The notes beneath the pieces were generated by a model. That model saw nothing but the letters and a program-made list of their open reading frames with translations. It did not search any database and was not told the DNA's origin. DNA of 64,000 bases from Bacteroides congonensis (lineage in GTDB: Bacteria; Bacteroidota; Bacteroidia; Bacteroidales; Bacteroidaceae): the NCBI RefSeq assembly GCF_900130125.1, contig NZ_FQXY01000011.1, forward strand, positions 1,430,748 to 1,494,747, read 5' to 3'. Below, one piece after another: positions 1 to 64,000 of the stretch (within the stretch, counting starts at the first letter, position 1; every line of letters begins with the position of its first letter). The position numbers and the translations under genes are program-made.

Positions 1-643
1 CTATATTGGTGAGCCGGACGATAATAAGACATTGACGGACGGGCGTTCAGGTTATTCAAATGCCAAGTTCTATCATGCGCATACGGCCAAAGATAAGGAA
101 GAATCTTCCAATTATCCGGTGCTCCGGCTGGCGGAAGTTTTTCTGACGTATGCGGAAGCGTTGTATGAGAGAAACGGTGAAGTGACAGATGTACAACTCA
201 ATCGTTCTATTAATATATTGAGAGGGCGTGCCGGAGTCGCTAATCTGACAAATCAGTTTATCACTGAGCATGAATTGGATATGCTGACGGAAATTCGTAG
301 GGAACGGACTGTAGAACTGTATATGGAGGGTTACCGTTTTGACGATTTGAAACGTTGGGGTATTGCTGAACGGGAATTGAATGTTGCGCATTGCGGCATG
401 GTAGTGGGGGACGCATTATATCCTACTACTTTCAAGGATAAGAATGGAAATCCCACAAGCCTGTATTCTATATACAAATATCCCTATGGAGAAACATCTG
501 TTCTCACCGGAGTCGGGCTGAGTAAGTGTGTTGTTATAGAAAGCCAGGAGAACCTAAACTTTTCCAAGACCCATTATTTATGGCCTGTTCCGCAACAACA
601 GATTAATATGAATCCGAACTTGAAACAGAACCCCGGATATTAA
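1..643 (+). CDS. SusD-like outer-membrane lipoprotein, C-terminal part (5' end outside window)
   Basis: The reading frame is open from base 2 to the stop at 641-643, so this is the last ~213 codons of a SusD/RagB starch-binding-type lipoprotein whose start and SusC partner lie upstream of the window. Typical C-terminal SusD features are visible: a helix with RLAEVFLTYAEALYE, an EIRRERTVELYMEGYRFDDLKRWG segment around codons 100-123, and the ending LKQNPGY. SusD proteins sit on the cell surface and deliver glycan to the SusC porin. It resembles the complete SusD at 20047-21822, which ends with the same NLKQNPGY. It is followed after 39 bases by two surface lipoproteins of the same PUL. A TTG near base 32 is only an internal codon. 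Confidence 0.93.
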   Translation, partial: YIGEPDDNKTLTDGRSGYSNAKFYHAHTAKDKEESSNYPVLRLAEVFLTYAEALYERNGEVTDVQLNRSINILRGRAGVANLTNQFITEHELDMLTEIRRERTVELYMEGYRFDDLKRWGIAERELNVAHCGMVVGDALYPTTFKDKNGNPTSLYSIYKYPYGETSVLTGVGLSKCVVIESQENLNFSKTHYLWPVPQQQINMNPNLKQNPGY

Positions 644-682
644 TTAGTACCTTTGAACATTAACCGTTAATAACATTGGATT

Positions 683-1843
683 ATGAGATACTTGTTGTAC
701 CAATCATTATATATATACATTGCCTTGGGGCTTTCCGCACTACTGTTCAGTTGTGAGGGAGAAGGCAAATATCAGAACTATGTATATCCCGTACCCGTCG
801 TGGATGAAATATATCCAGAGAGCGGATATGAAGCAGACCATGTTGCTATCATGGGGACTAATTTCGGAGACAGGAAAGAACCCGTGAAAGTCTTTTTTGG
901 CGGAGTGGAAGCCGCGAATATTATTTCATGTAAGAATAACTGTATCATTGTAGAAGTTCCTTCCGAAGCGCGGACCGGAGATGTGTCCTTGCAAGTGTGG
1001 ACACACACGTTGGAGAGTGTCGGACAATTTACGGTGATTCCTACTCCTGTCATCACTTCCATTCTGTCGAACAATGCGAATGGGGAAGCTTTTGCAGTGG
1101 GAGGAGATGAAGTAAGGATTGTCGGAAGCGCTTTCGGCATGAGTGAAGAGGGCGTGACGGTAACTATCAATGGCAAACTTGCCGAGATTCTTTCTATCAG
1201 AGATTCTGAAATCACAGTCGAGGTTCCCGAAAATTATGGTTCGGGTGTCGTGGTAGTGAATGTGAACGGCTATAAAGTGGAGGGAACATCGTTAATCGAC
1301 CCAAGTACGTCAGGAGATGTGACAAGATTGTTCTTGAAAAACTACAAACAACCTTTCCAACGTTCCGACGCAGGCGACGCAGAGTGGGGAATGGCTGCCG
1401 GCTGGCTGACGAACACCAACTTTAACGGCAATTCCCTTCAATTTACGGATGATGAACCGAGCGGAGTGTTAGCGATGGTAGGAGCGAATAATAAATGGAA
1501 CGGAGCTCTTTATCAGTTGACCGTATTGCCACAAGGTGAATATGAAATAACGGTGGACGTAGCGGCTACTACTACCTATGGTGGAAGATACGGTACGAAA
1601 TTTGCGATAGTGAAGGGCAACGATACTTTCCCGGGACTGATAGGAGGATGGAGTTTTGAAGATACTACGAACGTTTTGTGTGAAATAGATTTGAGCAAGG
1701 GTTCTCAAAACACGGTAGTGTCTGGTACTTATTCAACGACAATGGTGGTAGATGGTACTTATCCTGTAACTATCGGATTCGCTACCATGTTGGCTAACTA
1801 CAACTATGTGAAAGTTTCGGGCATTAAGATTGTTAAAAAATAG
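683..1843 (+). CDS. IPT/TIG-domain surface glycan-binding lipoprotein (SGBP), PUL A
   Basis: 386 residues. The N-terminal hydrophobic segment ends in a lipobox (LLFSC, Cys near residue 24), so this is a lipoprotein, probably surface exposed. Two IPT/TIG Ig-like repeats follow (about residues 36-118 and 119-205; motifs GYEADHVAIMGTNFG and GDEVRIVGSAFG). A C-terminal beta-sandwich begins around LKNYKQPF and resembles the DUF5013-type domain seen in Sus-associated binding proteins. No catalytic motif is seen. It follows SusD directly and is a clear paralogue of the protein at 21844-23058 (shared NYVYP/TYVYP start, FGDRKE, FGGV). The likely role is capturing the PUL substrate for SusC/D. The binding function is inferred from domains and position. 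Confidence 0.85.
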   Translation: MRYLLYQSLYIYIALGLSALLFSCEGEGKYQNYVYPVPVVDEIYPESGYEADHVAIMGTNFGDRKEPVKVFFGGVEAANIISCKNNCIIVEVPSEARTGDVSLQVWTHTLESVGQFTVIPTPVITSILSNNANGEAFAVGGDEVRIVGSAFGMSEEGVTVTINGKLAEILSIRDSEITVEVPENYGSGVVVVNVNGYKVEGTSLIDPSTSGDVTRLFLKNYKQPFQRSDAGDAEWGMAAGWLTNTNFNGNSLQFTDDEPSGVLAMVGANNKWNGALYQLTVLPQGEYEITVDVAATTTYGGRYGTKFAIVKGNDTFPGLIGGWSFEDTTNVLCEIDLSKGSQNTVVSGTYSTTMVVDGTYPVTIGFATMLANYNYVKVSGIKIVKK

Positions 1844-1853
1844 AACGAAGATT

Positions 1854-3284
1854 ATGAACAGATTATATTATCTATTGATTTTGTTGTCTCTGACATGGCT
1901 CACTGCTTGTGATGAAGGGGGCACGGAGAATGTGTATTTGCAACAGCAGGATAGTTCTTTCGCTGTAACTGGCGTTAGTCCGGCGGAAGGATATATTGGC
2001 GGGCAATTTACAATAACCGGAACTGATTTTGGTGGGTCTAAAGAATTATTAAAGGTATATATCGGTGATTTTCAGTGCGAACTCATCACTTGCACAGATG
2101 AAAAGTTGGTAGTGCAGATACCTGAAGAAGCTGTGACTGGCAAAATATTACTGAAAGTCGTAAAGAAGATGGTAGATAGCGGCTATACGTTCACTGTGCT
2201 GGACAATCCCATCTTGATTCCGGCGAATACGGAAGGATATTTGAATGGAGAATTAATGTTTGCTTGTAGCGGCATGCCTGTTACGCCCGAACATTTGGAA
2301 GTGGCATTTGGGGAACTGAAAGCTGAAATCCTGTCGGAATTCTATGAGATGGATGAGTCGGGCTCGGGTACTATGGTTGTGAAGATACCCAATAGATTAT
2401 CTGTTGGGGCAACGGATATTACTGTGAATCTCTTCGGAAGAGAAATATATAAGGAGAAATATACCATACTTCCCACTCCGAGCATTACATCCGGAAATAA
2501 GTTGACTACCATTGGAGCGATTATCATCTTCACCGGAGAAGGATTTGAACCGTTCAGTGGGGAAGGTAAAGTGAAAGTTGACTTTAACGGCACGGAGGTC
2601 GTGCCGGAATCCGTTACGGCAACTTCAATCGCGGTGAAAGTGCCGGATGGATTTGAAGGTGGTGAAGTATTTGTTAAAATAGAAGGAATACCGGATATAG
2701 AAGCCGGAATGGTCCATATTCTGAAACCTTCGGCAGAAGGTGATATAACGGCACAGGTATTGCAAAATAGCACTCAGCCATTTACCCCGACAAACGGCAG
2801 TACTCCTGATGGCTGGATTTTTAACGATAAATTTACAGGGCCGGCATTGGAGTGGTCAAAAGATGTCGTGAATGGTTTGATACTTTTGCAGTCCGGCTGG
2901 GCATGTCCGGTGAAGGAGAATGCTAAGATGTATCAAATAGTGTCACTTCCGGCAGGAACATATAAGTTTAAATTGTCGATAGTGGAGTGTGGCAGTAATA
3001 GTGGTAATTTTGGAGCTTCATTTGTCATGGCAAAAGGAAAGGCCACTATTCCGGATTTATCGAAGCAAAATGATGGCACATGGAAACTTTCGGATGAAAG
3101 TAATGTATTGGGCTCTTGTTCGATAGTAGAAACCTGGAAAGAGTATGACGGACTGACTTCTGTTTCCTGCGAAATGGAGGCGACACTGACAGAAGAAACG
3201 GAAGTGACGATAGGTTTCGTTACGCAGATGACTGGTCAGGGTTGGGTGAAACTCTCGTCCATAGAGGTTAAATGGGCAGAATAA
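1854..3284 (+). CDS. IPT/TIG-domain surface lipoprotein (second SGBP of PUL A)
   Basis: The ATG at 1854 gives 476 residues and a proper signal peptide ending in lipobox LTAC. Earlier in-frame starts overlap the previous gene and are less likely. The stop of the upstream gene is only 10 bases before this start, so the two are co-transcribed. There are about three IPT/TIG-like repeats (first with GYIGGQFTITGTDFGGSKE) spanning roughly residues 30-310. A C-terminal sandwich beginning near VLQNSTQPFTP is homologous to that of the upstream SGBP. Its counterpart in PUL B is the longer protein at 23070-25055, which has about five repeats. No enzymatic residues are recognised. It is probably a surface spacer and glycan-binding protein. 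Confidence 0.83.
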   Translation: MNRLYYLLILLSLTWLTACDEGGTENVYLQQQDSSFAVTGVSPAEGYIGGQFTITGTDFGGSKELLKVYIGDFQCELITCTDEKLVVQIPEEAVTGKILLKVVKKMVDSGYTFTVLDNPILIPANTEGYLNGELMFACSGMPVTPEHLEVAFGELKAEILSEFYEMDESGSGTMVVKIPNRLSVGATDITVNLFGREIYKEKYTILPTPSITSGNKLTTIGAIIIFTGEGFEPFSGEGKVKVDFNGTEVVPESVTATSIAVKVPDGFEGGEVFVKIEGIPDIEAGMVHILKPSAEGDITAQVLQNSTQPFTPTNGSTPDGWIFNDKFTGPALEWSKDVVNGLILLQSGWACPVKENAKMYQIVSLPAGTYKFKLSIVECGSNSGNFGASFVMAKGKATIPDLSKQNDGTWKLSDESNVLGSCSIVETWKEYDGLTSVSCEMEATLTEETEVTIGFVTQMTGQGWVKLSSIEVKWAE

Positions 3285-3313
3285 TGATGTATGACGTACT
3301 TAAATAGAAGAAT

Positions 3314-4594
3314 ATGAAAAAGAAATATTTCCTTATTGCCGTTTGGGCGTGTCTGGCGGCATGTGGTGATGGCATCGATATGCCTTCAATAAACGCGGAA
3401 ACCGACTTGGACAAGATTCCCCTGCCCGATACGGGAGAGTTGCTGATTCCCCTGAAAGATGAATCGGAACCGATGATTCATTGCGGAGGTTTGCATACGG
3501 AAGAGGACTTTGAACGTATCAGGGAAAATTTGAATTCCGAACCTTGGAAGTCGGGATATGAGTTATTGGAAACAAACGGGTATGCGCAGCTAACTTATAA
3601 TCCGGCTCCGGTAGAGACAATTATCAGGAATGACGGTGGAGGTAGTAATTTCATGAATGCGGCGAGAGGCGCGGCTGCCGCTTATCAGTTGGGGCTACGT
3701 TGGAAAATATCGGGTGATACCCGCTATGCAGACCGTGCGGTGTATGTGTTGAACAGTTGGGCATATAAATGTACGGGAATAACCGGTGATACAAATAGTT
3801 ATCTTGCCTCAGGTATTTACGGATATGAGTTTGCTCTTGCCGGAGAACTGTTGAGAGATTATGAAGGATGGAGTGGGGATGATTTTAAGAACTATCAGGA
3901 CTGGATGGTTAAGGTTTTCATTCCCGCCAATAAGGATTTTCTGGAGCGTCACAACGGAACTCCTGCCGGACATTATTGGGCGAACTGGGGCTTGTGTAAT
4001 GTCGCTTCTATTATCGCTGTCGGTATTTTGGCAGACCGGCGTGATATTTATAATTATGGCATCAAGCATTTGCAAGCCGGTGAAACGAATGGAAATATAA
4101 ACAAGGCGATTTATCATGTGTTTGACGGAGAAGATGCTAATTTGGCCCAGTGGCAGGAAAGTAACCGTGACGCAGGACATACGTATATGTGTCAGGGGTT
4201 ATTGGGAGCAATTTGCCAAATGACTTGGAACCAGGGCGATGACTTCTTTGGTTATAAAGATAATATGCTTTTGAAGGCATGTGAATATACGGCAAAATAT
4301 CATATCGCCAATATGGATGTACCGAATATCCCTTATACAAGGGAATATTTAAGTAATTGGGGAATTGCTTATGAAGAATATCCTACGATTGCCGACCGTA
4401 GTGCTATGGAACGTCCTATTTGGGCATTAGTTTACAATCATTATGCAAAACTGAAAGGCGTAGCTTCCGATAAATATAAGTACACTAAAATGGGAATGGA
4501 TTATTGCTTCCCTGAAGGGGGAGGTGGTCAGTATGGCGAAACCAGTGGCGGATATGATTACTTGGGTTGTGGCACTTTGATGTATTCAAGATGA
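3314..4594 (+). CDS. PL38/PL5-like polysaccharide lyase lipoprotein (alginate-lyase fold), PUL A
   Basis: 426 residues with lipobox LAAC, so lipid-anchored. The body is an all-helical alpha/alpha toroid of the Alginate_lyase (Pfam) type: repeated helices with AARGAAAAYQLGLRWKISGD, the HYWANWGLCN segment, and the signature QESNRDAGH followed by NQGDDFF. Enzymes of this fold cut uronate-containing chains by beta-elimination, using Tyr and His/Asn residues. PL38 members active on glucuronan or alginate are known, and family assignment here is by resemblance only. Three further relatives occur in the window (9414, 25083 and 58345). Unlike two of them it reads RDAGH rather than RDQGH. The stop overlaps the next start (ATGA), indicating translational coupling with the GH78-like gene. 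Substrate is not determinable. Confidence 0.68.
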   Translation: MKKKYFLIAVWACLAACGDGIDMPSINAETDLDKIPLPDTGELLIPLKDESEPMIHCGGLHTEEDFERIRENLNSEPWKSGYELLETNGYAQLTYNPAPVETIIRNDGGGSNFMNAARGAAAAYQLGLRWKISGDTRYADRAVYVLNSWAYKCTGITGDTNSYLASGIYGYEFALAGELLRDYEGWSGDDFKNYQDWMVKVFIPANKDFLERHNGTPAGHYWANWGLCNVASIIAVGILADRRDIYNYGIKHLQAGETNGNINKAIYHVFDGEDANLAQWQESNRDAGHTYMCQGLLGAICQMTWNQGDDFFGYKDNMLLKACEYTAKYHIANMDVPNIPYTREYLSNWGIAYEEYPTIADRSAMERPIWALVYNHYAKLKGVASDKYKYTKMGMDYCFPEGGGGQYGETSGGYDYLGCGTLMYSR

Positions 4595-6846
4595 AGAATT
4601 TAGCTTTTATATTTTCACTACTTTGCATGTCCGTTCAATACGGGCATGCCCAAAAGAATATGGCAACCGGTACGGAAAACAGGACATATCAGGCTATGGT
4701 GTTTGACCCTTTACTGGATCTGGATGTTGTCATTCAACCGATGCCTGAACAAGAAGTCTGGACAAGTACCTATATGTGGTATCCGGGACAATTGGCTGCC
4801 TTTTTTCAGCAGCAATGCAGGGAACTGTCAAAAGTTCGTTGCGTGAATGTCGGCTATCCCGGAAAATTCTTTGCGAAGAAGAATCAGGCTTATTTTAAGA
4901 AAGAAGTCAATCTGGAAACTGACGTTCGACTAGAGTGGGCAGGACCGGAGAAGATAATACTTTATGTAAATGAAGAAAAACAATCTACGCCTGATAATGA
5001 AATAATCCTGAAGCCGGGAAAGAATCGTTTGATGTTTGAAGTCAGTACCCGGCAATCACTTCCGTGTATTCTGCTGAAAGGGACTACTGAACTGGAGAGC
5101 CCGGATAAGTGGCAAGTCAGTATGGATAAGAAATATTGGACATTGCCGGAGAGTGCCCCGGAATATAATAAACCGGGGATACTTCCCGATAATACGCCGG
5201 AGATTACTGCACGGATAAAACCGGCGCAAATCCTGCCGCTCCGTAATTCATTTCCGATGGGGAAGGCAGCAGTGAATATCGGTAAGAACGGATTGGCTTT
5301 AATTGATTTTTTTCATCTGGAGATAGGGACACTTGCTTTTCAAGCAAAAGGCAAGGGCAATGTAATTGTTCGTGTGGGCGAAACACCGGAAGAAGCCCTG
5401 AATAAGAATGAGCGTCTCTTTGAACAAAGGGGAATCGCTCCTTTTGAACTGACCGGGGAAAGAACCATTATACATGTGCCGGAACGGGCGTTCAGATATG
5501 TTTCGCTGGAATGTAGCGAAGGAGCTGAAATATCGGATGTTTGTTTCAATGCTTCATTGTGGCCTGTGGAATATCAGATGCAGTTTGAGTCGGACAATGA
5601 ATATGTGAATAATCTTTTCAGAATGGCGGGAGCTACTCTTCATACCAGTATGCATCGTTTTTACCTGGATGGTGTGAAACGTGATTTCTTGCCTTGGTCT
5701 ATGGATGCTATTGTCAGTACGCTTGCCGGAGATTATTTATTTGGCGACCAACAAGTTTCAAAGAATGGCATTTCTATTTCGCTCCTGCCGTCGCATCCTC
5801 AGAAATCCGATTTGGGGATTACGGATTATCCTTTGCACGCACTTATCGGCCTCAAACAAAATTATTTGAGATACGGGGATATGGAGACTTCTCTGCAATA
5901 CAAGGATAGAATCATGGAATTGATAAATTTCTACGATTCGGTGGTCGATGAGAATGGATTTTTGCATGGACAGGTGAGCCCTACCGGATTTATTCCCGGA
6001 TGGGCGACAAAAAATGGGCCGGACGGAAAAGGGATGGCTTCTTATGCGCAAATCATGCTCTATTATAATTATCGTATAGTGGCTGATTTCTGCGATTTAT
6101 GGCAGGACAGGGCATCAGCAAAGAAATATAGGAAGAAAGCGGAGAACCTTAAAAGAAATATAGTTGAAAAATTTTGGGACAAAGAGAAAAAGGCATTCAT
6201 TAATGGTACGGAGAGGAAAGGGGAACAAGACAAACGAATTTCTCTTCATGCACAGTATTGGGCTATTTTAGCTGATATATTCCCCAAAGAAGATTATGAT
6301 AATTTGTTTGAGAAGGTATTGCCGGATATTCCTTATTATTACCAGGATATTAGTTATGAAAAAGGCTATGAGTTGATGGCTTATGCAAAAGCCGGGCGGA
6401 TAAAGGAAATGTGGGGTTTGATAGACAGGGTTTTTGGAGATTGGATGAGACAGGGACATACCCGGTTTCCAGAGAATTTCTCACCGGAAGCATCGTATGA
6501 AAAACAACTTCAGTTTTATAGCCGTCCGTTCGGATTAAGCCTTTGCCACGGAGCGAATGGAGTCCCGCCTGTGGTTGGTGTATTGCATGGTATATTAGGA
6601 TTTATGCCGTCCGATGAAAGGAGTAATGAATATACGATTCGTCCCGAGCTATTAACGCTTCAATGGGTGAATGCCCGTATTCCTGTAAAAGAAGGAACTA
6701 TTGTACTCCGGTTAAAAGCGGAAGGAGAAAGTGAAATCAGTATACCCGAAGGATGCATTGTAAATTTGGTGATGCCGGATGGGAAGAGTACCCGCAAGTT
6801 GAAGAAAGAGGGAAATTATACGTTCAGTTTGGAAAGTGGAAAATAA
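4591..6846 (+). CDS. GH78-like alpha-L-rhamnosidase-family protein (atypical catalytic motif)
   Basis: The ATG at 4591 overlaps the preceding stop (ATGA). The 751-residue protein starts with a signal peptide ending near QYGHAQ, so it is exported. N-terminal beta-domains are followed, from about residue 340, by a six-hairpin alpha/alpha barrel of the rhamnosidase type, then a C-terminal beta-sandwich with the usual LRPEL-like strand (TIRPELLTL). Classical GH78 enzymes have RDER or RNER with Glu as general acid. Here the equivalent reads DGVKRDFLPWSMD (Asp365 in KRD, Trp369), as in divergent KRD-type members. Activity may therefore differ from alpha-L-rhamnosidase. It lies between a lyase and a GH2 in the same operon. 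The family call is firm at fold level, weak at substrate level. Confidence 0.72.
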   Translation: MKNLAFIFSLLCMSVQYGHAQKNMATGTENRTYQAMVFDPLLDLDVVIQPMPEQEVWTSTYMWYPGQLAAFFQQQCRELSKVRCVNVGYPGKFFAKKNQAYFKKEVNLETDVRLEWAGPEKIILYVNEEKQSTPDNEIILKPGKNRLMFEVSTRQSLPCILLKGTTELESPDKWQVSMDKKYWTLPESAPEYNKPGILPDNTPEITARIKPAQILPLRNSFPMGKAAVNIGKNGLALIDFFHLEIGTLAFQAKGKGNVIVRVGETPEEALNKNERLFEQRGIAPFELTGERTIIHVPERAFRYVSLECSEGAEISDVCFNASLWPVEYQMQFESDNEYVNNLFRMAGATLHTSMHRFYLDGVKRDFLPWSMDAIVSTLAGDYLFGDQQVSKNGISISLLPSHPQKSDLGITDYPLHALIGLKQNYLRYGDMETSLQYKDRIMELINFYDSVVDENGFLHGQVSPTGFIPGWATKNGPDGKGMASYAQIMLYYNYRIVADFCDLWQDRASAKKYRKKAENLKRNIVEKFWDKEKKAFINGTERKGEQDKRISLHAQYWAILADIFPKEDYDNLFEKVLPDIPYYYQDISYEKGYELMAYAKAGRIKEMWGLIDRVFGDWMRQGHTRFPENFSPEASYEKQLQFYSRPFGLSLCHGANGVPPVVGVLHGILGFMPSDERSNEYTIRPELLTLQWVNARIPVKEGTIVLRLKAEGESEISIPEGCIVNLVMPDGKSTRKLKKEGNYTFSLESGK

Positions 6847-6874
6847 ATTGTAACTAAAATGCAGGGTTAATTGT

Positions 6875-9304
6875 ATGAAGACGACGAATTGGTTTAAAAT
6901 ACTTCTTGTTTTATTTATTTTATGTTTTTCAGGAGAATATGTTTATTCCCAACGAGTCAGGGAAAACTTTGACTTCCACTGGAATTTTCACAAAGGAGAC
7001 ATCGCTATCAAACGCGCCGTAAAAGCCGGAAGGCAAGGAGGCATAACTGACGCTAATATAAAGGTGGTTACCGGAGAAGAGGTCATTATTGCTTATTCTG
7101 ACAGGAACAAAGTGGTAGAGTATAAACCGAGTGATTGGAAAAGTGTGAATTTACCGCATGACTGGCTTGTTGAAGAGCCATTTGTACATGATAACACATT
7201 AGGCAGTTCACCTGCTTCTAACGGATATTTACCTGTGGGTATTGGCTTTTACCGGAAAGAATTTGAAATACCGGAGACTGACAAGGGAAAAGAGATAACG
7301 ATTGAATTTGATGGAATCTTTCGGAATAGTACGGTTTGGGTGAATGGGCATCTGATGGGAAATCATTCCAGTGGTTATATTCCTTCTTTCTATGATTTGA
7401 CAGATGTTTTACGTTATGGCGATGAAGGAAAGAATGTCATATTAGTAAAAGTGGATGCTACTGATTATGAAGGTTGGTGGTATGAAGGCTGTGGCATTTA
7501 TAGGCATGTATGGTTAACGAAGACGAATAAACTGCATGTTGCCCGGTTTGGTACATATGTTACGACTCGAGAAGTCTCGGAGAAAGAGGCGGTAGTAAAT
7601 ATTGAAACTTGTATTCGGAACAGTGATAATAGTTCTAAGTATGTAACGCTTGTTTCTAAGATCGTAGATGGAGAAGGTAAACTCTTGGAAACCCAATCTT
7701 CAGATATAGAAATAGCTTCATTAAGTCAGGTTCAGTTGGTACAGAATGGTACGATTCTCCGGCCTTTGCTATGGTCGCCGGAAACTCCGGCTCTTTATAA
7801 ATTGCAGACGGAAATCAAGGAGAATGGAATTGTTGTAGATCACTATGAAACAACTTTTGGAGTCAGGACAGTTGAATTTACCAAAAATGGATTTTTTCTG
7901 AATGGCAAGCATTATCCCATCAAAGGAACAGCCAATCATCAGGACTTTGCCGGAGTGGGAGTAGCTGTTCCGGATAAACTGAATGAGTATCGGATAAAAC
8001 TGCTGAAAGAGATGGGATGCAATGCCTATCGTTCGGCTCATAATCCGCCGTCCCCTGAGTTATTGGCTATTTGTGATCGCCTGGGGATGCTTGTCCTGGA
8101 TGAAAATCGTTTGCTTTCGAGCACGGAGGATGGTATAAAGGATTTGACCACATTGATTTATAGAGATCGTAATCATCCTTCTGTGTTTATGTGGTGTGCG
8201 GAAAATGAGGAATCGCTGGAGGGTACCATTATGGGAGCCCGTATTCTTAAGACAATGGTAGATGTAATCCGAAAGATAGATCCGATGCGTCCTGTAACGG
8301 CAGGCATGAACCATGGTTGGAATGAGGGTGGATATAGTGATGTGTTGGACGTGGTAGGCTACAATTACGGACAGCGGGGGATGCAATATGTAAAGGATCA
8401 TGAGCGGTTTCCTGAACGGAGAATGCTGGTTACTGAATCGACCAGTTTCGTTTCCACACGCGGAGAGTATGAGGATAACAAACAAAAAGGATATGTTTCA
8501 AATTTCGGGAAAGGAGTCGGATGGGGAATGTTGCCGGGTACTGATTGGGAACATATAGTCAAGTATCCTTATCTTAGCGGTATGTTTGCCTGGACAGGAT
8601 TTGATTATCGTGGAGAACCTACACCTTATCAATGGCCTTGTGTGACTTCTCACTTTGGCATCATGGATTTATGCGGTTTTCCGAAAGATGGATATTATGC
8701 CTATAAGGCAGCCTGGTGTGACGAACCGCTTGTACATGCGTTCCCGCATTGGAACTGGGAAGCAAAGACCGGGCAGTCTATAAAAGTAGGAACTTATAGT
8801 AATTGCGAAGAGATAGAATTGTTTATCAATAGAAAGAGTGTGGGACGGAAGAAAGTCATTCCTTACCATAAAATGGAGTGGGATGTTGTCTATTATCCTG
8901 GAACTTTGGAAGTCAGAGGATATAAAGCCGGAAAAGTGGTCACGAAAAAAAAGATAGAGACTACGACGGTAGCTGCTAAATTACAAATGCAAAGCAATAC
9001 GTATGTATTGAAAGCAGACGGATGTGATGTAGCGGTAGTGAATGTTGCCATCAAGGACAGGAAAGGACGTACAGTACCGATAGCAGATAATTTAGTCAAA
9101 TTTTCAATTGATGGGCCGGGAAGGATTATTGGAGTAGGAAATGGTAATCCCAGTAGTCATGAACCGGATAAGGCTGAACAACGGAAAGCTTTTAATGGAC
9201 GTTGTCAAGTGTTGGTACAATCTGATAAGCAACAAGGACAAATAAAACTAACAGCTACTTCCGCAGGCTTGATGGGTTCGGAAATAACTCTTCTTGTTGA
9301 ATGA
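6875..9304 (+). CDS. GH2 family exo-glycosidase (beta-galactosidase/beta-glucuronidase type, DUF4982 form)
   Basis: 809 residues with an N-terminal signal peptide ending near YVYSQ. The order is a sugar-binding jelly roll (about 30-215, with LPHDWLVEEP and FRNSTVWVNG), an Ig-like domain, a TIM barrel (about 320-610) and C-terminal beta-domains of the DUF4982/invasin type. The acid/base is Glu445 in AENEE, and the likely nucleophile is Glu521 in LVTEST; both GH2 residues are present. GH2 enzymes remove non-reducing beta-linked sugars (galactose, glucuronate, mannose), and this sequence alone does not decide which. It is the last gene before a strong terminator hairpin, and is co-oriented with the GH78-like gene 28 bases upstream. 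Confidence 0.87.
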   Translation: MKTTNWFKILLVLFILCFSGEYVYSQRVRENFDFHWNFHKGDIAIKRAVKAGRQGGITDANIKVVTGEEVIIAYSDRNKVVEYKPSDWKSVNLPHDWLVEEPFVHDNTLGSSPASNGYLPVGIGFYRKEFEIPETDKGKEITIEFDGIFRNSTVWVNGHLMGNHSSGYIPSFYDLTDVLRYGDEGKNVILVKVDATDYEGWWYEGCGIYRHVWLTKTNKLHVARFGTYVTTREVSEKEAVVNIETCIRNSDNSSKYVTLVSKIVDGEGKLLETQSSDIEIASLSQVQLVQNGTILRPLLWSPETPALYKLQTEIKENGIVVDHYETTFGVRTVEFTKNGFFLNGKHYPIKGTANHQDFAGVGVAVPDKLNEYRIKLLKEMGCNAYRSAHNPPSPELLAICDRLGMLVLDENRLLSSTEDGIKDLTTLIYRDRNHPSVFMWCAENEESLEGTIMGARILKTMVDVIRKIDPMRPVTAGMNHGWNEGGYSDVLDVVGYNYGQRGMQYVKDHERFPERRMLVTESTSFVSTRGEYEDNKQKGYVSNFGKGVGWGMLPGTDWEHIVKYPYLSGMFAWTGFDYRGEPTPYQWPCVTSHFGIMDLCGFPKDGYYAYKAAWCDEPLVHAFPHWNWEAKTGQSIKVGTYSNCEEIELFINRKSVGRKKVIPYHKMEWDVVYYPGTLEVRGYKAGKVVTKKKIETTTVAAKLQMQSNTYVLKADGCDVAVVNVAIKDRKGRTVPIADNLVKFSIDGPGRIIGVGNGNPSSHEPDKAEQRKAFNGRCQVLVQSDKQQGQIKLTATSAGLMGSEITLLVE

Positions 9305-9308
9305 TGAG

Positions 9309-9357
9309 AAAGGAGAATACAATAGTGAAAAACAAACTATTTTATTCTCCTTTTTTA
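9309..9357 (+). terminator. Rho-independent terminator after the GH2 gene
   Basis: An 11-bp perfect stem (AAAGGAGAATA at 9309-9319 paired with TATTCTCCTTT at 9343-9353) is followed by a T run. It lies 5 bases after the GH2 stop and probably ends the PUL A operon. Confidence 0.8.
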
Positions 9358-9369
9358 TCTGCTAAATGT

Positions 9370-9377
9370 TATCTTTG
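9370..9377 (+). promoter_or_regulatory. Candidate Bacteroides -7 box (TATCTTTG)
   Basis: It matches TAnnTTTG and lies just after the terminator, 37 bases before the ATG at 9414. No convincing -33 TTTG was found at normal spacing, so this is a moderate call. Confidence 0.5.
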
Positions 9378-9413
9378 CTTATCATTTGGGATAAATAGAA
9401 ATCGAATCATACT

Positions 9414-11324
9414 ATGACTAACAAGATTATATGGATTATTCTGCTTATATGGCTTGGAAATATTCATCATGCAGTACAAGCGCAGCGAAACTTTGTGCAC
9501 CCCGGCATCACTTACACGAAAGGCGACCTGGATAGAATGAAAGTTATGGTTGCAGCTAAACAGGAACCTTATTATTCCACTTTTCTGAAGCTAAAAGAAT
9601 CACCTTATTCCTCACTGGCGGCACCGGTCATCGACCGGGGAGAGCAAATCAAAGAAGGGCGTTTTAATGCTACAATCGGAGTGGATGGACGACGGGCACA
9701 TGATTTGGCCTTGCTTTGGCATCTTACCGGTGACGAAGCGTATGCACGCAAGGCAGTAGAGTATCTGAACGCCAATTCTCACTATACAAACACAAGCAGC
9801 CGTGGTACAGGAGCTTTAGACAATGGTAAGATTTACCTGTTGATAGATGCGGCGGAATTGATGAGGGATTATCCGGGATGGGATGCGAAAGAGCAGCAAT
9901 GTTTTAAAGATATGCTGGTTTATCCGGGGTATAGTCATACGGAAGATTTATTTGCCAAATATGCAAACTATTGGGATGATTCTAAAAATGGAGTTACTTT
10001 CTATTGGAATATATATAATTTCGATGCCGCACGTTTCGGCAATCAGGGATTATTTGCCGCGCGCGGCATGATGGCGATGGGTATTTATCTGGATAATGAA
10101 GTGATGTATGATCGTGCTTACCGTTATTTGCTGGGAATGGAACATCGTCAGGATGACTTGCCTTATCCTTCCGGCCCGGCAATCAGTAGTGAAGATCCTG
10201 TCCGGACTTCCCCTTACATGATAGATTATAAATTGCTGGGAAGGAAAACGGATATTCCCGATTATGGATATGATGAACAATTGCAACACTATATCTATCC
10301 CAACGGACAAATCCAGGAATCCAGCCGCGACCAGGGACATGTGCTTGCAGGAGTGCACAATTACGTAGCTATTGCAGAAATGGCATGGAACCAGGGAGAC
10401 TCCCTGTATAGCTGTCTCAACAATCGTATTTTACTTGGTCTGGAATGGAACTATCGGTATAACTTATCGAGCGTACAGGCTTATGAAGACCAGCAAACAT
10501 CTTGGGAACCGGTGGGATTTACCAAGAATGTGGACGAAGTAACTTTTGAAAACGGAAAATACCTTCGGATAAAAAGCCGTAGTGGGCGTTGGGAATCTGT
10601 GAACGTTTCTCCCCACGGGCGGGGAGATGCTGCAGGAAGTGGCGGAGCCAGGGAAATGGCTTTAGCGCATTATGCTGTACGTGCGGGACTGCCTGTGGAA
10701 AAATATACGTGGTTGGAACGTTATCGGGATTATATGATAGAACATCACGGCTGTGAAAACTGGGGAGTAGCTCCGAACTGGTTTTATGAATGGACAGGAT
10801 GGGGGACACTGGCAAAACGATTAACCCCTTGGATGGCGGGTGAACCGGTCACTTTCGGTTCAGGAGAACGCGTTTCGGGCATACATGCTTTGCCCGGTAC
10901 TATCCAGGCTGCTGATTATGATTATTACTGTCTGTCCGAGAATCCGGAAGGGCATACTTATCATAATATCGGAACAGAACGCGGGAATGAATATCGTCCC
11001 GACGGAGCAGTGGAGTTGGAAAAAGTGAGTAATGAATATGTTGTTACGCACTGTGAAGACGGGGAATGGATGAATTATACGGTAGAGGTTCCATTGAGCG
11101 GAGATTATACGATATATGCTGTTTACCGGTCGGAAGGGAAATCTTTGTTGTCGATTGCTTCTGACCAGGGGACGGATACCGGGACAAACCGATTGCCTGC
11201 TTCCAAAGGATGGAGAGAAGCAGAAATAGGCAGGCTATCCCTTTCAGCCGGGGCTTGTGTCATACGTTTAAGGATTGATAAGGCAGGACGGGAACTTGCT
11301 CTCCGAAAAATAATTGTGAGGTAG
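9414..11324 (+). CDS. Alginate-lyase-fold enzyme with C-terminal CBM6-like domain
   Basis: 636 residues with a signal peptide (cut near HHAVQAQ). Residues about 30-480 form an alpha/alpha toroid of the Alginate_lyase type, with the signature QESSRDQGH and NQGDSLY shared with the other three lyase-fold proteins in the window and a preceding FNATIGVDGRRAHDLALLWHLTGD. The last ~140 residues look like a family 6-type carbohydrate-binding beta-sandwich: start GTIQAADYD, motif CEDGEWMNYTVEVPLSGDY, and a terminal strand with RLRIDKAGRE. It is the longest of the four lyase-fold proteins and the only one with a binding module. It has its own transcription unit after a terminator and lies immediately upstream of the HTCS regulator. 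The likely role is cleaving uronate-containing polymer; bond specificity is unknown. Confidence 0.7.
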   Translation: MTNKIIWIILLIWLGNIHHAVQAQRNFVHPGITYTKGDLDRMKVMVAAKQEPYYSTFLKLKESPYSSLAAPVIDRGEQIKEGRFNATIGVDGRRAHDLALLWHLTGDEAYARKAVEYLNANSHYTNTSSRGTGALDNGKIYLLIDAAELMRDYPGWDAKEQQCFKDMLVYPGYSHTEDLFAKYANYWDDSKNGVTFYWNIYNFDAARFGNQGLFAARGMMAMGIYLDNEVMYDRAYRYLLGMEHRQDDLPYPSGPAISSEDPVRTSPYMIDYKLLGRKTDIPDYGYDEQLQHYIYPNGQIQESSRDQGHVLAGVHNYVAIAEMAWNQGDSLYSCLNNRILLGLEWNYRYNLSSVQAYEDQQTSWEPVGFTKNVDEVTFENGKYLRIKSRSGRWESVNVSPHGRGDAAGSGGAREMALAHYAVRAGLPVEKYTWLERYRDYMIEHHGCENWGVAPNWFYEWTGWGTLAKRLTPWMAGEPVTFGSGERVSGIHALPGTIQAADYDYYCLSENPEGHTYHNIGTERGNEYRPDGAVELEKVSNEYVVTHCEDGEWMNYTVEVPLSGDYTIYAVYRSEGKSLLSIASDQGTDTGTNRLPASKGWREAEIGRLSLSAGACVIRLRIDKAGRELALRKIIVR

Positions 11325-11378
11325 AATACGGGGATTTGATTTTTGGTTCGTATCTATAATAGGGACAAATTAAAAAAG

Positions 11379-14300
11379 ATGATTATGAAGACACGGATAT
11401 ACTTGTTGGCAGTCTTATTGGGAGTTTTGTTTTCGGGTCGTATGTATTCGCAGGAGACTTCATATGTCTTCCGCCACATAGGGGTTACCGACGGGCTGCC
11501 GGATAACTACGTCAAAGGTGTTTTTCCCTTGCCCGACGGGCGTATTGGTATTCGGAGTACGGTGTTGCTTAGCTTGTATGACGGTGCTAACTATTCCAAC
11601 TTCCCTTTCAATCTCCGGGGAGAATATCCGATTTCCTATAATCATATCATTCCCGAACAGTATATGGATGCGGAGAAACGTTTATGGATGAAAGAACGCG
11701 GAGGGCTTCGTGTCTTTGATTTAACCACAGAGCAATATATCTATAATGTCGATTCTTTATTGTCCCGGTTCGGATTGAAAGAAAAGATTTCAGATGTTTT
11801 CATAGATTCGGAAAAGCATTGCTGGTTTCTGACGCCCGATTCTTCTGTCTATATGTATGATAGCAGGACGGGTACATTGGATTTGATTTGCAGGAACGAT
11901 GAATTTACAGAATATTACGGCGGATTGCTGGGTGTGGAGAGTAAAGGAAATTATAGCTGGATGGTTCATCAGAAAGGAGTTATCCGTTGTTATGACCTGG
12001 AGAAGAAAAGATTTGTCAAGCAAGTCGATTTTTTGGAAGGACAACTGAAACCGGACGACCGGGCGATATTGAAAATACTTGCTAATGGCGATTTCTGGAT
12101 AATGTGGGATAGAGGGATAGGCTATTACGATGTATATAATAAAAAGTGGAACCAAATCTCCGGCATTAAATTGGGGCATTATTCCTGGTTTACTTCTATG
12201 GATGTAGACAAGGGAGGAAATGCATGGGTCGGAACTGTGATGGATGGTTTCTATGTAATCGACATGCACAATTTCTCAGTGACCTCTACACTGAATATTC
12301 CTCTGTTATCGGGTAAGTCTCTTCAAAATGGTATTCAAAGTATTTATTGTGACCAGGAGAATAATTCGGTCTGGATAGGACTGTTCAATCAGGGCATTTG
12401 TTATTATCATCCCAGCATGAACAAGTTGCTGCTTTGTAATAAAAAGGTAGTTGACGGTTCCTGGAATGGGGAAGAAGTCAGATGTATGCTTGAAACTTCG
12501 AAAGAGGAAATACTTATGGGTACTACTCAGGGACTTTATCGTTATGAACCGGGAATTCAACGTATGGATATACTTTATAAAGAATTCAATCAGAAGAATT
12601 GTCGCTTGCTTTATGAAGACAGCAAAAAAAGAATCTGGGTAGGTACATATCACGATGGATTATATTGCATAGAGAACGGGAAAGTACATGCATACGCTTA
12701 TCCTAACACGGATTATCAGAACGAACTGGACTTTACCAATATACGTACAATGGCGGAAGACCAGTCCGGGCGGTTATGGGTAAGTATATACGGAGGCGTC
12801 GGGTTATTCAATACGGAGAATGGAGAAATCAGTCTATTGTCGGAGCAATTCCCCGAACTGAAAAAGTATAAAGTAGCCAATGCATTGGCGGTGGATAATC
12901 AGTCGCGGTTGATTGTCGGGAGTGACAACGGGTTATATATTTATGATCCTGACAAGAAAACAATTTGGATACCCGAACAGGACGGACAAGCCAATTCTAT
13001 CTTCAACCGGGGCAGTATAAAGTATAACCAGATATTTAAGGATTACGAAGGGACTTTGTGGTTTGCCACACAGTATGGGTTGAGCATATTAACCCGTGAC
13101 GGACGTAGCTATACTTTAGGAAAAGAGGAAGGTTTATCTAGTGCCATATTGAATGTAGTGGAAGATAAGAACCACGATATATGGATTTCTACTGTTACTT
13201 CTATCTATAAAGTTAAGGTTGACAGAAAACCGGAAAGATATGTTTTTCATGTAATCAGTTATCTTTCCGAAGCGGAAATCCGGCAAGATGATTTATTCAG
13301 TTTCCCTTCATTGGCTACCCGGGACAACCAACTCTTTTTCGGACTGATGAACGGCTTTATCGCTTTCTCACCGGAGAATATGATAGATAATCAATGTCTC
13401 AACCGTCCTTTGTTCACCTCATTCCGCTTGTTTAATGTTCCGGTTGTTTCAGGCGAAATATATAACGGCCGTGTCTTATTTGACAAAGCATTGAGCTATT
13501 CGGACGAAGTACAATTAAAATATGATGAAAATTACATAACGCTCGAATTCTCAGGTCTGAACTTCCCCAATCCCTCCCAAACCTCTTTCCGTTACCAACT
13601 CGAAGGATTTGATAAGGAATGGACGGAAACTCTTTTCGAGAACGGGCAAGGACGCGTTGTTTATAACAATCTCCCTTCGGGCGAATACATCTTCCGTGTA
13701 TCTGCTGCCGGAAACGACCGGATATGGGGGCCGGAGTCAGCATTCAAAATAATGATTCATCCTCCGTTTTGGGATACATTGGCTGCCCGCATCCTCTATG
13801 CATTTTTCGGTCTTCTCTTAATCTTCGGACTAATCTATACCATCAACCGTCGCAACCGGCAAAAGACGATCCGTATGCAAGAAGAAGAAGCGCTGAAGCA
13901 GAAAGAAGAACTGGATCAGATGAAATTCCGCTTCTTCACCAATATAAGCCATGAACTTCGTACTCCGTTGACATTGATTATCACTCCATTGGATATGATG
14001 ATACGTCGATTGACAGACGATGCAATGAAGAAACAACTGAATACTATCTATAAGAATGCCCAAAACCTGTTGTCACTGGTGAATCAACTACTCGATTTCC
14101 GCAAACTGGAAATGAAAGGGGAGAGGCTACACCTGATGAACGGCGATATGGAAGAATTTATAGTTTCTGCCTACAACAACTTCATGCCGATGGCAGTGGA
14201 AAAGCATCTGAATTTCGCTAACCAGTCGGAACATAGGGCACTCTATATGTTCTTCGACCGTGATAAGGTGCATAAGATAGTAAACAATCTCCTGTCTAAT

Positions 14301-15464
14301 GCTTTCAAATACACCCCGGAAGGCGGTACAGTAAACTTACTGCTCTCAACGGAAGAGATAGAAGGAAGGAATTACGTAAGAATATCCGTATCCGACACCG
14401 GAATCGGAATATCCGAATCAGACCTTCCGTATATATTTGACCGTTTTTATCAAGTAGGAAATGAAGGGGATGAAAAAATAGGCAGTGGTATCGGACTTCA
14501 TTTGGTAAGGGAATACGTAAATATACACGGTGGGCATATTAAAGTAGACAGCCGGATAGATTGCGGATCGGTATTTACCATTTGGCTGCCTATGGATTTG
14601 AAACCGGAATCGGACGAATTGCCGGAAGAAGTTATCGGAACGGAAACACCACCGGATACAAAAGAGAAAGAAACTACTGCATCCACAGTCGATGATAATC
14701 TGAAGAAACTGCTGTTGGTAGAAGACAATCAAGAGTTCCGTACTTTCCTGAAAGAACAGTTGGAAGATTTTTATCAAATCATTGAAGCGGCAGACGGCGA
14801 GGAAGGAGAGCGGAAAGCGATAGAGGAAAACCCGAACTTGATTATCAGTGACATCATGATGCCAAAAGTAGACGGTATCGAACTTTGCCGCCGAATCAAG
14901 ACGAACGTGCAGACATCCCATATACCTGTGATATTATTGACAGCCCGTACCGCCGATGACATCAAGATTAACAGCTATGAAGTAGGAGCGGACTCTTATA
15001 TGTCGAAGCCCTTTAACTTTGATATGCTCATGGTGCGCATTGAAAAACTGATAGAACAACAGGAAAAGAGAAAGCAGGAATTCCGCAAGAACATAGAAGT
15101 AAATCCAAGTGCTATCACCATCACTTCAGTGGATGAGCAACTCATACAGAAGTGTTTGGAATACATAGAAAAGAACATGGACAATCCGGAATATGGCGTA
15201 GAAGAGTTGAGTGGTGATTTGGGCATGGTGCGTATGAGCCTTTACCGCAAGCTGCAATCCATCACCGGACACACGCCGACCGACTTTATCCGCAGTATCC
15301 GTTTGAAACGCGCGGCACAATTATTGCAGGGAAGCCAATTGCCGATTGTCGAAATAGCGAATCGGGTAGGATTCAGTTCTCCTAGCTACTTCTCGAAGTG
15401 TTTTAGAGAAATGTTTGGGATGCTACCCAAGCAATATGCAGAGGAATCGGGAAGAAAAGGATGA
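11379..15464 (+). CDS. Hybrid two-component system sensor/regulator (HTCS) of PUL A
   Basis: Starts are ATG 11379 or 11385, preceded by AAAAAAG; about 1361 residues. The order is: signal peptide; two periplasmic seven-bladed Reg_prop propellers (about 25-690, repeats such as RLWVSIYGGVGLF and TLWFATQYGLSIL); a Y_Y_Y domain; a membrane helix near residue 805-825; HisKA with phospho-His858 in SHELRTPL; HATPase (NNLLSNAFKYTPEGG, DTGIG); a receiver with Asp1158 in ISDIMMP; and a C-terminal AraC HTH (LSGDLGMVRMSLYRKL, IANRVGFSSPSYFSKCF). All catalytic parts are intact. HTCS proteins sense a glycan fragment in the periplasm and activate the linked PUL. It sits directly after the CBM6 enzyme and probably controls PUL A, perhaps also the related PUL B, which has no HTCS of its own. 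Confidence 0.95.
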   Translation: MIMKTRIYLLAVLLGVLFSGRMYSQETSYVFRHIGVTDGLPDNYVKGVFPLPDGRIGIRSTVLLSLYDGANYSNFPFNLRGEYPISYNHIIPEQYMDAEKRLWMKERGGLRVFDLTTEQYIYNVDSLLSRFGLKEKISDVFIDSEKHCWFLTPDSSVYMYDSRTGTLDLICRNDEFTEYYGGLLGVESKGNYSWMVHQKGVIRCYDLEKKRFVKQVDFLEGQLKPDDRAILKILANGDFWIMWDRGIGYYDVYNKKWNQISGIKLGHYSWFTSMDVDKGGNAWVGTVMDGFYVIDMHNFSVTSTLNIPLLSGKSLQNGIQSIYCDQENNSVWIGLFNQGICYYHPSMNKLLLCNKKVVDGSWNGEEVRCMLETSKEEILMGTTQGLYRYEPGIQRMDILYKEFNQKNCRLLYEDSKKRIWVGTYHDGLYCIENGKVHAYAYPNTDYQNELDFTNIRTMAEDQSGRLWVSIYGGVGLFNTENGEISLLSEQFPELKKYKVANALAVDNQSRLIVGSDNGLYIYDPDKKTIWIPEQDGQANSIFNRGSIKYNQIFKDYEGTLWFATQYGLSILTRDGRSYTLGKEEGLSSAILNVVEDKNHDIWISTVTSIYKVKVDRKPERYVFHVISYLSEAEIRQDDLFSFPSLATRDNQLFFGLMNGFIAFSPENMIDNQCLNRPLFTSFRLFNVPVVSGEIYNGRVLFDKALSYSDEVQLKYDENYITLEFSGLNFPNPSQTSFRYQLEGFDKEWTETLFENGQGRVVYNNLPSGEYIFRVSAAGNDRIWGPESAFKIMIHPPFWDTLAARILYAFFGLLLIFGLIYTINRRNRQKTIRMQEEEALKQKEELDQMKFRFFTNISHELRTPLTLIITPLDMMIRRLTDDAMKKQLNTIYKNAQNLLSLVNQLLDFRKLEMKGERLHLMNGDMEEFIVSAYNNFMPMAVEKHLNFANQSEHRALYMFFDRDKVHKIVNNLLSNAFKYTPEGGTVNLLLSTEEIEGRNYVRISVSDTGIGISESDLPYIFDRFYQVGNEGDEKIGSGIGLHLVREYVNIHGGHIKVDSRIDCGSVFTIWLPMDLKPESDELPEEVIGTETPPDTKEKETTASTVDDNLKKLLLVEDNQEFRTFLKEQLEDFYQIIEAADGEEGERKAIEENPNLIISDIMMPKVDGIELCRRIKTNVQTSHIPVILLTARTADDIKINSYEVGADSYMSKPFNFDMLMVRIEKLIEQQEKRKQEFRKNIEVNPSAITITSVDEQLIQKCLEYIEKNMDNPEYGVEELSGDLGMVRMSLYRKLQSITGHTPTDFIRSIRLKRAAQLLQGSQLPIVEIANRVGFSSPSYFSKCFREMFGMLPKQYAEESGRKG

Positions 15465-15471
15465 CATTGTG

Positions 15472-15501
15472 CTTGCATTTATAGTTTAATTGTTACATTT
15501 G
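15472..15501 (+). promoter_or_regulatory. Bacteroides-type promoter before small lipoprotein gene
   Basis: A -7 box TACATTTG (15494-15501) with CTTG at 15472-15475 about 18 bases upstream as a -33 element. It lies 78 bases before the ATG at 15579. Confidence 0.5.
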
Positions 15502-15578
15502 CGTTGTATTAGCAAGATAATTGTAAAATCTTGATTGTATTGGGGCTGAAAAAGTTTTATTTTATAATATATGTTGAT

Positions 15579-15953
15579 ATGAAAGTATTAGTTTTAATTT
15601 CATTGGTAGGAGGTTTGTTGTTATCCTCTTGCGGGGGTAGCAGTTCAAAAAATAATGCAAATAATGAGAACGTAAATCCGGCAGATACAATCTATTTGGG
15701 CGACTTACGCGAAAAGTTTGCAGGAGATAGTGTTTTCTTTAAAGTAGTAGCGCCGGATTTGATGTTGATGGATTATCAATACTTCTGGGCGGCGACGGAA
15801 TCGGATGCAATAGGGAAAGGACTTACAAAAGAGTACTATAAACGCGTAAAGAAAGAAATCACCGATACGAACGAAGCTATCAAAAGAGGTGTGATGAAAG
15901 GTGCGAACGTAAAGCGCATACCGGATTTCCAGGCAGCTCAGGAAAGCAAATAA
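15579..15953 (+). CDS. Small lipoprotein of unknown function
   Basis: The ATG at 15579 gives 124 residues with a clear lipobox (LLSSC, Cys18) followed by a Ser/Asn-rich linker (GGSSSKNNANNENVN). The mature part is charged, about 90 residues, with DTIYLGDLREKFAGDSVFFKV and a Lys-rich C-terminal helix. I do not recognise the family. It stands alone between the HTCS and the ECF sigma gene, with its own promoter and a terminator directly after, so it is a monocistronic unit. It is much smaller than SGBPs and has no Ig-like repeats. A role in PUL sensing or envelope function is possible but unsupported. Confidence 0.75.
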   Translation: MKVLVLISLVGGLLLSSCGGSSSKNNANNENVNPADTIYLGDLREKFAGDSVFFKVVAPDLMLMDYQYFWAATESDAIGKGLTKEYYKRVKKEITDTNEAIKRGVMKGANVKRIPDFQAAQESK

Positions 15954-16000
15954 TACATCCTTCCGGATGAAAGGCTGTCATCCATGAAAATTTAAGAACA

Positions 16001-16036
16001 GGGGAACCGTCAATTGTAACGGCATCCCCTTTTTTA
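16001..16036 (+). terminator. Rho-independent terminator after small lipoprotein
   Basis: GGGGAACCGT (16001-16010) pairs imperfectly with ACGGCATCCCC (16019-16029) and is followed by seven T (16030-16035 region). It separates the lipoprotein from the sigma-led operon. Confidence 0.72.
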
Positions 16037-16132
16037 TTGCCCTGACGGTTGGAATTATCCCGATGAAATGGGAGATTTTTGCAAAATAACACGCTTGTTA
16101 CGATAGTTTTGTTATCTGTTACTTATGTGGTA

Positions 16133-16161
16133 TTTGCTTTTAAAACTTATCCCTACTTTTG
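16133..16161 (+). promoter_or_regulatory. Bacteroides-type promoter before ECF sigma gene (PUL B)
   Basis: TTTG at 16133-16136, 17 bases, then TACTTTTG (16154-16161), matching the -33/-7 consensus. The ATG of the sigma gene is 31 bases after the -7 box, so the leader is short. This is the primary-sigma-type promoter for the sigma-SusC-SusD operon. Confidence 0.65.
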
Positions 16162-16191
16162 TATCATCGTTAAACGGATAAATTTAATGCC

Positions 16192-16722
16192 ATGGAAAAA
16201 CAGCAGACTACATTTGACGACTTCTTCTCCGAATGCTACCTTAAATATAGGGAGTATATCAAAAATTATATCGCTATCCGCATTTGCCATCCGCACGAAG
16301 CGGAAGATCTGGCGCAGGATGTCTTTGTCCGCTTATGGGAGCATAGGGCATTCGTGAATAAAGACACTGTCTGGTCTTTGCTCTTCACCATCGCCCGCAA
16401 TATCGTAACGGACAAGATACGTCGTTATTACAAGCAGGAAGATTTCATCGCCTATATATATAATAAGGTGGAAGATTCCGCCCGGAACACGACGGAAGAT
16501 GCCGTCCACTATCGTGAACTGAAGAAACTACATGATAAGGTGGTAGAAACGCTTCCCGCCAAACGTCGCCGGATTTACGAGTTGAGTTTCAATAATGAAC
16601 TCTCTTGTCCTGCCATTGCGGGAAAACTGTCTTTGTCTCCCCGTACGGTAGAATGCCAATTACTGCTGGCACGCAAAACAGTACGCACTTATTTGCAGAA
16701 TGAATTCTCCAAAGTCGGTTAG
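16192..16722 (+). CDS. ECF-type RNA polymerase sigma factor, no adjacent anti-sigma (PUL B)
   Basis: 176 residues. Region 2 is seen at about 10-80 (EAEDLAQDVFVRLWEHR, then SLLFTIARNIVTDKIRRYY) and region 4 at about 115-170 (LPAKRRRIYELSFNNELSCPAIAGKLSLSPRTVE). Such sigma factors direct polymerase to outer-membrane transport genes. In Bacteroidetes they normally sit with a FecR-like anti-sigma and a SusC carrying an N-terminal STN domain. Here no FecR gene follows: SusC begins 49 bases downstream and has no STN domain. The gene is therefore an orphan ECF in a SusCD operon, and how it is restrained is not visible. A related one is at 51274-51789. Confidence 0.92.
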   Translation: MEKQQTTFDDFFSECYLKYREYIKNYIAIRICHPHEAEDLAQDVFVRLWEHRAFVNKDTVWSLLFTIARNIVTDKIRRYYKQEDFIAYIYNKVEDSARNTTEDAVHYRELKKLHDKVVETLPAKRRRIYELSFNNELSCPAIAGKLSLSPRTVECQLLLARKTVRTYLQNEFSKVG

Positions 16723-16771
16723 ATACCAGATTCGGAAAAACACATATTAACTTTAACAATTTAATAGTATT

Positions 16772-19700
16772 ATGGAAATTAAATCCAAATTCTTATGTTC
16801 AAAAGGAGTCGCATTGGCTTTCGCCATGCTGCTGGGTGGTTCGCCCGGTGTATTGCTCTATGCAAATGATTCTGTAGAAGAGAGTTTGATGGTAGCCCAG
16901 GCAGGGCGTACTATCAAAGGACTTGTTACGGACGCGAATGGTGAACCGCTGATTGGTTGTAATGTGGTGGTCGTAGGAAGCAATGCAGGGGTAATTACCG
17001 ATATTGACGGTCGGTTCACGCTGAATGTTCCTGCGGATGCAAAACAGATAAAGGTCAGCTATATTGGATACGTGGATCAGGTTGTCAATCTTAATGACCG
17101 TTCTGATTTCATAATCAGGCTGAAAGAAGATAATAATGCGTTGGAAGAAGTGGTAGTCGTAGGTTACGGCACACAGAAAAAGGCAACGCTGACGGGTGCG
17201 GTAGAATCGGTGAGCAGCAAGACGTTGCAGAGCCGTGCTATCACTAATGTGGGGGCTGCCTTGCAAGGAGCTACTCCGGGATTGGTCGTTACCCGTTCAT
17301 CTACCCGTCCGGGTAATGAAGGACTGAACTTCCAGATTCGTGGTGCGACATCCATCAACGGAGGTAGTCCGCTGATTGTTATCGACGGAGTGCCTGCGTT
17401 GAATGCTGTCTCTTTCCAGAACTTGAATATGGATGATGTCGAGAACATCAGTGTCCTGAAAGACGGTGCGGCATCTATCTATGGAGCGAAGGCTGCCAAC
17501 GGCGTTATCCTTGTAACGACGAAGAAGGGTAAGGGAAAAGCCACGGTAGATTATAACTTCAACATGCGTTTCACTACCAACGGTATAATGTCCTATTCCC
17601 CGTCCATGCAGGAATATGCCACTATGTGGATAGAAGCTAACAAAGAGATGGAAACTAAAGATTGGTGGAACTGGGGAGAAGAGACTTTGCGGAAAATGCA
17701 GACCGGATATGAGGGGATCTATCATACTGTCGATGCGGGATGGGGTGATCTTTTCATAGGTCAGGCCAACCGTCTGGAAGAACTGTTCGCCCGTCGCTAT
17801 TCCTATCAGCATAACCTGAGCGTATCCGGCTCGACGGAGAAGTCCGACTACCGCATATCCTTGGCATATGCGGATAATCAAGCTAACCTCGCCGTAGCGT
17901 ATGACGGACAGACACAGATCAACTTACGTCTGAACTACGGAGTAAAGCTGACCGACTGGTTTAAACTGGAAACTTCTGCCAGTATGATTAAGACAGATAC
18001 AAGCACTCCTTCTACGGGGATTGATGCCCATATGTATGCTTATGACCCGCCATTCTTTCCCGCGAAGAATCCTTATGGGCAATGGTATTCCATTTTCGGA
18101 ACCAGAGGGGAGCGTCAGCCGGTAGCTGCCATCTCGGATGGCGGACGTGACGACAGGACAAACCTGACTGCCCGTGTGGATTTGAAAGCCACGGTTGATA
18201 TTTGGAAAGGTATCAGTTTCGAAGGTATGGCCTCTTTCCAAAATGAAGAATATCGTCGCGACCGTTATGTCATTCCGGTACAAGTGTACGACTGGTTCGG
18301 AAATCCTGTTCGTACCATTGTAGCCACCCAGCAGACTATGGATAATTCGGGTGGCGTGTTTCCTCTGAAAGATACGAATAATCCGGCATATTTGATGGAA
18401 GCCAACAATCAGCTTTATCAATACTACTCCGGCTTGTTGAAATATAACCGTACTTTTGCCGACGTGCATAATGTATCGGCTACTTTAGGTATCAATGCTG
18501 AGAAATGGACACTGAAGAAACTTTCCGCCGCCCGTGAAACGATGGAGGATTCGGGCGTGTACGACCTCGAACTGGCGAGTGGAAAGAAAAACAGTAGCGG
18601 TGGAAAGACACAGACCGGTACTTATTCTTATCTTATGAGATTGAATTACAATTATGCTGAAAAATATCTGGCGGAAATTTTGGGACGTCGGGATGGTGAT
18701 TCCAGATTTGCTCCGGGATATAAGTTCCGTAACTTCTTCTCCGGTTCTTTGGGCTGGGTGTTCACTGCCGAAGATTTTATGGACTTCATCACTCCGGTTG
18801 TCAGTTTCGGTAAAGTTCGTTTAAGTTATGGTAACTCCGGTAATAATGGTGGGTTGGGCGACTTTGCGTATTTATCCTTGATTACTCAGGGGAATACGGC
18901 TTTCGGTACGAATGTGTCCCAACAAGTATCTTCCGGCTTTGCCAATGGCGGACTGATTAGCTACGATACGACATGGGAACGTGTGGAACAGAAAAATATA
19001 GGTATCGACGTGAACTTCCTGAATAACCGTCTGACTGCATCTTTCGACTATTTTATCAAGGATAATATCGGAATGCTTTCTAATGTCACCTATCCCGGAG
19101 TATTGGGCGGAACAGCTCCCAAGACCAACAGCGGACGTCTCAACGTAAAAGGATGGGAAGTTACCGTAGGCTGGCGTGACCAGATGAAAGATTTCTCTTA
19201 CTATGCTAACTTCAACATCGGCAACAATAAGAGTTTGCTGAAAAATGTAGAGGGAGCCGATACTTATACGGCAGGAACGAACAATGTAAACGGGTATCCT
19301 TTGGGAGCTTTCTTCCTTTACCGCACTGATGGTTTCTTTAAAGACCAGGAAGAAGTAGACCGCTACTATGCACTGTATGGCGGCAAGGGTGATTTGCTGA
19401 ATGTCGGAAAGAACAGTGACAGGCAACTGCGTCCGGGAGATGTGAAACGCATCGACCTGAATGGAGACTATAAGATTACTGCTGACGGAAGCGCCGACAG
19501 TGACTTGCAGTATGTAGGTGATGCTGCCCCGCACTTTGTATTCGGGTTGAATTTGGGGCTTTCATGGAAAGGGGTTGATGTCAGTGCCATGTTCCAGGGA
19601 GTAGGAAAACAGTATATTTTGCGTAAGGACTATATGGCTTATCCGTTCCGTATGCGCACTACCAACCAGAATCCGACCTATCTCGGCAAAACATGGACAA

Positions 19701-20017
19701 AAGAAAATCCGAATGCCGAATATCCCCGTCTGACCACCAACTCCACGTTGGCTCAATGGAACTATGAGAACAATGATTATATGCTTCAGAATAGCCGCTA
19801 TATTCGTCTGAAAACGCTGATTGTCGGCTACACATTGCCACAGATATGGACACGTAAGGTAAAACTTGAAAAAGTACGCTTGTACTTCTCCGGCAATGAC
19901 TTGTGGGAAGCGACCAGTATTCGCGACGGTTTCGACCCTGAAATGGGAGCTGCTTCCAATACCGGCGGATATCCGTTTGCCCGTACCTGGTCGTTCGGAT
20001 TGAATGTTACCTTATAA
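16772..20017 (+). CDS. SusC-like TonB-dependent outer-membrane transporter (PUL B)
   Basis: 1081 residues. After a signal peptide (cut near LLYAND) there is a carboxypeptidase-D-type regulatory domain (about 48-125; GRTIKGLVTDANGEPLIGCNVVV), a TonB-box region near EEVVVVGYG, a plug (AITNVGAALQGATPGLVV; GVPALNAVSF; LKDGAASIYGAKAANGVILVTT) and a long 22-strand barrel ending in a beta-strand with terminal hydrophobic residues (FGLNVTL). No STN domain is present. SusC proteins import oligosaccharides across the outer membrane using TonB energy, capped by SusD. It is followed after 29 bases by SusD and preceded by the orphan sigma gene, all in one apparent operon. Confidence 0.96.
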   Translation: MEIKSKFLCSKGVALAFAMLLGGSPGVLLYANDSVEESLMVAQAGRTIKGLVTDANGEPLIGCNVVVVGSNAGVITDIDGRFTLNVPADAKQIKVSYIGYVDQVVNLNDRSDFIIRLKEDNNALEEVVVVGYGTQKKATLTGAVESVSSKTLQSRAITNVGAALQGATPGLVVTRSSTRPGNEGLNFQIRGATSINGGSPLIVIDGVPALNAVSFQNLNMDDVENISVLKDGAASIYGAKAANGVILVTTKKGKGKATVDYNFNMRFTTNGIMSYSPSMQEYATMWIEANKEMETKDWWNWGEETLRKMQTGYEGIYHTVDAGWGDLFIGQANRLEELFARRYSYQHNLSVSGSTEKSDYRISLAYADNQANLAVAYDGQTQINLRLNYGVKLTDWFKLETSASMIKTDTSTPSTGIDAHMYAYDPPFFPAKNPYGQWYSIFGTRGERQPVAAISDGGRDDRTNLTARVDLKATVDIWKGISFEGMASFQNEEYRRDRYVIPVQVYDWFGNPVRTIVATQQTMDNSGGVFPLKDTNNPAYLMEANNQLYQYYSGLLKYNRTFADVHNVSATLGINAEKWTLKKLSAARETMEDSGVYDLELASGKKNSSGGKTQTGTYSYLMRLNYNYAEKYLAEILGRRDGDSRFAPGYKFRNFFSGSLGWVFTAEDFMDFITPVVSFGKVRLSYGNSGNNGGLGDFAYLSLITQGNTAFGTNVSQQVSSGFANGGLISYDTTWERVEQKNIGIDVNFLNNRLTASFDYFIKDNIGMLSNVTYPGVLGGTAPKTNSGRLNVKGWEVTVGWRDQMKDFSYYANFNIGNNKSLLKNVEGADTYTAGTNNVNGYPLGAFFLYRTDGFFKDQEEVDRYYALYGGKGDLLNVGKNSDRQLRPGDVKRIDLNGDYKITADGSADSDLQYVGDAAPHFVFGLNLGLSWKGVDVSAMFQGVGKQYILRKDYMAYPFRMRTTNQNPTYLGKTWTKENPNAEYPRLTTNSTLAQWNYENNDYMLQNSRYIRLKTLIVGYTLPQIWTRKVKLEKVRLYFSGNDLWEATSIRDGFDPEMGAASNTGGYPFARTWSFGLNVTL

Positions 20018-20046
20018 TATGAACAAATCGATAAAAAGAAAATAGT

Positions 20047-21822
20047 ATGAAGAAGATAATTTATATATTGGCATGTAGCTGTTTACTGGGACTCAATGCC
20101 TGCCAGGACTCATTCCTGAATTTGGATCCGCTGGATTCAAAGACAGATGCGGTTTATTTTAAAACGCCGGAGCACTTCCGTGAATATGCCAATGGCCTAT
20201 ATTCCCAATTACTTGGATGGCGTTCGGGCATTCTCGACCATATGGATATTCAGTCCGACCTTATTACGAACCCGTCCAACCAGTGGAATATCGGTCATGG
20301 AACAATCAGCGTAGGATATGATGACAGCCGTTGGACAAGCCTTTACGGCAATATCCGTGCGGATAATATGCTCTTGGAGAAAGCGGCGGCATACGCAGGT
20401 GACCAGTCGGCACTTGCACAATATATCGGCGAAGCGTATTTCTTCCGTGCCTACAATTATTTCTATCTGTTGCAATACTTCGGTGGAGTACCTATTGTGA
20501 CTAAATCTCTCGATACGGAGTCTCCCGAACTATATTATCCCCGTAACAGCCGTTATGAAGTAATAGACTTGATACTTTCCGATCTTCAGAGCGCCATAGA
20601 TAAACTGCCGATCGAGCAGAATATCAGTTCTTCTGATAAAGGCCATATCAGCAAGCAGGCCGCAAAAGCTTTCAAGGCACGCGTGTTGCTTTACGAAGCC
20701 ACATGGCGCAAGAATGTGGGTACAAAAGCGGATTTTGAAGGCTCGGCAGGGCCGGCATCCGACCAGGTGAACGCATTTCTTGAGGAATGTATCGCTTTGT
20801 CCGAAGAAGTGATGAAAGACCAGGCTTACTCATTGTGGAATTACAACAGTGATACGAGAATGAATAACATGAGCAGCCGTTATCTTTTCTGCATTGAAGA
20901 TGCTGAGAGTAACCCCGGCGGTTATGGAAGAGATACGAATAAGGAATTTATCATTTATTCCGTATTCGACCGTGACGCAGCTCCCGGTAAGTTCCAGCTA
21001 AATCTGAATATGGCGTATGTTTATCCAAGCAGAAAGTTAATGGATATGTTCCTTTGTAAAAACGGGCTTCCGGTTTGTGAAGGTAATACGCAATTTGAAG
21101 GTTATCATACTCCGACATCCGAGTATAAGAATCGTGACTATCGTATGGAAGCCTATGTGGGAAAAAGTGCGGATAATATGACCTTAAATGGAACATCGGG
21201 TTATGGAAACATGAAATTCATTACCTACAAGCCTGCCCAGGAGCGTGAAGAATCAGCCAACTATTCGATACTTCGTCTGGCAGAGGTCTATCTGAACTAT
21301 GCGGAAGCGGTGATGACACGCTATAATAAGATAGAGGACACCCAACTGGACGCTTCCATCAATAACCTGCGCAGACGTGCCAATGTAGCATCGCTTACGA
21401 ATGCTTTGGTAGCTCAGATTATCACACTGACCAACTCTACGAAATCGCACGAAGAAGTGATGATGGATGAAATCCGTCGCGAGCGGGCGGTGGAACTTTA
21501 TATGGAAGGTTTCCGTTACGACGATTTAAAACGTTGGGGCATACTGGAACGAGAACTGAACCAACCCCGTTGTGGTAGAGTATTGGGCGGAGTGGGCTAT
21601 GCCACTACTTTCAAAGATGCCAACGGTAACAATCTTTCTACTTACAACTCCAGTGCCTATGTGAACGGTGAGTTGAAAGTGGAGACGGGACATGGTGAAT
21701 TATCGTGCGTACTTCTCTCCAAGAAAGCGGACAGTTCACTTTCCTCACGGCATTACTTGTATCCTATTCCGCAACATCAGATTAACTTGAATCATAATCT
21801 GAAACAGAATCCGGGTTACTAA
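20047..21822 (+). CDS. SusD-like glycan-binding lipoprotein (PUL B)
   Basis: 591 residues with a lipobox (GLNAC, Cys19). It has SusD N-terminal TPR-like helices (FRAYNYFYLLQYFGGVPIV), the conserved region KAFKARVLLYEA, and the C-terminal SusD domain with EIRRERAVELYMEGFRYDDLKRWG, ending LKQNPGY. The partner of the SusC 29 bases upstream, it forms the lid that passes oligosaccharides into the channel. The last third is strikingly close to the SusD fragment at the left edge of the window, fitting the idea that PULs A and B arose by duplication. Confidence 0.96.
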   Translation: MKKIIYILACSCLLGLNACQDSFLNLDPLDSKTDAVYFKTPEHFREYANGLYSQLLGWRSGILDHMDIQSDLITNPSNQWNIGHGTISVGYDDSRWTSLYGNIRADNMLLEKAAAYAGDQSALAQYIGEAYFFRAYNYFYLLQYFGGVPIVTKSLDTESPELYYPRNSRYEVIDLILSDLQSAIDKLPIEQNISSSDKGHISKQAAKAFKARVLLYEATWRKNVGTKADFEGSAGPASDQVNAFLEECIALSEEVMKDQAYSLWNYNSDTRMNNMSSRYLFCIEDAESNPGGYGRDTNKEFIIYSVFDRDAAPGKFQLNLNMAYVYPSRKLMDMFLCKNGLPVCEGNTQFEGYHTPTSEYKNRDYRMEAYVGKSADNMTLNGTSGYGNMKFITYKPAQEREESANYSILRLAEVYLNYAEAVMTRYNKIEDTQLDASINNLRRRANVASLTNALVAQIITLTNSTKSHEEVMMDEIRRERAVELYMEGFRYDDLKRWGILERELNQPRCGRVLGGVGYATTFKDANGNNLSTYNSSAYVNGELKVETGHGELSCVLLSKKADSSLSSRHYLYPIPQHQINLNHNLKQNPGY

Positions 21823-21843
21823 ATAACTTACTAATCTATATAT

Positions 21844-23058
21844 ATGAACGATATGAAATACTCATCAATAAAAAATGCGTTCGGGCTGTTGGCTCTGATT
21901 TCTTTTCCGGTGCTGTTTGCCGGATGCGAGCAGGACGCTAAATTTAAAACATATGTATATCCTACGGCAGAAATATCGGAGATGTATCCGACGCTGGGAT
22001 ATGCGGCAGAGAAGGTCACGTTTGTAGGAACTAGCTTCGGCGACCGGAAAGAAGCTCTGAAAGTAGCTTTTGGAGGAGTGGCGGTAAGTAATATTTTGTC
22101 TTGCAATGACAACTGCGTAGTGGTGGAAGTCCCGGAAGGGGCGGTAGCGGGTGACGTGACTTTGCAGACATGGAACAATGAGCCTATTACCGTGGGAACA
22201 TTCAAAGTGTATCCCACTCCTATCGTAGAGGAGGTTATTTCTCACAATACGGAATATGGCTCGAATATGGCTGTCGAAGGTGACCTGGTAACTATAAAGG
22301 GAGCTAACTTCGGTACTGACAAGAGTCTGGTTGAAGTGAAGTTTAATGGAACGGTAGCTCCGATAGAGTCTTTGGTAGACGAGCAGATTGTTGTCAAAAC
22401 TCCTGCGTATACGTCAGGACTGGTCACTGTTACCATTCGTCCGGAAGCAAATGCCAATAACATAACACTCACCAGTACGGGATTAATGGATCCGCAGGCA
22501 ACGGGAGACGTGACATCTATTTTCTTGCAGAACAGTGTAGCTCCATTCAGTCCAAGTGGTGCTGTGGGAACTTGGGCGATCGCTACCGGTTGGCATACAT
22601 CCGGCGGTTTTGACGGCGCAACGACTTTACAGTTTACAGAGGAAAATCCCGGTGGCCTGTTCGTAATGGAATGTTGGGGCAATAATAAGAAAGAAAATGC
22701 GAAGATATACCAGGTTGCTACTCTGCCGAAGGGAGACTATGTCTTTGAGTTGGAGTTTGTTCAGATATTGAAAAACTCAGGACGTTTTGGCGTGCACTTT
22801 GTGATAGCAGAAGGTGAAGAGACTCTTCCTGATTTAGTAGCTAATGGAGATCAACTCACCGGCGAGAATGTAGATAAAGTGATAGCATCTTATGGCATTA
22901 CGGGCACTATGGACCCGCATACAAAAGAAATAACCGTTCATCTGGATGAAACGAAACAACTGACTATGGGATTTGTAACTCAGTTGAATAATCAGGGAAC
23001 AGTAAAACTCTCGGCCATCAGAATCAATAGAGAGAAGGCTAATGATAACCAAGATTAA
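21844..23058 (+). CDS. IPT/TIG-domain surface lipoprotein (first SGBP of PUL B)
   Basis: 404 residues from ATG 21844 (ATG 21853 is also possible), with lipobox LFAGC. Two IPT/TIG repeats (about 40-125 and 126-210; GYAAEKVTFVGTSFGDRKE and GDLVTIKGANFGTDK) are followed by a C-terminal sandwich starting at IFLQNSVAPFSP. It is a paralogue of 683-1843, sharing repeat order and the C-terminal domain. It lies 21 bases after SusD and 11 bases before the next SGBP, in one operon. The likely role is surface capture of the same class of glycan as PUL A. Confidence 0.84.
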   Translation: MNDMKYSSIKNAFGLLALISFPVLFAGCEQDAKFKTYVYPTAEISEMYPTLGYAAEKVTFVGTSFGDRKEALKVAFGGVAVSNILSCNDNCVVVEVPEGAVAGDVTLQTWNNEPITVGTFKVYPTPIVEEVISHNTEYGSNMAVEGDLVTIKGANFGTDKSLVEVKFNGTVAPIESLVDEQIVVKTPAYTSGLVTVTIRPEANANNITLTSTGLMDPQATGDVTSIFLQNSVAPFSPSGAVGTWAIATGWHTSGGFDGATTLQFTEENPGGLFVMECWGNNKKENAKIYQVATLPKGDYVFELEFVQILKNSGRFGVHFVIAEGEETLPDLVANGDQLTGENVDKVIASYGITGTMDPHTKEITVHLDETKQLTMGFVTQLNNQGTVKLSAIRINREKANDNQD

Positions 23059-23069
23059 AAAGAAGATGT

Positions 23070-25055
23070 ATGAAAAAGATATATTATAGCTTATTCTTAT
23101 TGTTGTCCTTGTTTATATGGGCATCATGTGATAAAGGTGGAGAAGAGATAGTAGACCTGAAGTATGAGGGACGCGCGGTCAGTGTGTCCAGCATATCTCC
23201 GGTAGCAGGATATGTCGGTGAAGAACTGACGATTAACGGAGAACAGTTCGGAGTTTCTCCGGAGCTGATGAAAGTTTTCATTGGTGAGAATCAGACGGAG
23301 ATTGTTTCGTGCTCGGAAGAGCGGTTGGTAGTGAAAGTACCGGAAGGAGCGACAACCGGAAAAATCATATTAAACCTGTTGGGTAGCACGTATGTATCGG
23401 AACTTACTTACGAGGTACTCGGCAAGCCGTCTGTAACGGCAATCTCTCCCATACAGGGATTTCCTGATGACGAGATTACGATAACCGGTAATAACTTGGG
23501 TTCTACCCTTTCGGCAGTGAAATTAATATTTACCGGAACATCGGGAGCAGCTCAGGTTGTCTCTTGTGAGAATACGAAGATTGTGGTGAAAGTTCCGGCC
23601 AAAGCAACGACCGGGCCTGTCGACCTGACTATCTCGAAACAACATGTCAACACTCCTTTAAGTGGTGAATCCGGCAAGTTTACAGTGCTGCAACATGCTT
23701 CGTTTACCGGTGTATCTGCCGAAAGCGGCTATCGTGGCGCGAAGATTACATTACAGGGTGAAGGCTTTGTAGGTACTGACGAGAAACCTCTGAAAGTATA
23801 TTTCGGAGATATTGAAGCCGAAGTAGTCAGTTATACAGATACGGAGATTGTGATAATTGTTCCGGAAGAAGCAACAACCGGCGATAATGGCGTAATGGTA
23901 GAAACAGCTTATGAATTGATAGAGGCAGTTTATGTATTCAACGTGCTTCCTTCTCCGAAAATAACCGCTGTTTCCAGTAGTGAGGAATATATCGGTGCGG
24001 AAATAACCATTACCGGAGAAAACTTCCCGGAAAAAGCGGAAAATGTGAAAGTGATGTTTGGTGATGGCGAAGCTACTATTGTTTCCTGTTCAAATACGGA
24101 ATTGGCCGTAAGAGTGCCCGCTCCGGGAGAGGGGATATATGGTGAGGTTGATTTGACAGTATCAATGTCGGAGGTAACCTTCTATACTGGTAAGTTCACA
24201 GTGAAAGAGACTCCTTATATCATTTCTGTAACTTCCGACAATGTGATGAATGACAAATTGGTTCAAGTAGGTGATGAGATTACAGTTACCGGACGGGGAC
24301 TCACATCTGATGCTGTAGTTACGATTGGCGGCATAGAAGTGGAACCGGTATTTATCAATAATACAGAATTTAAGGCAACTATACCGGATGGATTTACGGG
24401 TGGTGCGGTAGTCTTGAAATACGAAACGATTTCTATACCTATTACCAGTGAAGATGAGTTGACTCTTTTAACTACAGGTATGGAGGTTACAGAATTTGTA
24501 TTACAGAATTACAAGCAGCCGTTTATACCGGTAGAAGGGACAACATGGAGGGGATTGTCTGCTCCTTTGGGGTGGTCTTGTAATGAGCTTTTTGCAAATA
24601 AGGGAATGGTTTTGAATAATGGAACTACATATTTGCAGTGTCAGTCAGGTTGGGATGAAAATAAGAAAAACAATGGAAAACTGTATCAGGTAAAGACACT
24701 TCCTAAAGGAAAATATAAGATTGTGTTGGATGTTGCGGAAGTTTTCTTTAATAATGGACGTTTTACAATTAATTTCTTAGTTACTAAGGGTAATAATACA
24801 TTCCCTGATTATGCAAGAGAAGTGAATACTCCGGAAACTGGTAAAATTTGGGTGTATGATGATCCTGATCACATTGTGCTGGCAGAGACATTACTTTCAA
24901 AATATAGAATTAGTTTGGGCACTCCCGTTCAAGAAGTAGAAGTTGAGTTTGAATTGTCCGAAACAACGGAAGTAACGATGGGATTCCTTACTATGGTGGA
25001 TGGTCAGGCAGGTGTGAAAATTTCCGCAATCAGCACCGTTTGGCTTGGAGAATGA
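23070..25055 (+). CDS. Multi-IPT/TIG surface lipoprotein (second SGBP of PUL B)
   Basis: 661 residues with lipobox (IWASC, Cys near 18). About five consecutive IPT/TIG Ig-like repeats cover residues 35-455; recurring phrases are ISPVAGYVGEELTINGEQFG, ISPIQGFPDDEITITGNNLG, AESGYRGAKITLQGEGF and EEYIGAEITITGENF. A C-terminal sandwich starts at VLQNYKQPFIP. The equivalent protein in PUL A (1854-3284) has only about three repeats, so this copy is extended by repeat expansion, which would push the binding domain further from the membrane. No enzyme motif is present. It is co-transcribed with the flanking SGBP and lyase genes. Confidence 0.85.
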   Translation: MKKIYYSLFLLLSLFIWASCDKGGEEIVDLKYEGRAVSVSSISPVAGYVGEELTINGEQFGVSPELMKVFIGENQTEIVSCSEERLVVKVPEGATTGKIILNLLGSTYVSELTYEVLGKPSVTAISPIQGFPDDEITITGNNLGSTLSAVKLIFTGTSGAAQVVSCENTKIVVKVPAKATTGPVDLTISKQHVNTPLSGESGKFTVLQHASFTGVSAESGYRGAKITLQGEGFVGTDEKPLKVYFGDIEAEVVSYTDTEIVIIVPEEATTGDNGVMVETAYELIEAVYVFNVLPSPKITAVSSSEEYIGAEITITGENFPEKAENVKVMFGDGEATIVSCSNTELAVRVPAPGEGIYGEVDLTVSMSEVTFYTGKFTVKETPYIISVTSDNVMNDKLVQVGDEITVTGRGLTSDAVVTIGGIEVEPVFINNTEFKATIPDGFTGGAVVLKYETISIPITSEDELTLLTTGMEVTEFVLQNYKQPFIPVEGTTWRGLSAPLGWSCNELFANKGMVLNNGTTYLQCQSGWDENKKNNGKLYQVKTLPKGKYKIVLDVAEVFFNNGRFTINFLVTKGNNTFPDYAREVNTPETGKIWVYDDPDHIVLAETLLSKYRISLGTPVQEVEVEFELSETTEVTMGFLTMVDGQAGVKISAISTVWLGE

Positions 25056-25082
25056 TTATCTTAAATTAAAAAGAAAGACATT

Positions 25083-26381
25083 ATGAAAAAGTTATATTAC
25101 TTAGTTTCGGCATTGGCATTCGTATCAATGACATCATGTGGCGACGGATTCAATTTCCCGGAAGTGGGAGCAGAAACCGATTTATATAAAATACCTCTTC
25201 CGGAAACCAGTATGATGGAGGTGGAATTGAAAGACGTATCAATAGCGATGGAGCACGTAGGTGGCCTGCATACGGAAGAAGACTTTGAACGTATCCGTGA
25301 AAAATTGAAAGCCGGGGAATCTCCTTGGGTGGAAGGATATGAGTTATTGAAGAATAGCAAATACGCTCAGTTAAGTTTTCAGACTTATCCTACCGAAATT
25401 ATAGTCAGAGGTGGTGGCAGTGGAGAAAATTATATGAATGCGGCTCGCGGAGCCGCCGCTGCTTACCAACTGGCACTTCGTTGGAAAATAGAAGAGAACG
25501 GCCAATATGCGAAGAAAGCTGTGGAAATACTGAATAAGTGGGCACAAACTTGTGTTGGCTTGGGAGGAGACTCCAATGTCTCTTTAGGTGCCGGAATCTA
25601 CGGGCATGAATTTGCCATAGCAGGCGAACTGTTAAGAGACTATGCAGGATGGGCTCCTAAAGATTTTGCCGCTTATCAACAATGGATGCTTTCCGTCTTT
25701 TATCCGGCTAATAAGGATTTTCTAGTTCGGCATCACGGAACGAATCCTTTACACTATTGGGCAAACTGGGGATTGTGTAACCTTGCTTCTACAATGGCAA
25801 TCGGTATTTTGACAGACCGTCGTGATATTTATAATGAAGCTATTGAGCATTTCCAGATCGGAGAAACGAATGGTCGTATCACATTAGCTATCTATCATGT
25901 ATATGACGGAGCTTATGCCAACTTTGCACAGTTGCAGGAGAGCGGTCGTGACCAGGGACATACATTGATGTGCGTCGGATTGCTTGGAACTATTTGTCAG
26001 CTTGCGTATAATCAGGGGGATGACTTCTTCGCATATAAGGATAACATGTTCTTGAAAGCATGTGAATATGCGGCATGTTTCAACTACACGAATGACGGAG
26101 TGCCTTATACATTGTATACATGGAATCAACAGAACCCTTGGGGTGGCATATCTCCGGTAGAACAGCCGGAACTGGGAACAACCGGACGAGGAAATTTAAG
26201 ACCTATATGGGCACTTCCTTATTACCACTACGCTAAAGTGAAGAACGTATTGGACACAAAAGTGAAATATTCGCTTATAGGTCTTGAAAGGGCATTTCCC
26301 GAAGGTGGCGGCGGCAATTATGGTGAAACTAGCGGTGGCTTCGATGCTCTTGGCTTTGGAACTTTAATGTATGCGAGATAA
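25083..26381 (+). CDS. PL38/PL5-like polysaccharide lyase lipoprotein (PUL B)
   Basis: 432 residues with lipobox (MTSC). Same architecture as 3314-4594: the GGLHTEEDFERIREKL start, AARGAAAAYQLALRWKIEENG, HYWANWGLCN, LQESGRDQGH and NQGDDFFAYKDN, ending GFGTLMYAR. The shared order and high similarity show the two are paralogues of the same alginate-lyase-fold family. It is the last gene before a hairpin at 26401-26460. As a lipid-anchored lyase it would cut the polymer at or near the cell surface, or just inside the outer membrane. Linkage preference is unknown, and the PL38 assignment is by resemblance. Confidence 0.68.
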   Translation: MKKLYYLVSALAFVSMTSCGDGFNFPEVGAETDLYKIPLPETSMMEVELKDVSIAMEHVGGLHTEEDFERIREKLKAGESPWVEGYELLKNSKYAQLSFQTYPTEIIVRGGGSGENYMNAARGAAAAYQLALRWKIEENGQYAKKAVEILNKWAQTCVGLGGDSNVSLGAGIYGHEFAIAGELLRDYAGWAPKDFAAYQQWMLSVFYPANKDFLVRHHGTNPLHYWANWGLCNLASTMAIGILTDRRDIYNEAIEHFQIGETNGRITLAIYHVYDGAYANFAQLQESGRDQGHTLMCVGLLGTICQLAYNQGDDFFAYKDNMFLKACEYAACFNYTNDGVPYTLYTWNQQNPWGGISPVEQPELGTTGRGNLRPIWALPYYHYAKVKNVLDTKVKYSLIGLERAFPEGGGGNYGETSGGFDALGFGTLMYAR

Positions 26382-26400
26382 AAATAAATAATATTCTTTT

Positions 26401-26460
26401 ACCGGTATCTTCGTTTCATGTTTTTTCTGTTTCTTGAGAACTTGAAGCGAAGGATACCGG
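26401..26460 (+). repeat. Long inverted repeat / hairpin between lyase and GH28 genes
   Basis: The arms ACCGGTATCTTCGTTTCA (26401-26418) and its near-complement ending GGATACCGG (to 26460) form a ~18-bp stem with one bulge and one mismatch, and a ~20-base T-rich loop. It lies 19 bases after the lyase stop. The run after the stem is ATATTTTAAT, so it is at best a weak terminator; it may attenuate or stabilise mRNA. Confidence 0.65.
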
Positions 26461-26489
26461 ATATTTTAATGGTCTTAGTTTTTTTGAAG

Positions 26490-27893
26490 ATGAAATATTT
26501 GAAATTTGCAATAATATGTCTGCTCGCTATAGTTACAGGAACTTTACGAGCGGAAATCATCACCTATCCCGTACCGATGGGCATTTACTATGCCCGTCAC
26601 AACGATGATTACACAGTAAAAGTACGGCAGGCAGGTGAAAAAGATTGGGTTGACCTTTTCGAATATAACGTAAAGGTGGATATGGATACCAAGTCCGATG
26701 CGACCATGGTACAGTTTGATTTCTCCGGTAAAGTGGAAGTGCTGGTGCAAAAGAATAACGGAGACATCCGTTCTGCCGTAGTGCGTCCCCTTTCCAAAGG
26801 CATTCAACCGGAGATAGACGGGAACTTTCTTTTGTTTACACTGGATAAACCGCAAAAACTCTCTGTCGAATTCAACGGCGACCGTTTGAATAATCTGCAC
26901 GTATTTGCCAATCCGATTATTAAGAATGTGCCCGACAAGAATGACCCGAATGTGATGTACTTCGAGTCCGGCATCCATGAACCTACCGATGTGGCAGGAA
27001 AGTGCTTCCGTATTCCTTCCAATACGACAGTTTATCTGGAAGGTGGAGCAGTATTGAAAGGCTGCCTTAATTGTGACAGTGTGGAGAATGTGAAAATCTT
27101 GGGGCATGGCATGTTGCTCGAACCGCAGCAGGGAATATCCGTAGCCTATTCCAAGAATGTGCTGATTGACGGGATTACCGTTGTCAACTCGCGCCACTAC
27201 ACCGTTTCCGGCGGGCAATCTACCGGCATCACCATCCGAAACCTGAAATCATTCAGCTATCAGGGATGGAGTGACGGACTGGATTTTATGTCTTGCTCGG
27301 ATGTGACGATTGATGATGTCTTTCTGCGCAATTCGGATGATTGCATAGCTCTCTATACCCACCGTTGGAATTATTACGGGGATTGCCGTAATATCCGTGT
27401 ACTGAATTCCACCCTTTGGGCGGACATCGCACATCCTATCAACATAGGTACGCATGGCAATACGAAAACCGGGGATGAAGTTCTGGAAGACATATTGTTC
27501 AAGAACATTGATATACTGGAACATGATGAGGACGACCGTGATTATCAGGGATGTATGGCTATCAACGTAGGTGACCATAACCTTGCGCGAAATATTACTT
27601 TTGAAGACATTCGTGTGGAAAATATTCAGGAAGGACAGTTGTTCCATCTCCGTGTGATGTATAATCAGAAGTATAACACAGGGCCGGGCCGGGGTATAAA
27701 GAATATCGTGTTCCGCAACATCTCTTGTACAGCCAAGTATGTCAATCCTTCGCTGATAGAAGGGTATGATAAGAACCGCAGAATCGGGAATATCCTGTTC
27801 GAGAATATAGTCTTGAACGGTAAACGGGTGACTTCACTGGAAGATTTGAACGTCAATATGAAAGGGTTTGTAGATAAAGTGAGTATCAAGTAA
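26490..27893 (+). CDS. GH28-like right-handed beta-helix glycosidase
   Basis: The ATG at 26490 gives 467 residues and a signal peptide ending near TLRAE. Earlier in-frame starts fall inside the upstream hairpin. An N-terminal beta-domain (about 22-155) resembles that preceding GH28/GH49-type helices. A parallel beta-helix then carries DGLD (Asp262, Asp265), NSDDC (Asp283, Asp284) and THGN (His322), matching the NTD, DD and HG motifs of polygalacturonases. The usual RIK motif is not evident, so the substrate may not be plain polygalacturonate. GH28 enzymes hydrolyse alpha-linked galacturonate or related bonds by inversion. It is the last gene before the repeat array that precedes the GH78 gene. 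Confidence 0.75.
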   Translation: MKYLKFAIICLLAIVTGTLRAEIITYPVPMGIYYARHNDDYTVKVRQAGEKDWVDLFEYNVKVDMDTKSDATMVQFDFSGKVEVLVQKNNGDIRSAVVRPLSKGIQPEIDGNFLLFTLDKPQKLSVEFNGDRLNNLHVFANPIIKNVPDKNDPNVMYFESGIHEPTDVAGKCFRIPSNTTVYLEGGAVLKGCLNCDSVENVKILGHGMLLEPQQGISVAYSKNVLIDGITVVNSRHYTVSGGQSTGITIRNLKSFSYQGWSDGLDFMSCSDVTIDDVFLRNSDDCIALYTHRWNYYGDCRNIRVLNSTLWADIAHPINIGTHGNTKTGDEVLEDILFKNIDILEHDEDDRDYQGCMAINVGDHNLARNITFEDIRVENIQEGQLFHLRVMYNQKYNTGPGRGIKNIVFRNISCTAKYVNPSLIEGYDKNRRIGNILFENIVLNGKRVTSLEDLNVNMKGFVDKVSIK

Positions 27894-27985
27894 TATTTTG
27901 TTTCTCATGCTTATGAACTAATTTCGAGTTTGTGCAGATTTATTTTTAGTGTTTAATAGATTTATGGCTAATGATACATGATTTT

Positions 27986-28077
27986 ATTCGTCTGACAACC
28001 GTTTCTTTTTCGTCTGACAGTTGTCAGACGAAAGAATAACAATTGTCAGACGAAAGTTCGACAACTGTCAGACGAAT
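27986..28077. repeat. Phased array of five 16-bp repeats (WTTCGTCTGACARYYG)
   Basis: This is the main content of the 303-base gap 27894-28196. Two copies are on the plus strand (27986-28001, 28008-28023) and three are inverted (28018-28033, 28040-28055, 28062-28077). The invariant core GTCTGACA starts at 27990 and 28012, and its complement at 28022, 28044 and 28066. Spacings are 22, 10, 22 and 22 bases, so all cores fall on about the same face of the helix. The middle two copies overlap as a palindrome. It lies 120 bases before the GH78 start. It may be an operator array, or a genome-wide repeat element. Confidence 0.85.
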
Positions 28078-28196
28078 AAAGTTATGTGTTACGGGTATTA
28101 AATCATTGCATGTTAGCAATTAAGTTTTAGAAAAACTACGATTAGTTTATTACTGTACAAGATAGATTATATGATTACAAACGTATTGTTGAAACA

Positions 28197-31100
28197 ATGA
28201 AGAAATACATTTGCCTTTTATTACTTATACTGATAAACAACCTGCCGGGTGTAGCCGATACTACTTTCCGACTGAAAAAACTGCAAGTGGAATATGCGAC
28301 AACCCCGCTAGGGATTGATGTGGAGAAACCCCGTTTCAGTTGGCAGATGGAAGCGCTTACAGATGAAAGGGGATTGACACAAACAGCCCGCCAGATAATA
28401 GTGACTGATGAAGCTGGTACACAAGTATGGGATTCCCGAAAGATTGCCGACGATAAATCATTGAATATCGAATATGCCGGACTTCCCTTGAAAGCAACTA
28501 CACGCTATTTATGGACAGTTCGCGTATGGAACAACAAAAATGAGGAAACTTCCGCTTCTTCCTGGTTCGAAACCGGACTGATGAGTACCGACCGTACTTA
28601 TCAGGGATGGAGCGACGCCAAATGGATTGGAGGGGGAGAGGATGACAGGATGTTATACTCCCATTATCTTCCCGTTTTCAAGTTGAACTTTTCATTGCAG
28701 TTGGACAAGATTTCAAGAAGTACCCGTGCCGGATTCATCTATGGAGCCAATGACGAGCGTCTGATGGGGCAAAATAGGAATCTTTATCACTTGGAGAATA
28801 ATAAAGACGAATCGTATATAAAGATAGAGTTGGATATTGCTCCTTTGCTTTCCGGTAAGGAAGCCGTACTGAATGTATATAGGACTGGATATCACCCGAA
28901 TGATAAAAAAGAGGTTCCTTATAAAAGTTTCGCTGTTCCTCTGACAATCATCAATGAGGACAACAAATACGAACGTCATCATATAAGCCTTACTTCAGAA
29001 TTAGGTTTTACACGTTTTTATATAGATAATATCGACAAGGAAATAGGCTCGGTCAACTTGAATCCGTTAGGGCAGGGTGGTGATTTTATCGCTTTTCCGG
29101 TGGTCGGAGATATAGGTTATTCTGTCTCTGCCGGTCAATCCGCTTCCTTTTCAAAGGTAGAAATTGCGAATTTCAGAAGTCCCTCGAATGTGATAGCGGC
29201 AGTGCAGGTTGAAGATTACCGGATAGAAGGTGGTGCTTCCGGTACTCTTAAAACATTTACGCCAAAAGGTCATTCGGCTCCTATGCTCAGGACGGTCTTT
29301 GCCGCTTCAGATGCGAAAATAACTAAGGCGCGTTTATATGTAACATCACGTGGCATCTATGAAATTTATCTGAATGGCAGACGGATAGGGGATGATTACT
29401 TTAATCCCGGACTTACCCAATATAATAAGACTCATTTGTATCAGACGTTTGATGTCACAGAGCATATTCATTCTGGAAAGAACGCTCTCGGCGCTATATT
29501 GTCCGAAGGTTGGTGGAGTGGTGGAGCGACTTTTACAGGGGATAACTGGAATTTCTTCGGTGACTGCCAGTCTATCCTGGCAAAATTAGTTATCACTTAT
29601 GCGGACGGACAAGAAAAAGTGATTGTTTCCGACCCATCCACCTGGCAATGTTTCAACAGAGGGCCTGTGCTTTATGGCAGCTTCTTTCAAGGGGAAGTAT
29701 ACGATGCTTCGAGAGAGGTGGAAATAGAGGGATGGAGTACCCCCGCCTATAATGCATCCGGTTGGCATCCGGCCTGTGAAGTTACTTTGGACGGTCATAT
29801 TAGTACGGAAGGAAATCCGAATAAACCGAAAGTGGATGATTACTCTGATTTTGAACTTGTCGGGCAGTTTGGTCAGACGGTGAAGGCTATAAAAGAATTG
29901 ACTGCTCTGTCTGTGGAAGAAGTCCGTCCGGGTGTATTTGTTTATGATATGGGACAGAATATGGCAGGTGTGCCAAAAATCAACCTGTCCGGAATGAAGC
30001 CCGGAACGAAGATAAATTTGCGTTTTGCGGAAGTGAAATATCCCAATCTTCCGGAGTATGAAAGTAATATCGGCATGATAATGCTTGAGAATATCCGTGC
30101 AGCTATGGCACAGGATATTTATATAACGAAAGGTGGTGAAGAAACAATCCTTCCCCGGTTTACCTATCACGGTTATCGCTTTGTAGAAATTACCGGTATT
30201 GAAAAGGCATTGCCTGTGGATGCGGTGAAAGGTATAGTACTTAGTTCCATTCATGAGCTTTCTTCTCATTATGAGACATCCAATGCGAAAGTAAACAAAC
30301 TTTGGGAGAATATTACATGGTCTTCGTATGCCAATTTCATGTCTGTCCCTACGGATTGTCCGCAGAGGAATGAACGTTTGGGTTGGACAGGGGATATTTC
30401 CGTCTTTTCCCGAACTGCTACCTATTTGGCAGATGTCCCGCAATTTCTGAGAAGATATCTTCGATCTATGCGAGATGTGCAGCGCAAGGACGGACGTTTT
30501 CCTGATATCGCCCCTTTGGGTGGTGGATTTGGCGGAGTTCTGTGGGGAAGCGCCGGAATCACGGTACCTTGGGAATGTTACCAACAATATGGAGACAAAA
30601 CACTGTTGAATGAGCATTACGACTCAATGAAACGGTATATTTCCTACATCCTTAATGAAACAATCGACCCGAAGACGAATTTGCTTGTCCAATACAGGGC
30701 ATGGGGAGATTTAGGTGACTGGTTGGGGCTTGAGGACTCAAAGAATGATAAGTCACTCTTATGGGAAGCTTACTTCCTCTATGATTTGGAACTGATGAAT
30801 AAGATTGCAACTGTCTTGGGCAAAACCGCTGACGCTGAATGGTTTCAGAAACTTCATGCTGTTAGAAAAGCTTTCTTCAACAAAACCTATATACAACCTG
30901 GTACTTGCAAAACTGTCTTTTCCGCTTTTATTCCTGAAAAGCAAGGGACATTGGTGGATACACAAACATCCTATGTACTTCCATTGGTCTTTGGTATTGT
31001 TGAGGAAGATAACAAGCCGCAGTTCATTCATAATTTGATCGAAACAATTTCTTCTTATTCACTCATGACTGGTTTCATCGGAACTGCTTGGATTAGCAAA

Positions 31101-31805
31101 GCATTGTCGGACAATGGCTACAGTGATATGGCATACAGGCTGTTACAGCAAACCAGTTATCCTTCCTGGCTGTATTCGGTAGAGCAGGGAGCTACCACGA
31201 TATGGGAAAGATTGAACTCCTATACCCACGAAGATGGATTCGGAGGAAATAACCGCATGAACTCATTCAACCATTATTCTTTTGGGGCGGTCGGTGCATG
31301 GATGTACAATCGTTCTCTAGGAATAGAGCGGGATGAAAACTCCCCCGGATTCAAGCATTTTGTGTTGAGGCCGGAAGTAGATACGACTGGTGGCATGACT
31401 TACGCAAAGGGATATTATAATTCGATGTATGGGCGTATTGAAAGCAGTTGGAAAAAGGAAAACGATGTAGTTGCCTACCAATTCACAGTTCCTGCCAATA
31501 CGACTGCCCGGTTATATCTGCCGGCTGTTTCAGTAAAGAAGATAACCGAAGGGAATAAATCTTTAAAGAAGAGCAAAGGAGTGGAGTATGTCGACATGAA
31601 GGATGGAAAGGTGATATTGGAACTTTCGTCAGGTAGTTATTCTTTTGAGATTGGCATGCAGGATAAATTACTTTTTACCCCTGATGCAGATGAGTTATGG
31701 AACGGTGATATTGCAGAACAAGTAGTGGGGCAGGAATTACTGGGAGCCACTGTAACTTTTGGAGAGAAAAGAATGTTTTGGGTACGGGATGCACGTAATT
31801 CGTAA
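28197..31805 (+). CDS. GH78 alpha-L-rhamnosidase with a captured foreign C-terminus
   Basis: 1202 residues with an N-terminal signal peptide. The domain order is an Ig-like domain (about 22-125), an inserted beta-sandwich (about 150-335, LamG/DUF1080-like), the rhamnosidase N-terminal domain (about 355-500, FNPGLTQYNK, GWWSGG), a further beta-domain, then the six-hairpin barrel. Catalytic residues are the general acid Glu726 in CPQRNERLGWTGD and the general base Glu1004 in TTIWERLNSY, both present. It would release alpha-L-rhamnose. The natural end appears to be SGSYSFEI near residue 1152. The remaining ~50 residues match the middle of a DUF4143 ATPase domain, and the stop at 31803 lies inside that foreign piece. 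It starts a new transcription unit behind the phased repeat array. Confidence 0.9.
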   Translation: MKKYICLLLLILINNLPGVADTTFRLKKLQVEYATTPLGIDVEKPRFSWQMEALTDERGLTQTARQIIVTDEAGTQVWDSRKIADDKSLNIEYAGLPLKATTRYLWTVRVWNNKNEETSASSWFETGLMSTDRTYQGWSDAKWIGGGEDDRMLYSHYLPVFKLNFSLQLDKISRSTRAGFIYGANDERLMGQNRNLYHLENNKDESYIKIELDIAPLLSGKEAVLNVYRTGYHPNDKKEVPYKSFAVPLTIINEDNKYERHHISLTSELGFTRFYIDNIDKEIGSVNLNPLGQGGDFIAFPVVGDIGYSVSAGQSASFSKVEIANFRSPSNVIAAVQVEDYRIEGGASGTLKTFTPKGHSAPMLRTVFAASDAKITKARLYVTSRGIYEIYLNGRRIGDDYFNPGLTQYNKTHLYQTFDVTEHIHSGKNALGAILSEGWWSGGATFTGDNWNFFGDCQSILAKLVITYADGQEKVIVSDPSTWQCFNRGPVLYGSFFQGEVYDASREVEIEGWSTPAYNASGWHPACEVTLDGHISTEGNPNKPKVDDYSDFELVGQFGQTVKAIKELTALSVEEVRPGVFVYDMGQNMAGVPKINLSGMKPGTKINLRFAEVKYPNLPEYESNIGMIMLENIRAAMAQDIYITKGGEETILPRFTYHGYRFVEITGIEKALPVDAVKGIVLSSIHELSSHYETSNAKVNKLWENITWSSYANFMSVPTDCPQRNERLGWTGDISVFSRTATYLADVPQFLRRYLRSMRDVQRKDGRFPDIAPLGGGFGGVLWGSAGITVPWECYQQYGDKTLLNEHYDSMKRYISYILNETIDPKTNLLVQYRAWGDLGDWLGLEDSKNDKSLLWEAYFLYDLELMNKIATVLGKTADAEWFQKLHAVRKAFFNKTYIQPGTCKTVFSAFIPEKQGTLVDTQTSYVLPLVFGIVEEDNKPQFIHNLIETISSYSLMTGFIGTAWISKALSDNGYSDMAYRLLQQTSYPSWLYSVEQGATTIWERLNSYTHEDGFGGNNRMNSFNHYSFGAVGAWMYNRSLGIERDENSPGFKHFVLRPEVDTTGGMTYAKGYYNSMYGRIESSWKKENDVVAYQFTVPANTTARLYLPAVSVKKITEGNKSLKKSKGVEYVDMKDGKVILELSSGSYSFEIGMQDKLLFTPDADELWNGDIAEQVVGQELLGATVTFGEKRMFWVRDARNS

Positions 31806-32066
31806 GCGGAGGTTGATTTTGTTTATAGGTTTAACTCTCATTTATTGCCGATAGAAGTTAAGACCGGGGATAATTCAAAATTACGCTCTTTGCATCAGTT
31901 TATGAATGACTCGAAAGAGACTGTGGCTTTGCGTCTGTGGAATGGGATTTTATGCTCGGATGTAATCAAACTACCTGATGGCAAAAAATATACGTTGTAT
32001 AATATACCCTTTTATTACGCAGGACAATTGGAAACATTCTTGAAAAATAGGGTTTCGTTGCAATAG
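31653..32066 (+). pseudogene. Remnant of an AAA+/DUF4143 ATPase gene (C-terminal part)
   Basis: From about 31653 the frame encodes GMQDKLLFTPDADELWNGD, IAEQVVGQELLG and FWVRDARNS, then a TAA at 31803, then in the same frame AEVDFVYRFNSHLLPIEVKTG and KLRSLHQFM, ending at 32066. This continuous pattern (IAEQ.VGQELL, FWVR, AEVDFV, PIEVK.G) is the C-terminal half of the DUF4143 domain found behind an AAA ATPase in bacterial proteins of unknown function. The ATPase part is absent. One nonsense codon now splits the remnant: the first part is fused to the GH78 protein, and the second is untranslated or needs the TTG at 31845. It is dead as an ATPase. Confidence 0.8.
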
Positions 32067-32320
32067 AATGAAGAGTTAACTTAACGTAAAGGTGTAACTG
32101 AACCTATATAAATACGTTCTATTTTCAAGGAATTGTCGTTCATTTCTAATAGCCCTGTTACTGCCTGTCGGCTATTTCTGCTGTATAGTGAATTATTGAG
32201 TCTCTTGATTACGAATCGGATACATTATTCAATAGGTGTATAGAGGTTTCTGTTCGTATTTAAATATAGAAACATACATAAAATGGTCTATTAATATTGC
32301 TAATTGAATAAGATTTGAAC

Positions 32321-32881
32321 ATGATGAAAAAGTGTATTTTGCTATTCTTGTTTACATTGATGAACTGGTCGTTTTACGCACAAGAGTATCCGAAAGTTAT
32401 TATTCCGGGAGATTATCCTGACCCAAGTATTATACGCGACGGGGAGGATTATTATATGACTCATTCACCGTTCTATTATGCTCCCGGCTTTTTGATATGG
32501 CATTCCCGTGATTTGGTAAACTGGGAACCAATGTGCCGCGCCCTGACAGATTGGAAAGGTTCGGCTATGGCTCCTGATCTGGTAAAGTACAAGGGTAAGT
32601 TCTATATATATTATCCTGCTGCCGGAACTAATTGGGTGATTTGGGCAAATGATATTCAGGGGCCGTGGAGCAAGCCTGTTGATTTAAAGATTGGGGGGAT
32701 TGATCCGGGACATATTGCTGACGAAAACGGTAATCGTTATCTGTATGTCAATGAAGGTGAAGTGATTCGTCTGACCGATGACGGATTGGCTACTATCGGA
32801 GAAAAAAAGCGGTTTATACCGGTTGGGAATATCCCCAAAAATGGAATACAGAATGTATGTGCCTGGAATCTCCGAAGTTAA
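32321..32881 (+). CDS. GH43 enzyme, N-terminal fragment (frameshifted)
   Basis: Starts at ATG 32321 with signal peptide MMKKCILLFLFTLMNWSFYAQ. It encodes the first blades of a GH43 five-bladed propeller: IPGDYPDPSIIRDG with the catalytic base Asp, then GSAMAPDLVKY and GGIDPGH. The frame runs off near the CCCCAAAAA run at 32833-32841 and ends at 32881. The continuation with the catalytic Glu (CLESPKL) is in the -1 frame and is annotated as the next entry. Restoring one A to the A5 run would rejoin them. As it stands this is a ~187-residue inactive fragment. About 250 bases upstream (32067-32320) hold no clear gene. Confidence 0.8.
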   Translation: MMKKCILLFLFTLMNWSFYAQEYPKVIIPGDYPDPSIIRDGEDYYMTHSPFYYAPGFLIWHSRDLVNWEPMCRALTDWKGSAMAPDLVKYKGKFYIYYPAAGTNWVIWANDIQGPWSKPVDLKIGGIDPGHIADENGNRYLYVNEGEVIRLTDDGLATIGEKKRFIPVGNIPKNGIQNVCAWNLRS

Positions 32882-34815
32882 ATTACAGAGATGGTTATTA
32901 TTATATGACTTCCGCCCAAGGCGGGACTGCCGGACCTGCTACAAGCCACATGGTTGTTGCTGCCCGTTCTAAAAGTCCGCTCGGACCGTGGGAGAATTCT
33001 CCATACAATCCTATTGTACATACTTATAGTTCACGTGATAACTGGTGGTCGAAAGGGCATGGTACACTAATAGATGACATAAATGGAAATTGGTGGATTG
33101 TGTATCATGCTTATGCGAAAGGTTATCATACCCTAGGACGTCAGACTTTAATAGAACCTATTGAATGGACAACGGATGGCTGGTACCGTACCAAAACTAC
33201 TGCTACTCCGATTAGGTCGGATAAACAAATCAAGCATGGAATAGAGTTGTCTGATGACTTTAGCGAAGCAAGTTTAGGACTCCAATGGACTTTCTGGAAA
33301 GAATATGCCCCGAAATCTTTGACTTTAGATAATGGCACCCTTTGGATAAAGGCTAAGGGAAGTACTCCTGCTAACGGACGCCTGCTTCTGACAACTGCCG
33401 AAGATAAGAATTATGAAACCCAAGTAGAGATAAATACCGGCAACGGGAATACAGCCGGACTTATCTTATTTTATAATGAAAAGGCATATGCGGGTGTTGT
33501 TTCTGACGGAAAGAAGTTTATTGTATATCAGAATACAAACAAGCAACTGGAATTACCTAATGAGTTGGGTAAACGTTTTATTGCTAAAATCCATAATCAG
33601 GGTAACAATCTGCGTATAATGGTGAGCAAAGATAGTAAGGAGTGGATTACCCTTGCGGAAAAAGTTGATGTGTCACAAATGCACCACAATAATTATCATG
33701 GCTTCTATGCCTTGCGTATAGGATTGTTGTCTGCCGGAAAGGGAGCTGCCGGATTTAAACAGTTCCGATATAAGAATGCCATTCCACGGGAAAAAGACAT
33801 GAGTGCTTATCTCATGGTATTCCACAAGGACGAGACGCATGGGCTTTATATGGCTATCAGTCGTGACGGTTATACATTTACGGCATTGAATGATGCAGAG
33901 CCGGTTATTGCCGGAGATACGATTGCTTGTCAGAGAGGTATTCGTGATCCGCATATTTATCGTGGACCGGATGGCGCTTTTTATTTGGCAATGACAGACT
34001 TGCACGTATTTGCAAAACGTGACGGTTATCGGGAGACTGAATGGGAACGTGATGGGAAAATGTATGGTTGGGGAAATAACCGTGGACTCGTGTTGATGAA
34101 ATCATGGGATTTGGTTAACTGGAAACGTGCGAATATCCGTTTTAATAAGTTAACGGCAGGATTGAGTGAAATAGGTTGTGCATGGGCTCCGGAAGTAACA
34201 TATAATGAAAAGCAAGGAAAACTGATGATTTATTACACGATGCGTTTTAGAAATGAAGCGAACAAACTGTATTATGTATATGTAAATGATGACTTTGATA
34301 CCATTGAAAGTTTGCCGCAGATTTTGTTTGAATATCCTAATGAGGATGTTTCTGCTATTGATGGAGACATTACGAAAGTGGGGGATAAATATCACTTGTT
34401 CTATGTCGCCCACGATGGGACGGCAGGAATCAAGCAAGCAGTTTCGAATCGTGTGAATAGGGATTATGAGTATGACCCGCGCTGGTATGATTTTGAGCCT
34501 AAAGCTTGTGAGGCTCCTACTGTATGGAAGCGCATCGGTGAAGATAAATGGGTATTGATGTATGATGTATATAGTGTGACCCCTCACAATTTCGGTTTTA
34601 TTGAAACATCGGACTTTGTGAACTTTAAAAACTTGGGACGTTTCAATGAAGGAGTAATGAAAACTACTAATTATAGTGCTCCCAAACATGGTGCAGTCAT
34701 CCATCTGACTGCTGAAGAAGCTGATAAACTCGAGAAATATTGGCAGAAGAATAAAAGGAAATTTGTACCTATGACATCTGTCGAAGTTGCACAAAACAAC
34801 AGGAACGGCGAATGA
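32857..34815 (+). CDS. GH43 enzyme, C-terminal part with second GH43 domain (frameshifted)
   Basis: The -1-frame continuation of the fragment above. An ATG at 32857 exists but lies inside the catalytic domain, so independent translation would give a truncated protein without signal peptide. It holds the rest of GH43 domain 1 (catalytic Glu in CLESPKL, then SAQGGTAGPATSHMV, WWSKGHGTL), a beta-sandwich (about 125-310; DDFSEASLGLQW), and a second GH43-like propeller (about 320-620; RGIRDPHIYRGPDG with Asp, WAPEVTYNEKQ with Glu, AIDGDITKVGDKYHLFY), similar to GH43_34. The full ancestral protein was about 830 residues with two propellers, probably an arabinofuranosidase, xylosidase or galactosidase. 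It is either a pseudogene, a phase-variable gene or a sequencing error. Confidence 0.82.
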   Translation: MCLESPKLNYRDGYYYMTSAQGGTAGPATSHMVVAARSKSPLGPWENSPYNPIVHTYSSRDNWWSKGHGTLIDDINGNWWIVYHAYAKGYHTLGRQTLIEPIEWTTDGWYRTKTTATPIRSDKQIKHGIELSDDFSEASLGLQWTFWKEYAPKSLTLDNGTLWIKAKGSTPANGRLLLTTAEDKNYETQVEINTGNGNTAGLILFYNEKAYAGVVSDGKKFIVYQNTNKQLELPNELGKRFIAKIHNQGNNLRIMVSKDSKEWITLAEKVDVSQMHHNNYHGFYALRIGLLSAGKGAAGFKQFRYKNAIPREKDMSAYLMVFHKDETHGLYMAISRDGYTFTALNDAEPVIAGDTIACQRGIRDPHIYRGPDGAFYLAMTDLHVFAKRDGYRETEWERDGKMYGWGNNRGLVLMKSWDLVNWKRANIRFNKLTAGLSEIGCAWAPEVTYNEKQGKLMIYYTMRFRNEANKLYYVYVNDDFDTIESLPQILFEYPNEDVSAIDGDITKVGDKYHLFYVAHDGTAGIKQAVSNRVNRDYEYDPRWYDFEPKACEAPTVWKRIGEDKWVLMYDVYSVTPHNFGFIETSDFVNFKNLGRFNEGVMKTTNYSAPKHGAVIHLTAEEADKLEKYWQKNKRKFVPMTSVEVAQNNRNGE

Positions 34816-34834
34816 TGGAGCATTCCGTTAGTAG

Positions 34835-34878
34835 GAAAGCAGTCTTTCACCTTTCTGAAAAGACTGCTTTCTGTTTTT
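34835..34878. terminator. Terminator between converging GH43 and uxuA genes
   Basis: GAAAGCAGTCTTTC (34835-34848) pairs with GAAAAGACTGCTTTC (34857-34871) and is followed by CTGTTTTTAT. It can serve the plus-strand GH43 gene; A-rich bases upstream are less convincing for the minus strand. Confidence 0.75.
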
Positions 34879-34926
34879 ATAGCCGAGGATTTCCTTAATG
34901 CATAACGAATACTCGGACTTTTTTAT

Positions 34927-36114
34927 TTATAGTTTTATCTGTCGTCCTTTCTCATCATCCACCACAGCCATCATCCCTTCCACTTGTGCCAGAGCCAACA
35001 TACGCCCGTGGAAAGAATATCCCGGATTATATCCTTTATCTTCGTCTCCAAGCATCATCCGTCCATGGTCTACACGCATGGGCAGTCCCGGATTTTCCTT
35101 TTCAAAGATACGGATAAGGTCAATCAAATGTCCCCGTCCTGTGAGATGGGAACTTTCAATGAAGTTTCCGCCCGGCATGGCAGCCGTGCTACGCAGATGT
35201 ACAAAGTGTGTGCGTCTGGCAAATTTCTTTGCCAGTTCACGGGTATCGTTATGTTCACCTGCACTCAAAGAACCTGCACAGAAAGTCAGTCCGTTATGTG
35301 GATTATCTACGGCATTCAGGAACCATTCAATATCACTTTCATTGGTGACAATGCGTGGTAATCCCAGGACTTGGAATGGCGGGTCGTCAGGATGTACGCA
35401 CATATTAACTCCATATTCTTCGCATACGGGCATGATTGCAGATAAGAAATAACGCATATTTTCACGCAAAGCATCCCGGTCTATATCTTTGTACAGAGCA
35501 AGTAACCGCTTGAAGATGGCAACCGGATTTTTATCCCCTTCTTTGATATTACCGTTGACAAAACCTTGAGTCTTGACAATGATGGTATCAATCAGTGCGT
35601 CTTTCTCTGCATCTGTGATTACCTTATCCAACTCGGCAACTTTCTGAAGTTCTTCTTCGGTATAATCTTTTTCTGCTCCTTCACGTTCCAGGATTCGGAT
35701 ATCGAAATAAGCAAAACGGATACGGTCGTAATAAAGTGAACTGGTTCCGTCCGGCCAGGGGTGTTGCAAGTCTGTACGTATCCAGTCGATAACGGGCATG
35801 AAGTTGTAACACACTGTCCTTATGCCGCATTTACCCAAATTGGCAAGGCTTACTTTGTAGTTTTCAATCAACTGTTCACGTTCCGCTCCTGCGTATTTGA
35901 TTGCTTCGCATACAGGAAGACTTTCCACTACCGACCAACGCAAGCCGTATGATTCGATGTATGATTTCAAATCATTAATAGCTTCCATTGTCCATATTTC
36001 ACCGTTCGGTACATCATGCAGGGCAGTGACAATCCCTTCTACCCCTATCTGTCGGAGCATCGGCAGGGTTATCTTGTCCTTTTTGCCGAACCATCTCCAT
36101 GTCTTTTCCATCAT
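34927..36114 (-). CDS. uxuA: Mannonate dehydratase
   Basis: 395 residues from ATG 36114 (ATG 36111 also possible), the usual length for UxuA. Recognisable motifs are WRWFGKKDKITLPMLRQIGVEGIVTALHD at the start (given here only as a start landmark), CVHPDDPP around residue 235, FCAGSLSAG, FVHLRST and MRVDHGRMMLGD near the C-terminus, which supply metal and substrate ligands. The cytoplasmic enzyme converts D-mannonate to 2-keto-3-deoxygluconate, the last step before the KDG branch of D-glucuronate catabolism. It follows the SDR gene by 40 bases in one operon, divergent from an AraC regulator. Its presence links the region to uronic-acid-containing glycans. Confidence 0.96.
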   Translation of the reverse strand: MMEKTWRWFGKKDKITLPMLRQIGVEGIVTALHDVPNGEIWTMEAINDLKSYIESYGLRWSVVESLPVCEAIKYAGAEREQLIENYKVSLANLGKCGIRTVCYNFMPVIDWIRTDLQHPWPDGTSSLYYDRIRFAYFDIRILEREGAEKDYTEEELQKVAELDKVITDAEKDALIDTIIVKTQGFVNGNIKEGDKNPVAIFKRLLALYKDIDRDALRENMRYFLSAIMPVCEEYGVNMCVHPDDPPFQVLGLPRIVTNESDIEWFLNAVDNPHNGLTFCAGSLSAGEHNDTRELAKKFARRTHFVHLRSTAAMPGGNFIESSHLTGRGHLIDLIRIFEKENPGLPMRVDHGRMMLGDEDKGYNPGYSFHGRMLALAQVEGMMAVVDDEKGRQIKL

Positions 36115-36154
36115 AGTCTTTTTCTTCTCTTTATTACAGGCTATTATTTATTAC

Positions 36155-36970
36155 TTAAACTCCGCTGAATGCACTGAAACCACCATCGATAGGCAGCATT
36201 GCTCCGGTTACGAAACTGGCAGCTTCACTACACAGGAAATGCACCGCACCATTCAACTCTTTAATGTCGCCGAAACGTTTCATCGGAGTTTTAGCCAATA
36301 CTTTCTTGCTTCTGTCTGTCAATGAGCCATCAGGGTTGATGAGTACACGACGGTTTTGGTCGCCGATAAAGAAGCCCGGTGCGATAGCGTTTACACGGAT
36401 ACCATCACCGTATTTCAGTGCCATTTCGCTTGCCAGCCATTGAGTGAAATTGGCTACGGCAGTTTTGGCAGCCGAATATCCTGGTACACGGGTGATAGCA
36501 CTGTATGCTGCCATTGAGGATACATTAATGATACATCCTTTACCCTGCTTAGCCATTACCTTGCCAAATATCATAGACGGATATACTGTTCCGTTCATAT
36601 TCAGATTAGTTACTTTCTCCCAACAGGAGATATCCATGTCATAAAAATGTTGTTCCGGTTCAAGAGTGGCTCCCGGCATATTGCCACCGGCAATATTCAG
36701 CAGAATATCAATCCGTCCCCATTTGGCTACGATTTCTTCGGCTACTTTTTCCAAGCTAGAGATGTCAAGGACATTGCCGATGATACCGATTACATCGTCA
36801 CCATATTGTTTGAGTTCAGCTACACGGTTGTCCAGTTGCTCCTGACGAATGTCAATAGCTACTACTTTTGCTCCCTGCTGTACAAAGTGTTGGGCGATAT
36901 TTCCACCCAGTACACCACCTGCTCCGGTAATAACAGCGACTTTACCGGCAATACTAAATAATTCGTTCAT
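36155..36970 (-). CDS. SDR-family oxidoreductase, probable D-mannonate/fructuronate oxidoreductase
   Basis: The ATG at 36970 gives 271 residues; the longer upstream reading lacks a good start. It is a classical short-chain dehydrogenase: Rossmann nucleotide motif TGAGGVLGGNIA near residue 16, NIAGG (NAG-like) near 95, catalytic Ser in NVSSMAAYS, and YSAAK (Tyr and Lys) near 170. The C-terminal GGFSAF segment is typical. In many bacteria an SDR of this kind replaces the unrelated UxuB and interconverts fructuronate and mannonate with NAD(H). Placement directly upstream of uxuA in the same operon supports this. Gluconate 5-dehydrogenase-like activity is the alternative. Confidence 0.87.
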   Translation of the reverse strand: MNELFSIAGKVAVITGAGGVLGGNIAQHFVQQGAKVVAIDIRQEQLDNRVAELKQYGDDVIGIIGNVLDISSLEKVAEEIVAKWGRIDILLNIAGGNMPGATLEPEQHFYDMDISCWEKVTNLNMNGTVYPSMIFGKVMAKQGKGCIINVSSMAAYSAITRVPGYSAAKTAVANFTQWLASEMALKYGDGIRVNAIAPGFFIGDQNRRVLINPDGSLTDRSKKVLAKTPMKRFGDIKELNGAVHFLCSEAASFVTGAMLPIDGGFSAFSGV

Positions 36971-37000
36971 GGTTCTATCAAATGTTTTTATGAATTGATG

Positions 37001-37067
37001 CAAAAATAGCGGGTTTTTACACATGCTATGATGCGTATATTTGCAAGATATTTACTTATCTTTGCAA
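37001..37067. promoter_or_regulatory. Divergent promoter region uronate operon / AraC regulator
   Basis: Minus strand: a TATTTTTG -7 box at 37008-37001 for the SDR-uxuA operon. Plus strand: TATATTTG (37036-37043) and TATCTTTG (37057-37064) are both -7-like, ahead of ATG 37090. Two TTGCAA palindromes at 37041-37046 and 37062-37067 are 21 bases apart, a plausible AraC half-site arrangement. Confidence 0.5.
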
Positions 37068-37089
37068 AAGTGGTTTAGAAAGAAGATTT

Positions 37090-37971
37090 ATGAAGAAGAT
37101 AATGAATGAGAAGTTGACGATTACGACTTCCAATCCCGTCCGTGCCCGCTTTTATGAATATCCACGTTTCACGTATCCGTGGCATTTTCATAATGAGTAT
37201 GAAATTATCTATGTGGAGAAAGGAGAGGGGGATTGTCTCGTAGGCGACAGCATTATTCCTTATTCGGAAGGAAATTTGATTCTTTTCGGTTCTGAACTGC
37301 CTCATAGCATGCAGAGTCCGCCGGATAGCGGGGAAGAATCTGATGACGGAGAAAAATCCGAACTGAAAGTAAAAGGCGTGAATATCCAGTTCGAGAAAGA
37401 CTTCATGCATTATTCCATCTCTCAATATTCCCAGTTTATTCCCATCAGGAACCTGTTGGAGGATGCTTGCAGGGGAATTAAATTCACTGTTACCCGTTCG
37501 GGAAAAATCATTAAGTTATTAAAACAGATACCTTCTGCCAAAGGAGCCGACCAAATCATCCTGCTGCTTTCACTCCTGCAAATGATGGCTACCAGCAATC
37601 ACAGGAAGTATCTGACTACTTCCCATTATACCCCGTCCCCTTCCATCATGCGTAATGAAAGGATGGAAAAAGTGATTGCCTATCTGAACAAACATTATAC
37701 CGAGTCTATCGGCTTGGATGAAATAGCTTCTTACACAGCGATGAATCCCACCGCCTTCTGCCGATACTTTAAAGAAAACACAGGAAAGACATTCAAAGAG
37801 TATGTGCTTGATATGCGTGTCGGATATGCTTGTAAATTATTGAATAGTAGCATGATGAATATATCGCAAATCAGTGCTACCTGCGGATTTGAATCTCCTG
37901 TGCATTTCAATCGTATCTTTAAACGGGTGACCGGGATGACGCCGACTGTTTATAGGGAACAGATGGAATAA
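37090..37971 (+). CDS. AraC-family transcriptional regulator with cupin sensor
   Basis: 293 residues from ATG 37090. The N-terminal cupin-like sensor domain (about 10-100) has YPWHFHNEYEIIYVEKGEG and LFGSELPHSMQS. The C-terminal AraC/XylS double HTH (about 190-290) has IGLDEIASYTAMNPTAFCRYFKENTGKTF and ISQISATCGFESPVHFNRIFKRVTGMTP; the latter is the canonical second helix region. It is soluble and cytoplasmic, with no membrane segment. Divergent transcription from the SDR-uxuA operon suggests it controls uronate catabolism in response to a sugar. An acidic insertion (GEESDDGEKSE) sits within the sensor domain near residue 80. Autoregulation through the TTGCAA pair is a guess. Confidence 0.93.
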   Translation: MKKIMNEKLTITTSNPVRARFYEYPRFTYPWHFHNEYEIIYVEKGEGDCLVGDSIIPYSEGNLILFGSELPHSMQSPPDSGEESDDGEKSELKVKGVNIQFEKDFMHYSISQYSQFIPIRNLLEDACRGIKFTVTRSGKIIKLLKQIPSAKGADQIILLLSLLQMMATSNHRKYLTTSHYTPSPSIMRNERMEKVIAYLNKHYTESIGLDEIASYTAMNPTAFCRYFKENTGKTFKEYVLDMRVGYACKLLNSSMMNISQISATCGFESPVHFNRIFKRVTGMTPTVYREQME

Positions 37972-37990
37972 GCTTTTCAGGCAATAAACA

Positions 37991-38019
37991 TTTGAGTATA
38001 ATTTCTTCTCCGTTCGTAT
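37991..38019 (+). promoter_or_regulatory. TTTGAGT-N15-TTCGTAT element before GH97
   Basis: TTTGAGT 37991-37997 and TTCGTAT 38013-38019 with exactly 15 bases between, 22 bases before ATG 38042. The same element with identical spacing precedes 41307 and 44257. It may be an alternative-sigma promoter or a variant -33/-7 pair. Confidence 0.55.
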
Positions 38020-38041
38020 ATAATAGGAAAGAAGAATAAAC

Positions 38042-39994
38042 ATGAACGTAAATAGAATGAAGAAAAGATTTTTGCTTTTGTTGCTGGTAATACCGGCATT
38101 GTTGAAAGCGCAGGATGTGATGACAGAAACCCGTCAGGAACTGACCTCTCCCGATGGGGCTTATCGTTTTACCTTTTATCAGCGTGCGGTAGGAGAGGAT
38201 AATGCACAAATGTATTATACCTTGACTTATAAGAACCGTCCGGTGATTGAAGAAAGTAAATTGGGTGTTCTGATTGAAAATCAGTTGTTTGAGTCGGCGT
38301 TGGGGGTTCCGAATGATACTTGTCATTTTTGGTGTGAAAATCTCAAGTTGACAGGGACAGAACAACGAAAAACGGATGAGATATGGAAGCCTGTGTATGG
38401 GGAACGTGCGGAAGTACGTGATTGCTACAATGAGATGACTTTGAAATTCAAGAAGGGAGAAGGGAATGGCAACCAGGACGGCGGCTATGATAAGCGTAAG
38501 AATTACTTTATGAACATTATCGTTCGTGCCTATAATGAAGGAGTTGCTTTCCGTTATCATTTCCCGGAAACGACAAACGGGCTTTTCTTGCATATCGTCG
38601 GCGAACAGACCAGTTTCACAATGCCAGAAGGAACGATGGCTTATTACGAGCGTTGGGCACAAGGCCCTTGCGTACTTCGTCCGTTGGAAGGATGGGGAAA
38701 AGAGGAGAGTGAACGTCCGTTGACCTTGAAACTGCCTGATGGATTATCAGTAGCCTTATTGGAAGCGGAGATGGTGGATTATGCCCGTGGCAAGTTCCGT
38801 TTATCGGTAGAGAAACCTTCCACTTTGGAGACAAGTCTGTATAGCAGTGTCGATATTATTTCTCCTTACAGCACTCCGTGGCGTGTCATCATGGTCGGCG
38901 AACGTCCGGTTGATTTGATTAATAACAATGATATTGTCTTGAATCTGAATCCGGCTTGTAAACTGGCTGATACTTCCTGGATTAAACCCGGAAAAGTATT
39001 CCGTTCGGGTGACCTGAAACAGGATAGGGTGAAAGCAGCCATTGACTTCGCGGCAGAGCGTGGCATCCAGTATGTGCACATGGATGCAGGCTGGTACGGG
39101 CCGGAAATGAAGGTGAGTTCGGACGCTACTACTGTTTCTCCTGATAAAGACCTCGATATACCCGCTTTGTGTAAATATGCCGAATCGAAAGGAATCGGAC
39201 TTATGGTGTATGTCAATCAGCGTGCGTTGGTGCAGCAGTTGGATACTTTATTGCCTTTGTATAAGAAATGGGGATTGAAAGGTATCAAGTTCGGGTTTGT
39301 GCAGATTGGTAATCAGCGATGGAGCTCCTGGCTGCATGATGCAGTCCGTAAATGTGGAGAATACGGCCTGATGGTAGATATTCATGATGAGTATCGCCCG
39401 ACAGGTTTCAGTCGTACCTATCCCAACCTGATGACGCAGGAAGGTATTCGTGGAAATGAAGAAATGCCGGATGCGACACACAATACGACTCTTCCTTTTA
39501 CCCGTTTCCTTGCAGGCGCAGGAGATTATACGCTATGTTATTTCAATAACCGGGTGAAGAATACGAAAGCACATCAGTTGGCGATGGCAGCAGTGTATTA
39601 CAGTCCTTTGCAATTTATGTACTGGTATGACAGGCCGGAATTCTATAAAGGAGAAGAAGAACTGGAATTTTGGAAAGCCATTCCGAGTGTATGGGATGAC
39701 AGCCGTGCATTGGATGGAGAAATTGGTGAATATATCGTTCAGGCTCGTCGCTCAGGAAATGACTGGTTTGTAGGGGCAATGACGAACACCGAACCCCGTA
39801 CTGTTACATTGACTACGGATTTTCTGGAATCGGGGAAAAAGTATATGCTTCATCTGTATGAAGATGATGACAAATTGAATACACGCACGAAAGTGCGCAG
39901 TACCCATAAAAAGATAAAGGCAGGCGATAAGCTCGTCTTGAAGTTGAAAGCAAGTGGTGGAGTCGCGTTACATTTCACTCCGCTGAAAAAATGA
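38042..39994 (+). CDS. GH97 glycosidase, probable retaining alpha-galactosidase type
   Basis: 650 residues; start ATG 38042 or 38057, each followed by a signal peptide ending LLKAQ. It has the GH97 order: an N-terminal beta-supersandwich (about 20-290, TSPDGAYRFTFYQ), a TIM barrel (about 300-560; YVHMDAGWYG, GIKFGFVQ, LMVDIHDEYRPTGFSRTYPNLMTQEGIRGNEE), and a C-terminal beta-domain. GH97 holds inverting alpha-glucosidases (SusB) and retaining alpha-galactosidases. The retaining type uses an Asp nucleophile where this protein has VDIHD (Asp446), supporting alpha-galactosidase-like chemistry, though I cannot test it. It is monocistronic, downstream of the AraC gene and convergent with the aldo/keto reductase, and probably periplasmic. 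Confidence 0.88.
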   Translation: MNVNRMKKRFLLLLLVIPALLKAQDVMTETRQELTSPDGAYRFTFYQRAVGEDNAQMYYTLTYKNRPVIEESKLGVLIENQLFESALGVPNDTCHFWCENLKLTGTEQRKTDEIWKPVYGERAEVRDCYNEMTLKFKKGEGNGNQDGGYDKRKNYFMNIIVRAYNEGVAFRYHFPETTNGLFLHIVGEQTSFTMPEGTMAYYERWAQGPCVLRPLEGWGKEESERPLTLKLPDGLSVALLEAEMVDYARGKFRLSVEKPSTLETSLYSSVDIISPYSTPWRVIMVGERPVDLINNNDIVLNLNPACKLADTSWIKPGKVFRSGDLKQDRVKAAIDFAAERGIQYVHMDAGWYGPEMKVSSDATTVSPDKDLDIPALCKYAESKGIGLMVYVNQRALVQQLDTLLPLYKKWGLKGIKFGFVQIGNQRWSSWLHDAVRKCGEYGLMVDIHDEYRPTGFSRTYPNLMTQEGIRGNEEMPDATHNTTLPFTRFLAGAGDYTLCYFNNRVKNTKAHQLAMAAVYYSPLQFMYWYDRPEFYKGEEELEFWKAIPSVWDDSRALDGEIGEYIVQARRSGNDWFVGAMTNTEPRTVTLTTDFLESGKKYMLHLYEDDDKLNTRTKVRSTHKKIKAGDKLVLKLKASGGVALHFTPLKK

Positions 39995-40089
39995 CTCAAT
40001 TATTTAGATGACCATTGAGTATGTGAAAATGACAAGTAAATGATATTTTTTTAGCAGACAGATTAATAACTTTCTATTTAGACAGAAGA

Positions 40090-40179
40090 ACATAAGAACA
40101 AAAGCTGAAACAGTAGCAGTTTAATGACCCGCAGAAATAATTTTCCAAGCGGAGCCTTTATGTTCTTTTGTTCTTATGT
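40090..40179. repeat. Inverted repeat between GH97 and aldo/keto reductase genes
   Basis: ACATAAGAACAAAAG (40090-40104) and its exact complement CTTTTGTTCTTATGT (40165-40179) flank 60 bases, in the gap between two converging genes. It could fold as a long hairpin acting as a bidirectional transcription barrier, or be the ends of a small degenerate element. No ORF lies inside. Confidence 0.6.
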
Positions 40180-40228
40180 CTAAATTAAATTCCTATTAGT
40201 GGTCTCTGTTGAGAATTGCTACTTACCA

Positions 40229-41071
40229 CTATTTACCATAATTAATCAACCACTTCACCATCGCCGGGTCATAGTGAGAGAAGAAGAGGGTTTTAGCTGT
40301 GTCAAGCGCAGCGATAGCCGCCATATCATCCGGTGTTAACGAAAAATCGAAAACATTGAAATTCTCAATCATACGTTCTTTATGAGTAGATTTGGGAATC
40401 ACGATAATATCACGTTGAATCAGATAACGCAGTGCCACCTGTGCCACAGACTTACCATATTCTTTACCGATTTCCTGGAGAGTCGGGTTTGTAAAGAAGT
40501 CGTTTCTACCTTCGGCAAACGGGCCCCATGACATAATTTTAGTACCATATTCCTTCATTACTTCCTGTAACTTTATCTGTTGGTTGAAAACGTGTGTCTC
40601 CACCTGATTGACGGCAGGAGTGATTTCGCAGAATTCTGCCAGGTCTACAAAGCGGTCGGGATAGAAGTTGCTGACACCGATTGCACGAAGTTTTCCGGCT
40701 TTGTATGCTTCTTCCATAGCCCGGTAAGTTCCATAATAATCACCGAATGGCTGATGAATGAGCAACAAGTCGATATAATCACTCTTCAATTTGCGCAGCG
40801 ATTCATCAATAGAAGCTTTGGCCTTTTCGTAACCGGCATTTGAAATCCATACTTTTGTAGTGATGAACAGTTCCTCACGCGGCACACCACTTTTGCTGAT
40901 TGCATTTCCCACACCTTCCTCATTGTGATAGGCTTGTGCCGTATCAATAGAGCGATAGCCTACACTAATTGCATCTGATACGCAACGTTCACACTCCTCA
41001 GGCGTAACCTGATAAACACCATAACCCAAAACAGGCATTTCAATGCCATTGTTCAATTTTACTTTTTCCAT
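40229..41071 (-). CDS. Aldo/keto reductase (2,5-diketo-gluconate reductase-like)
   Basis: The ATG at 41071 gives 280 residues; the slightly longer reading begins with TTG and is less likely. The AKR tetrad is visible: Asp and Tyr in RSIDTAQAYHNEE, Lys in FITTKVW, and His in LLIHQPF; the NADPH-binding end has IPKSTHKERMIENF. The start KLNNGIEMPVLGYGVYQ is typical of the AKR5-like group. These cytoplasmic enzymes reduce aldehydes or keto-sugars with NADPH. It has a -7 box TAACTTTG on the minus strand 63 bases upstream and is divergent from the alpha/beta hydrolase. A link to sugar-acid metabolism is suggested only by location. Confidence 0.93.
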   Translation of the reverse strand: MEKVKLNNGIEMPVLGYGVYQVTPEECERCVSDAISVGYRSIDTAQAYHNEEGVGNAISKSGVPREELFITTKVWISNAGYEKAKASIDESLRKLKSDYIDLLLIHQPFGDYYGTYRAMEEAYKAGKLRAIGVSNFYPDRFVDLAEFCEITPAVNQVETHVFNQQIKLQEVMKEYGTKIMSWGPFAEGRNDFFTNPTLQEIGKEYGKSVAQVALRYLIQRDIIVIPKSTHKERMIENFNVFDFSLTPDDMAAIAALDTAKTLFFSHYDPAMVKWLINYGK

Positions 41072-41133
41072 AATCAAGCTATATTAAAATAAAAGCGTAT
41101 TCTAATGTTTTTATTATCTTTATTTCCTCTATG

Positions 41134-41141
41134 CAAAGTTA
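41134..41141 (-). promoter_or_regulatory. Candidate -7 box for aldo/keto reductase
   Basis: Reads TAACTTTG on the minus strand (TAnnTTTG), 63 bases before ATG 41071. No clear -33 element. Confidence 0.45.
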
Positions 41142-41245
41142 GCCTGTAAATAGTAATCTGTCTTTATATAGATTACGGGTTTTGCTACCATTTTTACGGA
41201 TAGCCCTATCTTTGCATTTAATCTCTCATATATATATAGTTATTT

Positions 41246-41274
41246 TTTGAGTGTTTTGTTCTCCATATTCGTAG
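41246..41274 (+). promoter_or_regulatory. TTTGAGT-N15-TTCGTAG element before alpha/beta hydrolase gene
   Basis: TTTGAGT 41246-41252 and TTCGTAG 41268-41274 with 15 bases between, 32 bases before ATG 41307. Upstream there is also a consensus pair TTTG (41181) and TATCTTTG (41207-41214), so two promoters may serve the gene. Confidence 0.52.
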
Positions 41275-41306
41275 TATATGGAGTTAAATCAATTAAAAGA
41301 AGCATT

Positions 41307-42923
41307 ATGAATAAATATTTTCTTGTTGTTTTGTTATCCCTGTTCATGCAGGTTGCCCGGATTGCAGCCGCCCCCTGGCAATGGTCAGTAGAAATAAAAG
41401 AGCTGATTTCGGAAGAGACAAACGCTCACCCTTCCGCCTATCTATGGATACCGGAAAACTGCAAGCAAGTCCGTGCCGTCATCATCGGGCAACATAATAT
41501 GACCGAAGAAACGATTTTCGAGCATCCCGAATTCCGGAAGAACATGAGTAAGCTGGGAATCGCGGAGATATGGATAACTCCCGGAATAGACCAACGATGG
41601 GACGTGGCCCAAGGTACTCGGCAAATCTTTGAAACAATGATGAAGAACCTGTCTGAAACAAGCGGGTATACAGAACTCGAATTTGCCCCGGTCATCCCTG
41701 TCGGACACTCGGCAATGGCTACTTATCCGTGGAACTTTGCCGCGTGGAATCCCGAACGGACATTGGCCGTACTCTCTATTCACGGTGATTCTCCCAGGAC
41801 TCATCTGACAGGTTACGGGCGTGCGAATTTGGATTGGGGAACCCGTACAATAGAAGGTATCCCCTCATTAATGGTAATGGGAGAGGATGAATGGTGGGAA
41901 GACCGGTTGATAACCTCTTTCGATTATCGTCGTGAATACCCGAATGCCCCTCTTTCATTCCTTGCAGATGCAGGACACGGACATTTTGATATTTCCGATG
42001 AATTGATTGATTATCTTTCACTCTTTCTGAAAAAGGCAGTGCAATACCGGTTGCCAATATATTCGCCATCGGATACTCCCGTCCGGTTAATCCCGGTAGA
42101 AGCAAAGAATGGTTGGCTGGCAGACCGTTGGCGGAAAAATAAAATGCCTGCAAGCGAAGCCGCTCCCTATGATAAATATAAAGGAGACAAGAACCATGCA
42201 TTCTGGTATTTTGATAAGGAAATGGCGGATGCCACAGAAAAATACTATGCCAATGAACGCGGAAAGACAGAACAGTATATCGGCTTTGAGCAAAAAGGAA
42301 AACTGATTACTTTCAATCCGGAATCCCATGTGCGTATGTCCCCTTCTTTTCAACCCGAAGCGGATGGAGTCACTTTCCACTTGAAAGCAGTGTATACAGA
42401 TACGCTAAGGAACGAATATTCAAAAGAACATGGTACACGTCCGATTCGGATGTCGAGAATCTGTGGCCCTGTGGAAGTTGTGAATGATACGACTTTTACT
42501 GTACGTTTCTATCGGATGGGGTTGGATAATCCCAAGCGTACAGGAAGCATCTGCCTGATGGCTTCCGTAAAGCAAGACCATAAATACCGGAGTGCCGTCC
42601 AGCAGGTAGAAATTCGTATTCCGCATCGGAATAAGGAAGGGATACCACAACATATTACTTTCCCGAAACTATCGGATGTAAAGGCTTCAGTGAAAGAAAT
42701 AACACTGAAAGGAACTTCAGATTCCGGCCTTCCGGTCTGCTATTATGTAAAGGAAGGCCCGGCAGAAATAAAGGGCGACAAGCTTGTATTGACAAAAATT
42801 CCCCCGCGTGCAAAGTTTCCGGTAAAGGTTACGGTAGTAGCCTGGCAATATGGACGTAGTGGAGAACCTCAAGTGCAGACTGCCGAAGCGGTAGAACAGA
42901 GTTTCTACATTGCTGCCCGTTAG
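41307..42923 (+). CDS. Secreted alpha/beta-hydrolase of unknown specificity
   Basis: The ATG at 41307 gives 538 residues with a signal peptide ending RIAAAP. An alpha/beta-hydrolase core (about 50-250) carries the nucleophile elbow GHSAMA (Ser135), with an acidic residue likely in the GEDEWW region, and catalytic His near 224-226 in DAGHGHFD. A helical linker and C-terminal beta-rich domains follow (about 320-538; HVRMSPSFQPEADGVTFHLKAVY). The C-terminal part has no recognised function. Such proteins are often labelled hypothetical or esterase. Removal of ester groups (acetyl, feruloyl) from the glycan is plausible because it lies among glycosidases, but this is inference. It shares its promoter element with the GH97 and GH127 genes. 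Confidence 0.66.
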   Translation: MNKYFLVVLLSLFMQVARIAAAPWQWSVEIKELISEETNAHPSAYLWIPENCKQVRAVIIGQHNMTEETIFEHPEFRKNMSKLGIAEIWITPGIDQRWDVAQGTRQIFETMMKNLSETSGYTELEFAPVIPVGHSAMATYPWNFAAWNPERTLAVLSIHGDSPRTHLTGYGRANLDWGTRTIEGIPSLMVMGEDEWWEDRLITSFDYRREYPNAPLSFLADAGHGHFDISDELIDYLSLFLKKAVQYRLPIYSPSDTPVRLIPVEAKNGWLADRWRKNKMPASEAAPYDKYKGDKNHAFWYFDKEMADATEKYYANERGKTEQYIGFEQKGKLITFNPESHVRMSPSFQPEADGVTFHLKAVYTDTLRNEYSKEHGTRPIRMSRICGPVEVVNDTTFTVRFYRMGLDNPKRTGSICLMASVKQDHKYRSAVQQVEIRIPHRNKEGIPQHITFPKLSDVKASVKEITLKGTSDSGLPVCYYVKEGPAEIKGDKLVLTKIPPRAKFPVKVTVVAWQYGRSGEPQVQTAEAVEQSFYIAAR

Positions 42924-42948
42924 TTTGACGGAGAGATTGTTCAGCGAA

Positions 42949-43344
42949 TCAGAGTACCAGTTCCTTGAACAATCTTTCCAAAGTCTTGTCTAAATCAGCC
43001 GAAAATCCCGGATGCGGGCGGGACACCTGTATACAGGAACTTTTGACCGCAGTCAGCCAACGAAACCTGTCGGGAATATCCATATTGGCTATGGCTCCCC
43101 CTTCTTTATTTCCTATACATATCTTGTCAAATACCTGTAATCCTTCTCTCAGACAATGAATATCCAGTTCGGAAGAAAACAGTTTCAGTTTATTCTCATT
43201 TATCATATAGAGGGACTTCAGGTATTTAGCTCGTTTGGAAAACAGTACAATCCCCACGTTGATAAACTCCTCACGTTCTACTTTGGGAACGAAGCGGATA
43301 ACTGCGTATTCATATAAGTGCCTTTCTTGCATTTTGTGCTTCAT
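42949..43344 (-). CDS. DUF3037 protein, partner of HipA-like kinase
   Basis: 131 residues from ATG 43344 (ATG 43332 also possible). The start overlaps the end of the HipA-like gene by 23-35 bases, so the two are translationally coupled. The sequence (YEYAVIRFVPKVEREEFINVGIVLF, followed by FSSELDIHCLREGLQVF) matches the small DUF3037 family, commonly found next to HipA_2 kinase-like proteins. No signal peptide. Biochemical function is unknown; the constant pairing suggests a partner, substrate or regulator of the kinase. Unrelated to glycan use. Confidence 0.85.
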   Translation of the reverse strand: MKHKMQERHLYEYAVIRFVPKVEREEFINVGIVLFSKRAKYLKSLYMINENKLKLFSSELDIHCLREGLQVFDKICIGNKEGGAIANMDIPDRFRWLTAVKSSCIQVSRPHPGFSADLDKTLERLFKELVL

Positions 43345-44092
43345 TTACAAATGTTTCGGAATGCTTCATCCTTTCTTCTAAGAATTGAAAATAAACCTCT
43401 CTCAAATCCTGTGGCGTTTCTGTGCCTTCCGTCCAGTTCAACCAGTCGTCGGGAACAGTATTGACTATATCACGTATTTTATCGGAAGTCAATAACTGCC
43501 TGAATTCAGCGTCTGCTTCTTCCAGTTTATCGGCAAACGGTAGTAGTACATGGTCTTTTATCTGTACAAAAGGAACAAGTGCCTGTTTTTGCCAGTTAGT
43601 CCAGGAATGGTGAAAATAGAGGGAAGCCCCGTGGTCAATCAACCATAGCTCTTTATGCCACATCAGCATATTGGTATTTTTGATGGTGCGGTCTATATTA
43701 GTCAACAGGGCATCCAGCCATACTACCTGCGAAGCAGTCTTTCCATCCACCGTATGCACTACCGGGTCAAAAGTCAGTGAACCGGAAAGGAAATGCAGTC
43801 CCATATTCAGCCCACGGCTCCATTGAAGCAAATCCTGTATTTCTTCATCCGCTTCCGTCTGTCCGAAGGCTTCGTCCAGATTCAGAAAAACGATTTCGGG
43901 GACTCTGAAACCTAGTGCACGGGCTATCTCCCCACCAATCAGTTCGGCAATCAGTGCTTTCGTACCGTGTCCTGCCCCTCTGAATTTGACTACATACTTA
44001 AATTCATCGTCAGCTTCGGCCAAAGCAGGCAATGAGCCCCCCTCACGCAGAGGAAGAATATATCTTGTAACATTTGCCGTACGTAAATCCAT
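43310..44092 (-). CDS. HipA-like (HipA_2) kinase-fold protein
   Basis: 260 residues, much shorter than E. coli HipA (about 440), so a minimal kinase core. ATP-binding-type VVKFRGAGHGTKALIAE lies near residue 33; the catalytic segment DALLTNIDRTIKNTN carries an Asp and Asn as in HipA; the metal motif reads IDHG near residue 155 instead of DFG. The N-terminal HipB-binding domain is missing, and no HipB-like HTH gene is adjacent; instead a DUF3037 gene overlaps its end. HipA proteins phosphorylate translation factors or tRNA synthetases and promote dormancy, but for this subfamily the target is unknown. The pair forms a two-gene operon embedded between glycan enzymes. Confidence 0.82.
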   Translation of the reverse strand: MDLRTANVTRYILPLREGGSLPALAEADDEFKYVVKFRGAGHGTKALIAELIGGEIARALGFRVPEIVFLNLDEAFGQTEADEEIQDLLQWSRGLNMGLHFLSGSLTFDPVVHTVDGKTASQVVWLDALLTNIDRTIKNTNMLMWHKELWLIDHGASLYFHHSWTNWQKQALVPFVQIKDHVLLPFADKLEEADAEFRQLLTSDKIRDIVNTVPDDWLNWTEGTETPQDLREVYFQFLEERMKHSETFVNEAQNARKALI

Positions 44093-44202
44093 GTAGCTCC
44101 TTTCTTTGATTCGGGCAATAAAGATAGGACGTTTCAGATGAATTTTATAAGAAAGTGGGCTTTAAATTAAAGAATTGTAGCTTAATTAAATAATTTTGTG
44201 GC

Positions 44203-44231
44203 TTTGAGTGTTTAAGGCACCTTGTTCGTAT
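44203..44231 (+). promoter_or_regulatory. TTTGAGT-N15-TTCGTAT element before GH127-type gene
   Basis: TTTGAGT 44203-44209 and TTCGTAT 44225-44231 with 15 bases between, 25 bases before ATG 44257. A TAATTTTG box (44191-44198) nearby could be a separate -7 element. Confidence 0.53.
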
Positions 44232-44256
44232 CTTATAGATAAAAGATAGAAATAGT

Positions 44257-46191
44257 ATGAATAAGAAAGTTTTAGTTACGGCCTTCTTGTTGGGCTCATG
44301 GACAGTATCAGGTATAGTGTCTGCCCAGTCTGTATATCCCGGACAACATCAGGGAAAGTTGAAAAAGGAAACGGTAGCTCCCCTTCAGGTAGAGAGTTTT
44401 GATTTGAAAGACGTCCGCCTACTGCCAAGCCGCTTCCGCGATAATATGCTCCGGGATTCTGCCTGGATGACTTCAATAGATGTCAACCGCCTGCTGCATA
44501 GTTTTCGTACCAATGCCGGCGTGTTTGCCGGACGTGAAGGTGGATATATGACAGTGAAAAAACTGGGTGGCTGGGAATCTTTGGATTGCGAACTTCGCGG
44601 ACATACTACCGGACATATGCTTTCGGCGCTTGGTTTGATGTACGCATCTACCGGCAGTGAAATATTCAAGCTGAAAGGCGACAGCCTGGTCAATGGACTC
44701 GAAGAGGTGCAGAACGCATTGAAAAGCGGGTATCTGAGTGCCTGGCCTGAAGAACTGATAAACCGGAACATTCAGGGAAAAAGCGTATGGGCTCCCTGGT
44801 ATACTCTGCATAAACTTTTCTCCGGACTGATAGACCAATATCTGTATGCGGATAATAAAAAAGCATTAACTATTGTCACCCGGATGGGCGACTGGGCATA
44901 CAATAAACTGAAGCCCCTTAGTGAAGAAACACGTAAACTTATGATCCGCAATGAATTTGGAGGTATCAATGAGTCATTCTATAATTTGTACTCAATCACG
45001 GGAGATGAACGTTATCGCTGGCTTGCGGAATATTTCTACCATAATGACGTAATCGACCCATTGAAAGAACTTCGCGATGACTTGGGGACAAAGCATACTA
45101 ATACTTTTATCCCGAAAGTATTAGCCGAAGCACGTAACTATGAGCTGACAGAGAATGAGACTAGCAAAAAACTCTCGGAATTCTTTTGGTACACCATGAT
45201 TGACCATCATACTTTCGCTCCGGGATGCAGCAGTGATAAAGAGCATTTTTTCGACCCGAAGAAATTTTCTAAACACTTGACCGGATATACCGGAGAAACC
45301 TGTTGCACATATAATATGTTGAAGCTTAGCCGCCATCTTTTCTGCTGGACGGGCGATTCATCTATTGCAGATTATTATGAAAGGGCATTGTACAATCACA
45401 TCTTAGGACAACAAGACCCTGAAACGGGTATGGTGGCTTATTTCCTGCCTTTGCTTTCCGGTTCCCATAAACTGTATAGCACAAAAGAGAATTCTTTCTG
45501 GTGTTGTGTAGGCAGCGGATTCGAGAATCATGCCAAATATGGAGAAGCTATCTACTATCACAACGACCGTGGAATATATGTAAACCTGTTTATTCCCTCA
45601 CAAGTAACCTGGAAAGAAAAAGGGTTAACGCTCCGCCAAGAAACAGAATTTCCCAAAGAAGAAACGACACGTTTTACTCTTCAGGCAGAAAATCCTGTCC
45701 GCACGACTATTTATCTGCGCTATCCTTCGTGGAGCAAGGATGTAAAAGTTTCGGTGAATGGTAAGAAAATATCTGTAAAACAGAAACCGGGCTCTTATAT
45801 TGCTGTTACCCGTGAATGGAAAGATGGTGACCAAATCTCGGCCACTTATCCGATGCAAATCAAATTGGAAACTACTCCGGATAACCCGGATAAGGCAGCC
45901 CTGCTATACGGCCCGTTGGTATTGGCGGGAGAACGGGGAACTGAAGGTATGCAGGCACCTGCTCCTTTCTCAAATCCGGCTCTTTACAATGATTATTATA
46001 CCTATAATTTTCATATCCCTGCACATCTGCGCACTTCTTTGAAACTGGATAAGAAACACCCTGAACGTGCTTTGCAACGTGTAGGACGTGATTTGATGTT
46101 TACGACAGAACAAGGAGATGTGATTCGTCCGCTGTATGATTTACATCACCAGCGCTATGTCGTATATTGGGACTTACAATCAGAAAAATAG
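44257..46191 (+). CDS. GH127/GH146-type beta-L-arabinofuranosidase (DUF1680)
   Basis: 644 residues with signal peptide ending SGIVSAQ. The alpha/alpha barrel (about 45-450) has the family landmarks LLHSFRTNAGV, RGHTTGHMLSAL and YTLHKLFSGLID. The zinc/cysteine catalytic set is complete: Glu347 and Cys349 in GETCCTYNM, and Cys416 with Cys417 in FWCCVGSG, spaced as in the characterised bifidobacterial enzyme (Glu338, Cys340, Cys417, Cys418). A C-terminal beta-sandwich follows. Family enzymes hydrolyse beta-L-arabinofuranosides with a cysteine nucleophile, in pectic side chains or arabinoglycans. It is followed 15 bases later by the fused hydrolase gene, so a two-gene operon is likely. Confidence 0.9.
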   Translation: MNKKVLVTAFLLGSWTVSGIVSAQSVYPGQHQGKLKKETVAPLQVESFDLKDVRLLPSRFRDNMLRDSAWMTSIDVNRLLHSFRTNAGVFAGREGGYMTVKKLGGWESLDCELRGHTTGHMLSALGLMYASTGSEIFKLKGDSLVNGLEEVQNALKSGYLSAWPEELINRNIQGKSVWAPWYTLHKLFSGLIDQYLYADNKKALTIVTRMGDWAYNKLKPLSEETRKLMIRNEFGGINESFYNLYSITGDERYRWLAEYFYHNDVIDPLKELRDDLGTKHTNTFIPKVLAEARNYELTENETSKKLSEFFWYTMIDHHTFAPGCSSDKEHFFDPKKFSKHLTGYTGETCCTYNMLKLSRHLFCWTGDSSIADYYERALYNHILGQQDPETGMVAYFLPLLSGSHKLYSTKENSFWCCVGSGFENHAKYGEAIYYHNDRGIYVNLFIPSQVTWKEKGLTLRQETEFPKEETTRFTLQAENPVRTTIYLRYPSWSKDVKVSVNGKKISVKQKPGSYIAVTREWKDGDQISATYPMQIKLETTPDNPDKAALLYGPLVLAGERGTEGMQAPAPFSNPALYNDYYTYNFHIPAHLRTSLKLDKKHPERALQRVGRDLMFTTEQGDVIRPLYDLHHQRYVVYWDLQSEK

Positions 46192-46206
46192 ATAGTAGAC
46201 AACGAT

Positions 46207-48132
46207 ATGAAGAATCTATTAATTGCCGCTTTTGTAGTAAGTATCAGCTTTTTGAGTGGTTCTTGTAAAGTATCATCCGATCAGGGGAATCAGTATGACT
46301 TCTCATCTTTGGATTCTGTTATCCAAGGATGGGTAGACAAAGGATATTATCCCGGAGCATCTATTTGCGTAGTGAAGAATGATACCGTCATTTTTCAAAA
46401 GAACTATCGGGACTATACACCTGATACAAAAGTATATGTCGCTTCTGCCGGAAAATGGGTCGCGGCTGCCGTCATCGGTGCAGTGGTAGACCGTACAGAT
46501 TTGGGATGGGATGATTCGGTAGAGAAATGGTTGCCTGAATTTAAAGGTGATCCCAAAGGTAAGATTCTTCTCCGGCAATTATTATCCCATACATCAGGAG
46601 TACGCCCGTATCTTCCCGAACCTCGTGTAGATAACTATAATCATTTGGATTCGGCAGTCACAGAAATTCTCCCTTTGGATACAGTCTTTACCCCCGGCAC
46701 TCGTTTTGAATATGGCGGACTTGCCATGCAGATTGCCGGAAGAATGGCAGAAGTGGCGATGGGAGAGGAGTTTGAGACTCTTTTTCAGGAACTGCTTGCA
46801 CAACCTTTGGAAATGAAAAACTCTCATTTTACCCCAATCAATACGGACGGTGGACACGCTCCAATGTTAGGGGGCGGGCTATGTACCACCATGAATGATT
46901 ATCTTCATTTCCTGTCTATGATTTATCACGATGGAATATATAATGGCAAGCAGATTATATCAGCAGAAACTGTGAAAGAAATGCAGGCCGACCAAGTGAA
47001 AGATGCCATAATCCCTTCGAATGACTCGGATAATTATGTAGCGAAAGGACTGGGACAATCCCACAATGGAATCTATGGATTGGGAGAATGGCGTGAACTG
47101 ATAGACAAAAAGACAGGCGAAGCTTATCAGATCAGTTCACCAGGATGGGCTGGTGCTTACCCATGGATAAATAAGCGTGATAAAGTTTACGGATTCTTCA
47201 TCTCCCATGTAACAGGTTCTTCCGCTAAAGAAGACGGTTTCTCTTCTTTCTTCGGCAGCCCTGTCATTTCACGGACTGTTTCAGAAATACTGAAAGGTAA
47301 CTCACTAGTCATTAAGCAAGGACGGATCCATGTAAGAAACGGCTCTCTATACTATGAAGAAGCCGGTCAGGGTGAACCTATCATCTTTGTACACGGTCAT
47401 TCGCTCGACCATCGTATGTGGGATGAACAATTTTCGGTATTTGCGAAAAAGTATCATGTCATTCGTTATGATTTAAGAGGATACGGCATTTCTTCTTCCC
47501 AAACAGAAGATTATCAATTTATGCACGCTGAAGACCTGATTACTTTAATGGACTCTTTACGCATCCAAAAAGCACATATTGTCGGGCTTTCTTTGGGCGG
47601 GTTTATTACTGCTGATATGTTGGCGTATTTCCCAAACCGGATGCTATCAGCTTTTCTAGCCAGTGGAAACATCCGAAAGTCCAAAGGCCCCAGTGAACCG
47701 ATGACTAAAGAAGAAGCAAAGATGCGTGATGAAGAAATAGCTGCCCTGAAAAAGAAAGGAGTGGAGGTGATGAAGAAAGAGTGGTTTGAAGGATTGATGA
47801 AATCCGGAGGAACCCAGCGTGAACGGATGCGTGTACCTTTGTGGCAGATGATTGACGAATGGGATGCATGGCAACCGCTACACAAAGAAGTACGGGTAGT
47901 AGCAGGGTTGGATGCCATTGAAAAATTAGAGAAAAGTCACCCTGCTGTACCTGCTTTAATTGTAGAAGGTCATTCTTCTGATAATAAATTCTCAAAAAAT
48001 CCCCCAATATTAAACTATCTACCTAATGGAAAACTGAAAGTCATTGAGGATTGCGGACATATGATGAATATGGAACGGCCGGAAGAGTTTAATGCAGCTT
48101 TAGAAGAATTCCTAATCAATATTGAACGTTAA
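46207..48132 (+). CDS. Fused serine beta-lactamase-like hydrolase and alpha/beta-hydrolase lipoprotein
   Basis: 641 residues with lipobox (LSGSC, Cys20). The first half (about 30-370) is a class C beta-lactamase/esterase fold: Ser80-x-x-Lys83 in ASAGKW, and a Tyr near EYGG. The second half (about 385-640) is a separate alpha/beta-hydrolase: oxyanion VHGHSLDHRMW, nucleophile Ser462 in GLSLGG, and His in EDCGHMMNMERPEEF. Two catalytic folds in one chain is unusual; the junction falls near residue 375-385. It lies 15 bases after the GH127 gene. Roles as dual esterase on decorated glycan, or in peptidoglycan, are possible; I cannot choose. Confidence 0.82.
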   Translation: MKNLLIAAFVVSISFLSGSCKVSSDQGNQYDFSSLDSVIQGWVDKGYYPGASICVVKNDTVIFQKNYRDYTPDTKVYVASAGKWVAAAVIGAVVDRTDLGWDDSVEKWLPEFKGDPKGKILLRQLLSHTSGVRPYLPEPRVDNYNHLDSAVTEILPLDTVFTPGTRFEYGGLAMQIAGRMAEVAMGEEFETLFQELLAQPLEMKNSHFTPINTDGGHAPMLGGGLCTTMNDYLHFLSMIYHDGIYNGKQIISAETVKEMQADQVKDAIIPSNDSDNYVAKGLGQSHNGIYGLGEWRELIDKKTGEAYQISSPGWAGAYPWINKRDKVYGFFISHVTGSSAKEDGFSSFFGSPVISRTVSEILKGNSLVIKQGRIHVRNGSLYYEEAGQGEPIIFVHGHSLDHRMWDEQFSVFAKKYHVIRYDLRGYGISSSQTEDYQFMHAEDLITLMDSLRIQKAHIVGLSLGGFITADMLAYFPNRMLSAFLASGNIRKSKGPSEPMTKEEAKMRDEEIAALKKKGVEVMKKEWFEGLMKSGGTQRERMRVPLWQMIDEWDAWQPLHKEVRVVAGLDAIEKLEKSHPAVPALIVEGHSSDNKFSKNPPILNYLPNGKLKVIEDCGHMMNMERPEEFNAALEEFLINIER

Positions 48133-48155
48133 TGATAAAATAGTAACAGAGACTT

Positions 48156-48241
48156 TATCTTTGGACGGACGGGTAGCCAAATAAGTTTCTTGTTTTTTGT
48201 GCAAACCTATATAAAATCCGAGATATTTTATGTAGGTTTGC
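48156..48241 (+). promoter_or_regulatory. Promoter box and leader hairpin before PUL C regulator
   Basis: A -7 box TATCTTTG lies at 48156-48163. Downstream, GCAAACCTATATAAAAT (48201-48217) pairs with ATTTTATGTAGGTTTGC (48225-48241) as a 17-bp stem with one mismatch and a 7-base loop, ending 26 bases before ATG 48268. It would lie in the mRNA leader, and as DNA is a palindrome suited to a dimeric regulator. Confidence 0.6.
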
Positions 48242-48267
48242 ATTGTTTCGTTAAATATGAATCCTCT

Positions 48268-51042
48268 ATGCATAATCTAATACGACATATCGTGAAGGTT
48301 TTGATTACTTTTTGTCTGGTACTCATAAGTATGCCTATTTATCCGATTTCTTACTCTTTCCGCAGTATTTCCGAAACAGACGGACTTTCCGACCTGATGG
48401 TCAGTTCTTTTTATAAAGATTCATTAGGTTATGTCTGGATTGGCACGGCAAGTTCTGTTGAACGTTTTGATGGAGTCCATTTGAAACATTATCCTGTATT
48501 GGGAAATAATGAAAAACTAAAATGGGTGAATGTAATAACAGAGACGGCCGGTAATAAGATATGGGTAGGGAATGATATGGGATTATGGATCATTAATAAG
48601 GAAACAGAGAAACTGGAACCTTTTAGGCCGGCGACTATTAATTGTGGTGTTCGTGCTCTTTTACCGACTCGGGATAGATTGTATATAGGCAGTGAAAAAG
48701 GATTATTTATCTATCGGAATAATCAATTGGAACGAATAGCATTAAGTTCTGATATCTTATCGGCAGAGAACTTCATCGTAGCACTGAATTTGGATGAAAA
48801 TGGAATTTTATGGATTCTTACTAAAGGCGGATTACATTCCATGAATATCTCAAACCAGGAAATGACCTCTTATCCATATAGGCAGGGATTCTCTTATAGA
48901 AATATGACACGAATCGGCAAAAAACTCTATTTAGGAACAATGGATCATGGACTGCTATGTTTTGACAGCTCGACAGGTGGGTTTAAAGAAAATATTATCG
49001 ACTTGGGTTGTAATGTCATCATGTCTCTCTCCAGTGATGAAAAGAACCTACTATATATAGGTACCGATGGAAACGGAGTACATTTTGTTTCTGCGAATAA
49101 TATGAAGATTGTTCGTTCTTTTTGTTATGAGTCGGGTAATAAACAGGCGATTCGTTCCAATTCTGTCTATGCATTATTGGTTGATAGGGAAGGAGTGATT
49201 TGGATTGGTTTTTATCAGTTAGGTTTGGATTATACATTATATCAGAGCGGGTTGTTCTCTACTTATGCTTACCCACCCTATTTTGACTCAAAAGGAATGC
49301 CAATTCGTGCAATAGCCATTTCGAAAGATGAAAAACTGATAGGTTCACGTAACGGACTTTTCTATATAGATGAAAGGGAACAGCGGTTTAAGAGTTTTAA
49401 AGTTCCCGAGTTGCGTTCTAATATGATTCTGTGTATTTATGCTTTTGAAGGAAAGTATTACATAGGTACTTATGGTGGCGGTATATATGTACTCAATCCT
49501 TCTACGTTGACTTTATCCGATTTTGAAACAGCAGACCTAAAATTAACTCCATTTTTGAAAGGACATGTGTTCAGTATAAAATCGGATGATAAAGGAGATT
49601 TGTGGATGGCGACGTCTATGGGACTTTATTGTTATAGAAATGGACAGCAAATCCGGCATTATACTACTGAAAATTCAAAATTGCCGGGAGATAACGTATA
49701 TGATATATGTTTTGATTCCACTCGCAAAGGATGGATTTGTACAGAGAACGGTTTATGTCTTTGGGATCCGTCGACCAATAGCTTGAAGTCGGATGTGTTT
49801 CCTGAAGGATTTATTCATAAAGATAAAATCCGGACGGTATATGAGGATTCTGATCATGAGCTTTATTTCCTTCCGGATAAAGGTGCTGTTTTTATATCTG
49901 ATTTATCGATGAATCATTTTCGGAGAATGCAGTCGGGTACTCCATTGGATGGAAAGGATGCGATGTTTATTGTAGAAGATCACGAAGGTTGGTTGTGGAT
50001 TGGTACTAATTTAGGCTTATACCGTTATGATAAGAAGAATAATTTTGTTCCCTATAATTTCGTAGATGGTTTGCCCAGCTCTATTTTTATAACCTGTTTC
50101 CCTGTAATAGATGAAGAGGGTACAATGTGGTTCGGCAATTCGAAAGGTCTGATTTATCTGACTTCAGAACAAGATGGCAGAAAAGCAAAATGGCATTATC
50201 CGATTGCTATTACCGATGTATTGGTGAATGGAAAGCAATCTGTTTATGCTGAGATGGGTAGAGAAAATAACGTTTATAAAATGCAATTGGAAGCGGAACA
50301 GCGTAATCTGACAATCCGTTTCTCCGGGTTTACTTATTCGGAGCCTATATATATGTCTTATATATGTAAGATGGAAGGGATAGATGGCGACTGGCAATTA
50401 TTGAGTGGACAATCTGAAATAACGTATTATGACTTATCATCAGGCAATTATCAGTTTAGAATTCATCGGGTGGATGATCCGAAGTCAGAAATTTGTCTGA
50501 TGGTGACTGTTGCTCCTCGTTTCAATGCTGTTATGTGGAGTGTGACTGTTTTAGTGATATTGATAATAACCTTGGCTTATATATATTATCGCCGGAGAAT
50601 GAAACGAAACAACCTAATTCAGTCGAATGAAAAACAGCAACCGGTAATAGAAGAAAAATATAGAAAGAGTAATGTGACTGAAGAAGAATGTAGGCGCTTG
50701 GCTGGCGAACTGGAACTTCTGATGCAAAGGGAACGACTATATGTTAATCCAAATCTGAAAATAGCAGACTTGGCTGCAATATTGAATGTTTCCACTTATA
50801 CATTATCCTATTTATTCAATCAATATTTGGATAAAAACTATTATGACTATTTGAATGACTATCGCATAGAGGAGTTTAAGCGTTTGGTTGATAAAGATGA
50901 ATATTCTAAATATACGTTGACAGCTTTAGCCGAACTATGTGGTTTTAGTTCGCGTACTTCCTTCTTTCGTTATTTTAAAAAGGTTATTGGAATTACTCCG
51001 AATGAATATATTCGAAGTATTGGAAAGACCAATGAAGAATAA
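48268..51042 (+). CDS. Membrane-spanning Reg_prop/AraC regulator lacking kinase and receiver domains (PUL C)
   Basis: The ATG at 48268 gives 924 residues starting with a signal-anchor. Periplasmic Reg_prop propellers occupy about 30-665 (GYVWIGTASSVERFDG, GVIWIGFYQLGLDY, GWLWIGTNLGLYRYDK), with a Y_Y_Y domain to about 750 and one membrane helix near 757-778 (VTVLVILIITLAYIYY). A short linker then leads straight to an AraC-type double HTH (about 815-920; IADLAAILNVSTYTLSYLFNQ, LAELCGFSSRTSFFRYFKKV). No HisKA, HATPase or receiver is present, although the sensor half is that of an HTCS. Signal must pass across the membrane without phosphotransfer. The probable target is PUL C. The partial gene at 63043 has the same sensor subtype. 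Confidence 0.93.
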   Translation: MHNLIRHIVKVLITFCLVLISMPIYPISYSFRSISETDGLSDLMVSSFYKDSLGYVWIGTASSVERFDGVHLKHYPVLGNNEKLKWVNVITETAGNKIWVGNDMGLWIINKETEKLEPFRPATINCGVRALLPTRDRLYIGSEKGLFIYRNNQLERIALSSDILSAENFIVALNLDENGILWILTKGGLHSMNISNQEMTSYPYRQGFSYRNMTRIGKKLYLGTMDHGLLCFDSSTGGFKENIIDLGCNVIMSLSSDEKNLLYIGTDGNGVHFVSANNMKIVRSFCYESGNKQAIRSNSVYALLVDREGVIWIGFYQLGLDYTLYQSGLFSTYAYPPYFDSKGMPIRAIAISKDEKLIGSRNGLFYIDEREQRFKSFKVPELRSNMILCIYAFEGKYYIGTYGGGIYVLNPSTLTLSDFETADLKLTPFLKGHVFSIKSDDKGDLWMATSMGLYCYRNGQQIRHYTTENSKLPGDNVYDICFDSTRKGWICTENGLCLWDPSTNSLKSDVFPEGFIHKDKIRTVYEDSDHELYFLPDKGAVFISDLSMNHFRRMQSGTPLDGKDAMFIVEDHEGWLWIGTNLGLYRYDKKNNFVPYNFVDGLPSSIFITCFPVIDEEGTMWFGNSKGLIYLTSEQDGRKAKWHYPIAITDVLVNGKQSVYAEMGRENNVYKMQLEAEQRNLTIRFSGFTYSEPIYMSYICKMEGIDGDWQLLSGQSEITYYDLSSGNYQFRIHRVDDPKSEICLMVTVAPRFNAVMWSVTVLVILIITLAYIYYRRRMKRNNLIQSNEKQQPVIEEKYRKSNVTEEECRRLAGELELLMQRERLYVNPNLKIADLAAILNVSTYTLSYLFNQYLDKNYYDYLNDYRIEEFKRLVDKDEYSKYTLTALAELCGFSSRTSFFRYFKKVIGITPNEYIRSIGKTNEE

Positions 51043-51091
51043 TATACCTATGTACCTTTCATTTTAAACTTTAGATTGATAAATACCTCTT

Positions 51092-51121
51092 TAGAGTCTC
51101 AAATAATAAATTGAGACTCTA
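51092..51121 (+). repeat. Hairpin between regulator and second sigma gene
   Basis: TAGAGTCTCAA (51092-51102) and TTGAGACTCTA (51111-51121), a perfect 11-bp stem with 8-base loop, 50 bases after the regulator stop. No T run follows on the plus strand, so it is a weak terminator candidate. The rest of 51043-51235 shows no gene. Confidence 0.6.
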
Positions 51122-51235
51122 TAAGATTGTAAGTTAAATGGTTGATAATTAGAACGTATGCAAGTCGGTTGCTCTCCGCCAATAGGACGGAATTTATCTC
51201 TTTCTTTTTGAATATCCGTTTTCATATTTACCCTC

Positions 51236-51243
51236 TATATTTG
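51236..51243 (+). promoter_or_regulatory. Candidate -7 box (TATATTTG) before second ECF sigma gene
   Basis: Matches TAnnTTTG, 30 bases before ATG 51274, the same distance as at the first sigma gene. The nearest TTTG (51207) is about 25 bases upstream, longer than usual. Confidence 0.5.
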
Positions 51244-51273
51244 CCAACGTAATGATAAACAAAAATCTAAGCA

Positions 51274-51789
51274 ATGGAAAATATAGATATGTCATCCGTA
51301 CAGTTGATTACTGATTCTTATCAGAATTATCATCGTTCCGTTTACTTGTATATCTTATATAAGATAGGAAAAGATGAAGACGCGAAAGATCTGGCTCAAG
51401 ATGTATTTTTACGTTTGATGGATTATAAGCAAATGTTGCGACCGGAAACAATAAAGTACTTTATTTTCTCTATTTGCCGGAATTTGGTTATTGATTATTT
51501 ACGTCGTCATTATAAAATGCAGGAAATTACATCCTATTTTTTAGATCAGCTTCCTACCTTTATTAATGAGGTAGAGAGCCAGATAATCGCTAATGATTTA
51601 TCTGTGTGTGAGCAGGAGAGAGTTCTCCGGCTGCCTGCGCAACGAAGAAAGATTTATGTAATGAGTCGCTTCAAGCATATATCGTCAGCGGATATTTCCG
51701 CTTGTCTCGGGTTATCTGTTCGTACAGTAGAAAATCATTTGTTTATCAGCCGGAAAGAAATCCGTGAATATATCCAACAGTGTATCTAA
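51274..51789 (+). CDS. ECF-type sigma factor, no adjacent anti-sigma (PUL C)
   Basis: 171 residues, related to 16192-16722. Region 2 shows DAKDLAQDVFLRLMDYK and FIFSICRNLVIDYLRRHYK; region 4 shows LPAQRRKIYVMSRFKHISSADISACLGLSVRTVENHL. As with the first copy, no FecR anti-sigma gene follows: the SusC gene starts 44 bases downstream and lacks an STN domain. It thus looks like the first gene of a sigma-SusC-SusD operon whose expression it may reinforce. How activity is gated is unknown; control by the adjacent Reg_prop/AraC regulator at transcription level is an attractive inference. Confidence 0.91.
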   Translation: MENIDMSSVQLITDSYQNYHRSVYLYILYKIGKDEDAKDLAQDVFLRLMDYKQMLRPETIKYFIFSICRNLVIDYLRRHYKMQEITSYFLDQLPTFINEVESQIIANDLSVCEQERVLRLPAQRRKIYVMSRFKHISSADISACLGLSVRTVENHLFISRKEIREYIQQCI

Positions 51790-51833
51790 TATTAGAATAA
51801 ATAGTATAAATGTTAGTTTTAAATTTTATGTAT

Positions 51834-54800
51834 ATGAAAAAAAGTCTCTTCAGATTTTCATCGAGAAGGATTCTATTCTCCACGGTGATAGCCTCTGCTC
51901 TTATAGCAGGTGGCTCGCAGGCTGTCTTTGCAGATGCCGGGGAAGTGCAAGTCGTATTGCAGACTGGTACAATTAAAGGTAAAATCGTGGATTCCAATGG
52001 CGAGCCCGTTATCGGTGCTAATGTTATGGTAAAAGGTACCACCAATGGCTGTATGACTGACATTGACGGAAACTTCTCATTGAAAGATGCCAAAGGAACT
52101 TTGGTTATCTCATATATCGGTTACAAAACGGAAGAAGTTCAGGTGAAAGGCCATGAAACCAATTTGAAGATTGTATTGAAAGAAGACTCTGAACTACTCC
52201 AGGAAGTTGTAGTGGTGGGATACGGCAGTATGAAGAAAGAGTCGTTGACAGGCTCGGTAACAGTGGTCGACCAAAAACTTTTTAAAGACAAAGGTACGGT
52301 ATCCAATCCGCTTTCGGCCATGCAAGGTCAGGTGCCGGGTTTACGCATCACCCGCTCGTCGGCTGCTCCCGGTGAAGAGGGATGGGGTGTCTCAATCCGT
52401 GGTTCTGTATCGAAGAACAAGGTAGAACCTCTCTTGATTATTGACGGTGTACCTGCCAGTGGTGTGAGTGAGATGGCTCAACTCAATGCCGATGACATCG
52501 AAACCATTAACTTCCTGAAAGATGCTTCGGCTGCCATTTATGGTGCAAAAGCGGCAGGTGGTGTGATTTTGGTAACTACCAAACGTCCCGATGCCGGCAG
52601 AACCAAGGTAGAATATAGTGGTTCGGTTACACGTAAAATTGTGGGTTTGCAGCCCCGCATGATGAGTATGGACGAATGGACGGATGGTGTGCTCCAAGCC
52701 CGTTTGAATGACGGCTATGGCGAAGACGACAACTGGGTGCGCTACGCCCGTTTAGCTAAAGCGATGAAGGGGAGTTGGATTAATCTGCATGGTGGAAATA
52801 ATCCCGATGAAGATCCCATTCCGGGAGGATTCCGCGGTGTGGCCGACTTTGTGTTTCATGATATGAACTGGACTGATGTGTTGTGGGGGAACGCTACTTC
52901 TACCCAACATAACCTCAGCATAAGCGGGGGGTCGGAGAAATCGACCTACCGCCTCTCGCTTGGTTATTTGAATGACCAAGGGACGCTGCAATGGGGGAAC
53001 AACTCGAACGAACGCTATAACGTACGTTTATTCAACAGCTTCAAGATAAACGACCGTATCAGCTTGGAAAGCAATATGTCAGCCAGTCGTCAGCATCAGG
53101 TGGCTCCTACACAGATTGGTAGTATATTAGGCAGTAGCATACCGCAGCCAGGGTTACCGGTTTCGACCATTGATGGCAAACCGTATGCATGGGGAGGCAT
53201 TCATACTCCCAACTGGTCGGCCGAGTTGGGAGGTGACAACAAACTTGTAGTGACCACTATGAATGTGAACGAGATTTTGAAAGTGAACATATTGGATGGC
53301 CTTGATTTTCAAGGTACTTTGGGGTACTCAACGAACAATGCGGCCCGTGACGAACAGTATCTTTCAATTGATTGGTATCAATACGATGGCACACCGATTC
53401 AAAACGAGAACTCTCCCTATCCTGCAAAAGAAAAATCATCGTATACTAAAAGCTCTGCACGTACCGATAATTACACGGCATCAGCTTTTCTCACTTATAA
53501 GAAATTATTTGATGAGGCTCACGACATATCGCTTATGGGAGGTGTGCAATATGACTATGCCGCTTACGATTATAGCGGTACCAAAGCAATGGACGTGGAA
53601 GCGGCAATCGAATCGCTTAACGGTAAAGGACAAATCTACATAGACAAGGTAGACCGTTGGGAGGAAGCCATTCTCTCTTATTTCGGTCGCTTGAATTACA
53701 ACTATAAGTCAAGATATATGGTAGAAGTGAATGCTCGCTACGACGGCTCTTCGAAATTCTTGCCCAAGAATCGCTGGAACTTCTTCTGGGGCGCATCAGC
53801 CGGATGGCGTATCACTGAAGAGAAATTCATGGAGAACTTGCGTGATTATGTGAATGAACTGAAACTACGTGCCTCATATGGTGAGGTAGGTAACCAAAAT
53901 GGTATCGGACGCTATGACGGCATCCAACTTTACAACTACAAATCGAACAGCGGTGCTTTGTTGGGCAACTCGAAAGGAACCTATGTGGAATCTGCCGGAC
54001 TGGTGAGCACCGTGCGTACTTGGGAACGTATCTACAACTATAATTTGGGTATTGACTTCGGATTCTTCAACAATCGCTTTACGGGTACGTTCGAGATCTT
54101 TAAAAAGAAAAACGACAATATGTTGGTTTCGCGTCTGCATCCCGGTGTTCTGGGCGGAACTGCTCCCAGTACGAATAGTGGTAAGTTTGAAGCCAATGGT
54201 TACGATGTTAGTTTGACTTGGCATGATAAGATAGGCAGTTTCAACTACCATGTTGGCGGTACGTTAACCTATATGACCAATAAACTCGTTGATGGAGGTA
54301 ACATCGTGGTGAACGCAGGTTATAACGAAGCTGTGAATGGCTATCCGCTCAATTCGGTATTTGGCTACCGCTATGTGGGCAAGGTACAAAACCAAGACCA
54401 ACTGGACTATTACGTGGATAAATATGTGGGCAGCAACTCTATCGCCCTGCCTGCCAACTTGCGTTTGGGCGACCACATGTATGAAGATGTGAACAAAGAC
54501 GGTAAACTGACACAAGATGACCTTGTATTTCTCGGTTCCGACGACCCCAAATATTCGTTCTCGTTTAATTTCGGATGCGAGTGGAAAGGATTCGATTTCA
54601 ATACCGTATTCCAAGGTGTGGGCAAGCGTACCATCTATCGTGAAATCGACTCTTGGAAAGTGCCTTTCAAGGCTATTTGGCTGAACACTACCAACCAGTC
54701 GGTGGGTAATGTATGGAGTCCTGAAACTCCCAATAACCATTTTCCTACTTATTCAAACAGTAATGACATCAATAATTACAACTACATTCCCTCTACCTGG

Positions 54801-55043
54801 TCGGCCGATAACGGAGCTTATCTGCGTCTCAAAGAGATTGTACTTGGTTACACATTGCCAAAGGCATGGATGAATAAGAGTGGTTTCATCAGCAACTTGC
54901 GTATTTATGTATCGGGCGTCGATTTATGGGAAAAATCGTATATCACCGATGGTTGGGATCCCGAAGCCACCCGTAAGGTGGAAAACAAGCAACGCTATCC
55001 ATTTAACCGCACCGTGACTTTCGGTGTGAATGCCACATTCTAG
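51834..55043 (+). CDS. SusC-like TonB-dependent outer-membrane transporter (PUL C)
   Basis: The ATG at 51834 gives 1069 residues with a long cleavable signal (to near AVFADA); the in-frame ATGs at 51810 and 51828 would only extend it. Carboxypeptidase-D-type domain (about 42-125; GTIKGKIVDSNGEPVIGANVMV), TonB-box region EVVVVGYGSMKK, plug (PLSAMQGQVPGLRI; LKDASAAIYGAKAAGGVILVTT), and a 22-strand barrel ending FGVNATF. No STN domain. It imports oligosaccharides with the SusD that follows after 27 bases. It is distinct in sequence from the PUL B SusC, so the two loci likely handle different fragments. Confidence 0.96.
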   Translation: MKKSLFRFSSRRILFSTVIASALIAGGSQAVFADAGEVQVVLQTGTIKGKIVDSNGEPVIGANVMVKGTTNGCMTDIDGNFSLKDAKGTLVISYIGYKTEEVQVKGHETNLKIVLKEDSELLQEVVVVGYGSMKKESLTGSVTVVDQKLFKDKGTVSNPLSAMQGQVPGLRITRSSAAPGEEGWGVSIRGSVSKNKVEPLLIIDGVPASGVSEMAQLNADDIETINFLKDASAAIYGAKAAGGVILVTTKRPDAGRTKVEYSGSVTRKIVGLQPRMMSMDEWTDGVLQARLNDGYGEDDNWVRYARLAKAMKGSWINLHGGNNPDEDPIPGGFRGVADFVFHDMNWTDVLWGNATSTQHNLSISGGSEKSTYRLSLGYLNDQGTLQWGNNSNERYNVRLFNSFKINDRISLESNMSASRQHQVAPTQIGSILGSSIPQPGLPVSTIDGKPYAWGGIHTPNWSAELGGDNKLVVTTMNVNEILKVNILDGLDFQGTLGYSTNNAARDEQYLSIDWYQYDGTPIQNENSPYPAKEKSSYTKSSARTDNYTASAFLTYKKLFDEAHDISLMGGVQYDYAAYDYSGTKAMDVEAAIESLNGKGQIYIDKVDRWEEAILSYFGRLNYNYKSRYMVEVNARYDGSSKFLPKNRWNFFWGASAGWRITEEKFMENLRDYVNELKLRASYGEVGNQNGIGRYDGIQLYNYKSNSGALLGNSKGTYVESAGLVSTVRTWERIYNYNLGIDFGFFNNRFTGTFEIFKKKNDNMLVSRLHPGVLGGTAPSTNSGKFEANGYDVSLTWHDKIGSFNYHVGGTLTYMTNKLVDGGNIVVNAGYNEAVNGYPLNSVFGYRYVGKVQNQDQLDYYVDKYVGSNSIALPANLRLGDHMYEDVNKDGKLTQDDLVFLGSDDPKYSFSFNFGCEWKGFDFNTVFQGVGKRTIYREIDSWKVPFKAIWLNTTNQSVGNVWSPETPNNHFPTYSNSNDINNYNYIPSTWSADNGAYLRLKEIVLGYTLPKAWMNKSGFISNLRIYVSGVDLWEKSYITDGWDPEATRKVENKQRYPFNRTVTFGVNATF

Positions 55044-55070
55044 TTTTTATTCTTAATATTGAAGATAACA

Positions 55071-56792
55071 ATGAAAAAAATAGTATATATTTTAGGAATC
55101 ATTTGCGCCATGACCATGCAGTCGTGTTTAGACCTTGAGCCCAAGACGCAATTGGCGGATACCAACTATTGGAAGTCGCCCGAACACTTCAAACTTTTTG
55201 CCACCCAGTTCTACGGCTGGTCGGCCGACTTTCGATGGCTCGATGACAGTCAGCACGCCGATATTCGCTCGGATTTGTTTGCCGGCAGCACGGTGAACAT
55301 CTATAGTAACGGAACGAACAGTATTCCGTCATCCGACAAGCATTATACCGACAATTACAATCGTATTCGCCAAGTCAACACCTTGTTGCAACAGGCTGAT
55401 GCGTATGAGCAACAAGCCGACATCGCCATTTCAGTGGGGGAAGCCCGTTTCTTCCGTGCTTATTGTTACTTCGAGTTATTGCAGGCTTACGGTGACCTTA
55501 TCATAGCCCGCACGCCGCTCGACATCGACTCACCTGAGATGCAGAAGGCTCGCAATCCGCGTACCGAGGTGGCTGACTTTATCATTGACGACTTGAAAGA
55601 AGCCGCTAAACTATTGCCCGTTGATAAGGCTATCAGCAGCAGCGATGAAGGTCGCCTTTCCAGCGAAGCCGCTTTGGCGTTTCTTTCGCGTGTAGCCCTT
55701 TACGAAGGTACATGGGAGAAATTCCATAATGGCGGTCAAAATACCGAACGTACAAAAGATTTGCTCAATACCGCAGCACAGGCGGCTCATGATGTAATGA
55801 CGGGCGGAGCATTCGAGCTTTTTGCTCCTCAAGAATTGGGAACGGAAGCCTACAAGTATCTCTTTATCTTGGAGAATGAAAAGTCAAACCCTGCCAATAT
55901 CAATAAAACAGGTAATAAAGAGTATATCTTTACCCGCCGCCACGACCCTGTTATCAATTCTATTGGTTTTAACATCACACAAGGGCGTTTGGGCAATGCC
56001 TTGTACGTTACTCGCAAAATGGCTAATATGTATCTGCAAAGCAATGGATTGCCCATCAATCCCCAAACGTGGAATTACACGAAAGTGGATGATGAATATA
56101 AAAATCGCGACAACCGCATGAACAATCAGCTTATGGTGCCCGGACAGACTTATTGGGGTACAAATGGCGGACGCATTGATTGGAGCGGCAATGCTGCCGA
56201 AATAGCCAATGCCTCGCATAGGAACTTCATGCCTCAAACCGGTACGGGCTACTTTCCCCACAAGTGGTGCAGCGAACGTGACGGAGTGCCCACCGGTATG
56301 GAAGCTTACGACTTCCCCGTCATCCGCTATGCCGAGGTGCTGCTGAACTATGCCGAAGCTGTGTTTGAACGCGATGGACAAATATCAGATGAAGACTTGG
56401 CTATCAGCTTGAACTTGACACGTAAACGCATTAACCCCGAAATGCCTGACTTGACTAACGACTTTGTCACGGCAAATAATTTGGATATGCGCACAGAAAT
56501 TCGTCGTGAGCGTACCATCGAGTTTTTCGATGAGAATTTCCGCATTGATGATCTGAAGCGTTGGAAAACGGCCGAAGACGAAATGCCGATGAACCTCACC
56601 GGTGTGAAGTGGAAAGATACTGATTTTGAAAGCAGATGGCCCGATGCTTCTTTTAAAGACAAAGATGGTGAAGGTTGCATTATTCACGAAAAAGGACGCA
56701 ACTGGCACGAAAAGCATTACTTGTTGCCGCTACCCACTGACCAACTCAAGCTGAACCCCAACTTGAAACAAAATCCGGGTTGGAATCAATAA
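55071..56792 (+). CDS. SusD-like glycan-binding lipoprotein (PUL C)
   Basis: The ATG at 55071 gives 573 residues with lipobox (MQSC). SusD helices (GEARFFRAYCYFELLQAYGDL), AALAFLSRVALYEGTW, and the C-terminal SusD/RagB region (RYAEVLLNYAEAVFERDG, EIRRERTIEFFDENFRIDDLKRW), ending LKQNPGWNQ. It is the surface partner of the SusC directly upstream. It differs clearly from the PUL A and B SusDs, which are close to each other, showing that PUL C is the more distant locus of the three. Confidence 0.96.
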   Translation: MKKIVYILGIICAMTMQSCLDLEPKTQLADTNYWKSPEHFKLFATQFYGWSADFRWLDDSQHADIRSDLFAGSTVNIYSNGTNSIPSSDKHYTDNYNRIRQVNTLLQQADAYEQQADIAISVGEARFFRAYCYFELLQAYGDLIIARTPLDIDSPEMQKARNPRTEVADFIIDDLKEAAKLLPVDKAISSSDEGRLSSEAALAFLSRVALYEGTWEKFHNGGQNTERTKDLLNTAAQAAHDVMTGGAFELFAPQELGTEAYKYLFILENEKSNPANINKTGNKEYIFTRRHDPVINSIGFNITQGRLGNALYVTRKMANMYLQSNGLPINPQTWNYTKVDDEYKNRDNRMNNQLMVPGQTYWGTNGGRIDWSGNAAEIANASHRNFMPQTGTGYFPHKWCSERDGVPTGMEAYDFPVIRYAEVLLNYAEAVFERDGQISDEDLAISLNLTRKRINPEMPDLTNDFVTANNLDMRTEIRRERTIEFFDENFRIDDLKRWKTAEDEMPMNLTGVKWKDTDFESRWPDASFKDKDGEGCIIHEKGRNWHEKHYLLPLPTDQLKLNPNLKQNPGWNQ

Positions 56793-56826
56793 TCCATTCA
56801 TCATTCATTAATAAAGTAATCGAATT

Positions 56827-58290
56827 ATGACATACAAAAACATACTTCAAAAATGTGCATTTGTTGCACTAATAACGGGTAACTTGGTAATGACCGTTTC
56901 GTGTAATGATGACGATGTATCCCCTGTTTTAGAAGAGAGAGTGCTCGTTAAGGAAATCAACCTTGAGGTGACTCCCGAACTGCCTCTGTTGATAGGTACT
57001 GATACGTTGATAAAATATACCGTAGGCCCCGATGAGGCTTTTAATAAAGCGTTGGTGTGGAAATCGACTGTGCCTGATGTAGCTACCGTAGATGCCGACG
57101 GACGCATCACTGCAATAAGTGCGGGTAACACGGTCATTTCGGCTAGGCCGGCTGTGGGTTATTCTACCACTTCAACCATCAATGTGAAGGTGGTAAATGA
57201 AATCATTCACATCACTGATATCAATCTCACTAACGAAGAGCTTGAAGTGTTTGTTACCTCGACTCTGCCACTTACTTGGCAGATTACTCCGGCCGACCCC
57301 ACTTATCCCGGGCTGATTTGGAAAAGCCTTACCCCCGATAAGGCGACCGTCAATGAAAAAGGCGAGGTGAAAGGTGTGGCCGAAGGAACGGCACGCATAC
57401 AAGTCACCGCTACTGACGACAAACATTTCACAAAAGAGTTTGAGATAAAGGTGAAGCCTATTATCTATATTGAAAGTATGGAATTCGTGAAGGAAACCGA
57501 TAAGCTGGCTTTAGGCGAAACCTATACTCCGCAGATGAATGTAATGCCCGCAGACGCCACATTGTCGTACATCGCATGGGAAAGCAGTAAGCCGGATGTT
57601 GTAGAAGTTGACGAAAAAGGCCGGTTCATAGCGAAAGCTTATGGCAATGCCGTGATTACAGCCTTGGCTGACTATGGTGATGGTAAACCTGTTAAAGCCA
57701 CGATGAGTGTCAACGTGAGTGAAGGTTTAATGAACGACCAGTTTACTATCGAGAATATCTGGCAGCCGTTCGGAAACTTTACCCACCGGGAATTTGAATG
57801 GATGGAGAATGACGGAGTGCTTCGCATCTTCCCTGGTGAAGATAAGACTTACAAGGCTGTCCGCATTTGTCGCACCGGCGGATTTGGATTCAACGTAACC
57901 AATTATCCCATCATGGCTTTTAAAGTGAAATTCCCCGAAAATGTATTCGAAACATCAACAAGTATTGAATGGTATCTCGACATTTGGGGTGGAAGCGGCA
58001 TTACTGTAGCCGGTAAATATGGCGAAGATACCGATAAAGGAAAAAATGCCATGACTGTGGTAGATTGTGGCGAGTACAAAGTATTCTACGCTGACTTTAC
58101 GAAGAAATTCCTCGGCAAAAACCAACAGTATATGCCTACCTCATTGACGAAGTACGATACGGTGGAACTTCAATTTTGGAAAATCTGGTATGAAGCCAAT
58201 GAAACAGGCAGCATCTATGTGGATTGGATAAAGACTTTCGAATCGGAACAAAAACTGAAAGATTTGATTAAGAACGAAAGTGGCAAATAA
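56827..58290 (+). CDS. BIG2-domain surface glycan-binding lipoprotein (PUL C)
   Basis: 487 residues with lipobox (MTVSC, Cys near 26). Three bacterial Ig-like group 2 repeats (about 42-125, 128-212, 214-300) share the pattern LVWKSTVPDVATVDADGRI, LIWKSLTPDKATVNEKGEV and IAWESSKPDVVEVDEKGRF. A C-terminal beta-sandwich (about 305-480; DQFTIENIWQPFGNF, SIYVDWIKTFES) probably binds glycan, having the shape of a DUF4979/CBM-like fold. It takes the place occupied by IPT/TIG proteins in PULs A and B, 34 bases after SusD and 54 bases before the lyase. No catalytic motif. Binding is inferred. Confidence 0.85.
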   Translation: MTYKNILQKCAFVALITGNLVMTVSCNDDDVSPVLEERVLVKEINLEVTPELPLLIGTDTLIKYTVGPDEAFNKALVWKSTVPDVATVDADGRITAISAGNTVISARPAVGYSTTSTINVKVVNEIIHITDINLTNEELEVFVTSTLPLTWQITPADPTYPGLIWKSLTPDKATVNEKGEVKGVAEGTARIQVTATDDKHFTKEFEIKVKPIIYIESMEFVKETDKLALGETYTPQMNVMPADATLSYIAWESSKPDVVEVDEKGRFIAKAYGNAVITALADYGDGKPVKATMSVNVSEGLMNDQFTIENIWQPFGNFTHREFEWMENDGVLRIFPGEDKTYKAVRICRTGGFGFNVTNYPIMAFKVKFPENVFETSTSIEWYLDIWGGSGITVAGKYGEDTDKGKNAMTVVDCGEYKVFYADFTKKFLGKNQQYMPTSLTKYDTVELQFWKIWYEANETGSIYVDWIKTFESEQKLKDLIKNESGK

Positions 58291-58344
58291 TTGCATCTTA
58301 TTTTCTCTGGAAACTGATTGAATAACAAAATGAAAATTGAATGT

Positions 58345-59610
58345 ATGAAAAATCTGATTTATACCTTCGTGGGTAGCGCAACGCTTGTGTTGTTGACTAG
58401 CTGTAGTGCAGAGTTCGAGAACGGAACTCCCGAACCATGGCAACGCGAAATCAACCCCAATGAAAATTATGAGTACACCATCAAGCACCCTTGTCTGGTG
58501 AACACCGAAGCCGATTTTGAACGTGCACGCCGTAAAGTGAACGAACGTGCCGAACCTTGGATTAGCGGTTGGGAAAAATTGTGTGAAAGCCGATTCGCCC
58601 AACTGAGCTACAACTCAAACCCGCAGGAAGAAATTGTACGTCACTCGCAAGGTGGCAACTTCAACACGGCTGCTTTTGATGCCGGTGCCGCTTATCAGTT
58701 GGCTTTACGCTGGAAAATATCGGGAGATGAAGATTATGCGAAAGCGTCTATTAAAATTCTGAACGGATGGGCTAAGACTTGTAAAGGGGTGAACTATAAA
58801 ACGTGGCCTGACGACAGCCATCGCCTGCTTGCTGCTGGATTTATCGGTTACCAGTTTGCTGCTCCTGCCGAACTGATGCGCGACTATGAAGGCTGGAAAA
58901 CCGAGGATTTCGAAATCTTCAAAAAATGGATGGACAAAACTTTCTATCCCATTTGCAACGATTTTTTAGATAATCACTTCAACTCCGCAGCTATTGTGGG
59001 GTGGATGAGTTGGGATTTGCCTGCCATGCTCACCATTCTTTCTATCGGTGTACTGAACGATGATGATGCTAAGATAAGACAAGCTTTGGAGTTTTTCTAC
59101 CATGGAAAAGGTATGGGGTGTATCGAATGGTCGGTGAAAGGAATGCACGAAGACCCTGAGGGAAAAGTGAAAGGCAGACATTTGGCACAGAGCCAGGAGA
59201 TGGGACGCGATCAGGGACACGCCACTCTCAATGTAGGCTTGCACGCTTACTTCTGCCGTACGGCTTATAACATGGGCATTGACCTCTTTGCTTACAACGA
59301 CCACATCATTCTCGACCTCTGTGAATATACAGCTAAGTATAACTTGACTTCGGCCGAAGATGTGGAAATGCCTTTCGAACCTTACTATCACCCTAAATAT
59401 GGCTGGCACGAGAAGGTTTCCGCCGACGGTAAGGGACGTGCTCGTCCGGGATGGGAACTCCTCTACAACCATTATGCCAAGGTGAAAGGTATGAACGCGC
59501 CCTATTCGCAAGCCTTTGCCGAAAAAGAACGTCCCGAAGGATATGGCGAGCGTGGCACTGCCGAAGCAGGCGATTTGGGATTTGGAACATTATTGTATAC
59601 TGAAGAATAA
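58345..59610 (+). CDS. PL38/PL5-like polysaccharide lyase lipoprotein, divergent copy (PUL C)
   Basis: The ATG at 58345 gives 421 residues with lipobox LLTSC; the ATG at 58330 would add five residues. The same alginate-lyase toroid as 3314 and 25083: NTEADFERARRKV, FDAGAAYQLALRWKISGDEDY, QSQEMGRDQGHATLNVGLH, and the end GFGTLLYTEE. It differs in one important place: the HYWANWGLCN segment of the other two reads AAIVGWMSWDLPA here, removing the His and Asn. NQGD is also replaced by NMGI. Substrate or mechanism may therefore be altered. It sits between the BIG2 lipoprotein and the GH2 gene. Confidence 0.65.
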   Translation: MKNLIYTFVGSATLVLLTSCSAEFENGTPEPWQREINPNENYEYTIKHPCLVNTEADFERARRKVNERAEPWISGWEKLCESRFAQLSYNSNPQEEIVRHSQGGNFNTAAFDAGAAYQLALRWKISGDEDYAKASIKILNGWAKTCKGVNYKTWPDDSHRLLAAGFIGYQFAAPAELMRDYEGWKTEDFEIFKKWMDKTFYPICNDFLDNHFNSAAIVGWMSWDLPAMLTILSIGVLNDDDAKIRQALEFFYHGKGMGCIEWSVKGMHEDPEGKVKGRHLAQSQEMGRDQGHATLNVGLHAYFCRTAYNMGIDLFAYNDHIILDLCEYTAKYNLTSAEDVEMPFEPYYHPKYGWHEKVSADGKGRARPGWELLYNHYAKVKGMNAPYSQAFAEKERPEGYGERGTAEAGDLGFGTLLYTEE

Positions 59611-59634
59611 CTTTTGGGATTTTCCTACTGATTT

Positions 59635-62856
<3,222 letters not shown>

Positions 62857-62917
62857 GGCTGTTGTTTGAACAAGTGACAGATAAAATTTTCAATAGTATT
62901 GAGTAAATAATTTCACT

Positions 62918-62967
62918 CCTTCGTATTTGTTTATCATATACAACAAATACGAAGGGGCTACTTTTTT
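62918..62967 (+). terminator. Rho-independent terminator after GH2 gene
   Basis: CCTTCGTATTTGTT (62918-62931) pairs perfectly with AACAAATACGAAGG (62942-62955), a 14-bp stem with a 10-base loop, followed by GGCTAC and six T (62962-62967). Confidence 0.85.
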
Positions 62968-63042
62968 AAAAAAGGAATGTGCTCTTTTGGAGATTTTTAT
63001 GTATGTTTGTCACATGTTTAATATGAAAGGAAGCAGTTGTAA

Positions 63043-64000
63043 GTGAAAGACACGATTAAATATCTGATTCTTATATTAATATATTTGGCTTGTGGTATGG
63101 AACTGCAAGCCCAGAATTACACATTCCGTAATGTCGTCATGTCCGATGGACTATCCGGACTGTTGGTCAATGCTATTTATAAAGATTCCGAAGGCTTTGT
63201 GTGGCTAGGGACAGATAATTGTCTCGACCGTTTTGATGGCGTGAAAGTGCGCCATTTTGAATTCCGGGGCATTGAATCAGGAAGAAAGAAACGGGTAAAC
63301 AGCGTTACAGAAACAGCCAACAAACAGCTTTGGGTAGGAAATGGAATCGGACTCTGGCGATTGAACCGTACAAACAGCCAATTGGAAAGGATTGTCCCCG
63401 AAAAGATTGATTTTGCCGTAAATACCTTGTTGGCTAATGAGGATATTCTTTATATCGGCACAGAGAAAGGCTTATTCATTCATAAAGACGGTCAATTGCT
63501 ACAGGTTCTGACTGACCGGAATATGCTTGCCGCTTGTAATAGAATCATGGATATTTGCCTGAATGAAGACAAGACCGTATTATGGCTGGCTACGGTGCAG
63601 GGACTGTATTCTTATTCACTGAAAGACGGCAAGATTGATTCCTGGCATTTTCAGGAGAATGTGCCTGAAGCCGATTATTTCCGTTGCCTTACCCGTATCG
63701 GCGAAACGCTCTATCTCGGTACAATGAGCCAAGGTGTAGTACGTTTCGATACAAAGAAGGAATCATTCTCTCATGCGGTATCTTTAGGGTGCGATGTCAT
63801 TTCCGATATTTCCAGCGATGGTAAAGGGACTGTGTATATAGCTACTGACGGTAATGGCGTCCACTTCCTTTCACACGAAGACCAACAAGTGACACGTCGT
63901 TTTTACCATGATGTCAATGATAAGGAAGGAATTCGCAGTAATTCTATTTATTCCTTACTTGTAGATGATAGAGGTGCCGTCTGGGTGGGGCATTTTCAGG
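63043..64000 (+). CDS. Reg_prop-domain sensor regulator, N-terminal part (3' end outside window)
   Basis: An open frame from GTG 63043 to the window edge, 319 whole codons. The codon directly before is TAA, so GTG is the first possible start; GAAAGGAAG lies upstream and a -7-like TATGTTTG at 63002-63009. It encodes a signal sequence (ILILIYLACGMELQAQ), then Reg_prop propeller blades: FRNVVMSDGLSGLLVNAIY, GFVWLGTDNCLDRFDG, LWVGNGIGLWRL, LYIGTEKGLFIHKDG, VYIATDGNGVHFL, AVWVGHFQ. Blade by blade it matches the kinase-less regulator at 48268 more closely than the HTCS at 11379. Whether it has kinase domains cannot be seen. Confidence 0.9.
   Translation, partial: MKDTIKYLILILIYLACGMELQAQNYTFRNVVMSDGLSGLLVNAIYKDSEGFVWLGTDNCLDRFDGVKVRHFEFRGIESGRKKRVNSVTETANKQLWVGNGIGLWRLNRTNSQLERIVPEKIDFAVNTLLANEDILYIGTEKGLFIHKDGQLLQVLTDRNMLAACNRIMDICLNEDKTVLWLATVQGLYSYSLKDGKIDSWHFQENVPEADYFRCLTRIGETLYLGTMSQGVVRFDTKKESFSHAVSLGCDVISDISSDGKGTVYIATDGNGVHFLSHEDQQVTRRFYHDVNDKEGIRSNSIYSLLVDDRGAVWVGHFQ

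Follow-up and report, generated by a model that had tools for sequence, protein, structure and literature searches.

A rhamnosidase reading frame running into the remnant of an ATPase gene at a variable locus border of Bacteroides congonensis

Gene fusion by deletion or by loss of a stop codon, together with a truncated neighbour, is a known type of event. The locus described here, located in a 64,000-nucleotide stretch of Bacteroides congonensis DNA (called the window), resembles the general case of fusion by stop loss: the stop codon of the upstream gene is gone, the downstream gene is beheaded, and the hybrid reads to the next in-frame stop. The first parent is a GH78 alpha-L-rhamnosidase, for which the solved relatives 3w5m/3w5n, 6i60 and 6gsz were found with the B. 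finegoldii orthologue L064 as the query. Compared with the known GH78 enzymes, the window protein has lost 12 residues of the six-hairpin domain and carries 50 foreign residues at its C-terminus. The second parent belongs to the AAA_14-DUF4143 ATPases (PF13173 and PF13635), and the gap-free alignment of the window piece with seven members indicates common descent. Unlike these ATPases, the piece is devoid of the AAA_14 domain, corresponds to approximately the last 30% only, and contains a stop codon. A literature search for DUF4143 with Bacteroides retrieved no papers, and none of the titles listed in other searches dealt with the present case. The features of the locus are listed in Table 1.

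Table 1. Coordinates of the features at and around the junction (positions in the window).
Feature	Position	Strand	Remarks
Left anchor: small lipoprotein-like gene and downstream stretch	15556–16056	+	83% identical to the stretch immediately left of the lipoprotein-like gene in G106
GH78 alpha-L-rhamnosidase proper	28197–31652	+	residues 1–1152; own stop codon absent
12-residue (36-bp) in-frame deletion in the GH78 six-hairpin domain	31049–31056, around 31052/31053	+	from orthologue alignments
C-terminal extension of GH78: 50 codons derived from the DUF4143 ATPase gene, closed by TAA 31803–31805	31653–31805	+	
3′ remainder of the DUF4143 ATPase gene downstream of that stop, frame unchanged; presumably not translated	31806–32066	+	stop 32064–32066
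Relic of the G106 lipoprotein-like gene	32078–32216	-	84 bp of its 3′ end and 55 bp from further upstream
Frameshifted GH43 gene	32315–34815	+	pieces 32315–32881 and 32857–34815
Right anchor: conserved dehydratase gene	34927–36114	-	synteny with relatives

The end of the rhamnosidase frame

The GH78 ORF extended from position 28197 to 31805 (1202 aa) and ended with SGSYSFEI, the usual GH78 end, followed by GMQDKLLFTPDADELWNGDIAEQVVGQELLGATVTFGEKRMFWVRDARNS and the stop codon. Five Pfam GH78 domains (PF17389, PF08531, PF05592, PF17390 and PF25788) were above their cut-offs in this ORF, the six-hairpin catalytic domain as well as the flanking ones. The orthologues of the genus were 60–88% identical to the window sequence, and the dN/dS of 0.089 calculated against the orthologue of genome G086 indicated purifying selection. 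DNA homology to the three closest orthologues stopped at positions 31649, 31647 and 31651 (L043, L044 and L045, respectively) and homology to DUF4143 started at 31652, the switch from one parent to the other taking place within 1–5 bp. Translation and homology bore out an earlier reading made from the letters of the DNA (hereafter the sequence-only reading), according to which the GH78 frame runs into DUF4143 sequence, meets a TAA at 31803 and resumes as AEVDFVY and PIEVKTG; beyond the TAA the frame stayed open up to the stop codon at 32064–32066. The approximately 50 foreign residues announced by the same reading corresponded to 50 codons of ATPase origin. They were absent from nine of nine orthologues in an alignment of the window with these sequences (A1), showing that these GH78 orthologues do not share the tail. 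Other short C-terminal additions, of up to 23 residues, existed in four of the nine. The tail was likewise absent from all ten orthologues that were read to their end, a count which leaves out loci L021–L024.

Upstream of the junction, the window GH78 lacked 12 residues after residue 952. All 12 columns were filled in the 15 orthologues of a second alignment (A2), and the gap was unique to the window among 18 aligned sequences (the window and 17 orthologues, with the omission of L063 and L064, which look identical to L045 and L044, respectively, and have the same ORF length, of L083, which has no ORF of 600 aa, and of L075, L080–L082 and L084). Four of the 323 columns invariant in the 17 orthologues were changed in the window, three of them by the deletion; the orthologues, held out singly, changed 0–24 invariant columns, none through a gap. 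At the same site 3w5m and 6i60, as aligned with L064, are also short, by 9 residues compared with that orthologue. For this reason, and in view of the low GH78 dN/dS, the deletion need not be fatal.

The remnant of the ATPase gene

From position 31652 onward the DNA matched the 3′ 30% of an AAA_14-DUF4143 ATPase gene, with 73–77% identity in the five nearest genomes (77% in G042, 75% in G113 and 73–74% in G073, G057 and G087). At the protein level, the DUF4143 match on which the sequence-only reading depended for the residues after 1152 was present: the remnant was 69–78% identical to the seven nearest loci (L004–L010) over 129–135 residues. It corresponds approximately to the C-terminal 135 residues of a protein some 450 residues long, the match starting near residue 320 of 454 in L053. 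The pieces flanking the stop codon do join as a DUF4143 C-terminus, since positions 31653–32039 aligned without a gap over 129 codons with the C-terminal part of the seven relatives, and the TAA sat at a column holding one same residue in all seven. The joined pieces are not the C-terminal half that had been proposed, but about 30% of the protein. For the four nearest relatives in the first draw of 99 genus genomes the E values ranged from 1.2e-74 to 1.3e-62, which excludes a chance match. Neither piece alone reached the Pfam cut-off (0 families for 31653–31802; DUF4143 with E 0.16 and 12.2 bits, against a cut-off of 28.1, for 31806–32063), so the DUF4143 identity is taken from the whole relatives, two of which were tested and carry both AAA_14 and DUF4143 (PF13635, E 3.1e-20 and 6.3e-18). 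Judged by its sequence, the window piece is no longer an ATPase gene and is a relic only.

This stump is little decayed. It kept 78 of the 81 columns that are invariant in the seven relatives, the losses being one before the stop, one at the stop and one after it; intact relatives, each held out in turn, kept 81/81 to 81/87. When the window was compared with the relatives, silent sites were saturated or nearly so, and the replacement distance was 0.13 to G113 and to G042. Nearly all the divergence thus accrued under constraint; the truncation is therefore recent, and the gene was a working one until a short time ago. Because the sequence downstream of the stop is conserved to the same degree as that upstream of it, this conservation is not evidence for selection on the GH78 tail.

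The proposal that a rearrangement joined a stop-less GH78 to an ATPase gene deprived of its 5′ part, and that the hybrid ends at an in-frame nonsense codon, was supported. The joining may have preceded the nonsense mutation, as the sequence-only reading has it. In the opposite order, the nonsense codon would have arisen in the ATPase gene before its joining to GH78; no evidence speaks directly against this order, nothing in the sequence dates one event relative to the other, one invariant column being changed on each side of the stop, and this order falls only a little short of even odds.

The same data bear on a possible role of the tail, which would then be a kept and useful C-terminal addition to GH78, such as a new fused domain or a linker. 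The joining in frame, the purifying selection on the whole GH78 and the change of just one relative-invariant column in the first 50 codons would agree with such a role. Against it, the tail represents only a short portion of a domain and has no predicted fold, the equal conservation after the stop is explained by a recent origin, and the joined tail was present in no other genome searched; a useful tail is therefore most unlikely. In the structure model of residues 690–1202 (16 sequences) the mean pLDDT was 71.6, and the last 45 residues were below 50 with block means of 25–36. This low value says little, as the model is that of a fragment with the tail present in the window row alone of the 16 sequences; stretches which we take to be the GH78 active-site ones were also below 50. 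A young working hybrid, in which a piece of the ATPase C-terminus was recruited as a rhamnosidase tail (e.g., for release, anchoring or partner binding) at a border making such hybrids repeatedly, is barely credible.

The junction and the border in related genomes

The sequence-only reading had called for a search for short homology near 31650. Such homology was rejected, as 0–1 base was shared at the junction 31651/31652 (by eye); the shared bases were read from relatives and not from the true parents, and end joining is thus unproven. A 24-bp imperfect direct repeat (31596–31619 and 31690–31713) was located away from the junction and was set aside as chance. The search for a terminator at the border found none.

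The relic of the lipoprotein-like gene, unseen in the sequence-only reading like the GH78 deletion and the GH43 frameshift, started 11 bp after the DUF4143 piece, between the ATPase stop and GH43. Its two parts (32078–32161, 82% of 84 bp; 32162–32216, 71% of 55 bp) corresponded to two parts of one gene of 281 aa in genome G106, approximately 535 bp of which are missing between them. The first 26 bp of the second part matched at 23/26, a level that none of 20000 shuffles reached in the rest of the gene. The 281-aa gene looks lipoprotein-like by eye and its Pfam match to PF13629 was just below the cut-off. Among the 158 genus genomes it existed at high identity in G106 only, followed by G092 and G157 with 42–43%. 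In G106 the small lipoprotein-like gene is followed directly on its right by the lipoprotein-like gene, itself directly beside the dehydratase gene, which we take from sequence resemblance to be the mannonate dehydratase gene uxuA. As the small gene and the dehydratase gene are common to the window and G106, the window locus with GH28 and GH78, presumably a polysaccharide-utilisation locus (PUL) judging by sequence similarity and the order of its genes, occupies what in G106 is a gap of about 105 bp. Compared with G106, the ATPase stump occupies the right edge of the PUL and is followed by the relic, GH43 and the dehydratase gene, in this order.

Could the whole arrangement be an assembly or sequencing artefact, with a contig wrongly joined at 31652, a spurious stop codon at 31803, or both? 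The comparison set comprised one genome per species, and the GH43 gene is broken near a run of A (about 32808), a common place for a sequencing error. The junction, by contrast, lies inside a 1.85-Mb contig, the relic of a gene found at this place in G106 follows at once, and the genome itself has no second copy of the tail that could have been joined by mistake. An artefact is accordingly very unlikely. The GH43 gene is a single 816-aa ORF in G086 and G053. Its larger piece had a dN/dS of 0.07 against G086, which indicates that the break is recent or a sequencing error; the value of 0.122 for the N piece is probably too high because some 16 codons after the frameshift were included.

The border differed between relatives. 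In G086, which shares 83–88% identity with the window around the site, only 230 bp separate GH78 from an intact GH43, and the dehydratase gene comes after both; in G092 the dehydratase gene comes directly after GH78. G009, whose dehydratase gene and adjoining gene are 96% identical to those of the window, has nothing of GH78 but a 32-bp scrap between GH28 and the dehydratase gene (L141, 14328–14591), a further deletion at this border. In G053 the order is opposite to that of G086: GH43 comes first, then a 142–166-bp scrap of the GH78 3′ end, then the dehydratase gene (L147, 12782–13355). G106 and G001 have no counterpart of the window's PUL in the interval from the small gene to the dehydratase gene. 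The different borders of G086, G092, G009 and G053 support repeated cutting and joining at this place.

Searching with positions 31600–32330, 15 of the 158 genus genomes (full draw) gave a match: the own genome, G086 for the GH78 end and GH43 start only, G106 for the lipoprotein-like relic only, and 12 genomes for the ATPase part. The tail DNA itself was matched in 10 of the 99 genomes of the first draw, the own one included. Several sources of the piece were considered and rejected: a donor copy in the own genome, where the tail search gave only a 38% match with E 1.8 besides the window (the genome has nine PF13635 matches, seven above the cut-off); a closer donor among the 158 genus genomes, the best reaching 77% DNA identity; and a plasmid, with one record at 67% for the piece after the stop. 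Eight of the 399 genomes of the family draw showed a match, the own genome included, the best outside the genus being 68%. At E 1e-5, the 12 ATPase loci, 6 to 18 kb in length, gave no match to GH78, to either of the two lipoprotein-like genes or to the dehydratase gene; in one of them, L055, the contig breaks off inside the ATPase gene. Neither the 158 genomes nor the 12 loci offered an intermediate in which an intact ATPase gene adjoins GH78 or the lipoprotein-like gene, and the loci thus lend no support to a single deletion between two neighbouring genes. Four of the 12 loci (L052, L053, L054 and L096) carry a GH28 gene at a distance of approximately 5–6 kb from the ATPase gene, its product being 47–48% identical to that of the window gene, so relatives of the ATPase also exist near PUL-type genes; the genomes concerned are G042, G057, G073 and G113. 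The ATPase relative in L052 (6584–8798, genome G073) is itself cut short, and two ORFs resembling a transposase pair were seen by eye just upstream.

These comparisons concern the provenance of the ATPase gene, which may have been an old resident of the interval. It is possible, though doubtful, that an ATPase-lipoprotein segment was instead inserted between adjacent GH78 and GH43 genes, the G086 order being ancestral, or that the ATPase came with the PUL. The short GH78–GH43 spacing in G086 and its high identity around the site would fit an insertion, and the GH28 gene near the ATPase relatives in four genomes would fit an arrival with the PUL; the absence of the ATPase piece from the 16-kb stretch of G106 is neutral on the latter. 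An insertion is opposed by the relic, which, as expected of a resident, occupies the position it has in G106, with the small gene to its left and the dehydratase gene on the other side. In addition, the window lacks the approximately 140 bp that follow GH78 in G086, indicating a replacement and no clean insertion.

A proposed history and its comparison with known fusions

We propose that the hybrid ORF is an accidental product of decay, a scar at a worn and repeatedly rearranged locus border, and give this reading a probability of approximately 85%. The PUL with GH28 and GH78 would have entered, or grown at, the interval between the two lipoprotein-like genes beside the dehydratase gene. Its right border would afterwards have been cut and rejoined without long homology, by end joining or another illegitimate recombination. 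One joining would have taken away the GH78 stop and the first approximately 320 codons of the AAA_14-DUF4143 ATPase gene. It would have kept the frame, as expected by chance in one case out of three, so that GH78 would read 50 ATPase codons up to the nonsense codon. The relic, the GH78 deletion and the GH43 frameshift are what turn a single fusion into such a border. The frame kept over 137 codons with one stop and the GH78 dN/dS of 0.089 count against the proposed decay, as does the absence of an intermediate from the 158 genomes and the 12 loci. The 50-residue tail is probably a passenger sequence, tolerated without being of any use, or else GH78 itself is being lost.

For annotation, the C-terminal 50 residues of the GH78 product should not be counted as rhamnosidase sequence, and the GH78 and GH43 genes of this locus may not work. 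The locus offers a clean example of how a border exchanging sugar-utilisation genes leaves beheaded genes and hybrid ORFs. The hybrid ORF is real and the event is of a known kind; beyond the general fusion case, it took place here at a PUL border where GH78 also carries a deletion, GH43 is frameshifted and another gene has left a relic.
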